Source: Coralloluteibacterium stylophorae (lineage in GTDB: Bacteria; Pseudomonadota; Gammaproteobacteria; Xanthomonadales; Xanthomonadaceae). From it: a stretch of 64,000 nt of DNA. The DNA lies in the NCBI RefSeq assembly GCF_018122625.2, contig NZ_JAGQFT020000002.1, positions 248,001 through 312,000 on the forward strand, in the 5' to 3' direction. The notes under the pieces were generated by a model that had not been told where the DNA came from, ran no database searches, and saw only the letters and a program-made list of their open reading frames with translations. Positions 1 through 64,000 of the stretch are shown here, piece after piece; positions within the stretch are counted from its first letter, which is position 1, and each line of letters begins with the position of its first letter. Made by a program: the position numbers and the translations under genes.

Positions 1-1384
1 TATTGGCCTGCACGCCGACGATGTGCCGCGCCTCCGCGGCCGACAGGGCGGCGGGCACCGGCTCGAAGGCGTAGACCTGCTGCAGGTCGATGATCGACGG
101 CCGGCCCGGCGGCTCGCCCGGCAGGTCGGTCTGCAGGTAGTCGAGGTAGAGCTCGGACGACGGTGCCATGACCACGTCGTGGCCCTGTTCTGCCGCCTCG
201 ATGCCGCCCTCGGTGCCGCGCCAGGACATCACCGTCGCCTCGGCCGGAAGGCCGCCTTCCAGGATCTCGTCCCAGCCGATCAGGCGCCGCTCGTGGGCGA
301 CGAGGAAGCGCTCGATCCGGGCCATGAACCAGCTCTGCAGCGCCGTCTCGTCCTCGACCCCGAGCGCGCGCATCCGCGCCTGCACGGCCGGCGAGTTCTC
401 CCACTGCCGCTTGAACGCCTCGTCGCCGCCGACATGGATGTAGCGCCCGGGAAAGAGTTCGATCACCTCGGCCAGCACGTTCTCGAGGAAGGCCAGCGTC
501 TCCTCCTCGACGTTGAACAGGTAGGGATGCACGCCCCAGTCGCTGGACACCGCGGTCGGTCCGGCGACGCTGCCGAGCGCGGGGTAGGCGGCGACCGCGG
601 CCTGCGCATGCCCCGGCATCTCGATCTCCGGGACCACGGTGATGTGGCGCGCGCTCGCGTAGGCCACGACCTCGCGGACCTGGTCCTGCGTGTACCAGCC
701 GCAGTAGGGGCGCGGCGTGCCGGTCGCGGGGTCGCGGCCGCCGTCGCCGGCGGGGATGCGGCAGCCGCCGACCTCGGTCAGGCGCGGGTAGCGCCTGATC
801 TCGATCCGCCAGCCCTGGTCGTCGGTCAGGTGCCAGTGGAAGACGTTGAGCTTGTGCAGCGCCATCGCGTCGAGCAGGGACTTGATCTCCTCGACCGACT
901 GCAGGTGGCGCGCCGAGTCCAGCATCAGCCCGCGCCAGGCGAAGCGCGGCGCGTCCTCGATCGCCACCGCCGGCATCCGGCCCTCGGCATCGAGGAGCTG
1001 CCAGAGGGTCACCGCGCCGTAGAAGAGCCCCGCCTCGGTGGCCGCCTCGACGCGCACGCCGGCTGCGTCGGCATGCAGCCGGTAACCCTCGCGGGGCCCG
1101 TCGGCCGCGGGTGCGAGGGTGAAGGTGATCGTGGCGCCGGCCCCGGGCGCGGCGTCGGCCTGGCCGCTGCGGCGCAGCAGGTCGGAGAAGAAGGCCGCGA
1201 CCCGCTCCGCCTCCGCACCCTCGGCGCGGAGGCGGGCGGGATCCACCGCCACGCGGCCGCCACCGAGCTCGACCCGCGCGGGCATGGGGATGAGCGCCGG
1301 CATGCGGGTTGGCGCGGCGCCGGACGCGGCGGCGCTGGCGAGACAGCCGAGGCAGAAGGCGAGGACGAGTCGGGACGGGCGCAT
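1..1384 (-). CDS. Beta-N-acetylhexosaminidase (GH20), 3' end cut by window edge
   Basis: Exported glycoside hydrolase family 20 enzyme that would release GlcNAc from the non-reducing ends of chitooligosaccharides. The start at 1384 gives a signal peptide (MRPSRLVLAFCLGCLASAAA). About 461 codons are visible before the left edge. Hallmarks seen, in order: LNVFHWHLTDDQGWR, a histidine-containing EIEMPGHAQAA segment, the catalytic Asp-Glu motif HVGGDE, then VMSWRGTEGG and GVQAN at the very edge (the family usually continues LWTE). It is the last gene of the minus-strand set glk, TonB receptor, hexosaminidase, so it probably feeds periplasmic GlcNAc to the transporter encoded divergently. The C-terminal part lies outside the window. 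Confidence 0.93.
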   Translation of the reverse strand, partial: MRPSRLVLAFCLGCLASAAASGAAPTRMPALIPMPARVELGGGRVAVDPARLRAEGAEAERVAAFFSDLLRRSGQADAAPGAGATITFTLAPAADGPREGYRLHADAAGVRVEAATEAGLFYGAVTLWQLLDAEGRMPAVAIEDAPRFAWRGLMLDSARHLQSVEEIKSLLDAMALHKLNVFHWHLTDDQGWRIEIRRYPRLTEVGGCRIPAGDGGRDPATGTPRPYCGWYTQDQVREVVAYASARHITVVPEIEMPGHAQAAVAAYPALGSVAGPTAVSSDWGVHPYLFNVEEETLAFLENVLAEVIELFPGRYIHVGGDEAFKRQWENSPAVQARMRALGVEDETALQSWFMARIERFLVAHERRLIGWDEILEGGLPAEATVMSWRGTEGGIEAAEQGHDVVMAPSSELYLDYLQTDLPGEPPGRPSIIDLQQVYAFEPVPAALSAAEARHIVGVQAN

Positions 1385-1414
1385 CGGGTGGACTCCGGTC
1401 GGGCCTGCAAACGC

Positions 1415-1440
1415 GACGGGCCTGGAAGTCCAGGCCCGTC
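1415..1440 (-). terminator. Hairpin between TonB receptor and hexosaminidase genes
   Basis: A perfect 11-bp inverted repeat, GACGGGCCTGG / CCAGGCCCGTC, with a 4-nt loop sits just after the receptor stop codon. It has only a weak T-run on the minus strand. It may attenuate rather than fully stop transcription into the hexosaminidase gene. Confidence 0.5.
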
Positions 1441-1461
1441 GTGGCGGTGCGGTGGTACGGA

Positions 1462-4122
1462 TCAGAACTTGAACTGCAGCGAGGCCATGTAGCGGCGGCC
1501 GGACTTGTACCTGCCCGCCGGCAGGCTCTTCTCGCCGAGGTACTGGAAGTACTCCTCGTCGAGCAGGTTCATCGCGTCCAGCGACAGCGACAGGTTGTCG
1601 TTGAAGGTCCAGCCGAAGCTCGCGCCGAGCTCGGCGTAGTCGTCGACGCTGGCCGGCGCCGCACCGGCCACGTAGCCGCCGGCCAGGTAGTGGCTGCGCC
1701 AGTTGTAGGTCAGGCGGCCGCTGAAGGGTCCCATCTCGTAGTAGGGGCTCAGCGCAACGCTGTTCTCGGACTGGTAGGGCAGCGGATCGCCGGTGTTGTT
1801 CTCGCCGTCGGCATAGGTGTAGTTCGCGGTGAGGCCGAAGCCGGTGTCGCCGAAGGGCTGCTGGTAGCTCAGGTTGAAGCCCTTGACCTCGCCGTCGCCG
1901 GCGTTGCGCGGGCGCTGGATGCTGTAGTCGCAGTAGCCGTCCGCGGTGCAGCCGTTGCTGCCGACCAGCGCCGCCCACGCGGCGGGGTCGTTGTCGCGGA
2001 TCGAGTTGTACTGGCGCTCGATCGTGGCGCTCGAGTCGATGTAGTTGGAGATGTCCTTGTAGAACACCGACGCCGCCAGCACCGCCTCGTCGGCGAAGTA
2101 CCACTCGGCCGAGACGTTGAAGTTGGTCGATTCGTACGGCGACAGGTCGGCGTTGCCGCCGCTGCCGGTGAGCTGGGTGTCGTTGAGGAAGGTGTTGTTC
2201 ACCATCTGGTTGTACGGTGCCCAGGCGATGACCTTGGCCGCGGCGAAGCGGTAGAGCACGTCGCCGCCGTTGTCGAGCACGACGTTGAGCGAGGGCAGCC
2301 AGAAGTCCTCGTCCTTGCTGCGCGTCTGCCACTTGCTGTCGAGGTCGTCGAGGGTCGGCGTGCCGCTGTAGACGAAGCCGCTGCCGTCGGTCTCGGACTT
2401 CACGTAGCGCAGGCCGACGTTGCCGCGGAACAGGTCGCTTCCGAAGTCGAACTGCGCGTAGCCCGCGGTGTTGGTCTGCTCCAGCGCCCAGGTGTTGTTG
2501 AGGTAGCTGGCCGGATCCGGGTTGTCGTAGTCCACCGGGCTGTTGCGGATCCAGTCGAGCACGTTGTCGCGGCCGACCTCGATGTGCTGGCCGTGGCTCG
2601 GGTGGAAGCCGTCGATGTCGGTGTAGCCGATGGTGCCGACGTCGGCGAGGGTGCCGACGGCGACGCCGCCGTAGACGTTGAGCGCGAAGCTCTCCTCGTG
2701 CCTGGCGCGGCGCACGCCGAAGCGCAGCTGGTTGAACACGCTGTCGAACTTCACGTTGAAGTCGAGCTGGCCGTACTCGTCCTCGCTTTCGGTCGAGAAG
2801 ATGCCGTTGTTGCCGAGCCAGCCGGTCGCGCCCCAGTTGGCCGGATCGCGCGAGGCCTCGACGTCGTCGAACTGCAGGCCGCGGTCGATGTCCCAGCTGA
2901 AGCCGCCGTTGTAGACCGGCTCGATGAAGAACTGCGCCAGGTCCCTGTTCTCGGACTCGGAGCGGCCGATCTGGCCGGACATGCCCCAGCCCTCGCCGTT
3001 GAAGCTGCCGCGCAGGTCGATGCCCTTGGTGGTGACCTCGGACTCGCGCACGTTGTTGTCGTAGATCACGGTGCCGCCGCCGGGCACGTCGCTGGCGGTC
3101 GAGTGGCCGCCGGTCACCACGCCGTCCGGGCCCTGCACCAGTTCGTCGACGGCGGCGCGGGTGCCGTCGTTCCAGGTCAGGAAGCTGTAGAGCGACTGGT
3201 TGTAGTTGTCGAAGTTCTCGCGGATGTAGAGGCCGCTGAGGTTGAACTCGAGCGCGTCGCTGGGCTTGAGCTGCAGGTTCACCACCGCGCTGTCGCGCTC
3301 GCGGTCCTGCTGGAACCAGGCGGCGTTGATCGAGTTCGGGACCTGCGCGTCGGGATCGAGCCCGCCGGCGGCGATCTGGTCGGCGACGTTGGGGAAGGAG
3401 GACGCCGGCGCGTAGCCGAACACCTCCAGGCCCCGGCGGTCGACGCGCTCCTCGTAGTGCTGCGCGGAGACCGCCACGCCGAAGGTCTCGGCCGGATTCT
3501 TCCAGCTGTAGAGCAGCGAGGCCGAGGGTTTCCCCTCGCTGGCCTGGTCGCTGTAGTTGTAGCCGACCGAGCCGGCGACCGAGTTGGCCTCCAGGTCGAG
3601 CGGCTGGCGGGTGTGCATCAGCACCGTGCCGCCGAGGCTGCCTTCCGGCAGCCGCGCCTCGGAGGACTTGATGACCTCCAGCCGGCCGAGGATTTCCGGG
3701 GCGAGGAGGGTGTAGTCGAAGCCGCGGTTGGGCTGCTCGCCGTAGAGCCAGATCGCCTGCGCGACCGGATGCCCGTCGAGGAAGGTCAGGTTGAGGCTCG
3801 GGTCGGTGCCGTCGATGCTGACGCGCTCGCCCTGGCCGAAGCGGCGGTCGAGCGACACGCCGGGGATCTGCGACATCGCCTCGGCGACGTTGGTGCTCGG
3901 GAATTCGCCGATGTCCTCGGCGGTGATCGCCTCGGAGATCGTGTCGTTGTAGCGCTTGGTATCGAGCGACTTCTCCAGGCTCGCGCGGATGCCGGTGACG
4001 ACGATGGTGTCGAGCTCGGTCGCGCGTTCCTGCGCGTCCGGCGTGGTCTGAGCGTGTGCCTGTGCCGCGATGCACAGCGCGGCGGTGACGGCGGCGGACA
4101 GCATGGATTTGCGGTGGTTCAC
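1462..4122 (-). CDS. TonB-dependent outer-membrane receptor
   Basis: Outer-membrane active-transport channel of 886 aa. It has a signal peptide ending AQAHAQ, then a plug domain near residues 40-170 beginning TELDTIVVTGIRASLEKSLD, and a long 22-strand-type barrel. The last residues (SLQFKF) end in the terminal Phe typical of outer-membrane barrels. The GTG start at 4122 has an upstream GAGGGC; an in-frame ATG at 4104 gives a 6-residue shorter leader. Its position between glucokinase and a GH20 hexosaminidase, divergent from a GlcNAc transporter and nagA, suggests uptake of GlcNAc or chitooligosaccharides. The substrate is inferred from context only. Confidence 0.92.
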   Translation of the reverse strand: MNHRKSMLSAAVTAALCIAAQAHAQTTPDAQERATELDTIVVTGIRASLEKSLDTKRYNDTISEAITAEDIGEFPSTNVAEAMSQIPGVSLDRRFGQGERVSIDGTDPSLNLTFLDGHPVAQAIWLYGEQPNRGFDYTLLAPEILGRLEVIKSSEARLPEGSLGGTVLMHTRQPLDLEANSVAGSVGYNYSDQASEGKPSASLLYSWKNPAETFGVAVSAQHYEERVDRRGLEVFGYAPASSFPNVADQIAAGGLDPDAQVPNSINAAWFQQDRERDSAVVNLQLKPSDALEFNLSGLYIRENFDNYNQSLYSFLTWNDGTRAAVDELVQGPDGVVTGGHSTASDVPGGGTVIYDNNVRESEVTTKGIDLRGSFNGEGWGMSGQIGRSESENRDLAQFFIEPVYNGGFSWDIDRGLQFDDVEASRDPANWGATGWLGNNGIFSTESEDEYGQLDFNVKFDSVFNQLRFGVRRARHEESFALNVYGGVAVGTLADVGTIGYTDIDGFHPSHGQHIEVGRDNVLDWIRNSPVDYDNPDPASYLNNTWALEQTNTAGYAQFDFGSDLFRGNVGLRYVKSETDGSGFVYSGTPTLDDLDSKWQTRSKDEDFWLPSLNVVLDNGGDVLYRFAAAKVIAWAPYNQMVNNTFLNDTQLTGSGGNADLSPYESTNFNVSAEWYFADEAVLAASVFYKDISNYIDSSATIERQYNSIRDNDPAAWAALVGSNGCTADGYCDYSIQRPRNAGDGEVKGFNLSYQQPFGDTGFGLTANYTYADGENNTGDPLPYQSENSVALSPYYEMGPFSGRLTYNWRSHYLAGGYVAGAAPASVDDYAELGASFGWTFNDNLSLSLDAMNLLDEEYFQYLGEKSLPAGRYKSGRRYMASLQFKF

Positions 4123-4232
4123 GGCCTTGCCCTCGTTGCTTGACGTGAAGGAATGCACCGGTCGACTGCTCCGGAACACGTTGACGGTCCCCGCCCGGCA
4201 CGCGCGTGGCGCGGCCGGCCGTTGTGTGTCCT

Positions 4233-4258
4233 GGAGCGGCTGAAGCCTCAGCCGCTCC
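4233..4258. repeat. REP-like palindrome overlapping the glk stop codon
   Basis: GGAGCGGCTGA / TCAGCCGCTCC with a 4-nt loop forms an 11-bp perfect stem. It shares the GGAGCGGCT-AGCC core with the other REP-like elements in this window. The TGA stop codon of glucokinase (4250..4248) lies inside the stem, so it could also terminate or stabilise the glk transcript ahead of the TonB receptor gene. Confidence 0.7.
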
Positions 4259-5276
4259 CGATCTGGTCGAGGTACCAGTGGGCCGCACCGATCACGCCCA
4301 GCTGCCCGTGCTCGACCACGCGCACGGGAATCCGCTGCAGGGCCTCGCGCATGGGGCCCTTGTTGAGGAAACGTTCGACGAAGCTGCTGGCGAGCAGGGC
4401 GTCGTGGATGCGCGGCAGGATCCCGCCGGCGAGGTAGACGCCGCCCTGGATGCCGTAGAGCAGGGCCATGTCGCCGACCACGCTGCCGAGCAGGCCGCAG
4501 AAGACCTCCACGGCCTCGCGGGCCAGCGCATCGCCCGCGGCCTGTGCCGCGGTGGTGATGGCATCGGGCGCGACATGCCGCGCCGGCTCGCCGCGCAGCG
4601 CAGCCAGCGCCGTATAGATGTTCACCAGGCCCGGCCCGGACAGCGCGTGCTCGATCGGCACGTGGCTGCGGTCGCGCATGAGTGCGCCGAGGAGCGCGAG
4701 TTCGAGCGGCGTGCCCGGCGCGAGGCCGGCCTGGCCGGCTTCGGTGGCGAGCACGGTGGCGCCGCGGCCGGTCGGGACCCAGACCGCGGCGCCGAGGCCG
4801 GTACCCGGGCCGACGACCAGGGTGGGGCCGGTGGGCGCGGTGTCCGGTCCGGCCAGCCGCGACACCGCACTGGCGTCGACGTAGGCGGCAGCGTGCGCCA
4901 CCGCCTCGAAGTCGTTGACCAGGCGGAAGTCCTCCAGGCCCAGGCGCACGCGGATGTCGGTCAGCGACAGGCGCCAGGGCAGGTTGGCGGTGATCACGCT
5001 GCCGTCGTCGAGCGCGTAGCCTGCGCTGGCGATCACCCCGCGGGTGATGCGCGCGCCGCCGAGGTCGCGGACGAAGGCCTCGAAGATCTCCGCCAGCCCC
5101 GGGTACTGCGCGCACACGAACTTGCGGTAGGCCAGCACCCGCACCGGGTGCAGCGGATCCGTGCCCGCCGAGACCAGCCCGAGGCGGACGTGGGTGCCAC
5201 CGACGTCCGCGGCGAGGAAGGACAGCCCGTCCGCGGAGCGTGCGTCGGTCGTGGGCTGGGCTGCGATCGCTGGCAC
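4248..5276 (-). CDS. glk: Glucokinase family sugar kinase
   Basis: Cytoplasmic ATP-dependent hexokinase of the bacterial Glk family (342 aa, close to the family norm). Visible motifs are the phosphate-binding segment FLAADVGGTHVRLGLV at the N-terminus, the sugar-contact/catalytic region LVNDFEAVAHA, and the second phosphate loop VVGPGTGLGAAVW. It starts with GTG at 5276, preceded by GGAG at good spacing. In this locus it probably phosphorylates GlcNAc and/or glucose after import, because no separate nagK is present. It is transcribed away from the transporter and regulator genes from a candidate promoter overlapped by an operator at 5347-5360. Confidence 0.9.
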   Translation of the reverse strand: MPAIAAQPTTDARSADGLSFLAADVGGTHVRLGLVSAGTDPLHPVRVLAYRKFVCAQYPGLAEIFEAFVRDLGGARITRGVIASAGYALDDGSVITANLPWRLSLTDIRVRLGLEDFRLVNDFEAVAHAAAYVDASAVSRLAGPDTAPTGPTLVVGPGTGLGAAVWVPTGRGATVLATEAGQAGLAPGTPLELALLGALMRDRSHVPIEHALSGPGLVNIYTALAALRGEPARHVAPDAITTAAQAAGDALAREAVEVFCGLLGSVVGDMALLYGIQGGVYLAGGILPRIHDALLASSFVERFLNKGPMREALQRIPVRVVEHGQLGVIGAAHWYLDQIGSG

Positions 5277-5332
5277 GTCGACTCCGGCGGTTGCGGCGCT
5301 GGCAGTGCGCCGTGGACTCAGGTGTGACCGGA

Positions 5333-5361
5333 GTCTCGGCGGATGCTGACAACGATGTCAA
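5333..5361 (-). promoter_or_regulatory. Candidate promoter of glk
   Basis: On the minus strand a perfect -35 hexamer TTGACA (5361..5356) is followed 17 nt later by CGAGAC, a poor -10. The -35 box lies inside the LacI-like palindrome, so repressor binding there would block RNA polymerase. The weak -10 keeps confidence low. Confidence 0.4.
5347..5360. promoter_or_regulatory. LacI-type operator upstream of glk
   Basis: TGACAACGATGTCA is a near-perfect palindrome (TGACA-N4-TGTCA), the shape expected for a LacI-family repressor site. It sits in the divergent region, 71 bp before the glk start. The LacI-family gene at 6953 is the obvious candidate to bind it. Confidence 0.65.
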
Positions 5362-5558
5362 CGGCCGATCACGAGATCGCAACATCACCCTGGCAGGCCC
5401 GGCGGCGCCGGCGGTGTAATCACGGGACACGCGCGCCGCGGTCCTCTCGCTCCAACGCGTCGGCGCAGGTTCGGGCATTGGAGCACGGTGGCTTCCCTTC
5501 GCGCTGCAGCACCGCTTCGGCGCACCCGGGTGCCGCAACGGGCGTCCTGCCGTCCCGC

Positions 5559-5587
5559 TTGACGGCATCGTCGTGACAACGTTATCT
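5559..5587 (+). promoter_or_regulatory. Promoter and overlapping LacI-type operator for the nag genes
   Basis: TTGACG (5559-5564), a 17-nt spacer and TTATCT (5582-5587) make a plausible sigma70 promoter ahead of the transporter gene. The sequence TGACAACGTTATCT (5574-5587) matches the palindrome TGACAACGTTGTCA apart from its right end and covers the spacer and -10 box. That is a classic repressor arrangement. The rest of the 375-bp gap 5277-5651 shows no other feature I can support. Confidence 0.6.
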
Positions 5588-5651
5588 CGTGCATCGAACA
5601 CACGATCGTCATCGCGACGCCCGTGCTCCCCGAGAACGCCGGAGCCCACGC

Positions 5652-6941
5652 ATGAACGCCATCGACGCCACCCCCGCTGCGCTCGCCCGTCCCGCCAGTT
5701 CGCTGGCGACGGTGGGCGTGCTGTTCTTCGTGATCGGGTTCTTCACCTGGATCAACGGGCCGCTGATCACCTTCGTGCAGCTCGCGTTCGAGCTCGACGA
5801 GGTCAACGCCTTCCTGGTGCTGATGGTGTTCTACCTGTCCTACTTCTTCCTCGCCCTGCCGGCCGCCGCGCTGCTGAAGGTCACCGGCATGAAGAAGGGG
5901 CTGGCGCTGAGCCTGGCGGTGATGGCCTGCGGCGCGGCGGTGTTCGGCGAGTTCGCGACCCGGCGCTGGTATCCCGGTGCGCTGTCGGGCCTGTTCGTGA
6001 TCGGTGGCGGCCTGGCGCTGCTGCAGACCGCGGTCAATCCCTACGTCAGCATCCTCGGCCCGATCGATACCGCGGCGCGCCGCATCGCGCTGATGGGCAT
6101 CTGCAACAAGGTGGCGGGCATGCTCGCGCCGATCGTGATCGGCACCTTCGTGCTGCACGGCATCGGCGACCTCGCCGCCGAGGCGGCCTCGGCGGATGCC
6201 GCCACGCGCGCGGCGCTGCTGGCCGAGTTCGCGGCCAAGATCCATCTGCCCTACATGGTGATGGCCGGGGTGCTGCTGGTGATCGCGCTCGGGGTGCTCG
6301 TGTCGCCGCTGCCGGAGATCAGCGCGGCCGCCGCCAACGCCGTGCCTGTCGCGTCCGGCGGAGCCGCGCCACGTGCGAGCATCTTCGCCTTCCCGCACCT
6401 GTGGCTCGGCGTGCTGTGCCTGTTCACCTATGTCGGCGTCGAGGTCATGGCCGGCGATGCCATCGGCACCTACGGCCGCGCGCTCGACCTGCCGCTGGAC
6501 CGCACCAAGTTCTTCACCTCGTTCACCCTCGGCGCGATGCTGGTCGGCTACCTGGTCGGGCTGGTGGCGATCCCGCGGCTGGTCTCGCAGTCGCGCTACC
6601 TGGCGTTCTCGGCGGTGCTGGGCGTGGTGTTCGCGGCCTGCGCCTTCCTCACCCGCGGCTACCTGTCGGTGGGCTTCGTCGCCGCGCTGGGCTTCGCCAA
6701 CGCGATGATGTGGCCGGCGATCTTCCCGCTGGCGATCAAGGGACTGGGCCGCTTCACCGAGACCGGCTCGGCGCTGCTGGTGATGGGCATCGCCGGCGGC
6801 GCGATCGTGCCGCAGGCCTTCGCCGTGCTGAAGCAGCACTTCGACTTCCAGCTGGTGTTCCTGCTGGTGATGGCGCCCTGCTACCTCTACATCCTGTTCT
6901 ATGCGCTGCGCGGCCACCGCGTCGGGCTCGGTCGCGCCTGA
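5652..6941 (+). CDS. nagP: NagP-type sugar MFS transporter (FucP family)
   Basis: Inner-membrane proton-coupled sugar permease of 429 aa with about 12 hydrophobic segments. The N-terminus VGVLFFVIGFFTWINGPLI and the later GGGLALLQTAVNPYVSILG are typical of the FucP/NagP/glucose-galactose transporter family. I chose the ATG at 5652 because it places the first membrane segment near residue 20; upstream in-frame codons encode only Arg/His-rich sequence. As the first gene of the plus-strand set with a LacI regulator, an SIS deaminase and nagA, it most likely imports GlcNAc. It is preceded by a promoter with an overlapping operator. Confidence 0.9.
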   Translation: MNAIDATPAALARPASSLATVGVLFFVIGFFTWINGPLITFVQLAFELDEVNAFLVLMVFYLSYFFLALPAAALLKVTGMKKGLALSLAVMACGAAVFGEFATRRWYPGALSGLFVIGGGLALLQTAVNPYVSILGPIDTAARRIALMGICNKVAGMLAPIVIGTFVLHGIGDLAAEAASADAATRAALLAEFAAKIHLPYMVMAGVLLVIALGVLVSPLPEISAAAANAVPVASGGAAPRASIFAFPHLWLGVLCLFTYVGVEVMAGDAIGTYGRALDLPLDRTKFFTSFTLGAMLVGYLVGLVAIPRLVSQSRYLAFSAVLGVVFAACAFLTRGYLSVGFVAALGFANAMMWPAIFPLAIKGLGRFTETGSALLVMGIAGGAIVPQAFAVLKQHFDFQLVFLLVMAPCYLYILFYALRGHRVGLGRA

Positions 6942-6952
6942 CTTCGCGCATC

Positions 6953-8050
6953 ATGGGGACCTCCCTCGCCAGCAAAGATGCCGCCGTGCGCAGACCCACC
7001 ATCAAGGACGTCGCCGAGCGCGCCAAGGTCTCGCTGAAGACCGTCTCGCGGGTCATCAACAACGAGCCCTCGGTGATGCAGGCCACGCGCACGCGCGTGC
7101 TGCACGCGATCGCCGAACTCGACTACGAACCGGATCCGTCCGCGCGCAACCTGCGCAGCGGCACGCCCTTCGTGATCGGGCTGGTCTACGACAACCCCAA
7201 CCCGTACCACATCATCGGCGTGCAGAACGGCGTGCTCGCCGCCTGCCGCGAGACCGGCTTCGGCCTGCAGATCCATCCCTGCGACTCGACCTCGCCGCTG
7301 CTGGTCGAGGAGCTGATCGAATGGGTGCAGCGCTCGCGCCTGGCCGGCCTGGTGCTGACCGCGCCGATGTCCGAACGCGTGGAGGTCACCGGCGCGCTCG
7401 CCGCGCGCGGCATCCCGCTGGTGCGCATCATCGCGGCGACCGAGGATCCGCAGGACGGCCAGGCCTGCGTCTACGTCGACGACAACGACGCCGCCTACGA
7501 GATCACCGAGCACCTGATCCAGCTCGGCCACCAGCGCATCGGCTTCCTGTGGGGCGGCACCCTGCATCGCTCCAGCCAGGAGCGCTACGACGGCTACGCG
7601 CGCGCGCTGGCCGACTACGGCATCACCCTCGACAAGCACCTGGTGGTGCAGGGCGACTACACCTTCGACGACGGCTTCCGCGGCGCGCGCCGCCTGCTGG
7701 CGCTGCGCGATCCGCCGACCGCGATCTTCGGCTCCAACGACGAGATCGCGGCGGGCGTGCTCGCCGCGGCCAAGTCGGCGGGCATGAACGTGCCCTACGA
7801 CCTGTCGATCGCCGGCTTCGAGGACAGCCCGTTCTCGCGCCAGTCCTGGCCGCCGCTGACCACCGCCAAGCAGGCGACCGAGGAGATCGCGCGCCACGCC
7901 GCGAGGCTGCTGATCGGACGCCTGCGCGAGGACGCCTACGCCGATGCGTCGGTGGCCATCCACAACAAGGGCTTCGTGCCGCAGCTGGTGGTGCGCGGCT
8001 CGACCGCCCCCATGCGCCCGCGCGAGGCGCGTCCACCCACGCCAGCCTAG
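6953..8050 (+). CDS. nagR: LacI-family transcriptional regulator (probable NagR)
   Basis: DNA-binding repressor of 365 aa. The N-terminal LacI helix-turn-helix (PTIKDVAERAKVSLKTVSRV, about residues 15-34) and hinge helix region (PSARNLRSG) are followed by a periplasmic-binding-protein-like effector domain containing VYVDDNDAAYEITEHLIQLG and FGSNDEIAAGVL. ATG at 6953 is used; a GTG 33 nt downstream would remove a short leader. It lies 11 nt after the transporter stop. It probably binds the two TGACAACG-type palindromes in the glk/nagP divergent region, with a GlcNAc-derived phosphate as likely inducer (inference). Confidence 0.92.
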   Translation: MGTSLASKDAAVRRPTIKDVAERAKVSLKTVSRVINNEPSVMQATRTRVLHAIAELDYEPDPSARNLRSGTPFVIGLVYDNPNPYHIIGVQNGVLAACRETGFGLQIHPCDSTSPLLVEELIEWVQRSRLAGLVLTAPMSERVEVTGALAARGIPLVRIIAATEDPQDGQACVYVDDNDAAYEITEHLIQLGHQRIGFLWGGTLHRSSQERYDGYARALADYGITLDKHLVVQGDYTFDDGFRGARRLLALRDPPTAIFGSNDEIAAGVLAAAKSAGMNVPYDLSIAGFEDSPFSRQSWPPLTTAKQATEEIARHAARLLIGRLREDAYADASVAIHNKGFVPQLVVRGSTAPMRPREARPPTPA

Positions 8051-8062
8051 GTCCCGTCCTCC

Positions 8063-9094
8063 ATGTCCGACCCCCTCTCCACGCGCGCGACGCTGATGTT
8101 CCAGGAAGCGGCCGAGGCGGCCGACGTCGTCGAGCGCCAGTTCGCGCGCAACGGCGAGCGCGTGGAGGCGCTCGCCGCGCGCCTGCGCCAGGCGCCGCCG
8201 CCGTTCGTGGCGACCTGCGCACGCGGCAGTTCGGACCACGCGGCGACCTACGCCAAGTACCTGATCGAGACCCGGCTCGGCGTGGTGACCGCTTCGGCCT
8301 CGCCGTCGGTGGGCTCGGTCTACGCCAGTCCGCTGAAGCTCGCCGGGGCGCTGTTCATCGCCATCTCGCAGTCCGGCAAGAGCCCCGACCTGCTGCGCAA
8401 TGCCGAGGCCGCGCGCGCCGGCGGTGCGCACGTGGTGGCGATCGTCAACGTCGAGGACTCGCCGCTGGCCGCGCTGGCCGACACCGTGCTGCCCCTGCAC
8501 GCCGGCCCCGAACGCAGCGTGGCCGCGACCAAGAGCTACATCGCGTCGCTGGCCGCGGTGCTGCAGCTGGTGGCGGCGTGGAGCGGCGACCCCGGGCTGC
8601 ACGCCGCCCTCGAGGCCCTGCCGCAGGCCCTGCGCACGGCCTGGCAGAGCGACTGGAGCGGCCTCGCCGACGGGCTGGTGGACGCCCGCAACCTGTTCGT
8701 GCTCGGCCGCGGGCTCGGGCTCGGCATCGCCCAGGAGGCGGCGCTGAAGTTCAAGGAGACCTGCGGCCTGCACGCCGAGGCCTACAGCGCCGCCGAGGTC
8801 CGCCACGGACCGATGGCGCTGGTCGGCCCCGGCTTCCCGGTGCTGTGCTTCGCGCAGCCCGACGACACCGAGGCCGGCACCCTGGCCCTGGCCGAGGAGT
8901 TCCGCGGCCGCGGCGCGCAGGTGTGGGTCGCCTCCGCCCGCGGCGACCTGGCGCTCGCGGCCGCGCCGCATCCGGCCTGCGCGCCGCTGCTGGCGATCCA
9001 GAGCTTCTATCGCGCGATCGAGACGCTGGCGCGGCGGCGCGGACTCGATCCCGATCTGCCGCCGCACCTCAACAAGGTCACGGAGACGGTGTGA
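8063..9094 (+). CDS. SIS-domain glucosamine-6-phosphate deaminase (NagB-II type)
   Basis: Cytoplasmic protein of 343 aa with two SIS sugar-phosphate isomerase domains. ATCARGSSDHAATYAKY and ISQSGKSPDLL are in the first. ERSVAATKSYIASLA carries the Ser/Thr-rich phosphate-binding region, and ALKFKETCGLHAEAYSAAEV and HGPMALVGPGFPVL are in the second. There is no glutamine amidotransferase domain, so it is not GlmS itself. In NAG loci this family replaces the classical NagB and converts glucosamine-6-phosphate to fructose-6-phosphate plus ammonia. Its stop overlaps the nagA start by one base, so the two are translationally coupled. Confidence 0.88.
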   Translation: MSDPLSTRATLMFQEAAEAADVVERQFARNGERVEALAARLRQAPPPFVATCARGSSDHAATYAKYLIETRLGVVTASASPSVGSVYASPLKLAGALFIAISQSGKSPDLLRNAEAARAGGAHVVAIVNVEDSPLAALADTVLPLHAGPERSVAATKSYIASLAAVLQLVAAWSGDPGLHAALEALPQALRTAWQSDWSGLADGLVDARNLFVLGRGLGLGIAQEAALKFKETCGLHAEAYSAAEVRHGPMALVGPGFPVLCFAQPDDTEAGTLALAEEFRGRGAQVWVASARGDLALAAAPHPACAPLLAIQSFYRAIETLARRRGLDPDLPPHLNKVTETV

Positions 9095-10254
9095 TGGCCA
9101 CCGCGCTCATCAACGGCCGCGTGCTCGGCGACGACGGCTTCGTCGAAGGACGGGCGGTCCTGGTCGAGGCGGGGCGCATCGTCGCCCTGGTCGCCGCGGA
9201 CGATCCGTGCGTGGCGCAAGCGCGCACGCACGACCTCGCCGGCGCGACGCTGCTGCCCGGCTTCATCGACCTGCAGGTCAACGGCGGCGGCGGCGCGCTG
9301 TTCAACAACGCGCCGACGGTCGACACCCTGCGCACGATCGCGCGCGCGCACCGCCGCTTCGGCACCACCGGCCTGCTGCCGACCCTGATCAGCGACGACG
9401 CGGAGGTGATGCGCGCGGCCATCGCCGCGGTGGGCGAGGCGATCGCGCAGGGCGAGCCGGGCGTGCTCGGCATCCATCTCGAGGGCCCCTACCTGGCGCC
9501 CGCCCGCAAGGGCACCCACGACGCGGCGAAGTTCCGCGTACCCGACGCCGCCGAGATCGCGATGGCGACCTCGCTGCGCGGGGGGGCGACCCTGGTCACC
9601 CTGGCGCCGGAGCGCGTGCCGGCGGCGACCATCCAGGCGCTGGTCGCGGCCGGGGCGCGCGTGGCCGCCGGCCATACCGCCGCGACGTACGACGAGGCAC
9701 GCGCGGGGCTGGCGGCCGGCATCAGCGGCTTCACCCATCTCTACAACGCGATGTCGCCCCTGACCGGGCGCGAGCCCGGCGCGGTCGGCGCGGCGCTGGA
9801 GGACCGCGGGAGCTGGTGCGGGATCATCGTCGACGGCCACCACGTGCACCCGGCCAGCCTGCGCGTGGCGCTGGCGGCGAAGCCGCGCGGCAGGCTGTTC
9901 CTGGTCACCGATGCGATGCCGCCGGTCGGTGCCGAGGACCCCAGCTACGTCCTGTACGGCGAGACCATCACCGCGCGCGACGGCATCTGCCGCAATGCCG
10001 CCGGGGCGCTCGCCGGCTCCGCGCTGGACATGGCGACCGCCGTGCGCAACAGCGTGGCCTGGCTCGGCATCGGCCTGGACGAGGCGGCGCGGATGGCGTC
10101 GACCTATCCGGCCGCGTTCATCGGCCTCGGCGACACGCACGGGCGCATCGCTCCCGGCTATGCCGCCGACCTGGTGGCGCTGGACCCCGCGCTCGAGGTC
10201 GTCGGCACCTGGATCGCCGGCGCCCACCAGGCCGCGACGCCCGCGCCGGCATGA
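9094..10254 (+). CDS. nagA: N-acetylglucosamine-6-phosphate deacetylase
   Basis: Amidohydrolase of 386 aa that removes acetate from GlcNAc-6-phosphate. Motifs seen include LPGFIDLQVNGGGG, the metal-binding GIHLEGPYLAPARKGTHD (His128, Glu130), AGHTAATYDEA, GFTHLYNAMSPL and DGHHVHP. LVTDAMPP contains the catalytic Asp273, the same number as in E. coli NagA. The start overlaps the preceding stop (TGATG). The product is the substrate of the upstream SIS deaminase. Its end overlaps the next gene in ATGA, showing tight co-translation of nagB-II, nagA and nagX. Confidence 0.96.
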   Translation: MATALINGRVLGDDGFVEGRAVLVEAGRIVALVAADDPCVAQARTHDLAGATLLPGFIDLQVNGGGGALFNNAPTVDTLRTIARAHRRFGTTGLLPTLISDDAEVMRAAIAAVGEAIAQGEPGVLGIHLEGPYLAPARKGTHDAAKFRVPDAAEIAMATSLRGGATLVTLAPERVPAATIQALVAAGARVAAGHTAATYDEARAGLAAGISGFTHLYNAMSPLTGREPGAVGAALEDRGSWCGIIVDGHHVHPASLRVALAAKPRGRLFLVTDAMPPVGAEDPSYVLYGETITARDGICRNAAGALAGSALDMATAVRNSVAWLGIGLDEAARMASTYPAAFIGLGDTHGRIAPGYAADLVALDPALEVVGTWIAGAHQAATPAPA

Positions 10255-11324
10255 GCGGAGCGGGGCGGCGCTTCGCCTCGGTCGACGCGCTGCGCGGCCT
10301 CACCGTCGCCGCGATGCTGCTGGTCAACAACCCGGGCGACTGGGGCCATGTCTACGCGCCGCTGCAGCACGCGGCGTGGAACGGCTGCACGCCCACCGAC
10401 CTGGTGTTTCCGTTCTTCCTGTTCATCGTCGGCGTGTCGATCGCCCTGGGCCTGGTGCCGAAGCGCGAGGCCGCTGCGGCAACCGCGGCGCTCGACCGCG
10501 ACGTACTGGTGCGCGCGCTGCGCATCGTCGGCCTCGGCCTGGGACTGCACCTGTGCGCCTGGCTGCTGCTCGACCTCGCGCACTTCAGGCCGTGGGGTGT
10601 GCTGCAGCGGATCGGGCTGTGCTTCCTCGCCGCAGGGCTGGCGGCGATCCACCTGCGCGCGGTCGGGCAGTGGGCCTGCGCCGCTGCGCTGCTGGCCGGC
10701 TACGCGCTGCTGCTGGCCGCGACCGGCGGCACCGCGCCCTTCGACAACATCGTCGACCGTGTCGACGCCGCGCTGCTCGGCCCGCATCTCTACGTCTTCG
10801 ATGCCGCGAGCGGCCGCGGCCACGATCCCGAGGGCCTGCTGTCGACGCTGCCGGCGATCGCGACCACGCTGCTGGGCGTGCGCGCCGGCGCCTGGCTGCG
10901 TGCTGGCCGCTGGCGGGCGCTGCTGACGTTCGCGCCCGTCGCGCTCGCGGCGGGCTGGGCCTGGTCGCTGGTGCTGCCGTTCAACAAGAACCTGTGGACC
11001 TCGTCCTACGCGCTGTGGACGGCGGGGTGGGCCGCGACGGCGCTGCTCGCGGCGCACGTGCTCATCGACAGGCGCGGCTGGCCGGCGCTGGGCCGCAGCT
11101 TCGGCATCAATGCGATCGCGGCCTATGCGGGGTCGGCGCTGATGCTCTACGTGCTCACCGCGCCGGGCTGGTGGGAGGCTGCCTACCGGCGCGGCATCGC
11201 GTCTTGGCTCGCGCCCGTCGCCGGGCCCGAGGCGGCCTCGCTCGCGTTCGCGCTCGCCGTGGTCGCGCTGTGGTGGGCGATCGTGGCGCTGATGGCGCGG
11301 CGCGGGATCGTGATCAGGATCTGA
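10251..11324 (+). CDS. nagX: NagX-like membrane acyltransferase (HGSNAT/DUF5009 family)
   Basis: Polytopic inner-membrane protein of 357 aa with about ten hydrophobic segments. It has the family's N-terminal signature RFASVDALRGLTVAAMLLVNN and TPTDLVFPFFLFIVGVS, plus LLSTLPAIATTLLGV and LPFNKNLWTSSYAL. It belongs with bacterial homologues of heparan-alpha-glucosaminide N-acetyltransferase, commonly called NagX in GlcNAc loci. Its biochemical role in bacteria is unsettled; acetylation of imported glucosamine is often proposed. The start codon overlaps the nagA stop (ATGA). Convergent with fdsD, only 14 bp apart. Confidence 0.88.
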   Translation: MSGAGRRFASVDALRGLTVAAMLLVNNPGDWGHVYAPLQHAAWNGCTPTDLVFPFFLFIVGVSIALGLVPKREAAAATAALDRDVLVRALRIVGLGLGLHLCAWLLLDLAHFRPWGVLQRIGLCFLAAGLAAIHLRAVGQWACAAALLAGYALLLAATGGTAPFDNIVDRVDAALLGPHLYVFDAASGRGHDPEGLLSTLPAIATTLLGVRAGAWLRAGRWRALLTFAPVALAAGWAWSLVLPFNKNLWTSSYALWTAGWAATALLAAHVLIDRRGWPALGRSFGINAIAAYAGSALMLYVLTAPGWWEAAYRRGIASWLAPVAGPEAASLAFALAVVALWWAIVALMARRGIVIRI

Positions 11325-11338
11325 GGCCGCCGCGCGGC

Positions 11339-11605
11339 TCAGCCGGCGTCGCCGCCGCCTTCGGGGTAGGGCGGCGGCGGGTTCTGGTCCTTGCGCGGGG
11401 CCAGCCGTTCGATCGCCTTGCGCGGGAGCGGCTCGAGCAGTTCCCCGCCCTGGCCGAGGTAGGCCACGATCTGGTTGCGCATGCGCGGCTCCCAGAAGCG
11501 CTGCAGGTGCAGGACCATGCCCTCGATGGCGGCGTTCTCCTCGGGTTCGGCGGCGAAGTAGCGGCCGATGTCGTTGGCCATCTCGGCGAGGCGGTTCGGG
11601 TCCAT
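11339..11605 (-). CDS. fdsD: NAD-dependent formate dehydrogenase delta subunit
   Basis: Small cytoplasmic protein of 88 aa matching the FdsD/delta-subunit family: MDPNRLAEMANDIGRYFAAE, then a conserved stretch HLQRFWEPRMRNQIVAYL. It is thought to help assemble or stabilise soluble molybdenum-containing NAD-linked formate dehydrogenases. The ATG at 11605 is chosen because homologues begin close to the MANDIGRFF-type motif; the reading frame is open further upstream but enters fdhD. It starts 7 nt after the fdhD stop and is the last gene of the operon. Confidence 0.85.
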   Translation of the reverse strand: MDPNRLAEMANDIGRYFAAEPEENAAIEGMVLHLQRFWEPRMRNQIVAYLGQGGELLEPLPRKAIERLAPRKDQNPPPPYPEGGGDAG

Positions 11606-11612
11606 GCGGATG

Positions 11613-12473
11613 TCAGTCCTGGTGCGCGTCGGCGCGGTCGTGGCGCAGCCGCTGCGGATGGGTGTAGACGGCATGCCCGTCGTCGCGGGCGAAGCCGACC
11701 AGGGTGAGCCGGCAGCGCTCGGCGAGCGAGATCGCCAGCGCGGTCGGCGCGGAGATGGCGGCGAGCAGGCCGACGCCGGCGCTGGCCGCCTTCATCGCCA
11801 TTTCGTAGCTGGCGCGGCTGGTGACCACGCAGAAGCCGGCCGCCGGGTCGACGCCAGCGACCGCCATGGCGCCGATCAGCTTGTCCAGCGCGTTGTGGCG
11901 GCCGACGTCCTCGCGCACCAGGCGCAGCGTGCCGTCCAGGTCCGCCCAGCCCGCGGCATGGGTGGCACCGGTGGCCGCGGCCAGTACCTGGGCATCGCGC
12001 AGCGCCTGCAGGGCCCCGCGCAGCGCGCCCGCCTCGACGCGCGGATCGGCCGCGACCGCTGGCGGGTGCCGCAGCGCGGCCTCGAGCATCTCGGTGCCGC
12101 AGATCCCGCAGCCGCTGCGGCCGCTGAGGTTGCGGCGGCGCCGGGCCAGCGCCTCCGCGCGCGCGGGCGGGATCCGCGCACGGACCTCGACGCCTTCCAT
12201 GAGCTCGTCCACCGCCTCGACCTCGACCTCCTCGACGCGCGCCACCACGCCCTCGGACAGGGCGAAGCCGAGGACGAAGTCGTCGAGGTCCGCCGGCGTG
12301 GCCATCATCACCGCGAAGGGCGCGTCGTTGAACACGAGCGCGACCGGCACCTCCTCGGCCACCGCGTCGTCGAAGGCGCTGCGCTGGCCTGCGCGCCAGC
12401 GCTCGACGCGCCGCCGCGCGACGCCCGGCGGGTCCTGCGCGACGTGCGCCGCGGGGCGGGCGGTCGCGCTCAT
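11613..12473 (-). CDS. fdhD: Formate dehydrogenase accessory sulfurtransferase FdhD
   Basis: Cytoplasmic sulfur carrier of 286 aa that delivers sulfur to the bis-MGD cofactor of formate dehydrogenase. The cysteine pair needed for sulfur transfer is visible in SGRSGCGICGTEML. Further family motifs are LVREDVGRHNALDKLIGA and VVTSRASYEMAMKAA, plus APTALAISLAERCRLTLVGF near the C-terminus. It lies 48 nt downstream of fdsA, whose product needs it, and is followed directly by fdsD. Confidence 0.95.
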   Translation of the reverse strand: MSATARPAAHVAQDPPGVARRRVERWRAGQRSAFDDAVAEEVPVALVFNDAPFAVMMATPADLDDFVLGFALSEGVVARVEEVEVEAVDELMEGVEVRARIPPARAEALARRRRNLSGRSGCGICGTEMLEAALRHPPAVAADPRVEAGALRGALQALRDAQVLAAATGATHAAGWADLDGTLRLVREDVGRHNALDKLIGAMAVAGVDPAAGFCVVTSRASYEMAMKAASAGVGLLAAISAPTALAISLAERCRLTLVGFARDDGHAVYTHPQRLRHDRADAHQD

Positions 12474-12521
12474 GCGCGTGACCCGGAGGGAGCTGGCCCG
12501 GCGTGCGCCATGCGCCGCCCC

Positions 12522-15431
12522 TCAGCGCGCCGCACCGGCGGGCGCGTCGCTCTCCGGCAGCAGCGCGATCTGCTCCTCGGTGAAGTCCTGGAAGCGCTTC
12601 TGCCATTCCGACGGCTGGCTGACCCGCGTGCACTGCACCGCGGTCACCTTGTACTCGGGGCAGTTCGTCGCCCAGTCGGAGTTCTCGGTGGTGATGACGT
12701 TGGCGCCGGATTCGGGGAAGTGGAAGGTGGTGTAGACCACGCCCGGCTGCACGCGGTCGGTGATCCGCGCGCGCAGCACCGTCTCGCCGGCGCGGCTCTG
12801 CACGCCGACCCAGTCGCCCTCGGCGATGCCGCGGTCCTCGGCGTCCTGCGGATGCAGTTCGATCCGGTCCTCGTCGTGCCACATCACGTTCGGCGTGCGC
12901 CGGGTCTGCGCACCGACGTTGTACTGGCTGAGGATGCGGCCGGTGGTCAGCAGCAGCGGGTACTTCGGCGTGACCTTCTCGCGCGTCGGCACGTACTGGG
13001 TGAGCATGAACTTGCCCTTGCCGCGCACGAAGGCATCCACGTGCATGGTCGGCGTGCCGTGCGGCGCCTGCGCGTTGCACGGCCACTGCAGGCTGCCCTC
13101 GGCGTCGAGCTTGGCGTAGCTGACGCCGGTGAAGGTCGGCGTCAGCCGCGCGATCTCGGCCATGATCTCCTCCGGATGCGCGTAGTGCATCGGGTAGCCC
13201 ATGGCGTTGGCGATCAGCTGGGTGATCTCCCAGTCCGCGTAGCCCGCCTTCGGCGCCATGATCCGGCGCACCCGCGAGATGCGCCGCTCGGCGTTGGTGA
13301 AGGTGCCGTCCTTCTCCATGAAGGAGCTGCCGGGCAGGAACACGTGGGCGAACTTCGCGGTCTCGTTGAGGAACAGGTCCTGCACCACCACGCATTCCAT
13401 CGCCGACAGCGCGGCGGTGACGTGCTGGGTGTTGGGGTCGGACTGGCCGATGTCCTCGCCCTCGATGTAGAGGCCCTTGAACTCGCCGTCGAGCGCGGCC
13501 TCGAACATGTTGGGGATGCGCAGGCCCGGCTCGTCGTGCAGGGTCACGCCCCACTCCGCCTCGAACAGCGCGCGCACGGTGCCGTCGGAGACGTGGCGAT
13601 AGCCGGGCAGTTCGTGCGGGAACGAGCCCATGTCGCAGCTGCCCTGCACGTTGTTCTGGCCGCGCAGCGGGTTCACGCCGACGCCGCGACGGCCGACGTT
13701 GCCGGTCGCCATGGCCAGATTGGCGATGCCCATGACTGCGGTCGAGCCCTGCGAGTGCTCGGTGACGCCGAGTCCGTAGTAGATCGCGCCGTTGCCGCCG
13801 GTGGCGTAGAGCCGCGCGGCCCCGCGCACCAGGTCCGCCGGCACGCCGGTGATGGCTTCGGTCGCCTCGGGCGAATGCTCCTCGCGCGACACGAACGCGC
13901 GCCACTTGGCGAAGGCGTCCGCCTCGCAGCGCGCGGCGACGAAGGCCTCGTCGATCAGGTTCTCGGTGGCGACGACGTGCGCCAGCGCGGTCAGCATGGC
14001 GACGTTGGTGCCGGGCCTGAGCTTGAGGTGGAAGTCGGCCTGCACGTGCGGGGTGCGCACCAGGTCGATGCGGCGCGGGTCGACGACGATGAGCTTCGCA
14101 CCCTCGCGCAGGCGGCGCTTCATCTGCGAGCCGAAGACAGGATGGCCGTCGGTGGGATTGGCGCCGACGACCATGACCACGTCGGATTCGCGCACGGAGT
14201 CGAAGTCCTGGGTGCCGGCGGATTCGCCGAGGGTCTGCTTGAGTCCGTAGCCGGTCGGCGAATGGCAGACCCGCGCGCAGGTGTCGACGTTGTTGTTGCC
14301 GAACCCCGCCCGCACCAGCTTCTGCACGAGGTAGGTCTCTTCGTTGGTGCAGCGCGAGGAGGTGATGCCGCCGATGGCGAACCTGCCGTACTTCGCCTGG
14401 ATGCGCCTGAACTCGCTGGCGGTGTAGGCGATCGCCTCCTCCCAGCTCACCACCTTCCACGGTTCGTGGATCGAGCCGCGGATCATCGGCGTGGTGATGC
14501 GGTCGGGATGGGTGGCGTAGCCGATCGCGAAGCGGCCTTTGACGCAGGAGTGGCCGTGGTTGGCGTGGCCGTCCATGTTCGGGACCATGCGCACCAGCTC
14601 CTCGCCCTGCATCTCCGCGCGGAACGAGCAGCCCACGCCGCAGTAGGCGCAGGTCGTGGTCACGCTGTGCTCGGCCTGGCCCCGGTCGATCAGCGACTTC
14701 TCCGAGAGCGTGGCGGTCGGGCAGGCCTGCACGCAGGCGCCGCAGCTGACGCATTCGGATTCCAGGAACGGCTGCTCCTGGCTGGCCGAGACCTTCGAGC
14801 CGAAGCCGCGGTCGGCGATGGTCAGCGCGAAGGTGCCCTGCACCTCGGCGCAGGCGCGCACGCAGCGCGAGCAGACGATGCACTTCGACGGATCGAAGGT
14901 GAAGTAGGGGTTGGAGGTGTCCGTCTCGTGGAAGCGCGGGTTGGCGCTGCCATCGGCCTTGCGCGCATGCACGTGGTTGTCGCCGTCGTAGCCGTAGCGC
15001 ACCTCGCGCAGCCCCACGGCGCCGGCCATGTCCTGCAGCTCGCAGTGGCCGTTGGCGGGGCAGGTCAGGCAGTCGAGCGGGTGGTCGGAGATGTAGAGCT
15101 CCATGACCCCGCGGCGGATCTGGGCGAGCTTCGGGCTCTGCGTGCGCACCACCATGCCCTCGGCCACCGGCGTGGTGCAGGAGGCCGGGTAGCCCTTGCG
15201 GCCCTCGATCTCGACCAGGCACAGCCGGCAGGAGCCGAAGGCGTCCAGCATCTCGGTCGCGCAGAGCTTGGGGATCTTCGTGCCCTGCAGGGCCGCGGCG
15301 CGCATGATCGAGGTGCCCTCCGGCACCTCGACGCGCTGGCCGTCGATCTCGAGCGCGACGATGGCGGCGAGGCCGGGGTTGGCGATGCGCGGATCCGGCG
15401 TGCCGAGATCCTGTTCGACGATGGACAGCAT
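12522..15431 (-). CDS. fdsA: Formate dehydrogenase catalytic alpha subunit (molybdopterin)
   Basis: Large subunit of 969 aa oxidising formate to CO2 and passing electrons to FdsB. Domains in order: an N-terminal NuoG-like [2Fe-2S] domain (AFGSCRLCLVEIEG), a His/Cys3 cluster (HPLDCLTCPANGHCELQ), two [4Fe-4S] ferredoxin motifs (CIVCSRCVRAC and CVSCGACVQACP), then the molybdopterin domain with its own cluster (CAYCGVGC). The molybdenum ligand is Cys389 in VDTCARVCHSPTGYG, at the position of selenocysteine in E. coli FdhF, so this is the Cys form. A strong AAGGAGAG precedes the ATG at 15431. Confidence 0.96.
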   Translation of the reverse strand: MLSIVEQDLGTPDPRIANPGLAAIVALEIDGQRVEVPEGTSIMRAAALQGTKIPKLCATEMLDAFGSCRLCLVEIEGRKGYPASCTTPVAEGMVVRTQSPKLAQIRRGVMELYISDHPLDCLTCPANGHCELQDMAGAVGLREVRYGYDGDNHVHARKADGSANPRFHETDTSNPYFTFDPSKCIVCSRCVRACAEVQGTFALTIADRGFGSKVSASQEQPFLESECVSCGACVQACPTATLSEKSLIDRGQAEHSVTTTCAYCGVGCSFRAEMQGEELVRMVPNMDGHANHGHSCVKGRFAIGYATHPDRITTPMIRGSIHEPWKVVSWEEAIAYTASEFRRIQAKYGRFAIGGITSSRCTNEETYLVQKLVRAGFGNNNVDTCARVCHSPTGYGLKQTLGESAGTQDFDSVRESDVVMVVGANPTDGHPVFGSQMKRRLREGAKLIVVDPRRIDLVRTPHVQADFHLKLRPGTNVAMLTALAHVVATENLIDEAFVAARCEADAFAKWRAFVSREEHSPEATEAITGVPADLVRGAARLYATGGNGAIYYGLGVTEHSQGSTAVMGIANLAMATGNVGRRGVGVNPLRGQNNVQGSCDMGSFPHELPGYRHVSDGTVRALFEAEWGVTLHDEPGLRIPNMFEAALDGEFKGLYIEGEDIGQSDPNTQHVTAALSAMECVVVQDLFLNETAKFAHVFLPGSSFMEKDGTFTNAERRISRVRRIMAPKAGYADWEITQLIANAMGYPMHYAHPEEIMAEIARLTPTFTGVSYAKLDAEGSLQWPCNAQAPHGTPTMHVDAFVRGKGKFMLTQYVPTREKVTPKYPLLLTTGRILSQYNVGAQTRRTPNVMWHDEDRIELHPQDAEDRGIAEGDWVGVQSRAGETVLRARITDRVQPGVVYTTFHFPESGANVITTENSDWATNCPEYKVTAVQCTRVSQPSEWQKRFQDFTEEQIALLPESDAPAGAAR

Positions 15432-15448
15432 GGCGCGTCTCTCCTTGC

Positions 15449-17011
15449 TCAGGCGACCGCGGTGCGCGGTGCGGCGGGAGCGAAGTCCTCGGGGAAGTGG
15501 TCCAGCGCGCTCAGCACCGGGTAGGGCGTGAGGCCGCCCAGGGCGCAGAGCGAGCCGTGCAGCATGGTGTCGCAGAGGTCGCGCATGACCGCTTCCTGCT
15601 GCGCCGGCTCGATGCCGGCGATCCAGCGGTCCATGACCTCGACGCCGCGGGTGGAGCCGATGCGGCAGGGCGTGCACTTGCCGCAGGATTCGACCGCGCA
15701 GAACTCCATCGCGTAGCGGGCCTGCGCGGCCATGTCGACGGTGTCGTCGAAGACCACGATGCCGCCGTGGCCGAGCATGGCGCCGACGCCGGCGAAGGCC
15801 TCGTAGTCGATCGGCGTGTCGAACAGCGATTCGGGCATGTAGGCGCCGAGCGGGCCGCCGACCTGCACCGCGCGGATCGGCCGGCCGGAGGCGGAGCCGC
15901 CGCCGTAGTCGTAGAGCAGCTCGCGCAGGGTCAGGCCGAAGGCGCGCTCGACCAGCCCGCCGCGCCGGATGTTTCCGGCCAGCTGCAGCGGCAGGCTGCC
16001 CTTGGAGCGGCCCATGCCGAAGTCGGCGTAGGCCTGCGCGCCATGCGCGAGGATCCACGGCACCGAGGCCAGCGTGATCACGTTGTTGATCACCGTCGGC
16101 CTGCCGAACAGGCCCTTCAGCGCCGGCAGCGGCGGCTTCGGGCGGACCTGGCCGCGCTTGCCCTCGAGGCTGTCGAGCAGCGAGGTCTCCTCGCCGCAGA
16201 TGTAGGCGCCGGCGCCGAGGCGGACCTCGAGGTCGAAGCGCCGCCCGCTGCCGAGGAGATCGGCGCCGAGCGCGCCCGTCGCGTAGGCGCGGGCGATGGC
16301 CGTCTCCAGCGCGCGCCGCGCGTGCGGATACTCGCTGCGCAGGTAGATGTAGCCCTGGGTGGCGCCGGTGGCGATGCCGGCGATGGCCATGCCCTCGACC
16401 AGGCACAGCGGATCGCCTTCCATCAGCATGCGGTCGGAGAAGGTGCCGGAATCGCCCTCGTCGGCATTGCAGACGATGTACTTCACCGCCCCCGGCGCAT
16501 CGTGGACGGTCTTCCACTTGATGCCGGCCGGGAACGCCGCGCCGCCGCGGCCGCGCAGGCCGGAGGCGGTCACCTCGCCGACGATGTCGGCCGGCGCCAT
16601 CGCCAGCGCCTTCTCGAGCCCGGCGAAGCCGCCGTGGGCGCGGTAGTCGTCGGGGTCGACCGGGTCGATGACGCCGACCCGGGCGAAGGTCAGGCGATCC
16701 TGCCTGGCGAGGTAGGGAATGTCCTCGGCGCGGCCGTGGCGCAGCGCGTGCGCGCCCGCCTGCGGCAGACCGGCATCGAACAGCCCGGCCACGTCCTCGG
16801 GCGTCACCGGCCCGTAGGCGATGCGCCCGGCGTCGGTGGCGACCTCGACCAGCGGTTCCAGCCACAGCGCCCCGCGGGAGCCGTTGCGGACCAGGCGGAT
16901 CGCCTGCCCGCGTGCCTCGGCCTCGCGCACGACGGCGGCGGCGACCGCATCGGCGCCGACCGACACCGCGGCGGCGTCGCCAGGGACGTAGATCGTGACG
17001 GGCGTGCTCAT
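15449..17011 (-). CDS. fdsB: Formate dehydrogenase beta subunit (NuoF-like, NADH/FMN)
   Basis: NAD-binding flavoprotein subunit of 520 aa. An N-terminal thioredoxin-like [2Fe-2S]-type region (about 1-110) without obvious Cys ligands precedes the NuoF core. The core contains the FMN loop LRGRGGAAFPAGIKW, the NADH/FMN segment YIVCNADEGDSGTFSDR, GAGAYICGEETSLLDSLEG, and the [4Fe-4S] motif ESCGKCTPCRIGS. It accepts electrons from FdsA and reduces NAD+. Its start overlaps the fdsG stop (ATGA), and fdsA follows 17 nt later. Confidence 0.95.
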   Translation of the reverse strand: MSTPVTIYVPGDAAAVSVGADAVAAAVVREAEARGQAIRLVRNGSRGALWLEPLVEVATDAGRIAYGPVTPEDVAGLFDAGLPQAGAHALRHGRAEDIPYLARQDRLTFARVGVIDPVDPDDYRAHGGFAGLEKALAMAPADIVGEVTASGLRGRGGAAFPAGIKWKTVHDAPGAVKYIVCNADEGDSGTFSDRMLMEGDPLCLVEGMAIAGIATGATQGYIYLRSEYPHARRALETAIARAYATGALGADLLGSGRRFDLEVRLGAGAYICGEETSLLDSLEGKRGQVRPKPPLPALKGLFGRPTVINNVITLASVPWILAHGAQAYADFGMGRSKGSLPLQLAGNIRRGGLVERAFGLTLRELLYDYGGGSASGRPIRAVQVGGPLGAYMPESLFDTPIDYEAFAGVGAMLGHGGIVVFDDTVDMAAQARYAMEFCAVESCGKCTPCRIGSTRGVEVMDRWIAGIEPAQQEAVMRDLCDTMLHGSLCALGGLTPYPVLSALDHFPEDFAPAAPRTAVA

Positions 17012-17544
17012 GCGGTGGCCTCCTCGGTGCTGCGGCAGGCGGCGATGAGGGCGTCGAAGCGCTCGGGCGAGACCCGTCCGTGGAGCTGGCCGTCGATCAT
17101 CACCGCCGGCGACAGCGCGCAGTTGCCCAGGCAGTAGACCGGTTCCAGCGTTACGGCGCCGTCGGCGCTGGTGCCGTGGTCGCCGTCGATGCCGAGGCTG
17201 CGGCGCGCGTGCGCCTGGAGTCCGCGCGAACCCATGGCCTGGCAGGCCTCGGCGCCGCAGATGCGCACGACGTGACGGCCGGGCGGCGCGCTGCGGAACT
17301 CGTGGTAGAAGCTCACGCAGCCGTGCACGTCGGCACGCGAGATGTTGAGCGCGTGTGCGATCAGCGGCAGCGCGCCGTCGGGGACGTGGCCGAGCGCGTC
17401 CTGCACCGCGTGCAGGATCGGCATCAGCGCACCCGGGCGGTGGCGGTGGGCGGCGACCGCACGGTCGACCGCCTCGCGCGCCGCGGCGGGAAGGGTCGGC
17501 ACCACTTCGGTGACGATGTCGATCTGCCTAGAGCGTCTGCCCAT
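17008..17544 (-). CDS. fdsG: Formate dehydrogenase gamma subunit (NuoE-like)
   Basis: Small [2Fe-2S] subunit of 178 aa related to NuoE. The helical N-terminal half includes ALMPILHAVQDALGHVP. The thioredoxin-like half holds the four cluster cysteines in two pairs: CGAEACQAMG and CLGNCALSP. VHGCVSFYHEFR is another NuoE hallmark. It is the first of the three structural fds genes and lies 67 nt behind the transporter stop, separated by a hairpin. Confidence 0.94.
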   Translation of the reverse strand: MGRRSRQIDIVTEVVPTLPAAAREAVDRAVAAHRHRPGALMPILHAVQDALGHVPDGALPLIAHALNISRADVHGCVSFYHEFRSAPPGRHVVRICGAEACQAMGSRGLQAHARRSLGIDGDHGTSADGAVTLEPVYCLGNCALSPAVMIDGQLHGRVSPERFDALIAACRSTEEATA

Positions 17545-17578
17545 CGGTATCTGCCTTGTCGCGGGGTATCGTCCGCGG

Positions 17579-17604
17579 CCGGCCGCTGCACGGGCAGCGG
17601 CCGG
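17579..17604 (-). terminator. Hairpin between OFA transporter and fdsG
   Basis: A perfect 11-bp stem, CCGGCCGCTGC / GCAGCGGCCGG, with a 4-nt loop lies directly after the transporter stop and before fdsG. No T-run follows on the minus strand, so it may be an mRNA-stabilising or attenuating structure rather than a full terminator. Confidence 0.45.
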
Positions 17605-17611
17605 CGCGGGT

Positions 17612-19300
17612 TCATCGGAACAGCACGAGCGCCTTCTCGAGGGTGATCCACACCCCGATCAGCAGCGGGATGCCGACCGCCGCCCAGGCCAGCGCGACCA
17701 GCGCCGGCGAGACGGTCGCGGCGGGCATCGCCACCGCGGCGCCGCCGGCCGGCAGTGCCGCGCCCAGGTCGTCCTTCGGCATGGCGCTCGCCGGCGGCGC
17801 CGTCTCGCGCAGCTGCTGCTCGGTCATGTGGTGCTTCGCGTGCACCGGCCGCACCAGCAGGTTGCACACGAAGCCGACCAGCAGCAGGCCGGCGAGGATG
17901 TACATGGTCTGGTCGTACACCTGGGCGCGCGGGATGCCCTGCGCCAGCTGCCAGTCGCGCAGGCCATTGACCACCAGCGGGCCGACGATGCCCGCCGTCG
18001 CCCAGGCCGTGAGCAGCCAGCCGTGGATCGCGCCGACCATGCGCGTGCCGAAGATGTCGGCGAGGTAGGCCGGCACCGTCGCGAAGCCGCCGCCGTACAT
18101 CGACACGATGATGCAGAACGCGGCCACGAACACGCCGACGCTGCCGATCGCGCCCAGGTGCGGCGCGCTCGCGTAGAGCGCGATGCCGAGGACGAAGAAC
18201 GTGGCGTAGGTCATCCGGCGCCCGATCCGGTCCGACACCGAGGCCCAGAAGAAGCGGCCGACGATGTTGAACAGGCTGAGCAGCCCGGTGAAGCCGGCGG
18301 CGATGGCGGCGATGCGCGCGAGCTGGCCGGTGTCGAGGTCGGCGAAGCCGGCGTCGCTGCCGATCAGGCGCCCGCCGAACATCTCCTGCAGCATCGGCGA
18401 GGCCATGCCGAGCACGCCGATGCCGGCCGAGACGTTCATGCACAGCACCAGCCAGATCAGCCAGAACTGCGGGGTGCGGATGGCTTGGCGCACGTGCACG
18501 TGGTTGCTGGTGATCATCGCGTTGCGGCCGGTGGCCGGCGGCGGCGTCCAGCCCGCCGGCTTCCACTCGGACGCGGGGATGCGGTAGCCCAGCGCGCCGC
18601 CCATCATGAAGACGAAGTAGACGACCGCCAGGACCAGGAAGGTCTGCCAGGCGCCGACCTGGGTCGCGTCGGCGAAATGGGTCATCAGCCGGTCGGCCAG
18701 GGGCGCACCGATCATGGCGCCGCCGCCGAAGCCCATGATCGCCATGCCGGTGGCCATGCCGCGTCGGTCCGGGAACCACTTGATCAGGGTCGAGACCGGC
18801 GAGATGTAGCCCAGCCCCAGGCCGATGCCGCCGATCACGCCCGAGCCCAGCCACATCAGCCACAGCTGGTGGACGTAGATGCCGAAGGCGGAGATCGCCA
18901 GGCCGCCGGCCCAGCACACCGCCGCGACCACGCCGGCCTTGCGCGGGCCGACCTTCTCCAGCCAGCCGCCCCACAGCGCCGCGGAGCAGCCGAGGAAGAC
19001 GAAGAACAGCGTGTACATCACGCCCAGCGCCGACACCGTCCAGTCGCAGCTCGTCGTGGTGAGCTGGGCCAGGAGCCCGGTGCCGTCGGGGCAGGCGATC
19101 GGCGCGCCGATGCCCAGCGCCTTCGACAGCGGCAGCCAGAACACCGAGAAGCCGTAGGCCATGCCGATGCACAGGTGGATCGCCAGCGCCGCCGGCGGGA
19201 CCAGCCAGCGGTTGAATCCCGGGCCGGCCACGATGCGTTCCTTGGCCAGCAGGCCGAAGCCCCGGTCCGGCCTGCCCTCCACTTCGATGACGCTCGCCAT
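17612..19300 (-). CDS. OFA-family MFS transporter (oxalate/formate antiporter-like)
   Basis: Inner-membrane transporter of 562 aa with about 12 membrane segments and an extra cytoplasmic C-terminal tail plus one hydrophobic segment near the end. The OFA signature is visible as GLGLGYISPVSTLIKWFPDR and GMATGMAIMGFGGGAMIGAP. The ATG at 19300 is preceded by GGGAGGT at ideal spacing; upstream codons are non-coding in character. Lying just upstream of fdsGBA in the same direction, it probably carries formate, or another small carboxylate, for the formate dehydrogenase. The substrate is inferred from family and context. Confidence 0.9.
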   Translation of the reverse strand: MASVIEVEGRPDRGFGLLAKERIVAGPGFNRWLVPPAALAIHLCIGMAYGFSVFWLPLSKALGIGAPIACPDGTGLLAQLTTTSCDWTVSALGVMYTLFFVFLGCSAALWGGWLEKVGPRKAGVVAAVCWAGGLAISAFGIYVHQLWLMWLGSGVIGGIGLGLGYISPVSTLIKWFPDRRGMATGMAIMGFGGGAMIGAPLADRLMTHFADATQVGAWQTFLVLAVVYFVFMMGGALGYRIPASEWKPAGWTPPPATGRNAMITSNHVHVRQAIRTPQFWLIWLVLCMNVSAGIGVLGMASPMLQEMFGGRLIGSDAGFADLDTGQLARIAAIAAGFTGLLSLFNIVGRFFWASVSDRIGRRMTYATFFVLGIALYASAPHLGAIGSVGVFVAAFCIIVSMYGGGFATVPAYLADIFGTRMVGAIHGWLLTAWATAGIVGPLVVNGLRDWQLAQGIPRAQVYDQTMYILAGLLLVGFVCNLLVRPVHAKHHMTEQQLRETAPPASAMPKDDLGAALPAGGAAVAMPAATVSPALVALAWAAVGIPLLIGVWITLEKALVLFR

Positions 19301-19348
19301 GTGCACCTCCCTCACGTGCCCGGCTGGGTTGGTTGGATGCTTCCTATG

Positions 19349-19368
19349 TGCCGCGCGGCATATGCCGC
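19349..19368. promoter_or_regulatory. Overlapping palindromes in the transporter/regulator divergent region
   Basis: Two perfect palindromes overlap here: TGCCGCGCGGCA (19349-19360) and GCGGCATATGCCGC (19355-19368). They sit about 50 bp upstream of the transporter start and 110 bp upstream of the ModE-like regulator gene, so they are candidate operators for that regulator. High GC content makes short palindromes likely by chance. Confidence 0.4.
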
Positions 19369-19476
19369 CGCCGAGGCTAGGCCGTATCGCACTGCAGCAG
19401 AAACCATCCGGTGGTCTAAATCCGGCTTTCGGGTACATATTGAACCGGTTGCCGGCAGCGACTTCCGGAGATCGCC

Positions 19477-20571
19477 ATGTACCGCGTGAACATCCGCCAG
19501 GAATGGACCCTGCAGCTCGCCGACGGCCGCAGCCTGCCGCCGCGCCTGATCGACCTGCTGCACGGCATCCAGGAGGCGGGCACGCTGGCCGCCGCCTGCC
19601 AGCGCGTCGGCCTGTCCTACCGCTACGGCTGGGGCCTGCTGCAGGACGCCGAACGCCTGCTGGGCGCGCCGCTGGTGCGCATGACCCGCGGCCGCGGCGC
19701 CAGCCTGACCATGCTCGGCGAGCGCCTGGCCTGGGCGGACCGCCGCATCGGCGCGCGCCTGTCGCCGACCTTCGAGAGCCTGGCGACCGAGGTCGAGGTG
19801 GAGCTCGAGCGCGCGCTGTCGGCCTCTTCGGCGGCGCTGCGCATCCACGCCAACCACGGCTTCGCCGTGGAGGCCCTGCGTCGCTTCCTCAGCACCAGCG
19901 AGATCCCCGTCGACCTGCGCTACCGCAGCAGCGACGAGGTACTGGTCGCGCTGCGCAGCGGCAGCTGCGACCTCGCCGGCCTGCACGTGCCGATCGGCGA
20001 GCTGGAACGCGAGGTGCTGGCGCACCATGCGCCGCGGATCGATCCGGCGCGCGACCGCGTCGTGCACCTGGTGACGCGACGCCAGGGGCTGATCCTGCCG
20101 GCCGGCAATCCCAGGGGCGTGCGCGCGCTGGCCGACCTGCTGCGGCCGGAGCTGCGCATGGTCCACCGCCAGCCCGGCTCGGGCACGCGCTTCCTGTTCG
20201 AGCGCCTGCTGCTGCGCCACGGCATCGACATCGCCCGCATCCGCGGCTGCGATACCGAGGAGCTGACCCATGCTGCGGTCGCCGCCTACGTCGCCAGCGG
20301 CATGGCCGACGTCGGCTTCGGCCTGGAGACGCCGGCGCGCCGCTTCGGGCTGACCTTCGTTCCGGTGGTGTCGGAGCGCTACTTCTTCCTCTGCGACCGC
20401 GACCTCGTCGACAGCCCCCGATTCGCCGGGACCCTGGCCATCCTGCGCAGCGAGCCGTTCCGGCGGACGGTCGGCGAGCTGCCGGGCTACGACGCCGGGC
20501 TGTGCGGAACGGTCGAGACCCTGGACGCGGCGTTCGCCTCCGCGCGGGCGGTCGCCGGCCCGCGGCGCTGA
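19477..20571 (+). CDS. ModE-like HTH regulator with PBP-type effector domain
   Basis: Transcriptional regulator of 364 aa. The N-terminal ModE/LysR-type winged helix-turn-helix (about 5-95) includes GTLAAACQRVGLSYRYGWGL and RMTRGRGASLTMLGERLA. The C-terminal half is a periplasmic-binding-protein-like domain (about 115-350) with HRQPGSGTRFLFERLL and SGMADVGFGLETPARRFGL. Such proteins sense molybdate/tungstate or related small anions. Divergent from the formate transporter and fds genes, it most likely controls them, tying expression to formate or molybdenum. This is inferred from position. Confidence 0.87.
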   Translation: MYRVNIRQEWTLQLADGRSLPPRLIDLLHGIQEAGTLAAACQRVGLSYRYGWGLLQDAERLLGAPLVRMTRGRGASLTMLGERLAWADRRIGARLSPTFESLATEVEVELERALSASSAALRIHANHGFAVEALRRFLSTSEIPVDLRYRSSDEVLVALRSGSCDLAGLHVPIGELEREVLAHHAPRIDPARDRVVHLVTRRQGLILPAGNPRGVRALADLLRPELRMVHRQPGSGTRFLFERLLLRHGIDIARIRGCDTEELTHAAVAAYVASGMADVGFGLETPARRFGLTFVPVVSERYFFLCDRDLVDSPRFAGTLAILRSEPFRRTVGELPGYDAGLCGTVETLDAAFASARAVAGPRR

Positions 20572-20604
20572 CCGGGCCGGCGCTGCGCCGCCGCGGCGCC
20601 GTGC

Positions 20605-21936
<1,332 letters not shown>

Positions 21937-22006
21937 CGTGATGTCCCCGGGGTGGCGAAAGCCGCCGTTGTGACATGGCCGCGGCGTGCGCGTCCATGCC
22001 CGGGTC

Positions 22007-23056
22007 TCACTCCGCTCCCGGCGCCTGCGTCCGCCACAGCACCGGCCAGGCGCCCGGTTCGACGCGCCCGCAGCGGTCGAGGTAGGCCAGCGAGGCCAGG
22101 CGGAAGGCGTCGCCGTCGAAGATCCAGTGGGCTGCGATGCCGCAGTCGGCGAGGCCGCGCCCCCTGGCGACGTGCGAGAGCGTGGCGGTGGCCGGGTCGT
22201 AGCCGGCACTGGTGAAGGCGTCAACGCGTCGGTCCGCGGTCGTCGCGGGAAGCGGGAGTTCGAGGACCACGCGCCGCGCCGCGTCCGGCGCGGCGCGCGG
22301 AACTCGATAGATCACCGACGAGCCCTGATAGGCGCCGCGCCAGCACTCGAGCAGCACCAGGACCCCGTCGGCGTCCAGCGCCACGGCCTGGTCCCAGGCC
22401 TCCCCGGCGTCGACGAAGCAGCCCTCGGCCTCGAGGTCGGTGGCGCTTGCCTCGCGTACCGCTGCGACCAGCCCCCCGGCCTCGCTCTCGTCGAGCGGGG
22501 GCGCTGCGGCGGCCGCTCGCGGCGCCGGCGGCAGCGGCGGTGCCGCAGGGACCTGCGCCGCCGGCGCGGTCCCGCGGCGCAGGAGCGCGGTGCGGGTGCC
22601 GAGCCGGCCCTGCACCTCGTCGACCAGGAGCAGCGCCGCGCTGAGCCCGGCGAGGGACGCCGCCGGCGCCTCCGGGCCAGGGCCCGTCGCCAGCCGGCTG
22701 CCGTCGCGGATCGCATCGACGAGGTGCAGCGCGGCATCGCCTCGCAGCACCGCGGCCGGGCCCGGCGCAATGGTGTCCTGCGGCAGGAGGACGCCGTCCA
22801 GCCACAGCCGGCCCTCCAGGACGTCCTCCGTCGCCAGCGCGAGCTCCGGTGCCGCGTCCGGTCCCGCGTCGAGCGCCAGGGTCAGGTCGAGACCCCAGGC
22901 GGTGTCGGATCCGAGGTTCAGCAGTTCGCAGCGTCGGGTGTTGTCGCAGCCCACGACCCAGTCGCCGAAGCTCCGGTACACGGGTTCGGCCGCGGCGGCG
23001 GGCGCGGCGGCCGCGCAGGCGAGGAGGAGCGCGGCTGCGCGGGAGGCAACGGGCAT
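22007..23056 (-). CDS. DUF1176 exported protein
   Basis: Secreted or periplasmic protein of 349 aa with an N-terminal signal peptide ([20 protein letters not shown]). It shows the DUF1176 opening motif [17 protein letters not shown] and the closing region [20 protein letters not shown] followed by LAYLDRCG. Four or more cysteines suggest disulfide bonds. An Ala/Pro-rich linker occupies about residues 165-190. Function is unknown. It is divergent from leuS, about 100 bp away, and may be co-transcribed with the amidohydrolase. Confidence 0.85.
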
Positions 23057-23156
23057 GGCGATGCTCGGAGAAGGACGGGATGGGCGGCGGGCCGGCGCTG
23101 CTATTCTTGGCGACCGCCGCCCGCGCGGCCGCTCATTCTTCCGGTGCCCCGCTCCC

Positions 23157-25895
23157 ATGCAAGACCCGACCGTCGACGCCACCGCCTACGATCCGCAGGC
23201 CACCGAGGCCGCCGCCCAGGACTACTGGTCGCGCACCCGCGCGTTCGAGGTCACCGAGGATCCGTCGAAGGAGAAGTTCTTCTGCCTGTCGATGCTGCCG
23301 TACCCGTCGGGCTCGCTGCACATGGGGCACGTGCGCAACTACACCATCGGCGACGTGATCAGCCGCTACCAGCGCATGCTGGGCAAGAACGTGCTGCAGC
23401 CGATGGGCTGGGACGCCTTCGGCCTGCCGGCCGAGAACGCGGCGATCAAGAACCAGACCGCGCCGGCGGCCTGGACCTACGCCAACATCGAGCACATGCG
23501 CGGGCAGCTGAAGTCGCTGGGCTATGCGATCGACTGGTCGCGCGAATTCGCCACCTGCGCGCCGGACTACTACCGCCACGAGCAGCGCATGTTCACCCGG
23601 CTGTTCGAGAAGGGCCTGGTGTTCCGCAAGAACTCGGTCGTCAACTGGGACCCGGTCGACCAGACCGTGCTCGCCAACGAGCAGGTCATCGACGGCCGCG
23701 GCTGGCGCTCCGGCGCGGTGGTGGAGAAGCGCGAGATCCCGCAGTGGTTCCTGCGCATCACCGACTACGCCCAGGAGCTCCTCGACGGCCTCGATGCGCT
23801 GCCGGGCTGGCCGGAGGCGGTCAAGACCATGCAGCGCAACTGGATCGGCCGTTCCGAAGGGCTCGAGATCCAGTTCCGGGTGCCGGGCGAGGCCGAACCG
23901 CTGACCGTGTTCACCACGCGCCCGGACACGCTGATGGGCGTGAGCTTCGTCTCCGTCGCCGGCGAGCATCCGCTGGCGCAGAAGGCGGCGCAGGACAACC
24001 CGGCGCTGGCCGGCTTCCTCGCCGAGCTCAAGCAGGGCGGGGTGTCCGAGGCGGAACTCGAGACCCAGGAAAAGCGCGGTATGGACACCGGCATCCGCGC
24101 CGTCCATCCGCTCACCGGCGCCGAGGTGCCGGTGTGGGTCGCCAACTTCGTGCTGATGGGCTACGGCACCGGCGCGGTGATGGCCGTGCCCGGGCACGAC
24201 CAGCGCGACTGGGAGTTCGCGCAGAAGTACGACCTGCCGATCCGCATGGTCATCGTCGACCAGGCGGTGGTGGATGCGCTGCGCGAGGTGCGGCACGACC
24301 TCGCCACCGGCGTCGGCGCCGATCCCATGCGCCAGGCGCTGGGCGCCGGCAGCACGGATCCGCACACCCTGGATGCGGCGGTGCAGACGGTCGAGGAGTT
24401 CGAGTTCGCGATCCAGAACACCGGCGCCTGGACCGAGCGCGGCTACCTGGTGAACTCCGGCGAGTACGACGGCATGGAGTTCGACGAGGCCTTCGCCGCC
24501 ATCGCCGCGCGTCTGGAGCGCGACGGGCTGGGCCGGCGCCGGGTCAACTTCCGGCTGCGCGACTGGGGCGTCAGCCGGCAGCGCTACTGGGGCTGCCCCA
24601 TCCCGATGGTCTACGACGCGGAGGGCGCGGCGATCCCGGTGCCGGACGCGATGCTGCCGGTGGTGCTGCCCGAGGACGTGGCGTTCTCCGGCGTGACCTC
24701 GCCGATCAAGGCCGACCCCGACTGGCGCAGGGCGACGCTCCCCGACGGCCGCGCGGTGGAGCGCGAGACCGACACCTTCGACACCTTCATGGAGTCGAGC
24801 TGGTACTACGCGCGCTACACCTCGCCGGGTGCGGCCGATCTCGTCGACCCGGCCAAGGCCGACTACTGGCTGCCGGTCGACCAGTACATCGGCGGGATCG
24901 AGCACGCGATCCTGCACCTGATGTACTTCCGCTTCTTCCACAGGCTCATGCGCGACACCGGCCTGGTGAGCTGCGACGAGCCGGCCAGCAACCTGCTGTG
25001 CCAGGGCATGGTCATCGCCGAGACCTACTATCGCCCGAACGACGACGGCTCGAAGGACTGGATCAACCCGGCCGACGTCGATGTCGAGCGCGACGAGCGC
25101 GGGCGCATCACCGGCGCCACGCTCAGGGCCGACGGCAGGCCGGTGGAGATCGGCGGCACCGAAAAGATGTCGAAGTCCAAGAACAACGGCGTCGACCCGC
25201 AGGCGATGGTGTCGCGCTACGGCGCCGACACGGTGCGGCTGTTCTCGATGTTCGCCGCGCCGCCGGACCAGTCGCTGGAGTGGAACGAGGCCGGCGTGGA
25301 GGGCATGAGCCGCTTCCTGCGCCGGGTCTGGGCGCAGGTGCAGCGCCACGCCGAGGCCGGCGCCGCGCCGGCCCTGGACACGGCCGCTCTCACGCCCGCG
25401 CAGAAGACCCTGCGCCGGCAGCTGCACGAGACCATCCGCAAGGTCGGCGACGACTACGGCCGCCGGCACGCCTTCAATACGGCGATCGCCGCGATCATGG
25501 AGCTGTCGAACGCGGTCTCGAGGTTCGACGACGACAGCGGCAACGGCCGTGCGGTGCGCCAGGAGGCGCTGGAGGCCATGGTGCTGATGCTCGATCCGGT
25601 GACGCCGCACGCATCGCACGCGCTGTGGCAGGCGCTCGGTCATGCCGAGGCGCTGGTCGAGGACGTCGGGTTCCCGAAGGTCGACGAGGCGGCGCTGGTG
25701 CGCGACAGCATCACCATCGCGGTGCAGGTCAACGGCAAGCTGCGCGCAACGGTCGAGGTCGCCCCGGACGCGCCCAGGGACGCCGTCGAGGCGCAGGCGC
25801 TGGCCGATGCCGCCGTCGTGCGCACCCTGGAGGGGCTCACGGTGCGCAAGGTCATCGTGGTCCCGGGCAAGATCGTCAACGTGGTGGCCAACTGA
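23157..25895 (+). CDS. leuS: Leucyl-tRNA synthetase
   Basis: Class I aminoacyl-tRNA synthetase of 912 aa, charging tRNA-Leu. The HIGH-type motif is HMGH (55-58) and the KMSKS motif is at about 670-674. The editing domain contains [13 protein letters not shown]. It is longer than the roughly 860-residue E. coli enzyme, partly from an extra stretch of about 40 residues around 364-417 in the editing domain (starting [19 protein letters not shown]). The ATG at 23157 precedes the family-conserved Y-W start region. It heads the conserved block leuS-lptE-holA-nadD-rsfS. Confidence 0.97.
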
Positions 25896-25926
25896 CATGC
25901 CGCAGCAGCCAACGACCGGAACCGCC

Positions 25927-26427
25927 ATGCGCCGTACGCTCCTCGCCTCCGTCCTCCTCGCCGTGGCGCTGTCGCTGCTGCCGGGATGCGGGTTCCATCG
26001 GCGCGGGGCGCTGGTGATGCCTGCAGGGCTGGAGCCCATCCGCGTGGTGTCGAACACCGAGTACAGCCCCGTGGCGACCGGCGTCGAGCGGGCCCTGCGC
26101 CGCCAGGGCATCGCCATTGCAGATGCCGCGGCTTCCGATGTTGCGATCCTCAACATCGGCCGCGAACGATTCGGCCAGGGCCCGATCATGGCCGAGAACC
26201 GGAGTCGTACGCAGGAATACGTCGCAACCTATCGGGTCACGATCCGCCTGCGCGCGGCGGACGGCACCATCGTCGTTCCGGAACAGACGGTCTCTCTCGA
26301 TCGCGAGTATGTCGTCGACACCCGGCTGCCCATCGGCACTCCTGCAGAGCAGGACCTGCTCGAGGAGGAACTGCGGCGTGACATGGTGGATGCCGTCCTG
26401 CGCCGGATCGACGCCGCCCTGCGCTGA
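25927..26427 (+). CDS. lptE: LPS assembly lipoprotein LptE
   Basis: Outer-membrane lipoprotein that forms the plug of the LptD translocon for lipopolysaccharide. A lipoprotein signal MRRTLLASVLLAVALSLLPG is followed by the lipobox cysteine (Cys21) and GFHRRG, as in other LptE proteins; 166 aa. I prefer ATG 25927 because it gives an ideal signal peptide; an in-frame ATG at 25897 adds ten residues. Later motifs RTQEYVATYRVTIRL and VDAVLRRIDAAL fit the family. It sits between leuS and holA, the usual order. Confidence 0.9.
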   Translation: MRRTLLASVLLAVALSLLPGCGFHRRGALVMPAGLEPIRVVSNTEYSPVATGVERALRRQGIAIADAAASDVAILNIGRERFGQGPIMAENRSRTQEYVATYRVTIRLRAADGTIVVPEQTVSLDREYVVDTRLPIGTPAEQDLLEEELRRDMVDAVLRRIDAALR

Positions 26428-27458
26428 TGGAAGTCCGCGTCGACCGCCTCGCCCAGCAGCTCGAAGGCGAGCCGCTGCGGCCGGTGTACCTGGTCGCCGG
26501 CAGCGAGCCGCTGCGGGTGATGGAGGCGGCCGATGCGGTGCGCGCGAAGGCGCGTGCAGAGGGCTATGCCGAGCGCGAGGTCTTCGAAACCGATGCGCGC
26601 TTCGACTGGGGCCAGATCGAAGCCGGCTTCTCCGCGCTGAGCCTGTTCGCGCAGCGGCGCCTGTTCGACGTGCGCCTGCCGAGCGGGCGGCCCGGCAAGG
26701 AGGGCGCCGACCTGATCGCGCGCTACTGCGCCGATCCGGCGCCGGATACCGTGCTGCTGTTGACCGGCGGCGACTGGAGCAAGTCGCACGCCGGCAAATG
26801 GGTCGACGCCGTCGCCCGCACCGGGCACTACGTGCCGGTGTGGCCACTGAAGCCGCACGAGCTGCCGGACTGGCTCGCCCGGCGGCTGCGCAGCCGCGGC
26901 GTGCAGGCCGACTCCGCCGCACTCGCGCGCCTGGTCGAGCGGGTCGAGGGCAACCTGCTGGCGGCGGCGCAGGAGGTCGACAAGCTCGCCCTGCTCGCGG
27001 AGGGGCGCCGCCTCGACGTGGAGACGATGGAGTCGCTGGTCGCCGATTCGGCGCGCTTCGACGTGTTCCGCCTGGTCGAATCGGCGCTGTCGGGCGACGG
27101 CCCGCGCGCGCTGCGCATGCTGCGCGCCCTCCGCGCGGAAGGCGAGGCGGTGCCGGCATTGATGGGCTGGATCGTCGGCGAGCTGCAGCGCATGGCCGGC
27201 TTTGCCCGCACCGCCGCGCGCGGCGGCAACCTCGCCGCCGAGTTCAAGGCCGCGCGGGTGTGGGAATCGCGACAGGCGACCTACAGGCGTGCGCTGGCGC
27301 GGCATCCGGCGCCGGTCTGGGAACGGCTGGTGGTCGAGTGCGGCCGGGTCGACCGCATCGCCAAGGGGCGCGAGCAGGGCGATGCCTGGCTGGCGCTGGA
27401 GCGCCTGCTCGCCGCGGCCGCAGAGCCGCGGGCGCGGGGGCTGCTCGCCGGCGCCTGA
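26427..27458 (+). CDS. holA: DNA polymerase III delta subunit
   Basis: Clamp-loader subunit of 343 aa that opens the beta sliding clamp. It shows the conserved N-terminal pattern PVYLVAGSEPLRVMEAAD, the AAA-like core, and VEGNLLAAAQEVDKLALL in the middle domain, which is diagnostic for HolA. The final base of the lptE stop is the A of its ATG. It continues into nadD after 14 nt. Confidence 0.95.
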   Translation: MEVRVDRLAQQLEGEPLRPVYLVAGSEPLRVMEAADAVRAKARAEGYAEREVFETDARFDWGQIEAGFSALSLFAQRRLFDVRLPSGRPGKEGADLIARYCADPAPDTVLLLTGGDWSKSHAGKWVDAVARTGHYVPVWPLKPHELPDWLARRLRSRGVQADSAALARLVERVEGNLLAAAQEVDKLALLAEGRRLDVETMESLVADSARFDVFRLVESALSGDGPRALRMLRALRAEGEAVPALMGWIVGELQRMAGFARTAARGGNLAAEFKAARVWESRQATYRRALARHPAPVWERLVVECGRVDRIAKGREQGDAWLALERLLAAAAEPRARGLLAGA

Positions 27459-27472
27459 GCCGCGGGCCCGCC

Positions 27473-28129
27473 ATGCACGCGGCAGCGTCCACGCCGGTCG
27501 TCCTCTACGGCGGCACCTTCGACCCGGTGCACAACGGCCACCTGGCGGTGGCGCGCGCCGCGCGCGACGCGCTCGCCGCCGAGGTGCGCCTGCTGCCCGC
27601 GGCCGATCCGCCGCATCGGCCGCCGCCGGGCGCGGATGCCGGGCAGCGCGAGGCGATGCTGCGGACGGCGGTCGAGGGCGAGACGGGGCTGCGCGTGGAC
27701 ACGACCGAGCTCGTGCGCGGCGGCCGCTCCTATACCGCCGACACGCTCGAGGCCGTGCGCGCGGGCCTGGCTCCGGCGACCCCCCTGGTCTGGCTGCTGG
27801 GCGCCGATGCGTTCCGCGGCCTGCCGCAGTGGCACCGCTGGCCGGCGCTGCTGGATGCCGCGCACTGGCTCGTCGCCCTGCGCCCGGGGCATGCGCTGGA
27901 TGCGCTGCCCCCGCCGCTGGCGGCGGAGTGGGCGCGCCGGCACGGTCCGCTGACGGCGCTGGCCGCGGCGCCGGCCGGAAGGATGGCGACCCTCGTCCTC
28001 CCGCTGCGCCACGAATCGGCGACCGCGGTGCGCGGCGGCATCGGCGGTGCGCGCGCACACGACGCCTGGGAAGCCGACGTGCCGGCGGCCGTCGCGCGCT
28101 ACATCCGCGCGCACCGGCTCTACGCCTGA
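27473..28129 (+). CDS. nadD: Nicotinate-nucleotide adenylyltransferase
   Basis: NAD biosynthesis enzyme of 218 aa transferring AMP to nicotinate mononucleotide. The nucleotidyltransferase fold is marked by [18 protein letters not shown] (the HxGH motif), [28 protein letters not shown], and the C-terminal ATAVR-type phosphate loop in SATAVRGG. It continues the leuS operon, 14 nt behind holA. Confidence 0.95.
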
Positions 28130-28189
28130 GGGTTGGCCCCGCACGTCGGATGGACCCACCCTCACGCAGCTGTCGCCGCGCCGCTGGCC

Positions 28190-28250
28190 TATAATCCGCC
28201 GCCCGGGCCCGTGGCCCGGCATTTCCGATCGCAAAGGTGTCACCCGTTTG
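28190..28250 (+). promoter_or_regulatory. Candidate -10 box, leader hairpin and RBS of rsfS
   Basis: A consensus -10 TATAAT (28190-28195) is followed by a 7-bp leader hairpin, CCGGGCC / GGCCCGG (28203-28219), then AAAGGTG about 10 nt before a TTG codon at 28248. No good -35 is visible. This suggests rsfS can be transcribed separately from nadD and supports the TTG start. Confidence 0.4.
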
Positions 28251-28679
28251 ACCGCGCAAGCCCACGTCATCAAGCCGCAGCTGCCCGACCCGCCGCCGTC
28301 CCCGGACCTCCTGCTCGGACACGTGCGCAACGCCCTCGAGGAGATCAAGGCCAAGGACGTGGTCGAGATCGACGTGGTCGGCAAGACCAGCGTGACCGAC
28401 TTCATGGTCATCGCCTCCGGCACCTCCACCCGCCACGTGAAGTCGATCGCCGACGAAGTGGTCAAGCACGCCAAGAATGTCGGCGTGATGCCGCTGGGCG
28501 TGGAGGGCGAGCGCGAGGCCGAGTGGGTGCTGGTCGACTTGGGCGACGTGATCTGCCACGTGATGCTGCCGCGGGTGCGCGAGTTCTACGCCCTGGAGCG
28601 GCTGTGGACGGTCGGCGACCAGCCGCCGGACGAGCCCGGCGACGCGCCGCCCCCGGGGGCGGACGACGCCCGCGAGTGA
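28248..28679 (+). CDS. rsfS: Ribosomal silencing factor RsfS
   Basis: Binds the large ribosomal subunit protein uL14 and blocks subunit joining under starvation. Product of 143 aa with the family core near residues 22-118: [38 protein letters not shown], and [19 protein letters not shown]. The TTG at 28248 is preferred because an AAAGGTG ribosome-binding site lies at the right distance and there is no closer ATG; longer upstream readings lack conservation. A Pro/Asp-rich tail ends the protein. An intrinsic terminator follows directly. Confidence 0.93.
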
Positions 28680-28684
28680 CGCAG

Positions 28685-28712
28685 CGGCCGCCTCCGGGCG
28701 GCCGTTTTCGTT
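28685..28712 (+). terminator. Intrinsic terminator after rsfS
   Basis: An 8-bp GC stem, CGGCCGCC / GGCGGCCG, with a TCCG loop is followed by TTTTCGTT. It lies six bases after the rsfS stop and ends the leuS-rsfS transcription unit. Confidence 0.85.
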
Positions 28713-28810
28713 GCGGCGCATCCAGACCATCGGAGGATGGTCGCGGACCGGGGCGCTGCCTAGGATCCGGGCAGCGACCGCCGCCGGCGGCGCAGATCCC
28801 GGAGTCCGCC

Positions 28811-30436
28811 ATGACCGCACCGCCGCGTCCCAGCCACGCCGAACGCGCCGCCGCCTTCGACCTCGCCGCGGAAGCGGCGCGCTTCGACGGCGACTTCGCC
28901 ACCGGCATCAATGCCTGCGTCGAATGCTGCGACCGCCACCCGCCCGGGCGCGAGGCGCTGGTCTGCGTGGATCGCGCCGGCGCGGTGACGCGGCACGGCT
29001 TCGGCGTCCTGCGCGAGCGCGCCGCACGCTTCGCCGATCTGCTGGCCCGCCGCGGCATCGGCCCCGGCGATCGCGTCGCCGGCTTCCTGCCGCGCACGCT
29101 GGACCTGGTCACGGTGATCCTCGGCACCTGGCGCGCAGGTGCCGTCTACCAGCCCCTGTTCACCGCCTTCGGGCCGAAGGCGGTGGCCTACCGGCTCGCC
29201 GGCAGCGGCGCCAGGCTGGTGGTGACCGATGAAGCCAACCGCGGCAAGCTCGACGGGATCGAGGGCCTGCCGCCGGTTCTGCTGGCCGGCGCGGAACTGG
29301 AGGCCGCGCTGGCGGCCGCCGATCCCGGCTTCGCCCCGGTGCCGCGGCGCGGCGAAGACCTGTTCCAGATGCTGTTCACCTCCGGCACCACCGGTCACGC
29401 CAAGGGCGTGCCGGTCCCACTGAAGGCGCTGATGGCCTTCGCCGCCTACATGCGCGACGCGGTCGACCTGCGCGCCGGGGACGTGTTCTGGAACATCGCC
29501 GACCCCGGCTGGGCCTACGGCCTGTACTACGGCATCACCGGGCCGCTGGCGCTGGGTCATGCCACGGTCCTGGTCGACCAGCCGTTCAGCGTCGACGGCC
29601 TGTACCGGACCGTCGCGGACCTCGGCGTCACCAACCTCGCCGGCGCGCCCACCGCCTTCCGCGCGCTGATGGCGGCGGGGCCGCAGGCGGCGGCCGCGGT
29701 GAAGGGCCGGCTGCGCGCGGTGTCGAGCGCGGGGGAGCCGCTCAATCCGGAGGTGATCCGCTGGTTCGCCGAGCATCTGGACGTGACCGTCCACGACCAC
29801 TACGGCCAGACCGAGACCGGCATGACCGTCAACAATCATCACGGCCTGGAGCATCCGGTCCGCGCCGGCGCGGCCGGCCTGGCGATGCCGGGCTACCGGG
29901 TGGCGGTGATCGACGAGACCGGCAACGAGCTGCCGCCGGGCACGCCCGGCACCCTGGCCGTCGACTGCGAAGCCTCGCCGCTGTACTTCTTTCCCGGCTA
30001 CTGGGAGCAGGCGCGGCAGCCCTTCATCGGCAGGTACTACCCGACCGGCGACACGGTCGAACAGGCCGCGGACGGCAGCATCGCCTTCGTCGGCCGCAAC
30101 GACGACGTGATCACCTCCTCCGGCTACCGGATCGGCCCGTTCGACGTGGAGAGCTGTCTGATCGAGCACCCGGCGGTGGCCGAGGCCGCGGTGGTCGGCA
30201 AGCCGGACCCGCAGCGGACCGAGATCGTGAAGGCCTTCGTGGTGCTGCGTCCGGGCCATGCCGCCGGCGACGCGCTCGCCGCCGAACTCGCCGGCTTCGT
30301 CAAGCAGCGCCTGGCCGCGCACGCCTACCCGCGCGAGATCGAGTTCATGGACGAGCTGCCGAAGACGCCCAGCGGCAAGATCCAGCGCTTCCTGCTGCGC
30401 GGGGGCGACGGCGCTGCGGCGCGGGCGCCGCGCTGA
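28811..30436 (+). CDS. Acyl-CoA synthetase (AMP-forming, acetyl/medium-chain type)
   Basis: ANL-superfamily ligase of 541 aa activating a short- or medium-chain carboxylate to its CoA ester via an acyl-AMP. The P-loop is LFTSGTTGHAKG, later motifs are HDHYGQTETGM and YPTGDTVEQAADG, and the catalytic lysine is in KTPSGKIQRF near the C-terminus. The ATG at 28811 has GGAG upstream. It sits alone between the rsfS terminator and rlmH, which are usually adjacent, so it looks inserted into the conserved block. The exact substrate is not predictable. Confidence 0.9.
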   Translation: MTAPPRPSHAERAAAFDLAAEAARFDGDFATGINACVECCDRHPPGREALVCVDRAGAVTRHGFGVLRERAARFADLLARRGIGPGDRVAGFLPRTLDLVTVILGTWRAGAVYQPLFTAFGPKAVAYRLAGSGARLVVTDEANRGKLDGIEGLPPVLLAGAELEAALAAADPGFAPVPRRGEDLFQMLFTSGTTGHAKGVPVPLKALMAFAAYMRDAVDLRAGDVFWNIADPGWAYGLYYGITGPLALGHATVLVDQPFSVDGLYRTVADLGVTNLAGAPTAFRALMAAGPQAAAAVKGRLRAVSSAGEPLNPEVIRWFAEHLDVTVHDHYGQTETGMTVNNHHGLEHPVRAGAAGLAMPGYRVAVIDETGNELPPGTPGTLAVDCEASPLYFFPGYWEQARQPFIGRYYPTGDTVEQAADGSIAFVGRNDDVITSSGYRIGPFDVESCLIEHPAVAEAAVVGKPDPQRTEIVKAFVVLRPGHAAGDALAAELAGFVKQRLAAHAYPREIEFMDELPKTPSGKIQRFLLRGGDGAAARAPR

Positions 30437-30476
30437 GGCGGCGGCTATCCTTGGCGGTTTTTCCGCGGAGACCGCG

Positions 30477-30947
30477 ATGAAGGCCCGCCTGATCGCCGTC
30501 GGCGAGCGCGCCCCCGAGTGGGTCGCCACCGGCTTCGCCGACTACCAGAAGCGGCTGTCGCACTGGCTGCCGCTGGAGCTGGTCGAGGTCGCGCCCGGGC
30601 TGCGCGGCAGGAACCGCGATGCCGCGCGCGCCATGGCCGACGAGGGCCAGCGCGTGGTCGCGGCCTTTCCCAAGGGCGGCCTGGTGGTGGCGCTCGACGG
30701 CCGCGGCCGCGGCCATTCGTCGGAGGACCTGGCGCGCAGGCTCGAGCACTGGCGCCAGCAGGGCCGGGATCTGGCCTTCCTGATCGGCGGGCCGGAGGGC
30801 CATGCGCCCGAGGTGCTGGCCGCCGCGGACGAGCGCTGGTCGCTCGGCCCGCTGACCCTGCCGCACATGCTGGTGCGGCTGGTCGTCGCCGAGCAGCTCT
30901 ACCGCGCCGCCAGCCTGCTGGCCAACCACCCGTACCACCGCGCCTGA
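30477..30947 (+). CDS. rlmH: 23S rRNA pseudouridine-1915 N3-methyltransferase
   Basis: SPOUT-class methyltransferase of 156 aa acting on helix 69 of 23S rRNA in the assembled ribosome. Family motifs are MKARLIAVG at the start, [18 protein letters not shown], the knotted SAM site [14 protein letters not shown], and the C-terminal [19 protein letters not shown] ending NHPYHR. A GCGGAG ribosome-binding site precedes the ATG. It is convergent with the phosphatase gene, with paired REP elements between. Confidence 0.97.
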
Positions 30948-30974
30948 GGTCCGCTGTCCGGGCCCCTTCCTGCA

Positions 30975-31059
30975 GGAGCGGCTTCAGCCGCGACCGCTTC
31001 CGGTCGGCGCGCAGGCAAGCATGCTGGAGCTCCCCACGGGGTGCGGCTGAAGCCGCTCC
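30975..31059. repeat. REP-like pair in opposite orientation
   Basis: GGAGCGGCTTCAGCCGCGACC (30975-30995, one base split aside, core GGCTTCAGCC) and the reverse-oriented copy GCGGCTGAAGCCGCTCC (31043-31059) lie between the convergent rlmH and phosphatase genes. Inverted REP pairs can act as bidirectional terminators or mRNA stabilisers. Confidence 0.75.
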
Positions 31060-31069
31060 CGCGTGCCGT

Positions 31070-32779
31070 TCAATCCGCCCGCTCCCGTTCCAGGGCGGCG
31101 CGGTAGGCGACGGGCTCGACCGGCACGCCGTCGGCGTTGCAGGCGCCGAGGTCGCACAGGGTCCGGCGCAGCTCGGGCTGGCTCTGCACGATGAAGTGGT
31201 GGATCGCGTTCTGCTCGACCACCCCGTGCACCGCCTGCGCGCCCGGACCGCTGGCGTAGAGGCCGACGTCGTCGCCGCTGTGCGTCTCGCTCGGCAGCGG
31301 GAACAGGGCCGACTGCATGTAGTCCGGCGCCTCGGTGTCGATGGCGCTGAGATCGGCGCGGTCGCCGGCCTGCCAGGTCGTCGGCTCGACATCCTCGACG
31401 AAGCGCTTGGCGCCCGCGGGCGCGGCCTCGTTGGCACCGCCGTAACCGGGGCCGTTGAGGTAGTTCAGGGTGGTGTAGGGCCTGCCCAGCGCATCGCGCG
31501 CCAGCGCCGGATCGCCGCCGTCCTCGCCGGCGGGACCGGCGACCTTGCCGAGGATCGGGTTGCCGCGCGCGGGATAGCCGACGAACGACAGCACGTGGCC
31601 GTGGTCGGCGGTGACCAGGATCAGGGTGTCGTCCTCCGAGGTCATCGCGCGCGCGGCGGCGACTGCGTCCGCCAGCGAGATCGTCTCGGTCAGCGCGCGA
31701 TAGGCGTTGCCGGCGTGGTTGGCGTGGTCGATGCGCCCGCCCTCGACCATCAGGAACCAGCCCTGCGGATGCTGCGCCTCGAGCGCGATGATCGCGGCGC
31801 GGGTCATCTCGGTCAGCGAGGGCTCGCCGCCGGGATCCTGCGCGCGGTCGTGCTCGTAGCGCATGTGCGCGGGCTGGAACAGGCCCAGCACCTTCGGCGT
31901 GCGGGCGAAGTCGATCGCCTCGAACTGCGCGCGGTTCCAGGCCCAGGCGCCGTCGGGGTGGCGCCGGCGCCACTCGGCGACCAGGTCGCGGCCGTCGCCG
32001 CGGCGCCCGCTAGTCCCCGGGAATTCCGGGTCCGCCTCGGTCTCCGGCAGGAAGCCGCGCCGCCCGCCGCCGAGGACCACGTCGATGCCGTCGCCGAAGG
32101 GGAAGTCGACGAGCTGGGCGGCGATGTCCGCACAGCCCGCGGCGCGGGCCGTGGCCGGGATCGCCTGGTCGTATTCCCAGCCACGCTCGGAGACGTGGGC
32201 GTAGGTGGCCGCGGGAGTGGCGTGGGTGATGCGCGCGGTGCTGACCACGCCGGTGCCGAGGCCGGCGATCTCGGCCAGCTCGAGCGTGGAGAGGCGCCAC
32301 GCGTCCTGCGCCGCGCAGGCGCCGCGGGTGGTGGTCTGGTCCACGCCGATCAGGCCGGCGCGGGTCTTCACGCCCGACATCATCGCGCTCATGGTGCCGG
32401 CCGAGTCCGGCGTCTGCTGGTCGGTGTTGTAGGTCTTGGACAGCGCGGTGTACGGGAAGCGCTCGAAGCTCAGCCGGTTCTCCTCGCCCGGGGCGCCGCG
32501 CAGCTGGCCCTCGAGGATGCGCGCCGCGGCGACCGTGGTCAGGCTCATGCCGTCGCCGACGAACAGGATCACCTTGCTGGCGCCCGCGCTGGCGCCGCCG
32601 TCGTGGGCGGTGGCCGCGCCGCTGCGGTACCACCAGGCCGGCGTCTCGCCGTCGGGATGGCGCACCGCGGGGACTTCGATGGGCGTCGCCCGGGCGGCAG
32701 GGGCGGAGGGGGCATGGGCGGTGGTGGCGCAGCCGGCGGCCAGCGCGGCCGCGGCGGCGGCGAGGAAGGTCAGGCGCAT
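31070..32779 (-). CDS. Alkaline phosphatase family lipoprotein
   Basis: Exported phosphomonoesterase of 569 aa. An N-terminal lipoprotein signal [16 protein letters not shown] precedes Cys17. The metal site and catalytic Ser are visible as [25 protein letters not shown] (nucleophile Ser after Asp), [26 protein letters not shown] and the histidine in [18 protein letters not shown]. It resembles PhoA-type enzymes with a long C-terminal extension containing a Cys pair (LCDLGAC). It lies between rlmH and maf on the opposite strand, flanked by REP elements, and appears inserted. No Pho-box-like site was recognised upstream. Confidence 0.93.
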
Positions 32780-32896
32780 GGGGATCCGTATCGAGAGGCG
32801 AAACGCGCCGTGCGGCGGCGCGGCGCAAGTCTAACGGCCCCGCATTTCCTGCAGGCTGCCGACGGCCGCGGCGGTGCGGGCGGTTATGCTTCCGCA

Positions 32897-33484
32897 ATGC
32901 TGCGTCTTGCCTCGAAGTCCCCCCGTCGCCGTGAACTCCTTGCCCAGCTCGCTGTCGATTTCGAGGTGATCGACGTCGACGTCCCCGAGGTGCGCGCGGC
33001 CGCGGAACCGCCGCGCGACTACGTGCTGCGCGTCGCCGCCGACAAGGCCGCCGCCGGCCTCGCGGCCGCGGGCGGCGCGGGCTGGTGCCTGGGTTCCGAT
33101 ACCGAGGTGGTGCTCGAGGACCGGGTCTTCGGCAAGCCGGCCGACGCCGGCGAGGCGGCCGCGATGCTCGCCGCGCTCGCCGGGCGCACGCACCAGGTCC
33201 TGTCCTCGGTGTGGCTGGTCTCGCCGACGCGCCGCCTGCAGGCGCTGTGCGAGAGCCGGGTGCGCTTCGATGCGGTCACCGACGCGCGCATCGCCGACTA
33301 CCTGGCCTGCGGCGAATGGCGGGGCAAGGCCGGCGGCTATGCGATCCAGGGCCGCGCCGCGGCCTTCGTCGCCCACCTCGACGGCAGCTACAGCGGCGTG
33401 ATGGGCCTGCCGCTGTTCGAGACCGCGGCCCTGCTGCGCGAGGCCGGCCTGCTGCCGGCGGCATCCAACGGGCAGGGGGCCTGA
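32897..33484 (+). CDS. maf: Maf-family nucleoside triphosphate pyrophosphatase
   Basis: House-cleaning pyrophosphatase of 195 aa that hydrolyses dTTP, UTP and modified bases. It shows the Maf signature [15 protein letters not shown], then [18 protein letters not shown] (catalytic Asp region), and [20 protein letters not shown] near the end, typical of the YhdE subgroup. It is followed by rng after 2 nt, the order seen in E. coli and relatives. Confidence 0.95.
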
Positions 33485-33486
33485 GC

Positions 33487-34965
33487 ATGTCCGAGGAGAT
33501 CCTGATCAACGTGACCCCGCGCGAGACGCGGGTGGCGGTGGTCGAGAACGGCATGCCCCAGGAAGTGCACATCGAGCGCGCCTCGCGGCGCGGCTACGTC
33601 GGCAACATCTACCGCGGCCGCGTGCAGCGGGTGATGCCGGGCATGCAGGCGGCCTTCATCGAGATCGGCCTGGAGCGCGCGGCGTTCCTGCACGCCTCCG
33701 ACATCCTGCGGCCGCCGCCGGCGCTGTCCGAGGACGGCGAGCCCCCCGCGCCCGCGCCGCCGCCGCCGATCGCGGAGCTGGTCAGGGAGGGCCAGGAGAT
33801 CACCGTCCAGGTCGCCAAGGACCCGATCGGCAGCAAGGGCGCGCGGCTCACCACCCAGCTCAGCATCCCCTCGCGCTACCTGGTGCTGCTGCCCTATTCG
33901 CGGGTGATCGGCGTGTCGGCGCGGATCGAGGACGAGACCGAGCGCCAGCGCCTGAAGACGGTCATGGGCGAGCTCATGGCGCCGACCGGGATGGGCTGCA
34001 TCGTGCGCACCAATGCCGAAGGGCAGGCGGCGGCCGCGCTCGGCGAGGACGTCGACTACCTGCTGCGCGCCTGGGAGGCGATCGGCGTCGACGGCGGGAA
34101 CTCGCGCGCCGGCCAGCGCATCTACGAGGACCTGCCGCTGCCGCTGCGCACGGTGCGCGACCTGCTGCGCAGCGAGATCGACAAGGTCCGGGTGGATTCG
34201 CTGGAGACCTTCGAGCGCATGCGCGCCTTCGCCCGGCAGTTCACGCCGGAACTGGCCGACCGGCTCGAGCACTACTCCGGCGACACGCCGATTTTCGACC
34301 TCTACGGCGTCGAGGACGAGATCCAGCGGGCGATGCGCAAGGAGGTCCCGCTGAAGTCCGGCGGCCACCTGGTGATCGACCAGACCGAGGCGATGACCAC
34401 CGTCGACGTCAACACCGGGTCCTTCCTCGGCCAGCGCAACCTCGAGGAGACGGTGTACCGGACCAACCTGGAGGCTGCGCAGGCGGTGGCCCGCCAGCTC
34501 CGGCTGCGCAACCTCGGCGGCATCGTGATCATCGACTTCATCGACATGATCGACGCCGACCACCGCCGTCAGGTCCTGCGCACGCTGGAGAAGGCGCTGA
34601 CCCGCGACCACGCGCGCACCAACGTGCACGATTTCTCGCCGCTCGGCCTGATCGAGATGACCCGCAAGCGGACCACCGAGAGCCTGGAGCGGCAGCTGTG
34701 CGAGCCCTGTCCGGCCTGCGCCGGCCGCGGCCAGCAGAAGACCGCCGAGACGGTGACCTACGAGATCTTCCGCGAGATCACCCGCGCGGTGCGCCAGTTC
34801 GACGCCTCGCAGCTGATGGTGCTGGCCTCGCCCAAGGTCGTGGCGCGCGTGCTGGAGGAGGAGTCGGCCGCGGTCGCCGAGCTCGAGGAGTTCCTCGGCA
34901 AGACCATCCGCTTCCAGGCGGACGACCAGTACGCGCAGGAGCAGTATGACGTCGTGCTGCTGTAG
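33487..34965 (+). CDS. rng: Ribonuclease G
   Basis: Endoribonuclease of the RNase E/G family, 492 aa, which matures the 5' end of 16S rRNA and cleaves selected mRNAs. An S1 domain covers about residues 38-125 (GNIYRGRVQRVMPGMQAAF), interrupted by a Pro-rich insert near 78-95. The DNase I-like catalytic core has LVIDQTEAMTTVDVNTGSF and IIDFIDMIDADHRRQV (Mg-binding Asp residues). The zinc-link pair is in CEPCPACAGRG. It ends with a RNase G-type C-terminus and lacks RNase E's long tail. Confidence 0.96.
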   Translation: MSEEILINVTPRETRVAVVENGMPQEVHIERASRRGYVGNIYRGRVQRVMPGMQAAFIEIGLERAAFLHASDILRPPPALSEDGEPPAPAPPPPIAELVREGQEITVQVAKDPIGSKGARLTTQLSIPSRYLVLLPYSRVIGVSARIEDETERQRLKTVMGELMAPTGMGCIVRTNAEGQAAAALGEDVDYLLRAWEAIGVDGGNSRAGQRIYEDLPLPLRTVRDLLRSEIDKVRVDSLETFERMRAFARQFTPELADRLEHYSGDTPIFDLYGVEDEIQRAMRKEVPLKSGGHLVIDQTEAMTTVDVNTGSFLGQRNLEETVYRTNLEAAQAVARQLRLRNLGGIVIIDFIDMIDADHRRQVLRTLEKALTRDHARTNVHDFSPLGLIEMTRKRTTESLERQLCEPCPACAGRGQQKTAETVTYEIFREITRAVRQFDASQLMVLASPKVVARVLEEESAAVAELEEFLGKTIRFQADDQYAQEQYDVVLL

Positions 34966-34983
34966 CGCGGGGACCGCACCGGG

Positions 34984-37900
34984 GTGGCCGTGAACGGCGA
35001 CGGCGCCTGGCGCCGGCGCTGGCGCCGTGTTCGCCGGGCCGGCATCGCGCTGCTGGCCCTGGCCGTCGTCGCGGTGGGCGTCGTGGTCGCGCTGGCGCAG
35101 CAGCTGCTGCCGATGCTGGAGGACCGGCCCGAGATCGTCGCGCGCCTGCTGGGCGAGCGCGTGGGACAGCCGGTCGCCTTCGACCGCATCGACGTCGGCT
35201 GGAGCCGGCGCGGGCCGCTGCTCGCGCTCGAGGGCCTGCGCATCGGCAGCGGCGAAGAGACCCTCGCCATCGGGCGCGCGGACCTGCTGCTCGCGGTCTA
35301 CGGCGGCTGGCTGCCCGGGCATGCGCTGACCGAATTCCGCATGCGCGGCCTGTCGCTGGCGCTCGAGCGCGACGCCGACGGGCGCTGGCACGTGCACGGC
35401 CTGCGCAGCGCCGGGCAGGGCGATCCGCTCGACGCGCTGGAGCATCTCGGCGAGCTGCAGGTCAGCCAGGCGCGCCTGGCGCTGCGCGCGCCGGCGCAGG
35501 GGCTCGCCGTCGACTTGCCGCGCGTGGACGCGCGCCTGCGCGTCGCCGACCGCCGGGTCCGCGCTGGCGTGCGCGTCTGGGCCGACACCGATGCCGCGCC
35601 GCTGACCGCGGTGGCCGACCTCGACCGCATCGCCGGCGACGGCCGCGTGTGGATCGGCGGCGACGATCTCGACCTCGGCGCCTGGTCGGACCTGCTGCGC
35701 GGCGGCGGCATCGGCCTCGCCGCGGCCGACGGCGACCTCGACGCCTGGATCGACCTGGTCGACCGTCGCGTGGCGCAGGCGCGCGCCGAGATCGCGCTCC
35801 AGACCCTGGTCCTGCGCAGCCTCGCGGCGCCGCCCGAGGCGGAGGACGCGGCGCCCGAGGTCGCGTTCGAGGACGCGCGCGCGCGGCTGCGCTGGCGCCG
35901 CCAGGGCGCGGGCTGGCGCCTGGACGTACCGGTGCTGCGGGTGACGCAGGCGGGCGAGCTGTTCGGCCTCGACGGTCTCGGCCTGGTCGACGGGCCCGCC
36001 TACGGCGGCGTGGCCGCGCGTGTCGACCTGGCGCCGCTGGCCGCCGTCGCGGCGCTGGGCGACCGCGCCGATCCGGCGCTGCGGCGCTGGCTGCGGGCGG
36101 CGGTGCCGCAGGGCAGCCTGCGCGACGTCGCCTTCGCCGGCACCCGCGATGGCGGCCTGCTGGGCAGCGCGCGGCTGGAGGCGATCGGCTGGGCTCCGGT
36201 CGCACGCGCGCCGGGGCTGGGCAACCTCTCCGGCGCGCTGGCGTTCGACGATGCCGGCGCGCGCCTGGCCTTCGATTCCGCGCCGATCGGCTTCGACTGG
36301 GCGGGCGCCTTCGAACAGCCACTGCAGGCGCGTCTCGAAGGCGAACTCGCGCTGTGGCGGACGGCGGATGCGGTGCACGTGGAGACCCCGGCGCTGCGCA
36401 TCGCCGGCGCCGAGGAGGACGCCGGCCTCTACGGCGCCACCGTCCGCGGCGGGCTGGCGTTCCCGCGCGCGGGCGGCCGTCCGCGCATCGCGCTGGTCGC
36501 CGAGGTCGACCGCGGCGAGGTCGCGAGCGCCAGGCGCTTCTGGGTCCGCAACCTGATGCCGGAGCCGGCGGTGCGCTGGCTCGACGCCGCGCTGCTCGGC
36601 GGCGAGGTGGTCGACGGCCGTGCGGTGGTCGCCGGCGACCTCGCGCACTGGCCCTTCGCCGACGGCGAGGGGCGCTTCCTCGCCACCGCCACGGTGAAGG
36701 ACGCGCACCTGCACTTCCACGAGGAGTGGCCCGACATCGAGGGCCTCGACGCGCGCGTGCGCTTCGAGGGCCGCGGGATCTGGCTGGAGGACGGGCAGGG
36801 CACGATCGCCGGGACCGGGATCGAACGCGGCACCGCGGAGCTGCCGGACCTGCGCGCGCCGGTGCTCGGGGTGCGCGCCGCCGGCGGCGGCGATGCCTCC
36901 GACCTCCTCGGCCTGCTGCGGGCGAGCCCGATCGGCGCCCAGCACGAGGAGGCGCTGTCGGGGCTGCGCGCCGAGGGGGCCGCCGATGTCGTCGTCGACC
37001 TCCGCGTGCCGCTGAAGCGCGACCTGGGGCCGGTGCTGCTCGACGGCCGCGTGGCGCTGGAGGACGCGCGCCTGGCCGACCCGCGCTGGCGGGTGGAGCT
37101 GGAGGAGGTCACCGGCGGCGCGCATTTCGACACCCACGGTTTCCGCGCCGACGGCATCGTCGCGAGCCTGGACGGACATCCGGCGATCCTCGCGCTGGCC
37201 GCCGGCGCGCCGGTGGCGGATCCCGCGCAGGCCTTCGAGGCCGAGCTCAGCGGCGCCTTCCCGGCGGCGGTGCTGATCGAGCGCGAGCCCTCGCTGCACT
37301 GGCTGGCGCCGTGGATGGAGGGCACCTCGCGCTGGACCACGCGCGTGCGGGTGCCGCGCGAGCCGCAGGGCGGCGATGCCGCGCGCCTGCGGGTCGAATC
37401 CGATCTGGTCGGCACCGAGCTGCGCCTGCCCGCACCGCTGCGCAAGGGCGCGAGCGTGCCGCTGGCCCTGCAGGTCGACGCGCCGCTGCCGATCGAGGCC
37501 GGCGAGCTCGAGGTCCGCCTCGGCAGCCTGATGCGCCTGCGCGGACGCACCCGCGACGGCCGGCTCGCCGCCGCGGTCGCCTTCGGCGGCAATCCGGCCG
37601 CGGCGCCGCCCAGGGAGGGGGTCGAGGTCGAGGGCCAGGTCCCGGTGCTCGATGCCGCCGGCTGGATCGCGCTGGCGGCCGGCGGCGGCAGCGCCGAGGT
37701 CGACGCGCTCGCCGCGGCGCCGGCGGGCACGCCGCCGGAGGTCGTGGCCGAGGACGTGGCCGCCGCCGCGGCGCCCGACGCTGCGGCGGCGCCGGCGATC
37801 CGCCTCACCCGCGTCGACCTGCGTACCGGCGAGCTCGACGTCCTCGACCGCGCCTTCAACGAGACCCACGTGCAGCTCAGCAGCGGCGACGGGGGCACCG

Positions 37901-38955
37901 TGGTGCGCGTGGACGGGCCGGAGGTGGTGGGGCGCGTGGAGGTGCCCGCACGCCTCTCGGACGGCATCCGCGGCCAGTTCGAGCGCCTGTACTGGCCCGC
38001 CTCGCGCCTGCCGACGGGCGCCGCGGCCGGCGCGGAGGACGCGCCGCCGCCGCGCGACGACGACGATCCCGCCAAGGTGCCGCCGCTGCGTTTCAGCATC
38101 GCCGACCTGCGCTACGGGCAGGCCCAGCTCGGCCGCGCCGAACTCGCCACCTGGCCCAAGCCCGAGGGCATGCGCATCGAACGCTTCACCACCGAGTCGC
38201 CGGCGGTGCGGCTGGACGCCACCGGCGACTGGACGCGGCTCGAGGGCCGCTCGCGCTCGCGCTTCTCGATCGACTTCAGGGCCGATGCGCTCGGGCCGAT
38301 GCTCGACGCGCTCGGCTACGCGGGCGTGATCGAGGGCGGCCCGACCGAGGCCAGGCTGGTGGCCGGCTGGCCCGGCTCGCCCGGCGCCTTCAAGCTCGAG
38401 GCGCTGGAGGGCGACCTCGGCCTGCGCATCGGCGAGGGCCGCCTGCTCGACATCGAGCCGGGCGGCGCCGGCCGCGTGCTCGGCCTGCTCAGCGTGGCGG
38501 CGATCCCGCGGCGGCTGAGCCTGGACTTCAGCGACTTCTTCCAGAAGGGCTTCGGCTTCGACGAGATCGCCGGCGACCTGCACTTCGGCGACGGCCTGGC
38601 GCGCACCGAGGACGTCGCGATCAGCGGCCCGGCGGCCAAGATCCACGTCCGCGGCCAGGCCGACCTGCGTGCGCAGACCTACGACCAGACGGTGGAGGTG
38701 CTGCCGGGCGCCAGCGGCGTGCTGACCGCGGTCGGTGCGCTGGCGGGCGGGCCGGTCGGTGCCGCGGTCGGCGCCGTCGCCCAGCAGGTGCTCAAGGCGC
38801 CGTTCCAGCAGGCCGCGCGCGTGGTCTACCGCGTCACCGGTCCCTGGAAGGAGCCCGAGGTCGCGGTCGCCGAACGCGGGCCGGCCAGCGGCGACACGCC
38901 CGAGCCTGCGGCGGACGAAGCCGACGGGGCGCCCGCGGATCGCGCGCAGCCGTAG
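34984..38955 (+). CDS. yhdP: YhdP-type AsmA-like phospholipid transport protein
   Basis: Very large protein of 1323 aa anchored in the inner membrane by one N-terminal segment (IALLALAVVAVGVVVALA, about residues 20-40) with the rest in the periplasm. It belongs to the YhdP/DUF3971 group of bridge-like proteins that move phospholipids between the membranes. C-terminal hallmarks are GLLSVAAIPRRLSLDFSDFF and a terminal AsmA-like segment with GGPVGAAVGAVAQQVLK. Two in-frame GTG codons (34984 and 34990) can start it. An Asp-rich low-complexity stretch occurs near 1010-1035. It sits between rng and tldD, as in many gammaproteobacteria. Confidence 0.92.
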   Translation: MAVNGDGAWRRRWRRVRRAGIALLALAVVAVGVVVALAQQLLPMLEDRPEIVARLLGERVGQPVAFDRIDVGWSRRGPLLALEGLRIGSGEETLAIGRADLLLAVYGGWLPGHALTEFRMRGLSLALERDADGRWHVHGLRSAGQGDPLDALEHLGELQVSQARLALRAPAQGLAVDLPRVDARLRVADRRVRAGVRVWADTDAAPLTAVADLDRIAGDGRVWIGGDDLDLGAWSDLLRGGGIGLAAADGDLDAWIDLVDRRVAQARAEIALQTLVLRSLAAPPEAEDAAPEVAFEDARARLRWRRQGAGWRLDVPVLRVTQAGELFGLDGLGLVDGPAYGGVAARVDLAPLAAVAALGDRADPALRRWLRAAVPQGSLRDVAFAGTRDGGLLGSARLEAIGWAPVARAPGLGNLSGALAFDDAGARLAFDSAPIGFDWAGAFEQPLQARLEGELALWRTADAVHVETPALRIAGAEEDAGLYGATVRGGLAFPRAGGRPRIALVAEVDRGEVASARRFWVRNLMPEPAVRWLDAALLGGEVVDGRAVVAGDLAHWPFADGEGRFLATATVKDAHLHFHEEWPDIEGLDARVRFEGRGIWLEDGQGTIAGTGIERGTAELPDLRAPVLGVRAAGGGDASDLLGLLRASPIGAQHEEALSGLRAEGAADVVVDLRVPLKRDLGPVLLDGRVALEDARLADPRWRVELEEVTGGAHFDTHGFRADGIVASLDGHPAILALAAGAPVADPAQAFEAELSGAFPAAVLIEREPSLHWLAPWMEGTSRWTTRVRVPREPQGGDAARLRVESDLVGTELRLPAPLRKGASVPLALQVDAPLPIEAGELEVRLGSLMRLRGRTRDGRLAAAVAFGGNPAAAPPREGVEVEGQVPVLDAAGWIALAAGGGSAEVDALAAAPAGTPPEVVAEDVAAAAAPDAAAAPAIRLTRVDLRTGELDVLDRAFNETHVQLSSGDGGTVVRVDGPEVVGRVEVPARLSDGIRGQFERLYWPASRLPTGAAAGAEDAPPPRDDDDPAKVPPLRFSIADLRYGQAQLGRAELATWPKPEGMRIERFTTESPAVRLDATGDWTRLEGRSRSRFSIDFRADALGPMLDALGYAGVIEGGPTEARLVAGWPGSPGAFKLEALEGDLGLRIGEGRLLDIEPGGAGRVLGLLSVAAIPRRLSLDFSDFFQKGFGFDEIAGDLHFGDGLARTEDVAISGPAAKIHVRGQADLRAQTYDQTVEVLPGASGVLTAVGALAGGPVGAAVGAVAQQVLKAPFQQAARVVYRVTGPWKEPEVAVAERGPASGDTPEPAADEADGAPADRAQP

Positions 38956-39071
38956 CGCCAGGCCGGTCCTGGTAGCCGTCGGCGGGGCTCCGGCGGGGGC
39001 GTGGGACGAGGAACGGGGAACGGGGACGCGGGTCGTCCGGGCGCGGGCAGTCGCGCTATCGCAGGCTCTGT

Positions 39072-39092
39072 GGGAGGGGCTTCAGCCCCGAC
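39072..39092. repeat. REP-like element between yhdP and tldD
   Basis: GGGAGGGGCTTCAGCCCCGA forms a GGGGCT-TC-AGCCCC stem-loop of the same design as the other REP-like elements. It lies in the 369-bp gap 38956-39324. Apart from a -10-like TAGAAT near 39226-39231, which could serve tldD, I see nothing else in that gap. Confidence 0.65.
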
Positions 39093-39324
39093 TGCGCGGC
39101 CCGGCTCCGCGCCGCATCCCCGGCACATCGAGAGGCCGCCGCTGACGCCGCTCCTGGCGGCCGCCCGGACACGCCGTTGCGCTCCGATCGGCCCCGCGCA
39201 TACGCGCCGCTGTGGTCGCGGCCGTTAGAATCCTCGGGTCTCGCGTGCCCGCGCATTGCCAGCAGCGCATCCCGTCCCGCACGCCCGGCCGCGCATCGCG
39301 GCGCCTCCCGGAGTCCTCCAGCGC

Positions 39325-40767
39325 ATGTCCGACAGCCTCATCCTCGCCGAATCCCGCCTGCTCGCCCCCGCGGGGCTGGCCGTGTCCGACCTCGAGCGCG
39401 CCTTCGGGCGCCTGCTCGGCCCCGGCATCGACGCCGGCGACATCTACTTCCAGCACGCCCGGCGCGAGAGCTGGACGGTCGAGGACGGCATCGTCAAGGA
39501 CGGCGCGCACTCGATCGAGCAGGGCGTCGGCCTGCGCGCCATCGCCGGCGACAAGACGGGGTTCGCCTATTCCGACGAGATCCGCCCGGAGGCGCTGATC
39601 GAATCCGCCGCCGCCGCCCGCGCCATCGCCCGCAGCGGCGAGGCGGCGCGGCCGCACGCTCTGGCCCGCGGCGCCGGCCACGGCCTCTACGAGCCGCTGG
39701 ATCCGATCGACGGCATGGCGCCGGCGGACAAGGTCGAGGCGCTGCGCCGGGTCGACCGCCTGATCCGCGCCGCCGACCCGCGCGTGCAGCAGGTGGTGGT
39801 GAGCATGGCCGGCGGCGTCGACACGGTGCTGGTGGCGCGCCACGATGGCGTCCTCGCCGCAGACGTGCGCCCGCTGGTGCGCTTCAACGTGCAGGTCATC
39901 GTCGAGCAGGACGGTCGCCGCGAGTCCGGCTACGCCGGCGGCGGCGGGCGCTACGACTACGCCGAGCTGTTCGCGCACGACAAGCCCGGGCGCTGGGCGC
40001 GCGAGGCGCTGCGCCAGGCACTGCTGAACCTGGAAGCGGTCGACGCGCCCGCAGGCGCGATGCCGGTGGTGCTGGGCCCGGGCTGGCCGGGCGTGCTGCT
40101 GCACGAGGCCGTCGGCCACGGCCTGGAGGGCGACTTCCACCGCAAGGGCACCTCGAACTACTCCGGCCGCATCGGCCAGCGCGTGGCCGCGCCGGGCGTG
40201 ACCATCGTCGACGACGGCACCCTCGCCGGCCGCCGCGGTTCGCTCAACCTCGACGACGAGGGCACGCCGACCCAGTGCACCACGCTGATCGAGGACGGCG
40301 TCCTGGTCGGGCTGATGCAGGACACGCTCAACGCGCGCCTGATGGGCGTGGCCGCGACCGGCAACGGCCGCCGCGAGTCCTTCGCGCACCTGCCGATGCC
40401 GCGCATGACCAACACCTACATGATGCCGGGCGCCTATGCGCCGGAGGAGATCCTGAGGTCGGTGAAGAAGGGCCTCTACGCGGTCAACTTCGGCGGCGGC
40501 CAAGTCGACATCACCTCCGGCAAGTACGTGTTCTCCGCCACGGAGGCCTACCTGATCGAGGACGGCAGGATCGGCGCGCCGGTCAAGGGCGCCACCCTCA
40601 TCGGCAATGGCCCGGAGACCATGAACCGGGTGCGCATGGTCGGCAACGACCTCGCCCTCGACGAGGGCGTCGGCGTCTGTGGCAAGGACGGCCAGTCGGT
40701 GCCGGTCGGCGTCGGCCAGCCGACCCTGCTGGTGGAATCGCTCACCGTCGGCGGCACCCGCGCGTGA
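39325..40767 (+). CDS. tldD: Metalloprotease TldD
   Basis: Subunit of the TldD/TldE (PmbA) heterodimeric zinc protease, 480 aa, which trims leaders of small peptides such as microcins and degrades disordered proteins. The zinc motif HExxxH is visible in [16 protein letters not shown]. Other family regions include [20 protein letters not shown] and [12 protein letters not shown]. The start at 39325 is preceded by GGAG. Its partner pmbA is encoded 880 bp downstream beyond the opposing darP gene, a conserved arrangement. Confidence 0.97.
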
Positions 40768-40795
40768 GTAGCGCGCCTCTTGGCCGCTGCCTGCC

Positions 40796-41097
40796 GCAGT
40801 GGCTTCAGCCCCGCCGGGTGCCCGGGTCGCCTGCGCTCGCGGCTGGAGCCGCGTGCATCGCTGCGGTGCCCGTCGATGCGACGGCAACGCCGTGCGTGTC
40901 GGTGGTGCGAGCCGCCTTCGTCTTCGCAAGCGTCGCCAGGACCGCCGTGGGAGATCAACGGCAACGGCGATCGCGCGCCCTCCGCAGGAGCGGCTTCAGC
41001 CGCGACCTGGCGCTGGTACGGGGCGGGTCGGGGCTGAAGCCCCTCCCACATGGATCCTCGCGGCGGCGGGCGCAGCGCGCGCGGCTGAAGCCGCTCC
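40796..41097. repeat. Cluster of four REP-like elements between tldD and darP
   Basis: Four copies share the GGCT-TC/GA-AGCC core: an imperfect one at 40796-40817, GGAGCGGCTTCAGCCGCGAC (40987-41006), a reverse copy around 41027-41050 (GGGGCTGAAGCCCCTCCCAC), and a reverse copy at 41081-41097 touching the darP stop codon. Orientation is two forward then two reverse. They occupy most of the 329-bp gap 40768-41096 between convergent genes. No transposase of the RAYT type is present in the window. Confidence 0.75.
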
Positions 41098-41630
41098 TAG
41101 GGGGACGGCTCGTCGGCCTCCAGCGCCTCGCGCAGCACCCGGAACAGCTCGCGGTAGGCGTGCGGAGGCTTGTTCTTCGCGCGTTCCGCGGCGGCGTTGC
41201 GGACCAGGGTGCGCAGGTGCTGGCGGTCGATCCCGGGGTGCGCGTCCACCAGTTCGCCCAGCGCGGCGTCGCCCTCGGCCAGCAGGCGCTCGCGCCAGGC
41301 CTCGACGCGGTGCAGGGCCGCGGTCTCCTTCGCCGACTGGCCCTTGTCGTGGTCGAGCGCGGCGCGGATCGCCTCCAGCGTGGCCTCGTCCTCGTGGCGC
41401 ATGTGCTTGGCCAGGAACTGCAGCTGGCGCTTGCGCGCGATCGGCGCGCGGATGCGCTGGGTGTCGTGGATCACGCCGAGCATGTCCTCCGGGATCGGCA
41501 GCTGCGCCAGCTGGCTTTCGCTCAGGCCGACCAGGCGTTCGCCCAGGTCGAAGATCGCCAGCGCCTCGCGGCGGTTCTGGCTCCGGCTGGGGCTGAGGTA
41601 GTCGCCCGTCTCTTCATCGATTCCACGCAT
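41097..41630 (-). CDS. darP: Ribosome biogenesis factor DarP (YjgA, DUF615)
   Basis: Small alpha-helical protein of 177 aa that binds late 50S assembly intermediates. DUF615 landmarks are [20 protein letters not shown] near the N-terminus, [23 protein letters not shown] in the middle (seen in parts), and [13 protein letters not shown] at the C-terminus. Its stop codon touches a REP-like element. Encoded opposite to and between tldD and pmbA, and divergent from pmbA by only 17 bp. Confidence 0.93.
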
Positions 41631-41647
41631 GCGGCAAGGATAAGTCT

Positions 41648-43030
41648 TTGAGCACCATGAACGAAGTCGTCAGCACCGCCCACGAGTCCGTCGAGGCGCG
41701 CAGCGCGCGCCTGTCGCAGATCGCCGAGGACGTGCTCGCGCGCTGCCGCGCGCACGGCGCCGGCCAGGCCGAGGTCTCCATCGACGAATCGCGCGGGCTC
41801 GCGGTCAACGCCCGCGTCGGCGAGGTCGAGACGGTCGAGCACACCCGCGACCGCGGCGTCTCGGTCACCGTCTACCTGGGGCGGCGCAAGGGCTCGGCCT
41901 CCACCGCCGACCTGGCCCCGGCCAGCATCGAGGCCACCGTCGCGCAGGCCTGCGCCATCGCCGGCTTCACCGAGGAGGATCCCGCCGCCGGCCTCGCCGA
42001 TGCGGAGCTGATGGCGCGACCCGGCGCAGACGGCTTCGCCGATTTCGACCAGTGGCATCCCTGGGCGCTCGACGCCGACAGCGCCGTGGCGCTGGCGCTC
42101 GAGTGCGAGGCCGCCGGACGCGAGGCCGATCCGCGCATCGCCAACTCCGACGGCGCCTCGGTCAACTCCGGCGAGAGCGTCTCGGTCTACGCCAATTCCC
42201 ACGGTTTCCTCGGCGTCGAGCGCGGCACCTCGCATTCGCTGAGCTGCTCGCTGATCGCCGGCAGCGGCGACGCGATGCAGCGCGACTACTGGTACAGCGC
42301 CGGCCTCGCCCGCGAGGACCTGGAGTCGGCCCGCGCCGTCGGCCGCAGGGCCGCCGAGCGCACCGTCGCGCGCCTGGCGCCGCGGCAGGCGAAGACCGGC
42401 CAGTACCCGGTGCTCTACACCGCGGAGACCGCGCGCTCGCTCGTCGGCCACCTGCTGTCGGCGATCTCCGGCGGCGCGCTGTACCGGCGCGCGAGCTTCC
42501 TGGTCGACCGTGCGGGCACGCAGGTGTTTCCGGAGTGGTTCGGCCTGGTCGAGGAGCCGCACCGGCGCCGCGGCTTCCGCTCGGCCGCGTTCGACGGCGA
42601 CGGCGTCGCCACCCGCACCGCGCCCATCGTCGAGAACGGCGTGCTCGCCCGTTACGTGCTCGGCAGCTATTCCGCGCGCAAGCTCGGGCTGGCGACCACC
42701 GCCAACGCCGGCGGCGTGCGCAACCTCACGGTGACGCCGAACGCGGAGAACCTCGACGGCATGCTGCGCGGCATGGGCAGCGGGCTGCTGGTCACCGAGA
42801 TGATGGGCCACGGCATCAACCCCATCACCGGCGACTACTCGCGCGGCGCCGCCGGCTTCTGGATCGAGAGCGGCGAGATCGCCTATCCCGTCGACGAGAT
42901 CACCATCGCCGGCAACCTCAAGGACATGTTCCTCGGCATCGAGGCGGTCGGCACCGACATCGACCCGCGCTCGCACGTCCACACCGGCCCGATCCTGGTC
43001 GGGCGGATGACGGTGGCGGGGGCGGAGTGA
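41648..43030 (+). CDS. pmbA: Metalloprotease PmbA/TldE
   Basis: Partner of TldD in the heterodimeric protease, 460 aa. It lacks the HExxxH motif, as expected for TldE. Visible family features are [40 protein letters not shown], and the C-terminal [20 protein letters not shown]. The TTG at 41648 has AAGGA seven bases upstream and is the better-spaced start; the ATG at 41657 is the alternative, three codons in. Confidence 0.96.
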
Positions 43031-43064
43031 ACCGGGCCCGGCCGCCGCGCCCAGGGCGCGGTCG

Positions 43065-43508
43065 ATGAGCGGACCGCGTCACCGCTTGCATGGCGGCTGT
43101 CGCTGCGGGCGCATGCAGGTGGTCTTCGCCACCGCGCAGGATCCCGGCGCGCTGCAGCCGCGCGCCTGCGACTGCTCGTTCTGCCGTGGGCACGGCGCGG
43201 CCTGGGTCTCGGACCCGGCCGGCGCGCTCGAGGTGACCGAAGTCGTGCCGGGCGCGCTGCGCGAGGTCCGCCAGGGGTCGGCTTCGGCGCGTTTCGTGCT
43301 GTGCGCGGACTGCGGCCTGCTGGTGTGCGTGCTGCTGGACGATGCCGATGGCGTCTTCGCCGCGGTGAACGCCTCCTGCCTGGCGGAGGCGGACCGTCTG
43401 CGGGTCGCACAGCCCGCGTCGCCGCAGACCCTGCCGGTGTCCGAGCGACGCGCGCGCTGGAAGGCGCTGTGGGTGCGCCAGGTGCGCGTGGTGCGCACAG
43501 CGGCATGA
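43065..43508 (+). CDS. GFA-family (CENP-V-like) zinc protein
   Basis: Small cytoplasmic protein of 147 aa in the glutathione-dependent formaldehyde-activating enzyme fold family. Zinc-binding cysteines appear as GGCRCGRMQ, CDCSFCRGHGA and CADCGLLV, the usual arrangement. Family members vary in function and glutathione chemistry is not certain here. Its stop overlaps the next start (ATGA), so the two genes are coupled. Confidence 0.85.
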   Translation: MSGPRHRLHGGCRCGRMQVVFATAQDPGALQPRACDCSFCRGHGAAWVSDPAGALEVTEVVPGALREVRQGSASARFVLCADCGLLVCVLLDDADGVFAAVNASCLAEADRLRVAQPASPQTLPVSERRARWKALWVRQVRVVRTAA

Positions 43509-43966
43509 GGTCGGCGCAAGGCCAGCCGGCCCGGCGGCGGATGCGCACCGGCGCGAGACTGGGCATCGCGGCCATGGCCTGCGTGGCGGCGGCACTGGCG
43601 CTGGCTTCGCTCGTAGCCGGTGGCGACCTGCTCGACCTGCGCCTGCCCGGCGGCCTGCCACTCGGCAACCTGCTGGCGTGGCTGGTGCCGTGCGGGCTGT
43701 CCGCGGCAGCCCTCGCACTCGCGCCGGTTCCCGGCCGAGCCCTTCGTTTCGCGCGCGTGTCCTGCGTCTTCGCCGTGGCCTGGCTGCCGGTCTCGCTCGC
43801 GCTGGCGGACGACCTCGCGCTCAACTTCTCGGGCGGGCGGGGAACCGCCTGGCTCGCCTTCAGCCTCGCCGTCGCCGCCTGTGCCGCAGCCGCGTTGCCG
43901 ACGGCTGCGCTCGCGGCGCTGATCCGCCGCCGGCGCGCTGGCGCGGCCGACCGCCGCACCGCGTAA
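43505..43966 (+). CDS. Small membrane protein, paralogue of the acyltransferase C-terminal domain
   Basis: Predicted inner-membrane protein of 153 aa with about four hydrophobic segments. No known family was recognised. It matches the C-terminal extension of the acyltransferase encoded next (about residues 365-495 of that protein). Compare LPLGNLLAWLVPCGLSAAAL with [20 protein letters not shown], and AWLPVSLALADDLALNF with [17 protein letters not shown]. The start overlaps the preceding stop in ATGA. Function is unknown; the repeated domain suggests a membrane accessory role. Confidence 0.75.
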   Translation: MRSAQGQPARRRMRTGARLGIAAMACVAAALALASLVAGGDLLDLRLPGGLPLGNLLAWLVPCGLSAAALALAPVPGRALRFARVSCVFAVAWLPVSLALADDLALNFSGGRGTAWLAFSLAVAACAAAALPTAALAALIRRRRAGAADRRTA

Positions 43967-44130
43967 CGATCCGATCACCGTGTCCTAACCTGTCGTCCGG
44001 AGCATGCGGCTGCGCATCCGGCAGCAGCATCGGCGCCGCGCGCATCCGATCCGGTGCGGGCACGGCTGCGCGCCTCGTCTCCGCGGGCCCGATCCGCTCC
44101 GGGCCGTGAACGCCAGCTCCAAAGGCCGCC

Positions 44131-45618
44131 ATGCCTGGACGGCCCCGATACCGGCACATGCCCCACGACTCCACTCCGCCGCCGCAGCGCATCGCCTGGA
44201 TCGACTGCCTGAAGGGCGTCGCCATCGCGCTGGTGGTGGTGCACCACGGGATCGAGCACCTGCTGTTCGCGCTCGGCATGGACAGCCGCGCGGTGGAGAT
44301 CCTCGACGCGCTCTTCGTGCGGTTCCGGATGGGGGCGTTCTTCCTGGCCTCGGGCATCCTCGCGGCGTCCGCGCTCGGGCGCGGGCTTCCGGATTTCCTC
44401 GACCGCAAGCTGGTGCCGCTGGCGTGGACGCTGGTGGTGTGGACGCTCGTCGGCAGCCTGTTCGGCGCCTGGGTCGCACCGCTGTACCGGGAGCAGGCGC
44501 TCCCGTCGCTCGCGGACGTCGTGGTGAACCCGCAGGGCAACCTGTGGTTCGTGCACGCGCTGATCGTCTTCAATGCCGTGTGCTACGCCGCGCTGCGGGC
44601 GCCGCGCGCCGTCGCGTCGCTGTCGGTGGTCGCCGCCGTGGTGCTCTACCTCGGCGTGCCGGACCTGCCGCCGGTGCTGTACCGGATCCTGGAGTACTAC
44701 CCGTTCTTCGCCGCCGGGGCCTTATTCGGGCACGGCATCGTCGAGTTCTTCCGCGTGCCGGCGCGGGTGTGGACGGCGCTGGCGGCGGGATCGGCGATGT
44801 TCGCGGCCGCGGCCGGCGCGGAGCTGGCCGGGGTGGACAGCGACGCGCTGGTCCTGGTCATGCGGGTGGCCGCGGTCGCCGCCGCCATCGCCTGCATCCG
44901 CCTGCTCACGCGGTGGCGGCCGGTCGCCACCGCGCTCGGCTACCTGGGCAGGAACAGCCTCTACATCTTCCTGCTGCACCAGTTCCTGATCGCGCTGATG
45001 CGGGCCGCCTACGAGGCGGGGTGGCCACTGCCCGGCTCGGACCTCGGCCTGCTCGCGACGGCGACGGCCGTGGCGCTGGGCGGCTCGCTGCTCCTGAAGT
45101 CGCTGTTGATGCGCGCGGGAGCGGGCTGGCTGTTCGCACCGCCGCCCGCGCTGCGCCGGCGCGGCCGCCACGCGGACGCGTCCCGCGCGGGCCGGCGTCG
45201 CGTCCGCGACCTGCGGCCCGCGGCGGTCGCCGCACTGCCCCTGCTGGCCGCGACGGGCGCCGCGGCCTGCCTAGCGGCGGCGCCGGACGCGCTCGCCATC
45301 CGCCTGCTGGGCGACCTCCCGCTCGGCAGCTTCGTGGCGCCGTTGGTGCCGTGCGGACTCGCAGGCGCCGCGGTGGTGCTGGCCACGCCGCGCGCGGCGC
45401 CGCGGCGGCTGTCGGTGGCCTCGCTGACCCTGGCGGCCGCATGGCTGCCGGTGTCGGTCGCATTGGCGGGCAACCTGGCGCTCCAGTTCCGCGGCTGGCG
45501 CGGCGCGGCGTGGCTGGGTTTCAGCCTGGCAGTGATGCTCGGCGCGCTGGCTGCGCTCGGCTGGACGCTGACGGCGGCGGCGCGCGCGCGTCATCGCCGC
45601 CGCGTCGCCCCGGCCTGA
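44131..45618 (+). CDS. Membrane acyltransferase 3 with extra C-terminal membrane domain
   Basis: Integral membrane acyltransferase of 495 aa. The N-terminal about 330 residues form an OatA/acyltransferase-3 domain: [52 protein letters not shown], and [20 protein letters not shown] basic linker ([16 protein letters not shown]) leads to a roughly 130-residue membrane domain that is a paralogue of the small protein at 43505. Such enzymes O-acylate sugars or surface polymers; the target here is unknown. Alternative start ATG 44158. The preceding 164-bp gap holds nothing I can identify. Confidence 0.85.
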
Positions 45619-45725
45619 TCGCGCCCGCCCGCCACCGTCAGGACCGGCGCACGACGTCGGCGGCTTCATGCCGGCCATGCACCCGCGCTGGCTACCGTCG
45701 CCGGTCGAGGTGCCGGGGAGGGCGG

Positions 45726-46712
45726 ATGACGAGTCGGACGGGAACTGCGCACGCGCTGTGGATCGAGGCGGCCGGCCGGGTCGCGCTGCGCCGCGAGCGT
45801 CTTGCCGCGCCGCGTCAGGACGAGGTGGAAGTGCGGGCCCGCTTCGGCGCGATCAGCCGCGGCACGGAGGCGCTGGTGCTGGCCGGGCGCGTGCCGGAAT
45901 CCGAGCACGCGCGCATGCGCGCGCCGTTCCAGGAGGGCGACTTCCCGTTCCCGGTGAAGTACGGCTACGCCTGCGTGGGCGAGGTCGAGGCGGGGCCGGG
46001 GGCCCTGCGCGGGCGCACCGTGTTCTGCCTGCATCCGCACCAGGACCGCTTCGTGGTGCCGGCCGAACGCGTGGCCGTGGTGCCGGAGGCCGTGCCCGCC
46101 GCGCGCGCGGTGCTCGCGGCGAACATGGAGACCGCGCTCAACGTGGTGTGGGATGCCGGGATCGGTCCCGGCGACCGGGTGGCGGTGGTCGGCGCCGGCG
46201 TGGTCGGCGCGCTGGTGGCGCGGCTGGTGACGCGCATGCCCGGGACCGACTGCAGCCTGGTCGACATCGCGCCGGAGCGCGCCGGCCTCGCACGCGCGCT
46301 CGGCGCCGGCTTCGCCGATCCCGCGCATGCGCCGCGCGACTGCGACGTCGTCGTCCACGCCAGCGCCAGCGAGGCCGGGCTCGCCACCGCGATCGACTGC
46401 GCCGGCTTCGAGGCGCGCGTCGTCGAGGCGAGCTGGTACGGCGACGGCCGGGTCGCGGTGCCGCTCGGCGGCGCCTTCCACAGCCGACGCCTGCGGATCG
46501 TGGGTTCGCAGGTGGGGCATGTCCCGACGGCGCGCCGCGCGCGCTGGCCCTATGGTCGGCGCATGGCGGCGGCGCTGCGCCTGCTCGACGACCCGTGCCT
46601 CGACGCGCTGGTCTCCGGCGAGAGCGCCTTCGCCGGGCTCGCCGACGCCTATCCGCGCGTGCTCGCCGACCCTGCGACGCTGTGCCACCGCGTCGTCTAT
46701 CCCGGCGCCTGA
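45726..46712 (+). CDS. MDR-family dehydrogenase, BchC-like, lacking the usual catalytic Cys
   Basis: NAD(P)-dependent medium-chain dehydrogenase/reductase homologue of 328 aa. The N-terminal GroES-like half has [15 protein letters not shown] where typical zinc enzymes carry the catalytic Cys, and no structural-zinc four-Cys lobe. This resembles the BchC-type ISTGTE subgroup. The Rossmann motif is [26 protein letters not shown] site precedes the ATG. It opens the unusual cluster with a PTPS homologue 29 nt downstream, a glycosyltransferase and a methyltransferase. The substrate is unknown; oxidation of a ring-linked hydroxyl is possible. Confidence 0.82.
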
Positions 46713-46741
46713 TTCCACCCATCCGCAAGAGGAAGACCCGC

Positions 46742-47140
46742 ATGTTCGCCGTCGAAGTCCGCGACCACGTCATGATCGCCCACAGCCTGCCGGGGGAGGT
46801 GTTCGGGCCCGCCCAGGGCCTGCACGGCGCGACCTTCGTGGTCGACGCCGCGTTCTACGCCGAGGCGCTCGACGACGACGGGCTGGTGGTCGACATCGGC
46901 CTGGCGACGGCACTGCTGGCCGAGACGCTGGCGCCGCTCAACTACCAGAACCTCGACGCGCTGCCGCAGTTCGCCGGCCGCACCACGACCACCGAGTTCC
47001 TGGCCAGGCACATCTTCGACGCGCTGGCCGAGGGCATCCGCGCCGGCCGCCTCGGTGCCGGTGGCGCGCGCCTGGCGAAGCTGCGCGTGCAGCTGCACGA
47101 ATCGCACGTCGCACGCGCCTGGTACGAGGGCACGCTGTGA
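46742..47140 (+). CDS. Degenerate 6-pyruvoyltetrahydropterin synthase homologue
   Basis: T-fold protein of 132 aa aligned by eye with QueD/PTPS. The first zinc His is kept (IAHSL), as is a Glu near the end ([11 protein letters not shown]). Where QueD has C-G-R-L-H-G-H this protein has A-Q-G-L-H-G-A, so both the catalytic Cys and one zinc His are Ala. The catalytic Asp-His pair of L-D-H-H-Y is replaced by L-N-Y-Q-N. Classical PTPS or QueD chemistry is therefore unlikely. It may bind a pterin or catalyse a different step. Its stop overlaps the next gene's GTG start. Confidence 0.82.
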
Positions 47141-48186
47141 CGCAACGCGAGCTGGTGTTCGCGATCCCCGGCGACCTCGCCGCGCGGACCGGCGGCTACG
47201 GCTACGACCGACGCATGCTCGCCGAGCTCGAGGCGCTGGGCTGGCGCGTGCGCGTGCTGGGGCTCGGCGCCGGTTATCCGATGCCGTCGCCGGAGGAGGT
47301 GGCGGCGAGCGACGCCGCCTTCGCGGCCCTGCCCGACGGGGCGCGGGTGCTGGTGGACGGCCTCGCGTTCGGCGCGATGGATGCGCTCGCCGCACGCGAG
47401 GGCGGACGCCTGCGCCTGTGCGCCCTGGTCCACCATCCGCTGGCGCTGGAGACCGGCGTGGACGCCGCGCAGGCGGCAGAGCTGGCCGCGCGGGAACGCC
47501 GCGCGCTGGCGCGCGCGCGCGCGGTGATCGCGACCAGCCGCACCACCGCGGACGCGCTGGTGGCGCAGTATGGCGTCGACCTCGCCAGGCTGAGCGTGGT
47601 GCCGCCCGGCACCGAGCGGCCGTCGCGGCTCGCGCTGCGCGAGGCCCGCGTCGGCCGCGTGCGCATCGTCGCGGTCGGCTCGCTGATCCCGCGCAAGGGC
47701 TTCGACGTGCTGATCGCCGCGCTGGGCCTGCTGCATCCGCTGTCGTGGCAGCTGCGCATCGTCGGCGGCGAACGCGACGCGGCCACCGCCGCGGCCCTGC
47801 GCGGGCAGGTGCGGTCGCTGCACCTCGACGACCGCGTGCGCTTCGTCGGCGAGGTCGCCGACACCGCTCCGGAACTCGCCGATGCCGACGTGTTCGCGCT
47901 GCCGAGCCGCCACGAGGGCTACGGCATGGTGTTCGCCGAGGCCATGGCGCACGGCCTGCCGGTGGTCGCCTGCCGCGCCGGCGCGGTGCCGGAGGTCGTC
48001 CCGGACACCGCGGGGCTGCTGGTGCCGGTCGACGACGTGCAGGCGCTGGCCGATGCGCTGCGGCGCCTGATCGGCGATGCCGGCCTGCGCACCCGGCTAT
48101 CGGCCGGCGCGCTGCGTGCGGCTCGGGCGCTGCCGGGCTGGACCGAATCGGCGCGGGTGCTGGCGCGCGCGCTGGAGGCGGCGTGA
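47137..48186 (+). CDS. GT4-family glycosyltransferase
   Basis: Retaining GT-B glycosyltransferase of 349 aa. The C-terminal nucleotide-sugar domain shows [20 protein letters not shown], the donor-binding [20 protein letters not shown] (E-x7-E motif) and [20 protein letters not shown]. The N-terminal acceptor domain begins [23 protein letters not shown] start at 47137 overlaps the PTPS-homologue stop, and its own stop overlaps the methyltransferase GTG, so the three are translationally coupled. It probably glycosylates the product of the cluster rather than a cell-surface polymer (inference). Confidence 0.88.
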
Positions 48187-48974
48187 GCTTCTCCGCGCAC
48201 TGGCTGGAGCTGCGCGAACCGCTCGACCACGCCGCGCGCGATCCCGCGCTGCGCGCGGCTGCCGCCGCGCTGCTGCGCATGCCGCGCGTGGCGACGGTGG
48301 TCGATCTCGGCTGCGGCACCGGATCGAGCTTCCGGGCGCTTGCTCCACACGTCGACGCCGCGCAGGCGTGGCGGCTGGTCGACCACGACCCGGCGCTGAT
48401 CGCGATCGCACGGCGGCGCATCGGTGCCGCCGCGGCCGTCGAGGCGCACCCGCTCGACCTGCGCACGCTGGACGCGCTGCCGCTGGCCGGCGCCGACCTC
48501 GCCACCGCCTCGGCGCTGTTCGACCTGGTCGGCCGCGACTGGCTGCGCGGCTTCGTCGCCGCGTTGACGCAGGCGCGCGTGCCGCTGTACGCCGCCCTGA
48601 GCTACGACGGGCACATGCACTGGAGCCTGTCCGTGGCCGACGACGCGGCCGTCGTCGCCGCGTTCAACCGGCACCAGCGCGGCGACAAGGGCCTCGGGCC
48701 CGCGCTGGGGCCGGACGCCGCCGGCGCGCTGGCCGAAGCGCTCGCGGCGGCCGGCTATCGCGTCCTCCGCGCCCCGAGCCCGTGGCGGATCGACGCCGCG
48801 CACGCCGCGATGCAGCGCGAGCTGCTGCACGGCATCGCCACCGCGGCGCGCGAGACCGGCGACATCGCGGAAGCGCGCGTCGCCGGCTGGCTGCACGCAC
48901 GGCTGGAACGGGTCGGCAGCGGGACCTGCACGGTCGGCCACGAGGACGTGCTGGCGCTGCCTGATCGGGCCTGA
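48183..48974 (+). CDS. SAM-dependent class I methyltransferase
   Basis: Rossmann-fold methyltransferase of 263 aa. Motif I is VVDLGCGTGSSFRAL, the acidic ribose-binding residue follows in WRLVDHDP, and ATASALFDLVGRDW marks the post-motif region. It lacks further domains that would reveal the acceptor. GTG start overlaps the glycosyltransferase stop by four bases (GTGA). It is the last plus-strand gene of this group and is convergent with the reductase gene, 81 bp away. Confidence 0.86.
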   Translation: MSFSAHWLELREPLDHAARDPALRAAAAALLRMPRVATVVDLGCGTGSSFRALAPHVDAAQAWRLVDHDPALIAIARRRIGAAAAVEAHPLDLRTLDALPLAGADLATASALFDLVGRDWLRGFVAALTQARVPLYAALSYDGHMHWSLSVADDAAVVAAFNRHQRGDKGLGPALGPDAAGALAEALAAAGYRVLRAPSPWRIDAAHAAMQRELLHGIATAARETGDIAEARVAGWLHARLERVGSGTCTVGHEDVLALPDRA

Positions 48975-49055
48975 GCTGTCGAGGTTGAAGGCACTCCTGC
49001 GGGAGGCGCCGATGCCCGCAGCCGCGACCGCCGCCGTGCCGGGCGCCGCTGCCCC

Positions 49056-49832
49056 TCAACCCCGCAGGTCGCAGTCGAACACGATGTCGCCGTCCAGCTC
49101 CCAGGCGGTGGCGCAGGGCCGGCGCGCCTGCGCCAAGCGCTCGATCGGCGGCAGCGCGATGCCGCTGGGGCCGCAGCCGATGATCAGCGGCGCGATCGCC
49201 ACGTGCAGGCGGTCGATGCGGTCGGCCTCGATGAAGGCGGCGATGGTGCAGGCGCCGCCTTCCACGAGCACCCGGTGCAGCCCGCGCGCGGCCAGCGCAT
49301 CGACGATGTCGCCCGGTTCGAAGCGCCCTTCGCGCAGCGGCAGCGCCAGGCAGTCCGCCCCGGGCACCGGCGGCGGGACATCGGTGCCGTGCACGATCAG
49401 CAGCGGCGCCGCGCCGTCGTGCAACAGGCCCGCCTGCCGCGGGATGCGTCCGCGCGGGTCGAGCACCACCCGCACCGGATTGCGGCCCTCGACCAGGCGC
49501 ACGGTCAGGCGCGGGTCGTCGGCGATCACCGTGCCGACGCCGACGATCACCGCGTCCACCAGCGCACGGCAGCGGTGCAGGTGGCGCAGCCCGCCGGGCC
49601 CGGAGATGTCGCGCGCGTCGCCGCTGGGCGTGGCGACGCGACCGTCCAGCGACTGCCCGACCTGGGCCAGCACGAAGCGCGGCGCCGCGAGCAGGGGCGC
49701 GTAGAGGCCGGCAGCGGCCGCGCGCAGCGGCGCCGGGCCGCCGCGTTGCGCGAGCATGGCATGCCAATGCTCGGCGTCGGGAGCGCCGCGGCGCAGGCGC
49801 TGCGGCTCGGCGAGATCGAAGGCCTCGGTCAT
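49056..49832 (-). CDS. RibD-C-type reductase (pyrimidine/dihydrofolate reductase fold)
   Basis: Reductase of 258 aa matching the C-terminal half of RibD: FVLAQVGQSLDGRVATPSGD, VGVGTVIADDPRLTVRL, NPVRVVLDPRGRIP and RVLVEGGACTIAAFIEADR. There is no N-terminal cytidine-deaminase-like domain, which a bifunctional RibD would need. About 50 N-terminal residues precede the domain. ATG 49832 has GGAG upstream; ATG 49877 is an alternative. It is divergent from the GTP cyclohydrolase II-like gene. It could reduce a ribosylaminopyrimidine made by that enzyme. Confidence 0.87.
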   Translation of the reverse strand: MTEAFDLAEPQRLRRGAPDAEHWHAMLAQRGGPAPLRAAAAGLYAPLLAAPRFVLAQVGQSLDGRVATPSGDARDISGPGGLRHLHRCRALVDAVIVGVGTVIADDPRLTVRLVEGRNPVRVVLDPRGRIPRQAGLLHDGAAPLLIVHGTDVPPPVPGADCLALPLREGRFEPGDIVDALAARGLHRVLVEGGACTIAAFIEADRIDRLHVAIAPLIIGCGPSGIALPPIERLAQARRPCATAWELDGDIVFDCDLRG

Positions 49833-50055
49833 GGCGCGCTCCGCGAAGCGATTGAGGATCCGCACGCGCGCACCCATATGGGCGACGGCGGTACGTCGCG
49901 AGTGTGGGCATGCGCCATGTCCACGGCGCGTCGCCGTTCGCGAGCCCTTCATCGGGGCGTTCCTAGGTTCCGGCGGGACCGGTGGTCTGCTGCCGTCGCG
50001 CATGCCGCGTCCCGCGTCGTCCCGCCGCGCTCGTCCACGTATCAGGATCCGCACC

Positions 50056-51177
50056 ATGCCGAGCAGTCCCCAACCCGGTCACGCATCCGCCTTCGGCAAC
50101 GCCGCCGCCATCCGCTGCGAGCGCGCCGCCTCCGAGATGCGCTCGGGACGCCCGGTCCTGATCGACGACGGCCACGGCCGCCGCATCGCCGCGCTGGCCC
50201 TGGACGGTGCGACGGCCGCGACCTACGCCGCCTTCGCCCAGGCCGCGGGAGGCTCGCAGCAGTTGTTCCTGACGCCGACGCGCGCGGCCGTGTTCGGTGT
50301 CGATGCGCCCGAGGGCGCGCTGGTGACGCTCGGCGGGATGGACTTCGACGCGATCAACCGCCTCGGCTACCTGCGCGATGCGCCAGCGCCGGCCGCGTGG
50401 GAGGCCGGCGGAACCCTGCACGTGGCCGCGGTGCGGGTGGCGCGGCTGGGCCTGTTGCTGCCGGCGATCGTGGTGGCCGACGTCGTTCCGGAGAATCCGG
50501 CCTTCGACGGCTGCGGAACGCTGACGCTGGAGGACCTGCAGGAGGGCGAGGACACCGCCGCGCGCGACTTCGAGCTGGTCACCCGCTCGCCGGTGCCGTT
50601 GCGCGACATCGGCATGACCCAGTTCGCCGTGTTCCGCGGTGGCCTCGCGCAGCGCGACCAGGTCGCGGTGATCGTCGGCTGCCCCGACCTCGACGACGTG
50701 GTGCCGGTGCGCGTGCATTCCTCCTGCCTCACCGGCGACCTGTTCGGTTCGCTCAAGTGCGATTGCGGCGACCAGCTCCGGCACGGCCTGAAGGCGCTCA
50801 AGGAGCGCGGCGGCGGCGTCCTGCTCTACCTCGACCAGGAGGGCCGCGGCACCGGCATCGCCGCCAAGATGCGCGCCTACGGCTACCAGCACGACGGCCT
50901 CGACACCATCGACGCCGACGCCCAGCTCGGCTTCGGCTCCGACGAGCGCCGCTACGAGACCGCGGTGGCGATGCTGCGCGGGCTCGGCGTGCGCCGGGTC
51001 GAGCTGCTGACCAACAATCCGGCCAAGGTCATGCACCTGCGTTCGGCCGGGCTGGACGTGGTCAGGCGCACGCCGGTGACCGGCGAGATCACCGCCGAGA
51101 ACGAGGGCTACCTGCGCACCAAGGCTGCGCGCGCCGGGCACATGCTCGACATCGACGCGCTGATCGCGCGCAGCTGA
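50056..51177 (+). CDS. GTP cyclohydrolase II-like protein with degenerate RibB-like N-terminus
   Basis: Protein of 373 aa. The C-terminal half (about 200-373) is a complete-looking GTP cyclohydrolase II: RVHSSCLTGDLFGSLKCDCG supplies the zinc cysteines and YLDQEGRGTGIAAKMRAYG the catalytic loop. The N-terminal about 165 residues resemble DHBP synthase in outline (MRSGRPVLIDDGHGRR, LTLEDLQ) but lack the DDEDREnEGD-type active site. It would open the GTP ring to a diaminopyrimidine phosphate. Followed after 12 nt by the phosphatidyltransferase gene. No FMN riboswitch was recognised in the 223-bp upstream gap, which holds only the palindrome CCCATATGGG (49873-49882). Confidence 0.88.
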   Translation: MPSSPQPGHASAFGNAAAIRCERAASEMRSGRPVLIDDGHGRRIAALALDGATAATYAAFAQAAGGSQQLFLTPTRAAVFGVDAPEGALVTLGGMDFDAINRLGYLRDAPAPAAWEAGGTLHVAAVRVARLGLLLPAIVVADVVPENPAFDGCGTLTLEDLQEGEDTAARDFELVTRSPVPLRDIGMTQFAVFRGGLAQRDQVAVIVGCPDLDDVVPVRVHSSCLTGDLFGSLKCDCGDQLRHGLKALKERGGGVLLYLDQEGRGTGIAAKMRAYGYQHDGLDTIDADAQLGFGSDERRYETAVAMLRGLGVRRVELLTNNPAKVMHLRSAGLDVVRRTPVTGEITAENEGYLRTKAARAGHMLDIDALIARS

Positions 51178-51189
51178 CGCGGGCGGATC

Positions 51190-51972
51190 GTGGACGTCCC
51201 GCTGTCCCGCATGCCGCAGGACCGCGATGCGGGACGGCAGCGGCACGAGGCGCGATCGGCGTTCGCGGTCGGTGCGCTGCTGCTGGCGGCGCTGGCCTGG
51301 ATGCTGTGCCGCGCCGGTGCGTCCGCCGAGGCCGTGCTGCCCGCGGCGGCAGCGCTCTACGCGCTGGTCGCGGCGATCGCGCTGCGCTGCATGGCCTCCT
51401 CGCATCCCCACGGGCGCTTCGGCGCGGCCAATGCGGTGACCCTGCTGCGTGCGGTGCTGACCTGCCTGGTCGGCGGCCTGCTGGTGGATGCGCCGCTGCT
51501 CGCCGGCAGTCGCGCCTGGCAGTGGGGGGCGGTGGCGATCGTGGTCGTGGCGCTCGCGCTGGACGGCATCGACGGCTGGCTCGCGCGGCGGCAGGGCCTG
51601 GCGTCGCGGTTCGGGGCGCGCTTCGACCTCGAGATCGACGCCCTGCTGATCCTGCTGCTGTCGGTGGCGGCCTGGCGGCTGGACCGGGCCGGCGCCTGGG
51701 TGATCGGCGCCGGCCTGATGCGCTACGCCTTCATCGGGGCGGGGCGGATCTGGCCGTGGCTGGCCGCGCCGCTGCCGCCCTCGCTGCGGCGCAAGGCCGT
51801 GTGCGCGGTGCAGGGCGGGGTGCTGTGCGGACTGCTGTCGCCGTGGTTCGTGCCCCCGGCGAGCCAGTTCCTGGCGGCGGCGGCACTGGCGGCGCTGTGC
51901 TGCTCCTTCCTGGGCGACGTGCTGTGGCTGCATCGCAGCCGCCCGCGGCATCCGCTGCCCGTGCCGGGCTGA
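51190..51972 (+). CDS. CDP-alcohol phosphatidyltransferase family protein
   Basis: Integral membrane enzyme of 260 aa, about six hydrophobic segments. The full family motif D-x2-DG-x2-AR-x8-G-x3-D-x3-D is present as LDGIDGWLARRQGLASRFG followed by ARFDLEID, including all metal and nucleotide ligands. It would transfer a phosphoalcohol from a CDP-linked donor to a hydroxyl acceptor in the membrane. GTG start at 51190, 12 nt after the cyclohydrolase-like gene, so probably co-transcribed. Its 3' part overlaps the opposite-strand flippase reading frame by about 240 bp. Confidence 0.87.
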   Translation: MDVPLSRMPQDRDAGRQRHEARSAFAVGALLLAALAWMLCRAGASAEAVLPAAAALYALVAAIALRCMASSHPHGRFGAANAVTLLRAVLTCLVGGLLVDAPLLAGSRAWQWGAVAIVVVALALDGIDGWLARRQGLASRFGARFDLEIDALLILLLSVAAWRLDRAGAWVIGAGLMRYAFIGAGRIWPWLAAPLPPSLRRKAVCAVQGGVLCGLLSPWFVPPASQFLAAAALAALCCSFLGDVLWLHRSRPRHPLPVPG

Positions 51973-52894
51973 ACGCGACCGCGAGCCCGGGCAGCGCGCC
52001 GACGAGGTTGACCAGCCCGTACAGGATGGAGGCGGCGACGCCATGGGCGGCCGGCAGGCCCACGAGCGGCCACAGCGCGGCGGCGGCCGCCTCGCGCACG
52101 CCCCAGCCGCCCACCGACACCGGCACCAGCATCGCCAGCAGGGCCAGCGGCACCGCGGTGAGCCAGGCCATGGGCGGCAGCGGCGTGCCGACGGCGCAGG
52201 CGCACAGCGCGAAGGCGGCGATGTAGCCGCCGACGATGGCGAGACTGCCGGCGCCCTGCCACAGCCAGGCGCGCCCTGCGAACCAGGTGCGGACGACATC
52301 GCCGCGCAGCCCGTGCAGCGCGGCCTGCAGGCGGCGCGGTCCGCGCCGCGCGAGCAGGGCCACCGTCGCCGCGCCGGCTGCCAGGGCCGCGGCGACGGCC
52401 ATCGCGGTCCACAGCGCCACGCGCGGCGGCGCGCCGCCCGCCGCCAGCGGCCACGCCGCCAGGCCGATCGCGACCACCGTCAGCAGCGCGACCTGCCCGG
52501 CCAGGCGCTCCAGCACGACCGCCCGCACCGCCGCCCGCATCCGTCCCGGGCGCGCGCGCCCGCTGCGCCACGCGCGCACCGCATCGCCGCCGACGCCGCC
52601 GGGCACGCTCTGGTTGAGCAGGGTGGCCAGGTAGTACTCGGCGATCGCCGTGCGCCGCGGCATCGCCTGGCCGAGGCGCCGCGCGGTGAAGCGCCAGCGC
52701 TGCGCCGACAGCACGACCTGGGCCTGCACCGCCAGGAGCGCCGCCAGCAGCCAGCCCGGATCCGCCCCGGCGAGCGCGGCCCAGGCGCGCCCGGGATCGG
52801 CGAAGGCCAGTGCGAGCACGAGCAGGCCGGCCGGCAGGACCAGGCGCCAGGCGCGCAGGGACGACGGGCGCGGAGGCGGTGCGTCGGGAGACAT
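51731..52894 (-). CDS. Flippase-like membrane protein (lysylphosphatidylglycerol synthase TM family)
   Basis: Polytopic membrane protein of 387 aa, six to eight hydrophobic segments. Family motifs are EYYLATLLNQSVPGGVGGDA, ERLAGQVALLTVVAI and LVPVSVGGWGVREAAAAAL. Proteins of this group are proposed lipid or lipid-linked-sugar flippases. The conserved part ends near residue 305. The remaining roughly 80 residues are Ala/Pro/Arg-rich, run antisense through the phosphatidyltransferase gene, and may not be functional. ATG 52894 follows GGGAG-like sequence on the minus strand. Context links it to the upstream phosphatidyltransferase. Confidence 0.82.
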   Translation of the reverse strand: MSPDAPPPRPSSLRAWRLVLPAGLLVLALAFADPGRAWAALAGADPGWLLAALLAVQAQVVLSAQRWRFTARRLGQAMPRRTAIAEYYLATLLNQSVPGGVGGDAVRAWRSGRARPGRMRAAVRAVVLERLAGQVALLTVVAIGLAAWPLAAGGAPPRVALWTAMAVAAALAAGAATVALLARRGPRRLQAALHGLRGDVVRTWFAGRAWLWQGAGSLAIVGGYIAAFALCACAVGTPLPPMAWLTAVPLALLAMLVPVSVGGWGVREAAAAALWPLVGLPAAHGVAASILYGLVNLVGALPGLAVAFSPARAADAAGGCDAATARRPGRSSTAPPVPPPPGTGSPGARTTATAVRTAPRPAPRTRPCAAARAAAARPATARSAPPR

Positions 52895-52980
52895 GGCCGG
52901 CACCCTGCCGCAACGGCGCGCGCCCGGGTGTGATGCCGGACGCGGCCGCCGCCCGCCGCGGCACCGTGACCTTCCGCGCA

Positions 52981-53010
52981 TTGACAGTCGCCGCGCGCGC
53001 CACCGAGAGT
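52981..53010 (+). promoter_or_regulatory. Candidate promoter of the DUF4870 gene
   Basis: A perfect -35 TTGACA (52981-52986) is followed 18 nt later by the poor -10 GAGAGT (53005-53010). It lies about 40 bp before the start codon, in the intergenic stretch divergent from the flippase gene. Confidence 0.3.
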
Positions 53011-53048
53011 GCGGGCTCGCCACCGTCCACTCCGATGAGGCATCGATC

Positions 53049-53585
53049 ATGAGCGCAACCCCGCCCGGCAACGTTCCGCCGACCACGCCGCCCCCCGAGG
53101 GCCCGCCGCCGTCCGGCGCCACGCCGCCCCCGCAGACGCCGCCGCCGGGCTCTCCGCCGCCGCAGACGCCGCCGCCCTACACGCCGCCGGAGGCCCCGCC
53201 GCCGGGCGTGCCGGGCGCCGAGGAACGGCAGTGGGCGATGTTCGCGCACCTGTCGGCCATCGTCGGCGCGATCGTGACCTCGGCCTTCCTCTACGGTGCG
53301 GCCGCGTTCGCCGGGCCGCTGATCATCTGGATGGTCAAGAAGGACACCATGCCCTTCGTCGACGACCAGGCGAAGGAGGCGCTGAACTTCAACATCACCT
53401 TCGGCATCTTCGCCGGCGTCATGTGGCTGCTGACCATCATCACGCTCGGCATCGGCGTGTTCATCACCCTGCCGCTGATGGCGATCGCCGGCATCGTCTG
53501 GCTGGTCTTCACCATCATCGCCGCGGTCAAGGCCAACGAGGGCGTGGCCTACCGCTATCCGCTGACCCTGCGCCTGGTGAAGTAG
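53049..53585 (+). CDS. DUF4870 membrane protein with Pro-rich N-terminus
   Basis: Inner-membrane protein of 178 aa. Residues 1-57 are extremely Pro-rich and probably disordered. The DUF4870 domain follows: RQWAMFAHLSAIVGAIV, then WMVKKDTMPFVDDQAKEALN and FNITFGIFAGVM, with three to four hydrophobic segments and a C-terminal YRYPLTLRL. Function of the family is unknown. It stands alone, ended by a strong terminator. Confidence 0.88.
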   Translation: MSATPPGNVPPTTPPPEGPPPSGATPPPQTPPPGSPPPQTPPPYTPPEAPPPGVPGAEERQWAMFAHLSAIVGAIVTSAFLYGAAAFAGPLIIWMVKKDTMPFVDDQAKEALNFNITFGIFAGVMWLLTIITLGIGVFITLPLMAIAGIVWLVFTIIAAVKANEGVAYRYPLTLRLVK

Positions 53586-53609
53586 CCCGCGGCGCAGTGC
53601 AGGACCCGC

Positions 53610-53643
53610 AGGACGCCGGCCCCGGGCCGGCGTCCTGCTTTCC
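53610..53643 (+). terminator. Intrinsic terminator after the DUF4870 gene
   Basis: A 13-bp perfect inverted repeat, AGGACGCCGGCCC / GGGCCGGCGTCCT, is followed by GCTTT. It is the longest simple hairpin in the window and lies 24 bp after the stop codon. Confidence 0.75.
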
Positions 53644-53706
53644 GGGGCCTGTCGAAACGCGGGTCCCTGGTGCGTCCAGGGTGCAGGCGCCGGCATCCCG
53701 CCGGCC

Positions 53707-54138
53707 ATGCAGGAGACGCCGATGCCCGCGCTGAACCCCTACATCGATTTCGCCGGCCGCTGCCGCGACGCGCTCGACTTCTATGCGCGCTGCTTCGACG
53801 GCCGCACCGAGACCCTCATGACCTACGGCAATGCGCCGATGGACATGCCCGCCGACGCGCGCGACAAGGTCATGCACGCCGAGTTCAGGGCGCCGGGCAT
53901 CCACTTCATGGCCACCGACGGCTGCCCCGGCGGGCACGCGACGCCACCGGCGATGGAGGGGCCCATCTCGCTGGCGCTGCAGCTCGAGGACCCGGCGCAG
54001 CAGGACCGGATCTTCGCCGCACTGGCCGACAGCGGCGAGGTGGCCCAGGCGCTGCAGGACACGTTCTGGGGGGCGCGCTTCGGCATGGTCCGGGATCGTT
54101 TCGGCATCCACTGGATGCTCAACTGCCAGCGCCCGTGA
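53707..54138 (+). CDS. VOC-fold PhnB-like protein
   Basis: Cytoplasmic protein of 143 aa in the glyoxalase/bleomycin-resistance (VOC) superfamily, PhnB/YdcE-like branch. Motifs are ALNPYIDFAGRCRDALDFYA, KVMHAEFRAPGIHFMATDG and FWGARFGMVRDRFGIHWML. The biochemical function of most such proteins is unknown. ATG 53707 has no strong ribosome-binding site; ATG 53722 (MPALNPY) is an alternative. A decayed DUF1428 gene follows; DUF1428 and PhnB-like genes are often neighbours. Confidence 0.86.
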   Translation: MQETPMPALNPYIDFAGRCRDALDFYARCFDGRTETLMTYGNAPMDMPADARDKVMHAEFRAPGIHFMATDGCPGGHATPPAMEGPISLALQLEDPAQQDRIFAALADSGEVAQALQDTFWGARFGMVRDRFGIHWMLNCQRP

Positions 54139-54199
54139 GTGCGTCGGAGGAGCCCGCGCCGTGAGCGCCTGCGGCCGTTCGGTCTGCCGGTGCGCAACG

Positions 54200-54506
54200 T
54201 CGATGCCCAACGAGGCATGGCCGAGGGGCTGTGCGGGCTGGCGCGGACACGGCGCGCTCGCCTGCCGCGAATGGAACGGGAGGACCTGAAGGCGGTCGCG
54301 GGCTCCCGCCGTTCCCGGACATGGCTGCGCTGCGCGACGGCGGGATGGTGGTGCTGGCGCGCATCGTCCATCCCTCGCGCGCCGCGCGCGACGCGATCCA
54401 CGCCGGCGTGACCGGCGCGCCACGCGTGCAGGCCATGTGCGGCGCGGCGTCCTTCGACAGTCGGCGGACGGCCCACGGCGGGTTCGAGCCGCTGGTCGGC
54501 GGCTGA
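54200..54506 (+). pseudogene. Decayed DUF1428 (YbaA-like) gene
   Basis: Pieces of a DUF1428 protein occur in different frames. One frame gives GWRGHGALACREWNG (54236-54280), matching the family's W-x-HGAL-x-Y-x-E segment, and ends at a stop at 54289. A second frame gives EDLKAVAG just after. A third gives LPPFPDM, then VLARIVHPSRAARDAIHAGV and FDSRRTAHGGFEPLVGG to the stop at 54506, matching the C-terminal half. At least two frameshifts are needed to join them, and the N-terminus is not recognisable. Upstream 54139-54199 looks degraded. Confidence 0.6.
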
Positions 54507-54675
54507 ATCCGTGCGGAGGCGGGGCCGGGGGCCGGGCACGGCCGGCACCGTATCCGCGTAGGATGGAAGTCCGGCCGCATCGGCCGCGCTCCTCTCCGGG
54601 CTTCGCGCCCGCCTGCCGTCCCGCCGCGTCCGTTCGCGTTCCGCTCCGATCGGCGCCTCCTTCCACGGAGCCACC

Positions 54676-55095
54676 ATGCCCGGCAATTCGACGCGCGGGC
54701 CGCGCATGCGGCTCGGCGGACGCGATTTCCCGATCCGCGTCCTGAGCCACCGGCAGCAGCATTGCGACGGCGACGGCGCGGTCGAGCGCATCGGCGTCTC
54801 CTCCGCGCGATGGAGCCTGTTCGACCAGCTCCGGCCGGCAGTGCCGGCGCCGGCGGCGGCGATGGTCGGCTTCGGGATCGGCGGGCGACGGATCCCGCAG
54901 AGCGGCTGCGGCCTCGGCCTCGCCGGCCAGGTTGTGCCGGCGTGTGCCGCCGACGTCACCGCCAGCGACCATCATCCGCTCGCGGCGGCCTTCCACGCCC
55001 ACGATGCCGCCGCGAACGGGCCGGGGACCGTGGCCTGCGGGCACCCGGCGTGGGTGCGGCCGGACACCGGCGGCATGCCGGGCTGCACCCGGTGA
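54676..55095 (+). CDS. Hypothetical protein, doubtful
   Basis: Open frame of 139 codons with GGAG seven bases before the ATG and a stop overlapping the next gene's GTG (GTGA), which argues for translation. The product is rich in Ala, Gly, Arg and His, has no recognised domain, and its codon pattern is not clearly coding. It may be a real orphan gene or another decayed remnant next to the DUF1428 pseudogene. The gap 54507-54675 shows nothing I can identify. Confidence 0.3.
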   Translation: MPGNSTRGPRMRLGGRDFPIRVLSHRQQHCDGDGAVERIGVSSARWSLFDQLRPAVPAPAAAMVGFGIGGRRIPQSGCGLGLAGQVVPACAADVTASDHHPLAAAFHAHDAAANGPGTVACGHPAWVRPDTGGMPGCTR

Positions 55096-55436
55096 GCGTC
55101 CTCGATGACCACATCGGCGACGACGACGAGCGCATCGATGCGGGCGTGCAGTGCAGCGCCTGCGACGCGGTGTGCTGCCGGCTGCAGGTGGTGGTGATGC
55201 CGGAGGACGACGTGCCGCGGCATCTCGTGGAGCGCTCGCCGCGCGGGCTGGAGACGATGGCGCGCGGCGAGGACGGCTGGTGCATCGCGCTGGACGAGGC
55301 GCGCATGTGCTGCTCCATCTACTCGCAGCGCCCGGCGACCTGCCGCAGGTTCGTGATGGGCAGCGCCTACTGCCGGTCCGAGCGGGCCGCCTACAGCGAC
55401 GGCATGCGCCGGAACATTCCCGTGGATCTCCTGTGA
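55092..55436 (+). CDS. YkgJ-family cysteine cluster protein
   Basis: Small protein of 114 aa with the CxxCxxxCC metal-binding signature in [20 protein letters not shown], then [21 protein letters not shown] and AYCRSE. These cysteines would bind zinc or an iron-sulfur cluster. The biological role of the family is poorly known. GTG start at 55092 overlaps the preceding frame, and its stop overlaps the next GTG. Confidence 0.82.
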
Positions 55437-55732
55437 CCGCTCGCTTCCGCGGGGCGGGCGCCCGCATGACCGACCTCGTCCCGATCTTCCGGCTGCGGCC
55501 GCCGCGTGGATGCAGCGTGGGGCCGGACCAGCTGCGCGGGCTGTGGAGCGATGCCTGCGGCTGCCTCGATGTCTCGGTCGGCCGCTGCGTGGCGCTGGAC
55601 GGCTTCGATGCCCGCGACGGCTATCTGCTCCATGGCGGCGCGGAGCTCGCGCACCGTCCGGAGGTCGAGACCCGCCTGCGCGCGCTGCTCGACCGCGCGC
55701 ATCTCCTCGGCACGCTGACCCGCATCGCCTGA
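55433..55732 (+). CDS. Small hypothetical protein
   Basis: Product of up to 99 aa (GTG 55433) or 88 aa (ATG 55466). It contains [20 protein letters not shown] and [20 protein letters not shown]. No family was recognised. The GTG overlaps the YkgJ-like stop, which suggests coupling to that gene. The balanced composition and a mix of hydrophobic and charged residues make a real protein plausible. Confidence 0.5.
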
Positions 55733-55830
55733 GCGCGACGGTGGCGCATGACGCGTCGTGGTGTGTAGAAAGGACGGCCCGGCCGTGCCTGCCAGGCGCG
55801 GCCCCGATCCGTCCTACCGGGAGACGCCTC

Positions 55831-56991
55831 GTGACCAAGACCCTGATCGCCGCCGCCTGCGCCATCGGCCTGCTGGCCGGCTGCAACGCGCCCTCGAACG
55901 CCGCCCAGGACGGCGCCGGACAGGCGGCGTCCACGTCGCCCGCCGCCGGCGCGCGTCCCTTCCAGAGCAGCGAGGTGGCCAGCTTCGCCGAGCCGTGGGC
56001 GATGACCTTCCTGCCCGACGGCCGCCTGCTGGTGACCGAGAAGAAGGGCGCGCTGAAGGTGGTCGACGTCGACAGCGGCGAGGTCGGCGACGTCGGCGGC
56101 GTGCCCGCCGTCGACTACGGCGGGCAGGGCGGCTTCGGCGACGTGGTGCTGCACCCGGACTTCGCCGACAACGGCGTGGTCTACCTCAGCTATGCCGAGG
56201 CAGGAAGCGGCGACACCCGTGGCGCCGCGGTGGCGCGCGCGCGCCTGGCGCTGGACGACGCCGGCGGCGGGTCGCTCCAGGACGTGCACGTGATCTGGCG
56301 CCAGATCCCCAAGGTCAGCGGCCGCGGCCACTACGGCCACCGCATGGTCTTCGACGCCGACGGCATGCTCTGGATCACCTCCAGCGAGCGGCAGAAGTTC
56401 GATCCCGCGCAGGACATGCAGTCCAACCTCGGCAAGGTCGTGCGTCTCGAGGACGACGGCTCGGTGCCCGACGACAACCCGTTCCAGGACCAGGGCGAGG
56501 TCGCGCGCCAGGTGTGGTCGCTCGGTCACCGCAACATGCTCGGCATCGACTTCGATGCGCAGGGGCGCCTGTGGGTGCACGAGATGGGGCCGCGCGGCGG
56601 CGACGAGCTCAACCTGGTCGAGCGCGGCAGCAACTACGGCTACCCGATCGTCTCCAACGGCGACCACTACGACGGGCGCGTCATCCCCGATCACGACACG
56701 CGCCCGGAGTTCAACGCGCCGGAGGTGAGCTGGACGCCGGTGATCTCGCCGGCCGGCTTCGTGATCTACGACGGCGACGTGTTCCCCGACTGGAAGGGCG
56801 ACGGCTTCATCGGCGGCCTGTCCTCGCAGGCACTGGTGCGGGTGGAGTTCGACGGCACCCAGGCGCGCGAGGCGGAACGCTTCGAGATGGGCAAGCGCAT
56901 CCGCGAGGTGGAGCAGGGGCCCGACGGCGCGCTGTGGCTGCTCGAGGACGGCGACGGCGGACGGCTGCTGAAGCTGACCCCGGCGGCCTGA
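55831..56991 (+). CDS. PQQ-type sugar dehydrogenase lipoprotein (soluble aldose dehydrogenase family)
   Basis: Exported beta-propeller protein of 386 aa in the glucose/sorbosone dehydrogenase (YliI/Asd-like) family. A lipoprotein signal ends LLAGC (Cys18), followed by an Ala/Ser-rich linker. Propeller motifs include [73 protein letters not shown] and [21 protein letters not shown], matching the PQQ- and Ca-binding regions of family members. It would oxidise aldose sugars in the periplasm, using PQQ if available. GTG start follows GGGAG. Confidence 0.92.
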
Positions 56992-57041
56992 TGGCGTAGG
57001 ACTGCGAGCGGTGCGGCCGGTATCGCCGGTCGCGCCCCGCG

Positions 57042-57890
57042 TCAAGCGCCGGCGGCGCGGTCGAGGGCGCGCCCGGCCAGGCGTTCGAACTCGTGCGGAT
57101 CGTGCGCACAGAACACCTCGACCTCACCGCCCTGCGCCAGCCGGCGCAGCCGCGCCTGGTTGTCCAGGCGCGAGCGCCGGTCCTTCTCCATCAGGGTCTG
57201 GTACAGGCGCAGCCCGGGCGTGCACCACGGTTCCGGCTCCATCTCGCGATGATGGAAATAGGCATCGCCGGCCTGCAGCAGCCAGCCCGTCCCGCCGTGG
57301 ATCGCGATGCCGGCATGGCCGTGGGTGTGGCCCGGCAGCGGGATCATCAGGACCTCCGGGGGCAGGCCGTCCAGCGCGCGCACGCGCCCGAAGCCGAACC
57401 AGTCCTCGCCGCGGCCGCCATCGTAGGTGTGCCACAGCTGCCGGCGCGACCACTGCTGCGGGCGATAGCGCTGGCGGTCGAGCCAGGTCCGCTGCGCGAG
57501 CGCATCCGCATGCTCCTGGCGCAGCAGGTGCACGCGTGCCCCGGGGAAGTCGTCGAGCCCACCGGCGTGGTCGAAGTCGAGGTGGGTGAGCACGATGTGG
57601 CGCACGTCCCGCGGCTGGAAGCCCAGCCGCTGGATCTGGCGGATCGCGGTCATCTCCTCCAGCAGGCGCGGGCTCAGCAGGGACAGGAAGAAGGCGCTCA
57701 GGCGCGTGCGCGGATGGCGCACGTCCTGCAGCCCGAAGCCGGTATCGACCAGCACCAGCTCGCTCGCCGTCTCCAGCAGCAGGCAGTGGCAGGCGAGCTC
57801 GCCGCGCTGCAGGACGGACGGCGAACGCCCGTCCATCAGGCGCCCGCCGAGCGGGCACGAGGAGATGCAGTTGAGGTGGTGGATGCGCAT
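57042..57890 (-). CDS. Metallo-beta-lactamase-fold hydrolase
   Basis: Zinc hydrolase of 282 aa. Metal motifs are [16 protein letters not shown] (a HxDxDH variant with Leu after the first His), [25 protein letters not shown] and [10 protein letters not shown]. This pattern is close to AHL-lactonase-like and related MBL hydrolases, with [18 protein letters not shown] at the start. Possible substrates include lactones or esters; the exact one is not predictable. Monocistronic, convergent with the sugar dehydrogenase, divergent from the ABC exporter. Confidence 0.88.
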
Positions 57891-58038
57891 GCGTGGAGTC
57901 CGGTTCGGGCGCCGTCGCCACCCGCGCGCCGCGGTGGAACGCAGCGTGCGACCGGACCGGTCGCTGGCCGGTGAACCCGGCGCCGCCGGCGCGGGTGGCG
58001 TGGACTACCATGCGCGCAGCCGTTCACCGGGACACTGC

Positions 58039-58964
<926 letters not shown>

Positions 58965-58968
<4 letters not shown>

Positions 58969-59732
58969 GCGTCAACGTCCACGGCATCGCCGCGATCTAC
59001 CGGTTCGAGATGGCGCGCACCGGCCGCACCCTGCTGCAGAGCATCGTGCAGCCGGTGCTGATCACCTGCCTGTACTTCCTGGTGTTCGGCTCGGCCATCG
59101 GCGGGCGCATGGGCGAGATCGACGGCGTGCCCTACGGCGCCTTCATCATCCCCGGCCTGGTGATGCTGTCGCTGCTGACCGAGAGCATCTCCAACGCCTC
59201 CTTCGGCATCTACATGCCGAAGTGGGCGGGCACGATCTACGAGCTGCTGTCGGCGCCGGTGTCGTGGTTCGAGGCGGTGGTGGGCTACGTCGGCGCGGCG
59301 GCGACCAAGTCGGTGATCGTCGGCGCGTTGATCATGATCACCGCGCGCTTCTTCGTGCCCTACGAGCTCGAGCACCCGGTGTGGGCGCTGCTGTTCCTGC
59401 TGCTGACCGCGGTCACCTTCAGCCTGTTCGGTTTCGTCATCGGGGTGTGGGCCGACAGCTTCGAGCGCCTGCAGCTGGTGCCGTTCCTGATCGTGACACC
59501 GCTGACCTTCCTGGGCGGTGCGTTCTACTCGACCTCGATGCTGCCGGCGCCCTGGGACACGGTCACGCTGTTCAACCCGGTGGTCTACCTCATCAGCGGC
59601 TTCCGCTGGAGCTTCTACGGCGTGTCGGACGTGAGCGTCGGCATCAGCCTGGGCATGACCGCGCTGTTCCTGCTGCTGTGCCTGGGCGCGGTGTGGTGGA
59701 TCTTCCGCACCGGCTACAAGCTGAAGCAGTAG
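58965..59732 (+). CDS. ABC-2 type transporter permease (YadH-like)
   Basis: Six-segment membrane permease of 255 aa pairing with the ATPase before it. ABC-2 features: an N-terminal amphipathic helix ([18 protein letters not shown]), [33 protein letters not shown] and [18 protein letters not shown]. The same gene pair (yadGH) exports an unknown substrate in many proteobacteria. Translationally coupled to the ATPase. Confidence 0.93.
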
Positions 59733-59778
59733 CCGTCCTTCCCGCGCTGCGCGCCGGGGCGACGGACGGCGCGGCATC

Positions 59779-59936
59779 TCAGCCGGGTCGGCCCGGAAGC
59801 GAATCCATCCGCCGCGCGAGGTGCGCGCGTTCAGGCGCCAGCCGCGCCAGGGCGATGGCGCGCGCGTAGGCGGCACGGGCGCCGTCGGCGTCGCCGCTGC
59901 GCCGGAGCAGTTCCGCACGCACGACGTGGGCCGGGG
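59779..59936 (-). other. Out-of-frame C-terminal end of the sigma factor
   Basis: In the frame shifted by one base, this stretch encodes [20 protein letters not shown] and a continuation ending AHLARRMDSLPG. That is the normal C-terminal TPR-like end of this sigma factor family. It joins the main frame at the GGGG run 59933-59936. Removing one G would restore [12 protein letters not shown] and extend the protein to about 420 residues. Confidence 0.65.
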
Positions 59937-61042
59937 TGGTAGTCGCGCAGCGCGCCGGCGGCGAGCAGGGCATCGACCTCGGCCAGCGCCGGCGCGGGGC
60001 CGTCGCGCATCGCCAGCGCCACCGCACGGTTGAGACGCACGACCGGCGACGGGTCGGCCCGGGCGAGGAGGTCATAGAGCGCGACGATCCGCGCCCAGTC
60101 GGTGGCGGCGGCGTCGGCGGCCTCCGCGTGCACGGCGGCGATCGCCGCCTGCAGCGCATAGCCGCCGACCTCGGGCGCCGAGAACGCATGCCGCAGCAGA
60201 TGCCGGCCCTCCTCGATCAGTGCGGCGTTCCAGCGCCCGCGGTCCTGCTCCTCGAGCGGCACCAGCGCGCCGGCGGCGTCGGTGCGTGCGGGGCGCCGCG
60301 ACTCGTGCAGCAGCATCAGGGCGAGCAGGCCGAGGGTCTCGGGGCCGGGCAGCAGCGCGGCCAGCATGCGCCCGAGGCGGATCGCCTCGCCCGAGAGGTC
60401 GGCGCGGGTGAGGCTGTCGCCGGCGGTGGCCGCGTAGCCTTCGTTGAAGACGAGGTAGACCACGTGCAGCACCGCCTCCAGGCGCTCCGGCAACGCATCG
60501 CGCGGCGGCACCTCGTAGGGGATCCTCGCCTCGCGGATCTTGGCCTTGGCGCGGACGATGCGCTGCGCCAGGGTCGGCGCCGAGGTGAGGTAGGCGCGGG
60601 CGATCTCCTCGGTGGTCAGCCCGCAGACCTCGCGCAGGGCCAGCGCGACCTGCGCGTCGGGCGCGATCGCCGGATGGCAGCAGGTGAACAGCAGGCGCAG
60701 GCGATCGTCCTCGATCGCCCCCGGATCGGCCTCGGCCGGATCCTGCGCCTGTCCGTACAGGCGCTCGGCGATGTCGTGCAGCGAGGCGTCGAAGCGCGCG
60801 CGCCGGCGCAGCGCGTCGATGGTCCTGAAGCGGCCGGCGGAGACCAGCCAGGCGCGCGGGTTGTCCGGCACGCCCTGCGTCCACTGCTCGAGCGCGGCGC
60901 GGAAGGCCTCGTGCAGGGCCTCCTCGGCGAGGTCGAAGTCGCCGAGGAGGCGGATCAGGGTCGCCAGCACCCGCCGCGATTCCTCGCGGTAGACGCGCTC
61001 GACCGCCGCGGCGGCCGCCTGCGCTGCGGGCGCCTCAGCCAC
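59831..61042 (-). CDS. ECF-type RNA polymerase sigma factor (SigJ-like/DUF6596), C-terminus frameshifted
   Basis: Sigma-70 family factor of 403 aa as read. Region 2 contains [20 protein letters not shown] and [14 protein letters not shown], region 4 contains [18 protein letters not shown] long C-terminal domain follows with [13 protein letters not shown] and [12 protein letters not shown]. Such factors usually lie beside YciI genes, as here: the GTG start overlaps the YciI stop by 8 bases. After LRDYHP the frame turns into Arg-rich sequence while the expected C-terminus continues in another frame (to 59779), so a one-base insertion or sequencing error is likely at 59933-59936. Confidence 0.87.
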
Positions 61043-61421
61043 GCCAGCCGGGCTTCACGTCCTCGGGCGTCGCCGGCAGGTCGGCCAGCGGCCGGATCTC
61101 GATGCTGCCGGTGCGCGCCCATGGGAACTGCTGCGCGATGCGGATCGCGTCGTTGAGGTCGCGCGCCTCGATCAGGTTGTAGCCGGCGAAATGCTCGCGC
61201 GTCTCGGCGAAGGGGCCGTCGGTGGTGGACATGCGACCGTTGCGGATGCGCACCGTGGTCGCGGTCTCCACCGGTGCCAGCCGCTGCGAGGCGAGCAGGG
61301 TGCCGCTTTCGCGCAGCTCGGCGGCGTGGGCGACGCATTCGCGCATCATGTCGTCCTGCTGCGCCGGGGGCAGGGCATCGAGCAGGTCGGGATCGGTGTT
61401 GACCAGCAGCAGGTATCTCAT
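61035..61421 (-). CDS. YciI family (DGPF domain) protein
   Basis: Small cytoplasmic protein of 128 aa with the dimeric alpha/beta-barrel YCII fold. It starts [20 protein letters not shown] and has the DGPF motif in [18 protein letters not shown], and [17 protein letters not shown]. Function is unknown; it is a regular partner of SigJ-type ECF sigma factors. ATG 61421 fits the family start; longer readings have Arg/Pro-rich leaders. Its stop overlaps the sigma factor start. Confidence 0.9.
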
Positions 61422-61589
61422 GGCGTCCTCGGTGGGTGGATGTACCCGTGGTCGAACGGCGGGCGCGGGATTCGACAGCGCCTGCGTCCGGATCGCCGCC
61501 GCGGCGCGGGCGCGATTGCAGCACATCGACCCGGCAGGCACATCGCGCACCACCGCATTTCACGGACGCTGGAGACGGCGTGGCCAACG

Positions 61590-62471
61590 ATGCGGCGCAT
61601 GGCGATCCGCATCGGCATCTCCGGCTGGCGCTACGCGCCCTGGCGCGGCGTCTTCTATCCCGCAGGCCTGCCGCAGCGCGCGGAGCTCCAGTACGCGGCG
61701 CAGCGCATGGGCAGCATCGAACTCAACGGCTCGTTCTATTCGCTGCAGACGCCGGAGAGCTACGTGCAGTGGCGCGACGCCACGCCGCAGAACTTCGTGT
61801 TTGCGGTCAAGGGGCCGCGCTTCGTGACGCACATGCTGCGGCTGCGCGACCCGTGGAAGGCGCTGGCGAACTTCTTCGCCTCCGGGGTGCTGTGCCTGGA
61901 CGCCAAGTTCGGGCCGATGCTGTGGCAGCTGCCTGCGCGCCAGCGCTGGGATGCGGCCGTGCTGGAGGCGTTCCTGGAGGGCCTGCCGAAGGACACCGCC
62001 GCGGCGCTGGAGCTGGCGCGCGGCTGCGAGCCGCGGATCATGCGCGGGCGCAGCGCGCTGGCGATCGACCGCAGCCGGCCGATCCGGCACGCCATCGAGG
62101 TGCGCGACGCCAGCTTCCGCAACGCGGACTTCATCGCCCTGCTGCGCCGGCACAACGTGGCGCTGGTGGTCGCCGACACGGCGGGGCAGTTCCCGTACCT
62201 GGAGGACGTGACCGCCGATTTCGTCTACATCCGCCTGCACGGCGACACCGAGCTCTATGCGAGCGGCTACTCCGGCGCCGCCCTCGACGGCTGGGCGCAG
62301 CGCATCCGAGCCTGGGCCGCCGGCGGGCAGCCGCAGGGCGCGCGCGTCGTTGCCGCCCGTCGGCCCGCGCGCCGGCGGCAGCGCGACGTCTACTGCTATT
62401 TCGACAACGACGCCAAGGTGCACGCGCCCTTCGATGCACAGGCGCTGATGGAGCGGTTAGGCTCGTCCTGA
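61590..62471 (+). CDS. DUF72 (YecE-like) protein
   Basis: Cytoplasmic protein of 293 aa with a predicted TIM-barrel fold. DUF72 hallmarks: RIGISGWRYAPWRGVFYPAG, IELNGSFYSLQTPESYVQW, FVFAVKGPRFVTHMLRL, FGPMLWQLPA, HAIEVRDASF and ADFVYIRLHGDTELYASGYS. The function of the family is not established. ATG 61590 or 61599 could start it. Divergent from the YciI gene. Confidence 0.93.
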   Translation: MRRMAIRIGISGWRYAPWRGVFYPAGLPQRAELQYAAQRMGSIELNGSFYSLQTPESYVQWRDATPQNFVFAVKGPRFVTHMLRLRDPWKALANFFASGVLCLDAKFGPMLWQLPARQRWDAAVLEAFLEGLPKDTAAALELARGCEPRIMRGRSALAIDRSRPIRHAIEVRDASFRNADFIALLRRHNVALVVADTAGQFPYLEDVTADFVYIRLHGDTELYASGYSGAALDGWAQRIRAWAAGGQPQGARVVAARRPARRRQRDVYCYFDNDAKVHAPFDAQALMERLGSS

Positions 62472-62508
62472 CCCTGCTTTCCGATCCCCCCGAAGAGGAG
62501 TGCGTGCG

Positions 62509-63315
62509 ATGGGCGTGCGAGCGCTGCTGTATGCGGGACTGTGTCTCTGTCTGCTCGGCGGCTGTGCCGCCGGTGCCGCCGACACCACCGAGGCGGAGCT
62601 GGATCTCGACGGCTTCCGCATGACCTTCGACGAGCCCTTCGACAGCCTCGACGTCTCCGCCTGGGGCAAGCCGCGCACGCGCTGGATCGCGCACACGCCG
62701 TGGAACGGCGACTTCGGCGATGCGAAGTTCACCGATCCCATGGACAAGTTCCCCTTCACCATCGAGAACGGGATCCTGCGGATCGAAGCGCGCAGGGGCG
62801 ACGACGGCGTGTGGCGCTCGGGCCTGCTGGCCTCGGTCGACCCCGACGGCAACGGCTTCTCGCAGAAGTACGGCTACTTCGAGGCGCGGATGAAGGTGCC
62901 GCCGGGCAAGGGCGTGTGGCCGGCGTTCTGGCTGGTCGGCGTCGACCGCACCGACCACACCCCGGAGATCGACGTGCTCGAGTACTACGGGCACGAGCCG
63001 AAGCGCTTCTCCAGCGCGGTGCACATCTGGCCGAAGGAGCACAGCGAGCTCAAGCCCTGGCACGACGTGCACCACACCCGCGTCGACGAGGTGCTGGCCG
63101 ACGACTACCACCTCTACGGGGTGATGATCGACGAGCAGGAGACGGTCTTCTACTTCGACCGCCGTCCGGTCTGGCGGGTGCCGACGCCCGAGCAGTACAA
63201 GGTGCGCGTGTTCCCGCTGGTGAACCTGGCGCTGGGCTCGGGCTGGCCGATCGAGGAGACGCCGAACCCGTCCCATCTCTACGTCGACTACGTGCGCGCC
63301 TGGGCGCGCGAGTAG
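62509..63315 (+). CDS. Glycoside hydrolase family 16 lipoprotein
   Basis: Exported beta-glucanase-type enzyme of 268 aa. A lipoprotein signal MGVRALLYAGLCLCLLGG precedes Cys19. The catalytic E-x-D-x-x-E motif is EIDVLEYYG. Nearby GVWPAFWLVG and KYGYFEARMKVPPGKG are typical GH16 strands, and HLYVDYVRAW closes the domain. ATG 62509 is eight bases after AGGAG; a GTG at 62500 is the alternative. The substrate could be a beta-1,3/1,4-glucan or galactan and cannot be fixed from sequence. Confidence 0.92.
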   Translation: MGVRALLYAGLCLCLLGGCAAGAADTTEAELDLDGFRMTFDEPFDSLDVSAWGKPRTRWIAHTPWNGDFGDAKFTDPMDKFPFTIENGILRIEARRGDDGVWRSGLLASVDPDGNGFSQKYGYFEARMKVPPGKGVWPAFWLVGVDRTDHTPEIDVLEYYGHEPKRFSSAVHIWPKEHSELKPWHDVHHTRVDEVLADDYHLYGVMIDEQETVFYFDRRPVWRVPTPEQYKVRVFPLVNLALGSGWPIEETPNPSHLYVDYVRAWARE

Positions 63316-63349
63316 CCGCGGCGGCGCAACGCGCCGCCGTGGCCGTCGC

Positions 63350-64000
63350 TCAACCGTCGGCGCGGACGGCGGTGCCGTCGGCGACGGCGGCGTCCAACAG
63401 CTGCCAGACCTGGCGTTCCACCTCGCCCGCCAGGGCGCGATGGCGTTCGCCGAGCGCCTGCTGCCGGCGGCCGAGTTCCTGCTGGCGCGCGGCCAGCGGC
63501 TTCTGCCGTTCGGCGAGCCGGCGCTGCTCGGCGGCGAGCGCCTCCATGTCCTGCTCGAGCTCCTCGTCGACAGCGCCGTGCTCGCCGCGCGCCACCGCCC
63601 GCGCCGCGCGCTGCGCATGGCGCGCGGCGATCTCGCCCTGCTTCGCGCCGAGTTCTCCCTGGCGCGCGCCCAGCTCGCCCTGCTGCGCGCCGAGCTCGCC
63701 CTGGCGCTCGCCCAGTTCGCCCTGCTGCGCGGCGAGTTCGGCCAGCGGGGCATGCAGCGCGTGCAGGCGCTTCAGGGTCGCCGGGTCGCGGATGACCCAG
63801 GCCTCCTCGCCCCTGCGGAACCAGGCCATGGCATCGCCGGATCGGTACTGGCGGTGCGCCGTCTCGACGTCACGGCCGGTGCCGTGCGCCTGCACGTGGC
63901 CGCTGCCGTCGAAGGCGACGTAGGCGCGCGCGCTGCTGCCGTCGTCGATGATGTGCAGCCCGGTGACGCCGGCCGGCATGTCCGGCCCCGACGGCGGCGC
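63350..64000 (-). CDS. C-terminal part of a heptad-repeat protein (M56-type peptidase tail?), cut by right edge
   Basis: The frame is open from the right edge (64000) to the stop at 63350; ATG 63979 may be internal. It encodes an N-terminal beta-like region (AYVAFDGSGHVQAHGTG, AMAWFRRGEEAWVIRDPATL), then five heptads of the QQGELGA type and a long Gln/Arg/Ala helix. From memory, Xanthomonadaceae M56-family membrane peptidases carry similar tails with WFRR-DG-x-x-YVIRD and repeated Gln-rich helices. The N-terminal part is outside the window, so the identity is tentative. Confidence 0.6.
   Translation of the reverse strand, partial: APPSGPDMPAGVTGLHIIDDGSSARAYVAFDGSGHVQAHGTGRDVETAHRQYRSGDAMAWFRRGEEAWVIRDPATLKRLHALHAPLAELAAQQGELGERQGELGAQQGELGARQGELGAKQGEIAARHAQRAARAVARGEHGAVDEELEQDMEALAAEQRRLAERQKPLAARQQELGRRQQALGERHRALAGEVERQVWQLLDAAVADGTAVRADG
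63627..63731. repeat. Five tandem 21-bp repeats inside the right-edge gene
   Basis: Five consecutive 21-bp units, each with the core CTCGCCCTG(G/C), span 63627-63731. Read on the minus strand they encode heptads of the form Q/R-Q-G-E-L-G-A. The last unit reads GEI. Copy number may vary by slippage. Confidence 0.8.

Follow-up and report, generated by a model that had tools for sequence, protein, structure and literature searches.

The closest described system is the PTPS-IV subfamily, which is named by its FGPAQ motif, forms cluster-node 62 (561 sequences) of a network published in 2017, and has genes of the GTP cyclohydrolase II (GCHII, PF00925) and RibD (PF01872) families in its neighborhood (PMC5445326). 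The structure of one member, SCO6650 (PDB 3d7j), has been available since 2008. In the literature searched, which was mostly open-access and judged mostly from listings, neither an established function for PTPS-IV nor an account of the cluster beyond the PTPS-IV passage of PMC5445326 was found. The view in the preliminary description that no named pathway contains this gene set holds for the product, while the PTPS subfamily with its GCHII and RibD neighbors had already been described.

The window analyzed here is a 64,000-nt stretch of Coralloluteibacterium stylophorae DNA (GCF_018122625.2, NZ_JAGQFT020000002.1, positions 248,001–312,000). The eight-gene block proposed at 45,726–52,894 was confirmed using Pfam and NCBIfam, with all eight open reading frames present and their families as proposed (Table 1). 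The close spacing of the first four genes was also found in the sequence (a 29-nt gap between ADH and PTPS, and 4-nt overlaps at PTPS/GT4 and GT4/MT), as was the 12-nt gap between RibA and CDP-AP. The PTPS carries the published signature and both PF00925 and PF01872 neighbors are in the window; the PTPS-IV passage of PMC5445326 names just these two neighbor families, and the present analysis extends the list by ADH, GT4, MT, CDP-AP and the flippase, with MdoH as an alternative to CDP-AP. An upstream acyltransferase (44,131–45,618) and GFA gene (43,065–43,508) were dropped as candidate members, as neither had a match of at least 55 bits in 89 loci.

Table 1. Positions in the window, strands and basis of assignment of the eight cluster genes
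Feature	Position	Strand	Basis
BchC-like MDR dehydrogenase (ADH), probably zinc-free	45726..46712	+	NCBIfam, relatives' alignment; in 71/71 full-flank loci
PTPS-IV T-fold protein, FGPAQ/HGAT signature, SCO6650 (3d7j) relative	46742..47140	+	Pfam PTPS, structure search, signature
GT4 glycosyltransferase, GTG start	47137..48186	+	Pfam
Class I SAM-dependent methyltransferase (MT)	48183..48974	+	Pfam
RibD_C-type reductase without deaminase domain	49056..49832	-	Pfam, PDB match, conserved motifs
GTP cyclohydrolase II (GCHII, RibA), PRK08815 type, N-terminal extension	50056..51177	+	NCBIfam, zinc Cys and catalytic positions
CDP-alcohol phosphatidyltransferase (CDP-AP)	51190..51972	+	Pfam, intact motif
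LPG_synthase_TM / TIGR00374 flippase-like membrane protein	51731..52894	-	Pfam, NCBIfam

The cluster PTPS matched Pfam PTPS at 75 bits and was 61% identical to SCO6650 in a structure search (rmsd 1.1 Å). FGPAQ corresponds to F21-G22-P23-A24-Q25; in a family alignment of 129 members, window included, its F and G were found in 129/129 and Q25 in 124/129. The proposed degeneracy of this PTPS was borne out in the same alignment, in which QueD zinc and catalytic residues are lost. Ala24, invariant in 84 sequences, aligns with the QueD Cys, the position of the third QueD zinc histidine is Ala in 128/129 and Thr in one (HGA in the window protein where QueD has HGH), and at the QueD 'DH' pair, occupied in the window protein by N67/Y68, Asp is kept in 2/129 members and His in none. 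Glu120, which we take to be at the pterin anchor position of QueD-type enzymes, is invariant in PTPS-IV. PTPS-IV was present in 27/398 genomes drawn evenly from the phylum, and the phage collection contained no match to the PTPS.

Against the NCBIfam bchC model (TIGR01202) the ADH scored 54.9 bits with a cut-off of 291, so by sequence it is similar to BchC but is not BchC. No Cys is among the positions that at least 93% of 81 relatives share, and conserved S44RGTE48 and K78YGY81 occupy the sites at which ADHs carry zinc motifs; the enzyme is probably zinc-free. The GT4 protein had a Pfam match of 124 bits and the methyltransferase a class I match of 35 bits, the latter with a model that gave generic class I matches alone (best, 3mgg). 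The CDP-AP (CDP-OH_P_transf, 63 bits) shares the complete catalytic motif DxxDGxxAR-x8-Gx3Dx3D with PgsA, PssA and PIP synthase but passes no NCBIfam equivalog cut-off. The flippase-like frame (LPG_synthase_TM, 142 bits) runs 387 amino acids to the first stop, 59 residues more than the longest and 74 more than the median of 17 relatives, and overlaps the opposite-strand CDP-AP gene by 242 nt; its Pfam match stops at residue 303 (~51,985), and the frame continues into the CDP-AP gene.

GCHII enzymes have three zinc cysteines and, in E. coli, the catalytic residues Tyr105, Asp126 and Arg128. The cluster RibA (GTP_cyclohydro2, 169 bits; PRK08815, 575 bits with a cut-off of 464) keeps C224, C235, C237, Y275, D296 and R298, each present in at least 93% of 42 sequences. 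The RibD_C protein (Pfam, 140 bits) keeps the motifs SLDG, DDPxLTVR and EGG (S61-G64, D105, P107, L109, V111, R112, E191-G193), and its best PDB match, 6p8c, is named 2,5-diamino-6-ribosylamino-4(3H)-pyrimidinone 5′-phosphate reductase; against three NCBIfam RibD equivalogs it passed no cut-off (134/150, 111/186 and 99/156 bits). Reduction before deamination is the archaeal and fungal order of riboflavin synthesis, and the cluster likewise combines GCHII with a stand-alone reductase of RibD_C type and no deaminase. It differs from riboflavin synthesis in that deaminase, RibB, RibH and RibE are all missing from the eight genes, the absence of ribE, ribH and a deaminase having been recognized earlier, and in that riboflavin genes lie elsewhere in the genome.

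Those genes are at contig C7, where ribE, a ribB-type gene, ribH and a second RibD_C protein were found in a housekeeping operon with an FMN riboswitch (Rfam). This part of the expected separate riboflavin set is present; an intact GCHII outside the cluster is not apparent, since the GCHII domain among these riboflavin genes, in the sole other PF00925 protein encoded in the genome, is degenerate and retains neither the zinc cysteines nor the QEGR motif. The cluster GCHII thus seems to be the only intact one and probably also serves riboflavin synthesis. It does not look like a spare copy, and the preliminary description's own ground for refutation, that the RibA- and RibD-like genes are the only riboflavin genes of the genome, applies in part.

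A BrbF-type deformylation step has been described in riboflavin synthesis (PMC9478397). Similarly, creatininase-family genes were found in 8/40 sampled loci and beside GCHII on the S. fungicidicus plasmid L093, but not in the window cluster. The L093 creatininase, the one scanned, matches ArfB only weakly (37 bits, cut-off 180), and in the adjoining GCHII Met replaces the catalytic Tyr. A rule that creatininase occurs with Met-type GCHII only, an expectation based on reported work on SCO6655, was rejected: the nine creatininase loci comprised five with Tyr, one with Met and three without a recognizable GCHII motif.

Recurrence across classes and phyla showed that the genes are conserved together, as had been supposed. 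In 71 loci with full flanks, ADH, PTPS (by selection) and MT were present in 71, GT4 in 69, RibD in 47, cytochrome b561 in 41, RibA in 38, MdoH in 35, CDP-AP in 28 and the flippase in 17; L096 and L099, with PTPS but no cluster, were left out of this count, and L005, L006 and L008, in which the viewed stretch around RibA shows no cluster, were excluded from the PTPS counts. Cytochrome b561, although a frequent neighbor, is not in the window. Among 40 loci taken from even samples of genomes of the phylum, the class or the family, PTPS was present in 40 (by selection), ADH and GT4 in 39 each, MT in 37, RibD in 33, CDP-AP in 23, the flippase in 19 and RibA in 16; for the 25 loci of the window's own class, the numbers were 22 for CDP-AP, 21 for RibD and 18 for the flippase. 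The phylum sample contained 24/26 non-own matches (G995 and G1035 were left out), and five loci were cut by contig ends (L157, L160, L164, L167, L171). Using tblastn, window RibA matched 41/83 loci and window RibD 53/83. One set of 80 loci comprised the best of 438 PTPS matches, a choice biased to close relatives, and of 20 plasmid records with PTPS, 11 were viewed. Based on the neighborhood counts, the arrangement is far beyond chance.

The fuller set (ADH, PTPS-IV, GT4, MT, RibD, CDP-AP and flippase, often with GCHII) was found among Alphaproteobacteria and Gammaproteobacteria as well as on two actinobacterial plasmids, L093 and L098, both of which carry CDP-AP, ADH, PTPS, GT4, MT and flippase, with GCHII on L093 and RibD on L098. 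Alphaproteobacteria are the probable donors of the window copy. Three genomes of ~1 Mb retain seven cluster genes. Two Streptomyces plasmids carry PTPS-IV without any other cluster gene in view, and on the L006 plasmid the cluster lies ~22 kb from the RibA locus.

CDP-AP alternates with a cluster-type MdoH. In 29 cluster genomes (our own and 28 chosen by locus type from 41), 13 had CDP-AP only, 15 MdoH only, one both and none neither; seven of the 14 with CDP-AP were positive by construction, their own genes being rows of the query alignment, and one of the 14 CDP-AP matches, that of G324, contains an in-frame TGA. Seven genomes with neither gene near the locus all had one elsewhere (six CDP-AP, one MdoH). 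On a tree without L166, which comes from the genome already represented by L009, the alternation required 4 parsimony changes compared with a shuffled mean of 33; given this close fit, few independent switches underlie it, and one of them (L162–L164) may be a long-branch artefact. The L094 cluster MdoH passes both NCBIfam MdoH cut-offs for the OpgH/MdoH glucan synthase (480 versus 419 and 474 versus 328 bits), and as a query it separated cluster-type copies (441–655 bits) from other MdoH copies (at most 306). The alternation is new here and, with CDP-AP and MdoH as alternatives, points to a last pathway step at the membrane. The earlier idea of a product anchored in the membrane or carried through it fits with CDP-AP and the flippase-like protein as common cluster members. 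For a neighboring 'sulfatase', searches gave nothing in Pfam or NCBIfam at 1e-5 and nothing among PDB sequences at E 1; its likeness to LtaS/OpgB is a visual impression of the sequence alone.

The block may well be one copy of a conserved, uncharacterized biosynthetic cluster built around PTPS-IV, in which GTP would be converted to a ribityl- or pterin-like, glycosylated and methylated compound destined for tethering or export. As deduced from the gene families, which suggest a glycosylated, methylated pyrimidine or pteridine, GCHII would open GTP to give 2,5-diamino-6-ribosylaminopyrimidinone 5′-phosphate, and RibD_C would reduce the ribose to a ribityl chain with no prior deamination, so that the guanine-like 2-amino-4-oxo edge would be retained. 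PTPS-IV could then grip this edge via Glu120 and assist in the closure or modification of a pterin-like ring, with chemistry unlike that of QueD. The dehydrogenase would oxidize a side-chain alcohol, GT4 would glycosylate the compound and the methyltransferase would methylate it, after which CDP-AP would join the phosphorylated alcohol to a phospholipid at the membrane and the LPG_TM protein would move the lipid-linked product outward. In other lineages the cluster-type MdoH, a membrane glucan synthase, would replace CDP-AP, and because CDP-AP is absent there, a phospholipid anchor cannot be general. The order with reduction before deamination is on weak ground because RibD_C passes no NCBIfam RibD cut-off, and since RibA is missing in 33 and RibD in 24 of the 71 loci within the available flanks, the cluster may share its GCHII and RibD entry steps with other pathways or draw their product from another source.

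It is fairly unlikely that RibA and RibD serve riboflavin and merely adjoin a separate glycolipid or sugar-modification cluster of ADH, PTPS, GT4, MT, CDP-AP and flippase. In favor of this reading, besides the apparent lack of another intact GCHII, cluster-type RibA (at least 360 bits) was found in 59/297 family genomes, only two of which, our own and G185, have PTPS-IV, and 10/10 non-cluster RibA loci viewed had no other cluster genes within ~1.5 kb on each side. The cluster RibD_C is, however, a second copy in the genome and its kind lies beside PTPS in 47/71 and 33/40 loci, GCHII and/or RibD is located with the cluster on plasmids of Rhizobiaceae, Methylosinus, Palleronia, Thiodictyon, Streptomyces and Microbacterium, and neither an FMN riboswitch nor any other Rfam match was found in 44–54 kb of the window. 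A soluble secreted metabolite or pigment, such as a pterin or lumazine bearing sugar and methyl groups, for which the membrane proteins would serve export only, is rather improbable: nearly all loci have GT4 and MT, and bacterial pterin glycosides exist (cyanopterin, limipterin), but CDP-AP-type enzymes are not exporters, and CDP-AP is kept with an intact motif in 22/25 same-class loci and both actinobacterial cluster plasmids, and by the three ~1 Mb genomes.

The F420, queuosine and biopterin readings fit poorly. Synthesis of a cofactor F420 precursor, a PTPS-IV role suggested in one sentence citing unpublished work (PMC5041015), is very improbable, as CofE (PF01996) was found in 4/50 cluster genomes but not in the other 46, our own included, with three control archaea positive; if CofE is required the suggestion is refuted for those 46, while an F420-like cofactor could be made otherwise. 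That the block is a queuosine or tetrahydrobiopterin enzyme set is barely credible. The PTPS fold and RefSeq names and GO terms, which place cluster members under queuosine synthesis (e.g., 6-carboxytetrahydropterin synthase), would favor it, but a canonical CxxxHGH-type QueD is encoded elsewhere in the genome, and the cluster PTPS, without the Cys and the third zinc His, scored 35.8 bits against the QueD model, for which the cut-off is 89.

Within the preferred reading of a PTPS-IV-centered pathway, it is conceivable, if doubtful, that the product is a GTP-derived pterin- or flavin-like redox group that a carrier displays on the outer side of the inner membrane, the carrier being, by lineage, a phospholipid (CDP-AP and LPG_TM flippase, often with the membrane 'sulfatase', maybe LtaS/OpgB-like) or an MdoH-made glucan, with cytochrome b561 as electron partner. 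PTPS-IV proteins are common, and with the gene set and the alternation of CDP-AP and MdoH, what was an 'unknown PTPS' becomes part of a pathway that can be tested and that ends at the membrane. If the carrier-bound reading is true, the product would represent a membrane-anchored cofactor of a new class, and the cell would have a new way to position a redox-active or light-absorbing group beyond the cytoplasm.

ORF checking and Pfam/NCBIfam searches confirmed the place, spacing and families of the eight-gene cluster proposed in the preliminary description: a BchC-like dehydrogenase (ADH), PTPS, GT4 glycosyltransferase, methyltransferase (MT), RibD_C protein (RibD), GTP cyclohydrolase II (GCHII, RibA), CDP-alcohol phosphatidyltransferase (CDP-AP) and flippase-like protein. 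ADH, PTPS, GT4 and MT form a tight four-gene row, toward which RibD_C is oriented; GCHII and CDP-AP are oriented away from RibD_C, and the flippase-like gene overlaps CDP-AP in convergent orientation. The flippase-like ORF continues past the point at which its relatives terminate and reaches 242 nt into the CDP-AP gene on the opposite strand, possibly through a lost stop, a frameshift or an assembly error.

Coordinates of the features discussed
Feature	Sequence	Position
Window, within a 4.0 Mb genome	C2	248,001-312,000
Eight-gene cluster	Window	45,726-52,894
Flippase-like ORF extension into CDP-AP gene	Window	51731-51972
ribE, ribB-type gene, ribH, second RibD_C gene	C7	
Canonical QueD	C11	
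GCHII carrying Met in place of the catalytic Tyr, adjoining a creatininase gene	L093 (actinobacterial plasmid)	14479-15138

The proposal that these families belong together was borne out by neighbourhood counts at 83 and 40 loci, in which the genes recur together. The best 80 of 438 PTPS relatives from a contig scan were nearly all titled Alphaproteobacteria, with one Xanthomonas at 86%; together with three Rhizobiaceae plasmid loci they gave, within the flanks examined, PTPS 83, MT 81, ADH 80, GT4 79, RibD 53, RibA 41, CDP-AP 28 and flippase 17. Evenly drawn genomes, which are less biased and include the window's own genome in each count, contained the PTPS subfamily PTPS-IV at 3/297 in the family, 17/369 in the class and 27/398 in the phylum, and 40 loci from them carried ADH (39), GT4 (39), MT (37), RibD (33), CDP-AP (23), flippase (19), RibA (16) and the membrane glucan synthase MdoH (11). 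Cytochrome b561, MdoH, 'sulfatase' and FkbM methyltransferase genes were recurrent extra neighbours, as was an inositol-monophosphatase-family gene, mainly in Rhodobacterales; none of these was found in the window. Most of the set is carried by actinobacterial plasmids L093 and L098. On two Streptomyces plasmids (L096, L099) PTPS-IV stands alone within the region examined, in the neighbourhood of genes for BTAD regulators and sigma factors, accompanied by cupin and MBL-fold genes; this may represent a second genomic context.

CDP-AP and MdoH are ALTERNATIVES. Of the 71 loci with full flanks, 32 had MdoH only, 25 CDP-AP only, 3 both and 11 neither (Fisher p 1e-7, uncorrected for kinship). Whole-genome searches of 29 genomes found cluster-type CDP-AP in 14 (scores of at least 236 bits, the next best being 45), seven of them positive by construction because the query alignment includes their genes, and cluster-type MdoH in 16 (at least 441 bits, against a next best of 306), with both in one (G323) and neither in none, so the alternation is more than a matter of position. 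An in-frame stop interrupts the CDP-AP match of genome G324. The comparison is informative in seven genomes in which PTPS has neither gene beside it: all have one elsewhere, CDP-AP in six and MdoH in one, compared with CDP-AP in 1/15 MdoH-type genomes (p 0.0006, uncorrected for kinship). On a four-protein tree of 115 leaves the trait requires four changes, against a shuffled mean of 33; independent switches are thus few.

In this tree the window and Xanthomonas copies form a pair (support 1.0) within an 83-member clade (support 1.0) whose inner clade of 56 has support 0.83. Other members of the 83-clade are labelled Alphaproteobacteria, except one (L072), the labels of part of the leaves resting on 'same class' or 'same phylum' assignment. 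A third copy from the source family (G011, L165) is placed separately, basal among the proteobacterial copies. Given this placement and the presence of the cluster in just 3/297 family genomes, transfer from Alphaproteobacteria is the simplest account. L072 is an alphaproteobacterial-type cluster on a contig titled Oceanobacillus, a record that may be mislabelled or contaminated.

The window PTPS (132 residues) matched SCO6650 of Streptomyces coelicolor (PDB 3d7j, E 1e-44), and its predicted model (pLDDT 93) superposed on 3d7j with TM 0.95 and 1.1 Å. SCO6650 reportedly lacked zinc and PTPS activity in a 2008 crystallography paper. Across 129 PTPS-IV members and 22 tallied positions, H14, F21, G22, H28, G29, T31, D51, D72, E85 and E120 were invariant, and the position of the third zinc histidine of QueD was occupied by Ala in 128 members and by Thr in the remaining one. 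The FGPAQ group, cluster-node 62 with 561 sequences, is named PTPS-IV in PMC5445326, which places PF00925 and PF01872 nearby. PMC5041015 states, with reference to unpublished work, that PTPS-IV takes part in F420 synthesis; CofE was present in 4/50 cluster genomes and absent from 46/50, so for most of them F420 fails to account for the cluster.

A separate riboflavin set, whose presence the preliminary description proposed to check, was located with ribE, a ribB-type gene and ribH, an FMN riboswitch (95.5 bits) upstream of ribE and a second RibD_C protein (open frame 440 aa). The genome has two PF00925 matches only, and the one on the ribB-type protein (L002) is a GCHII-like tail without zinc cysteines or QEGR motif, which probably leaves the cluster GCHII as the sole functional copy. 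Such a tail matches the pattern named RibBX in PMC10012899. The window RibA had no match at E 1e-20 in 223/297 family genomes. Rfam searches found no family at E 0.5 in window 44-54 kb, nor at gathering score in seven cluster loci.

The cluster GCHII has residues aligning with the zinc ligands and the catalytic Tyr105, Asp126 and Arg128 of E. coli RibA; the steps beyond ring opening we infer. The RibD_C protein lacks a deaminase domain and passed no NCBIfam RibD equivalog cut-off; the best match in the PDB is annotated as a 2,5-diamino-pyrimidinone reductase. Reduction without prior deamination would keep the 2-amino-4-oxo edge that a PTPS-type Glu binds. The dehydrogenase has no conserved Cys in an alignment of relatives, and the CDP-AP motif is complete. 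Creatininase neighbours at 8 of the 40 evenly drawn loci are intelligible because, as shown in PMC9478397, an enzyme of the creatininase family can remove the formyl group from the formyl intermediate in the GCHII route of Sinorhizobium. A predicted tie of these neighbours to GCHII type (Met or Tyr) failed.

PTPS-IV and its two neighbours are already known; searches of an open-access library brought up neither the full gene set nor its spread, its occurrence in genomes of 1 Mb or the alternation of CDP-AP with MdoH. The enzymes are drawn from pathways already known; the product may be of a categorically new kind. Three genomes of 1.0-1.1 Mb, 94-99% complete (G478, G685, G590; loci L162, L163, L164), keep CDP-AP, ADH, PTPS, GT4, MT, flippase and RibD at 20-41% identity, which suggests that the function of this seven-gene core is important to streamlined or host-bound bacteria.
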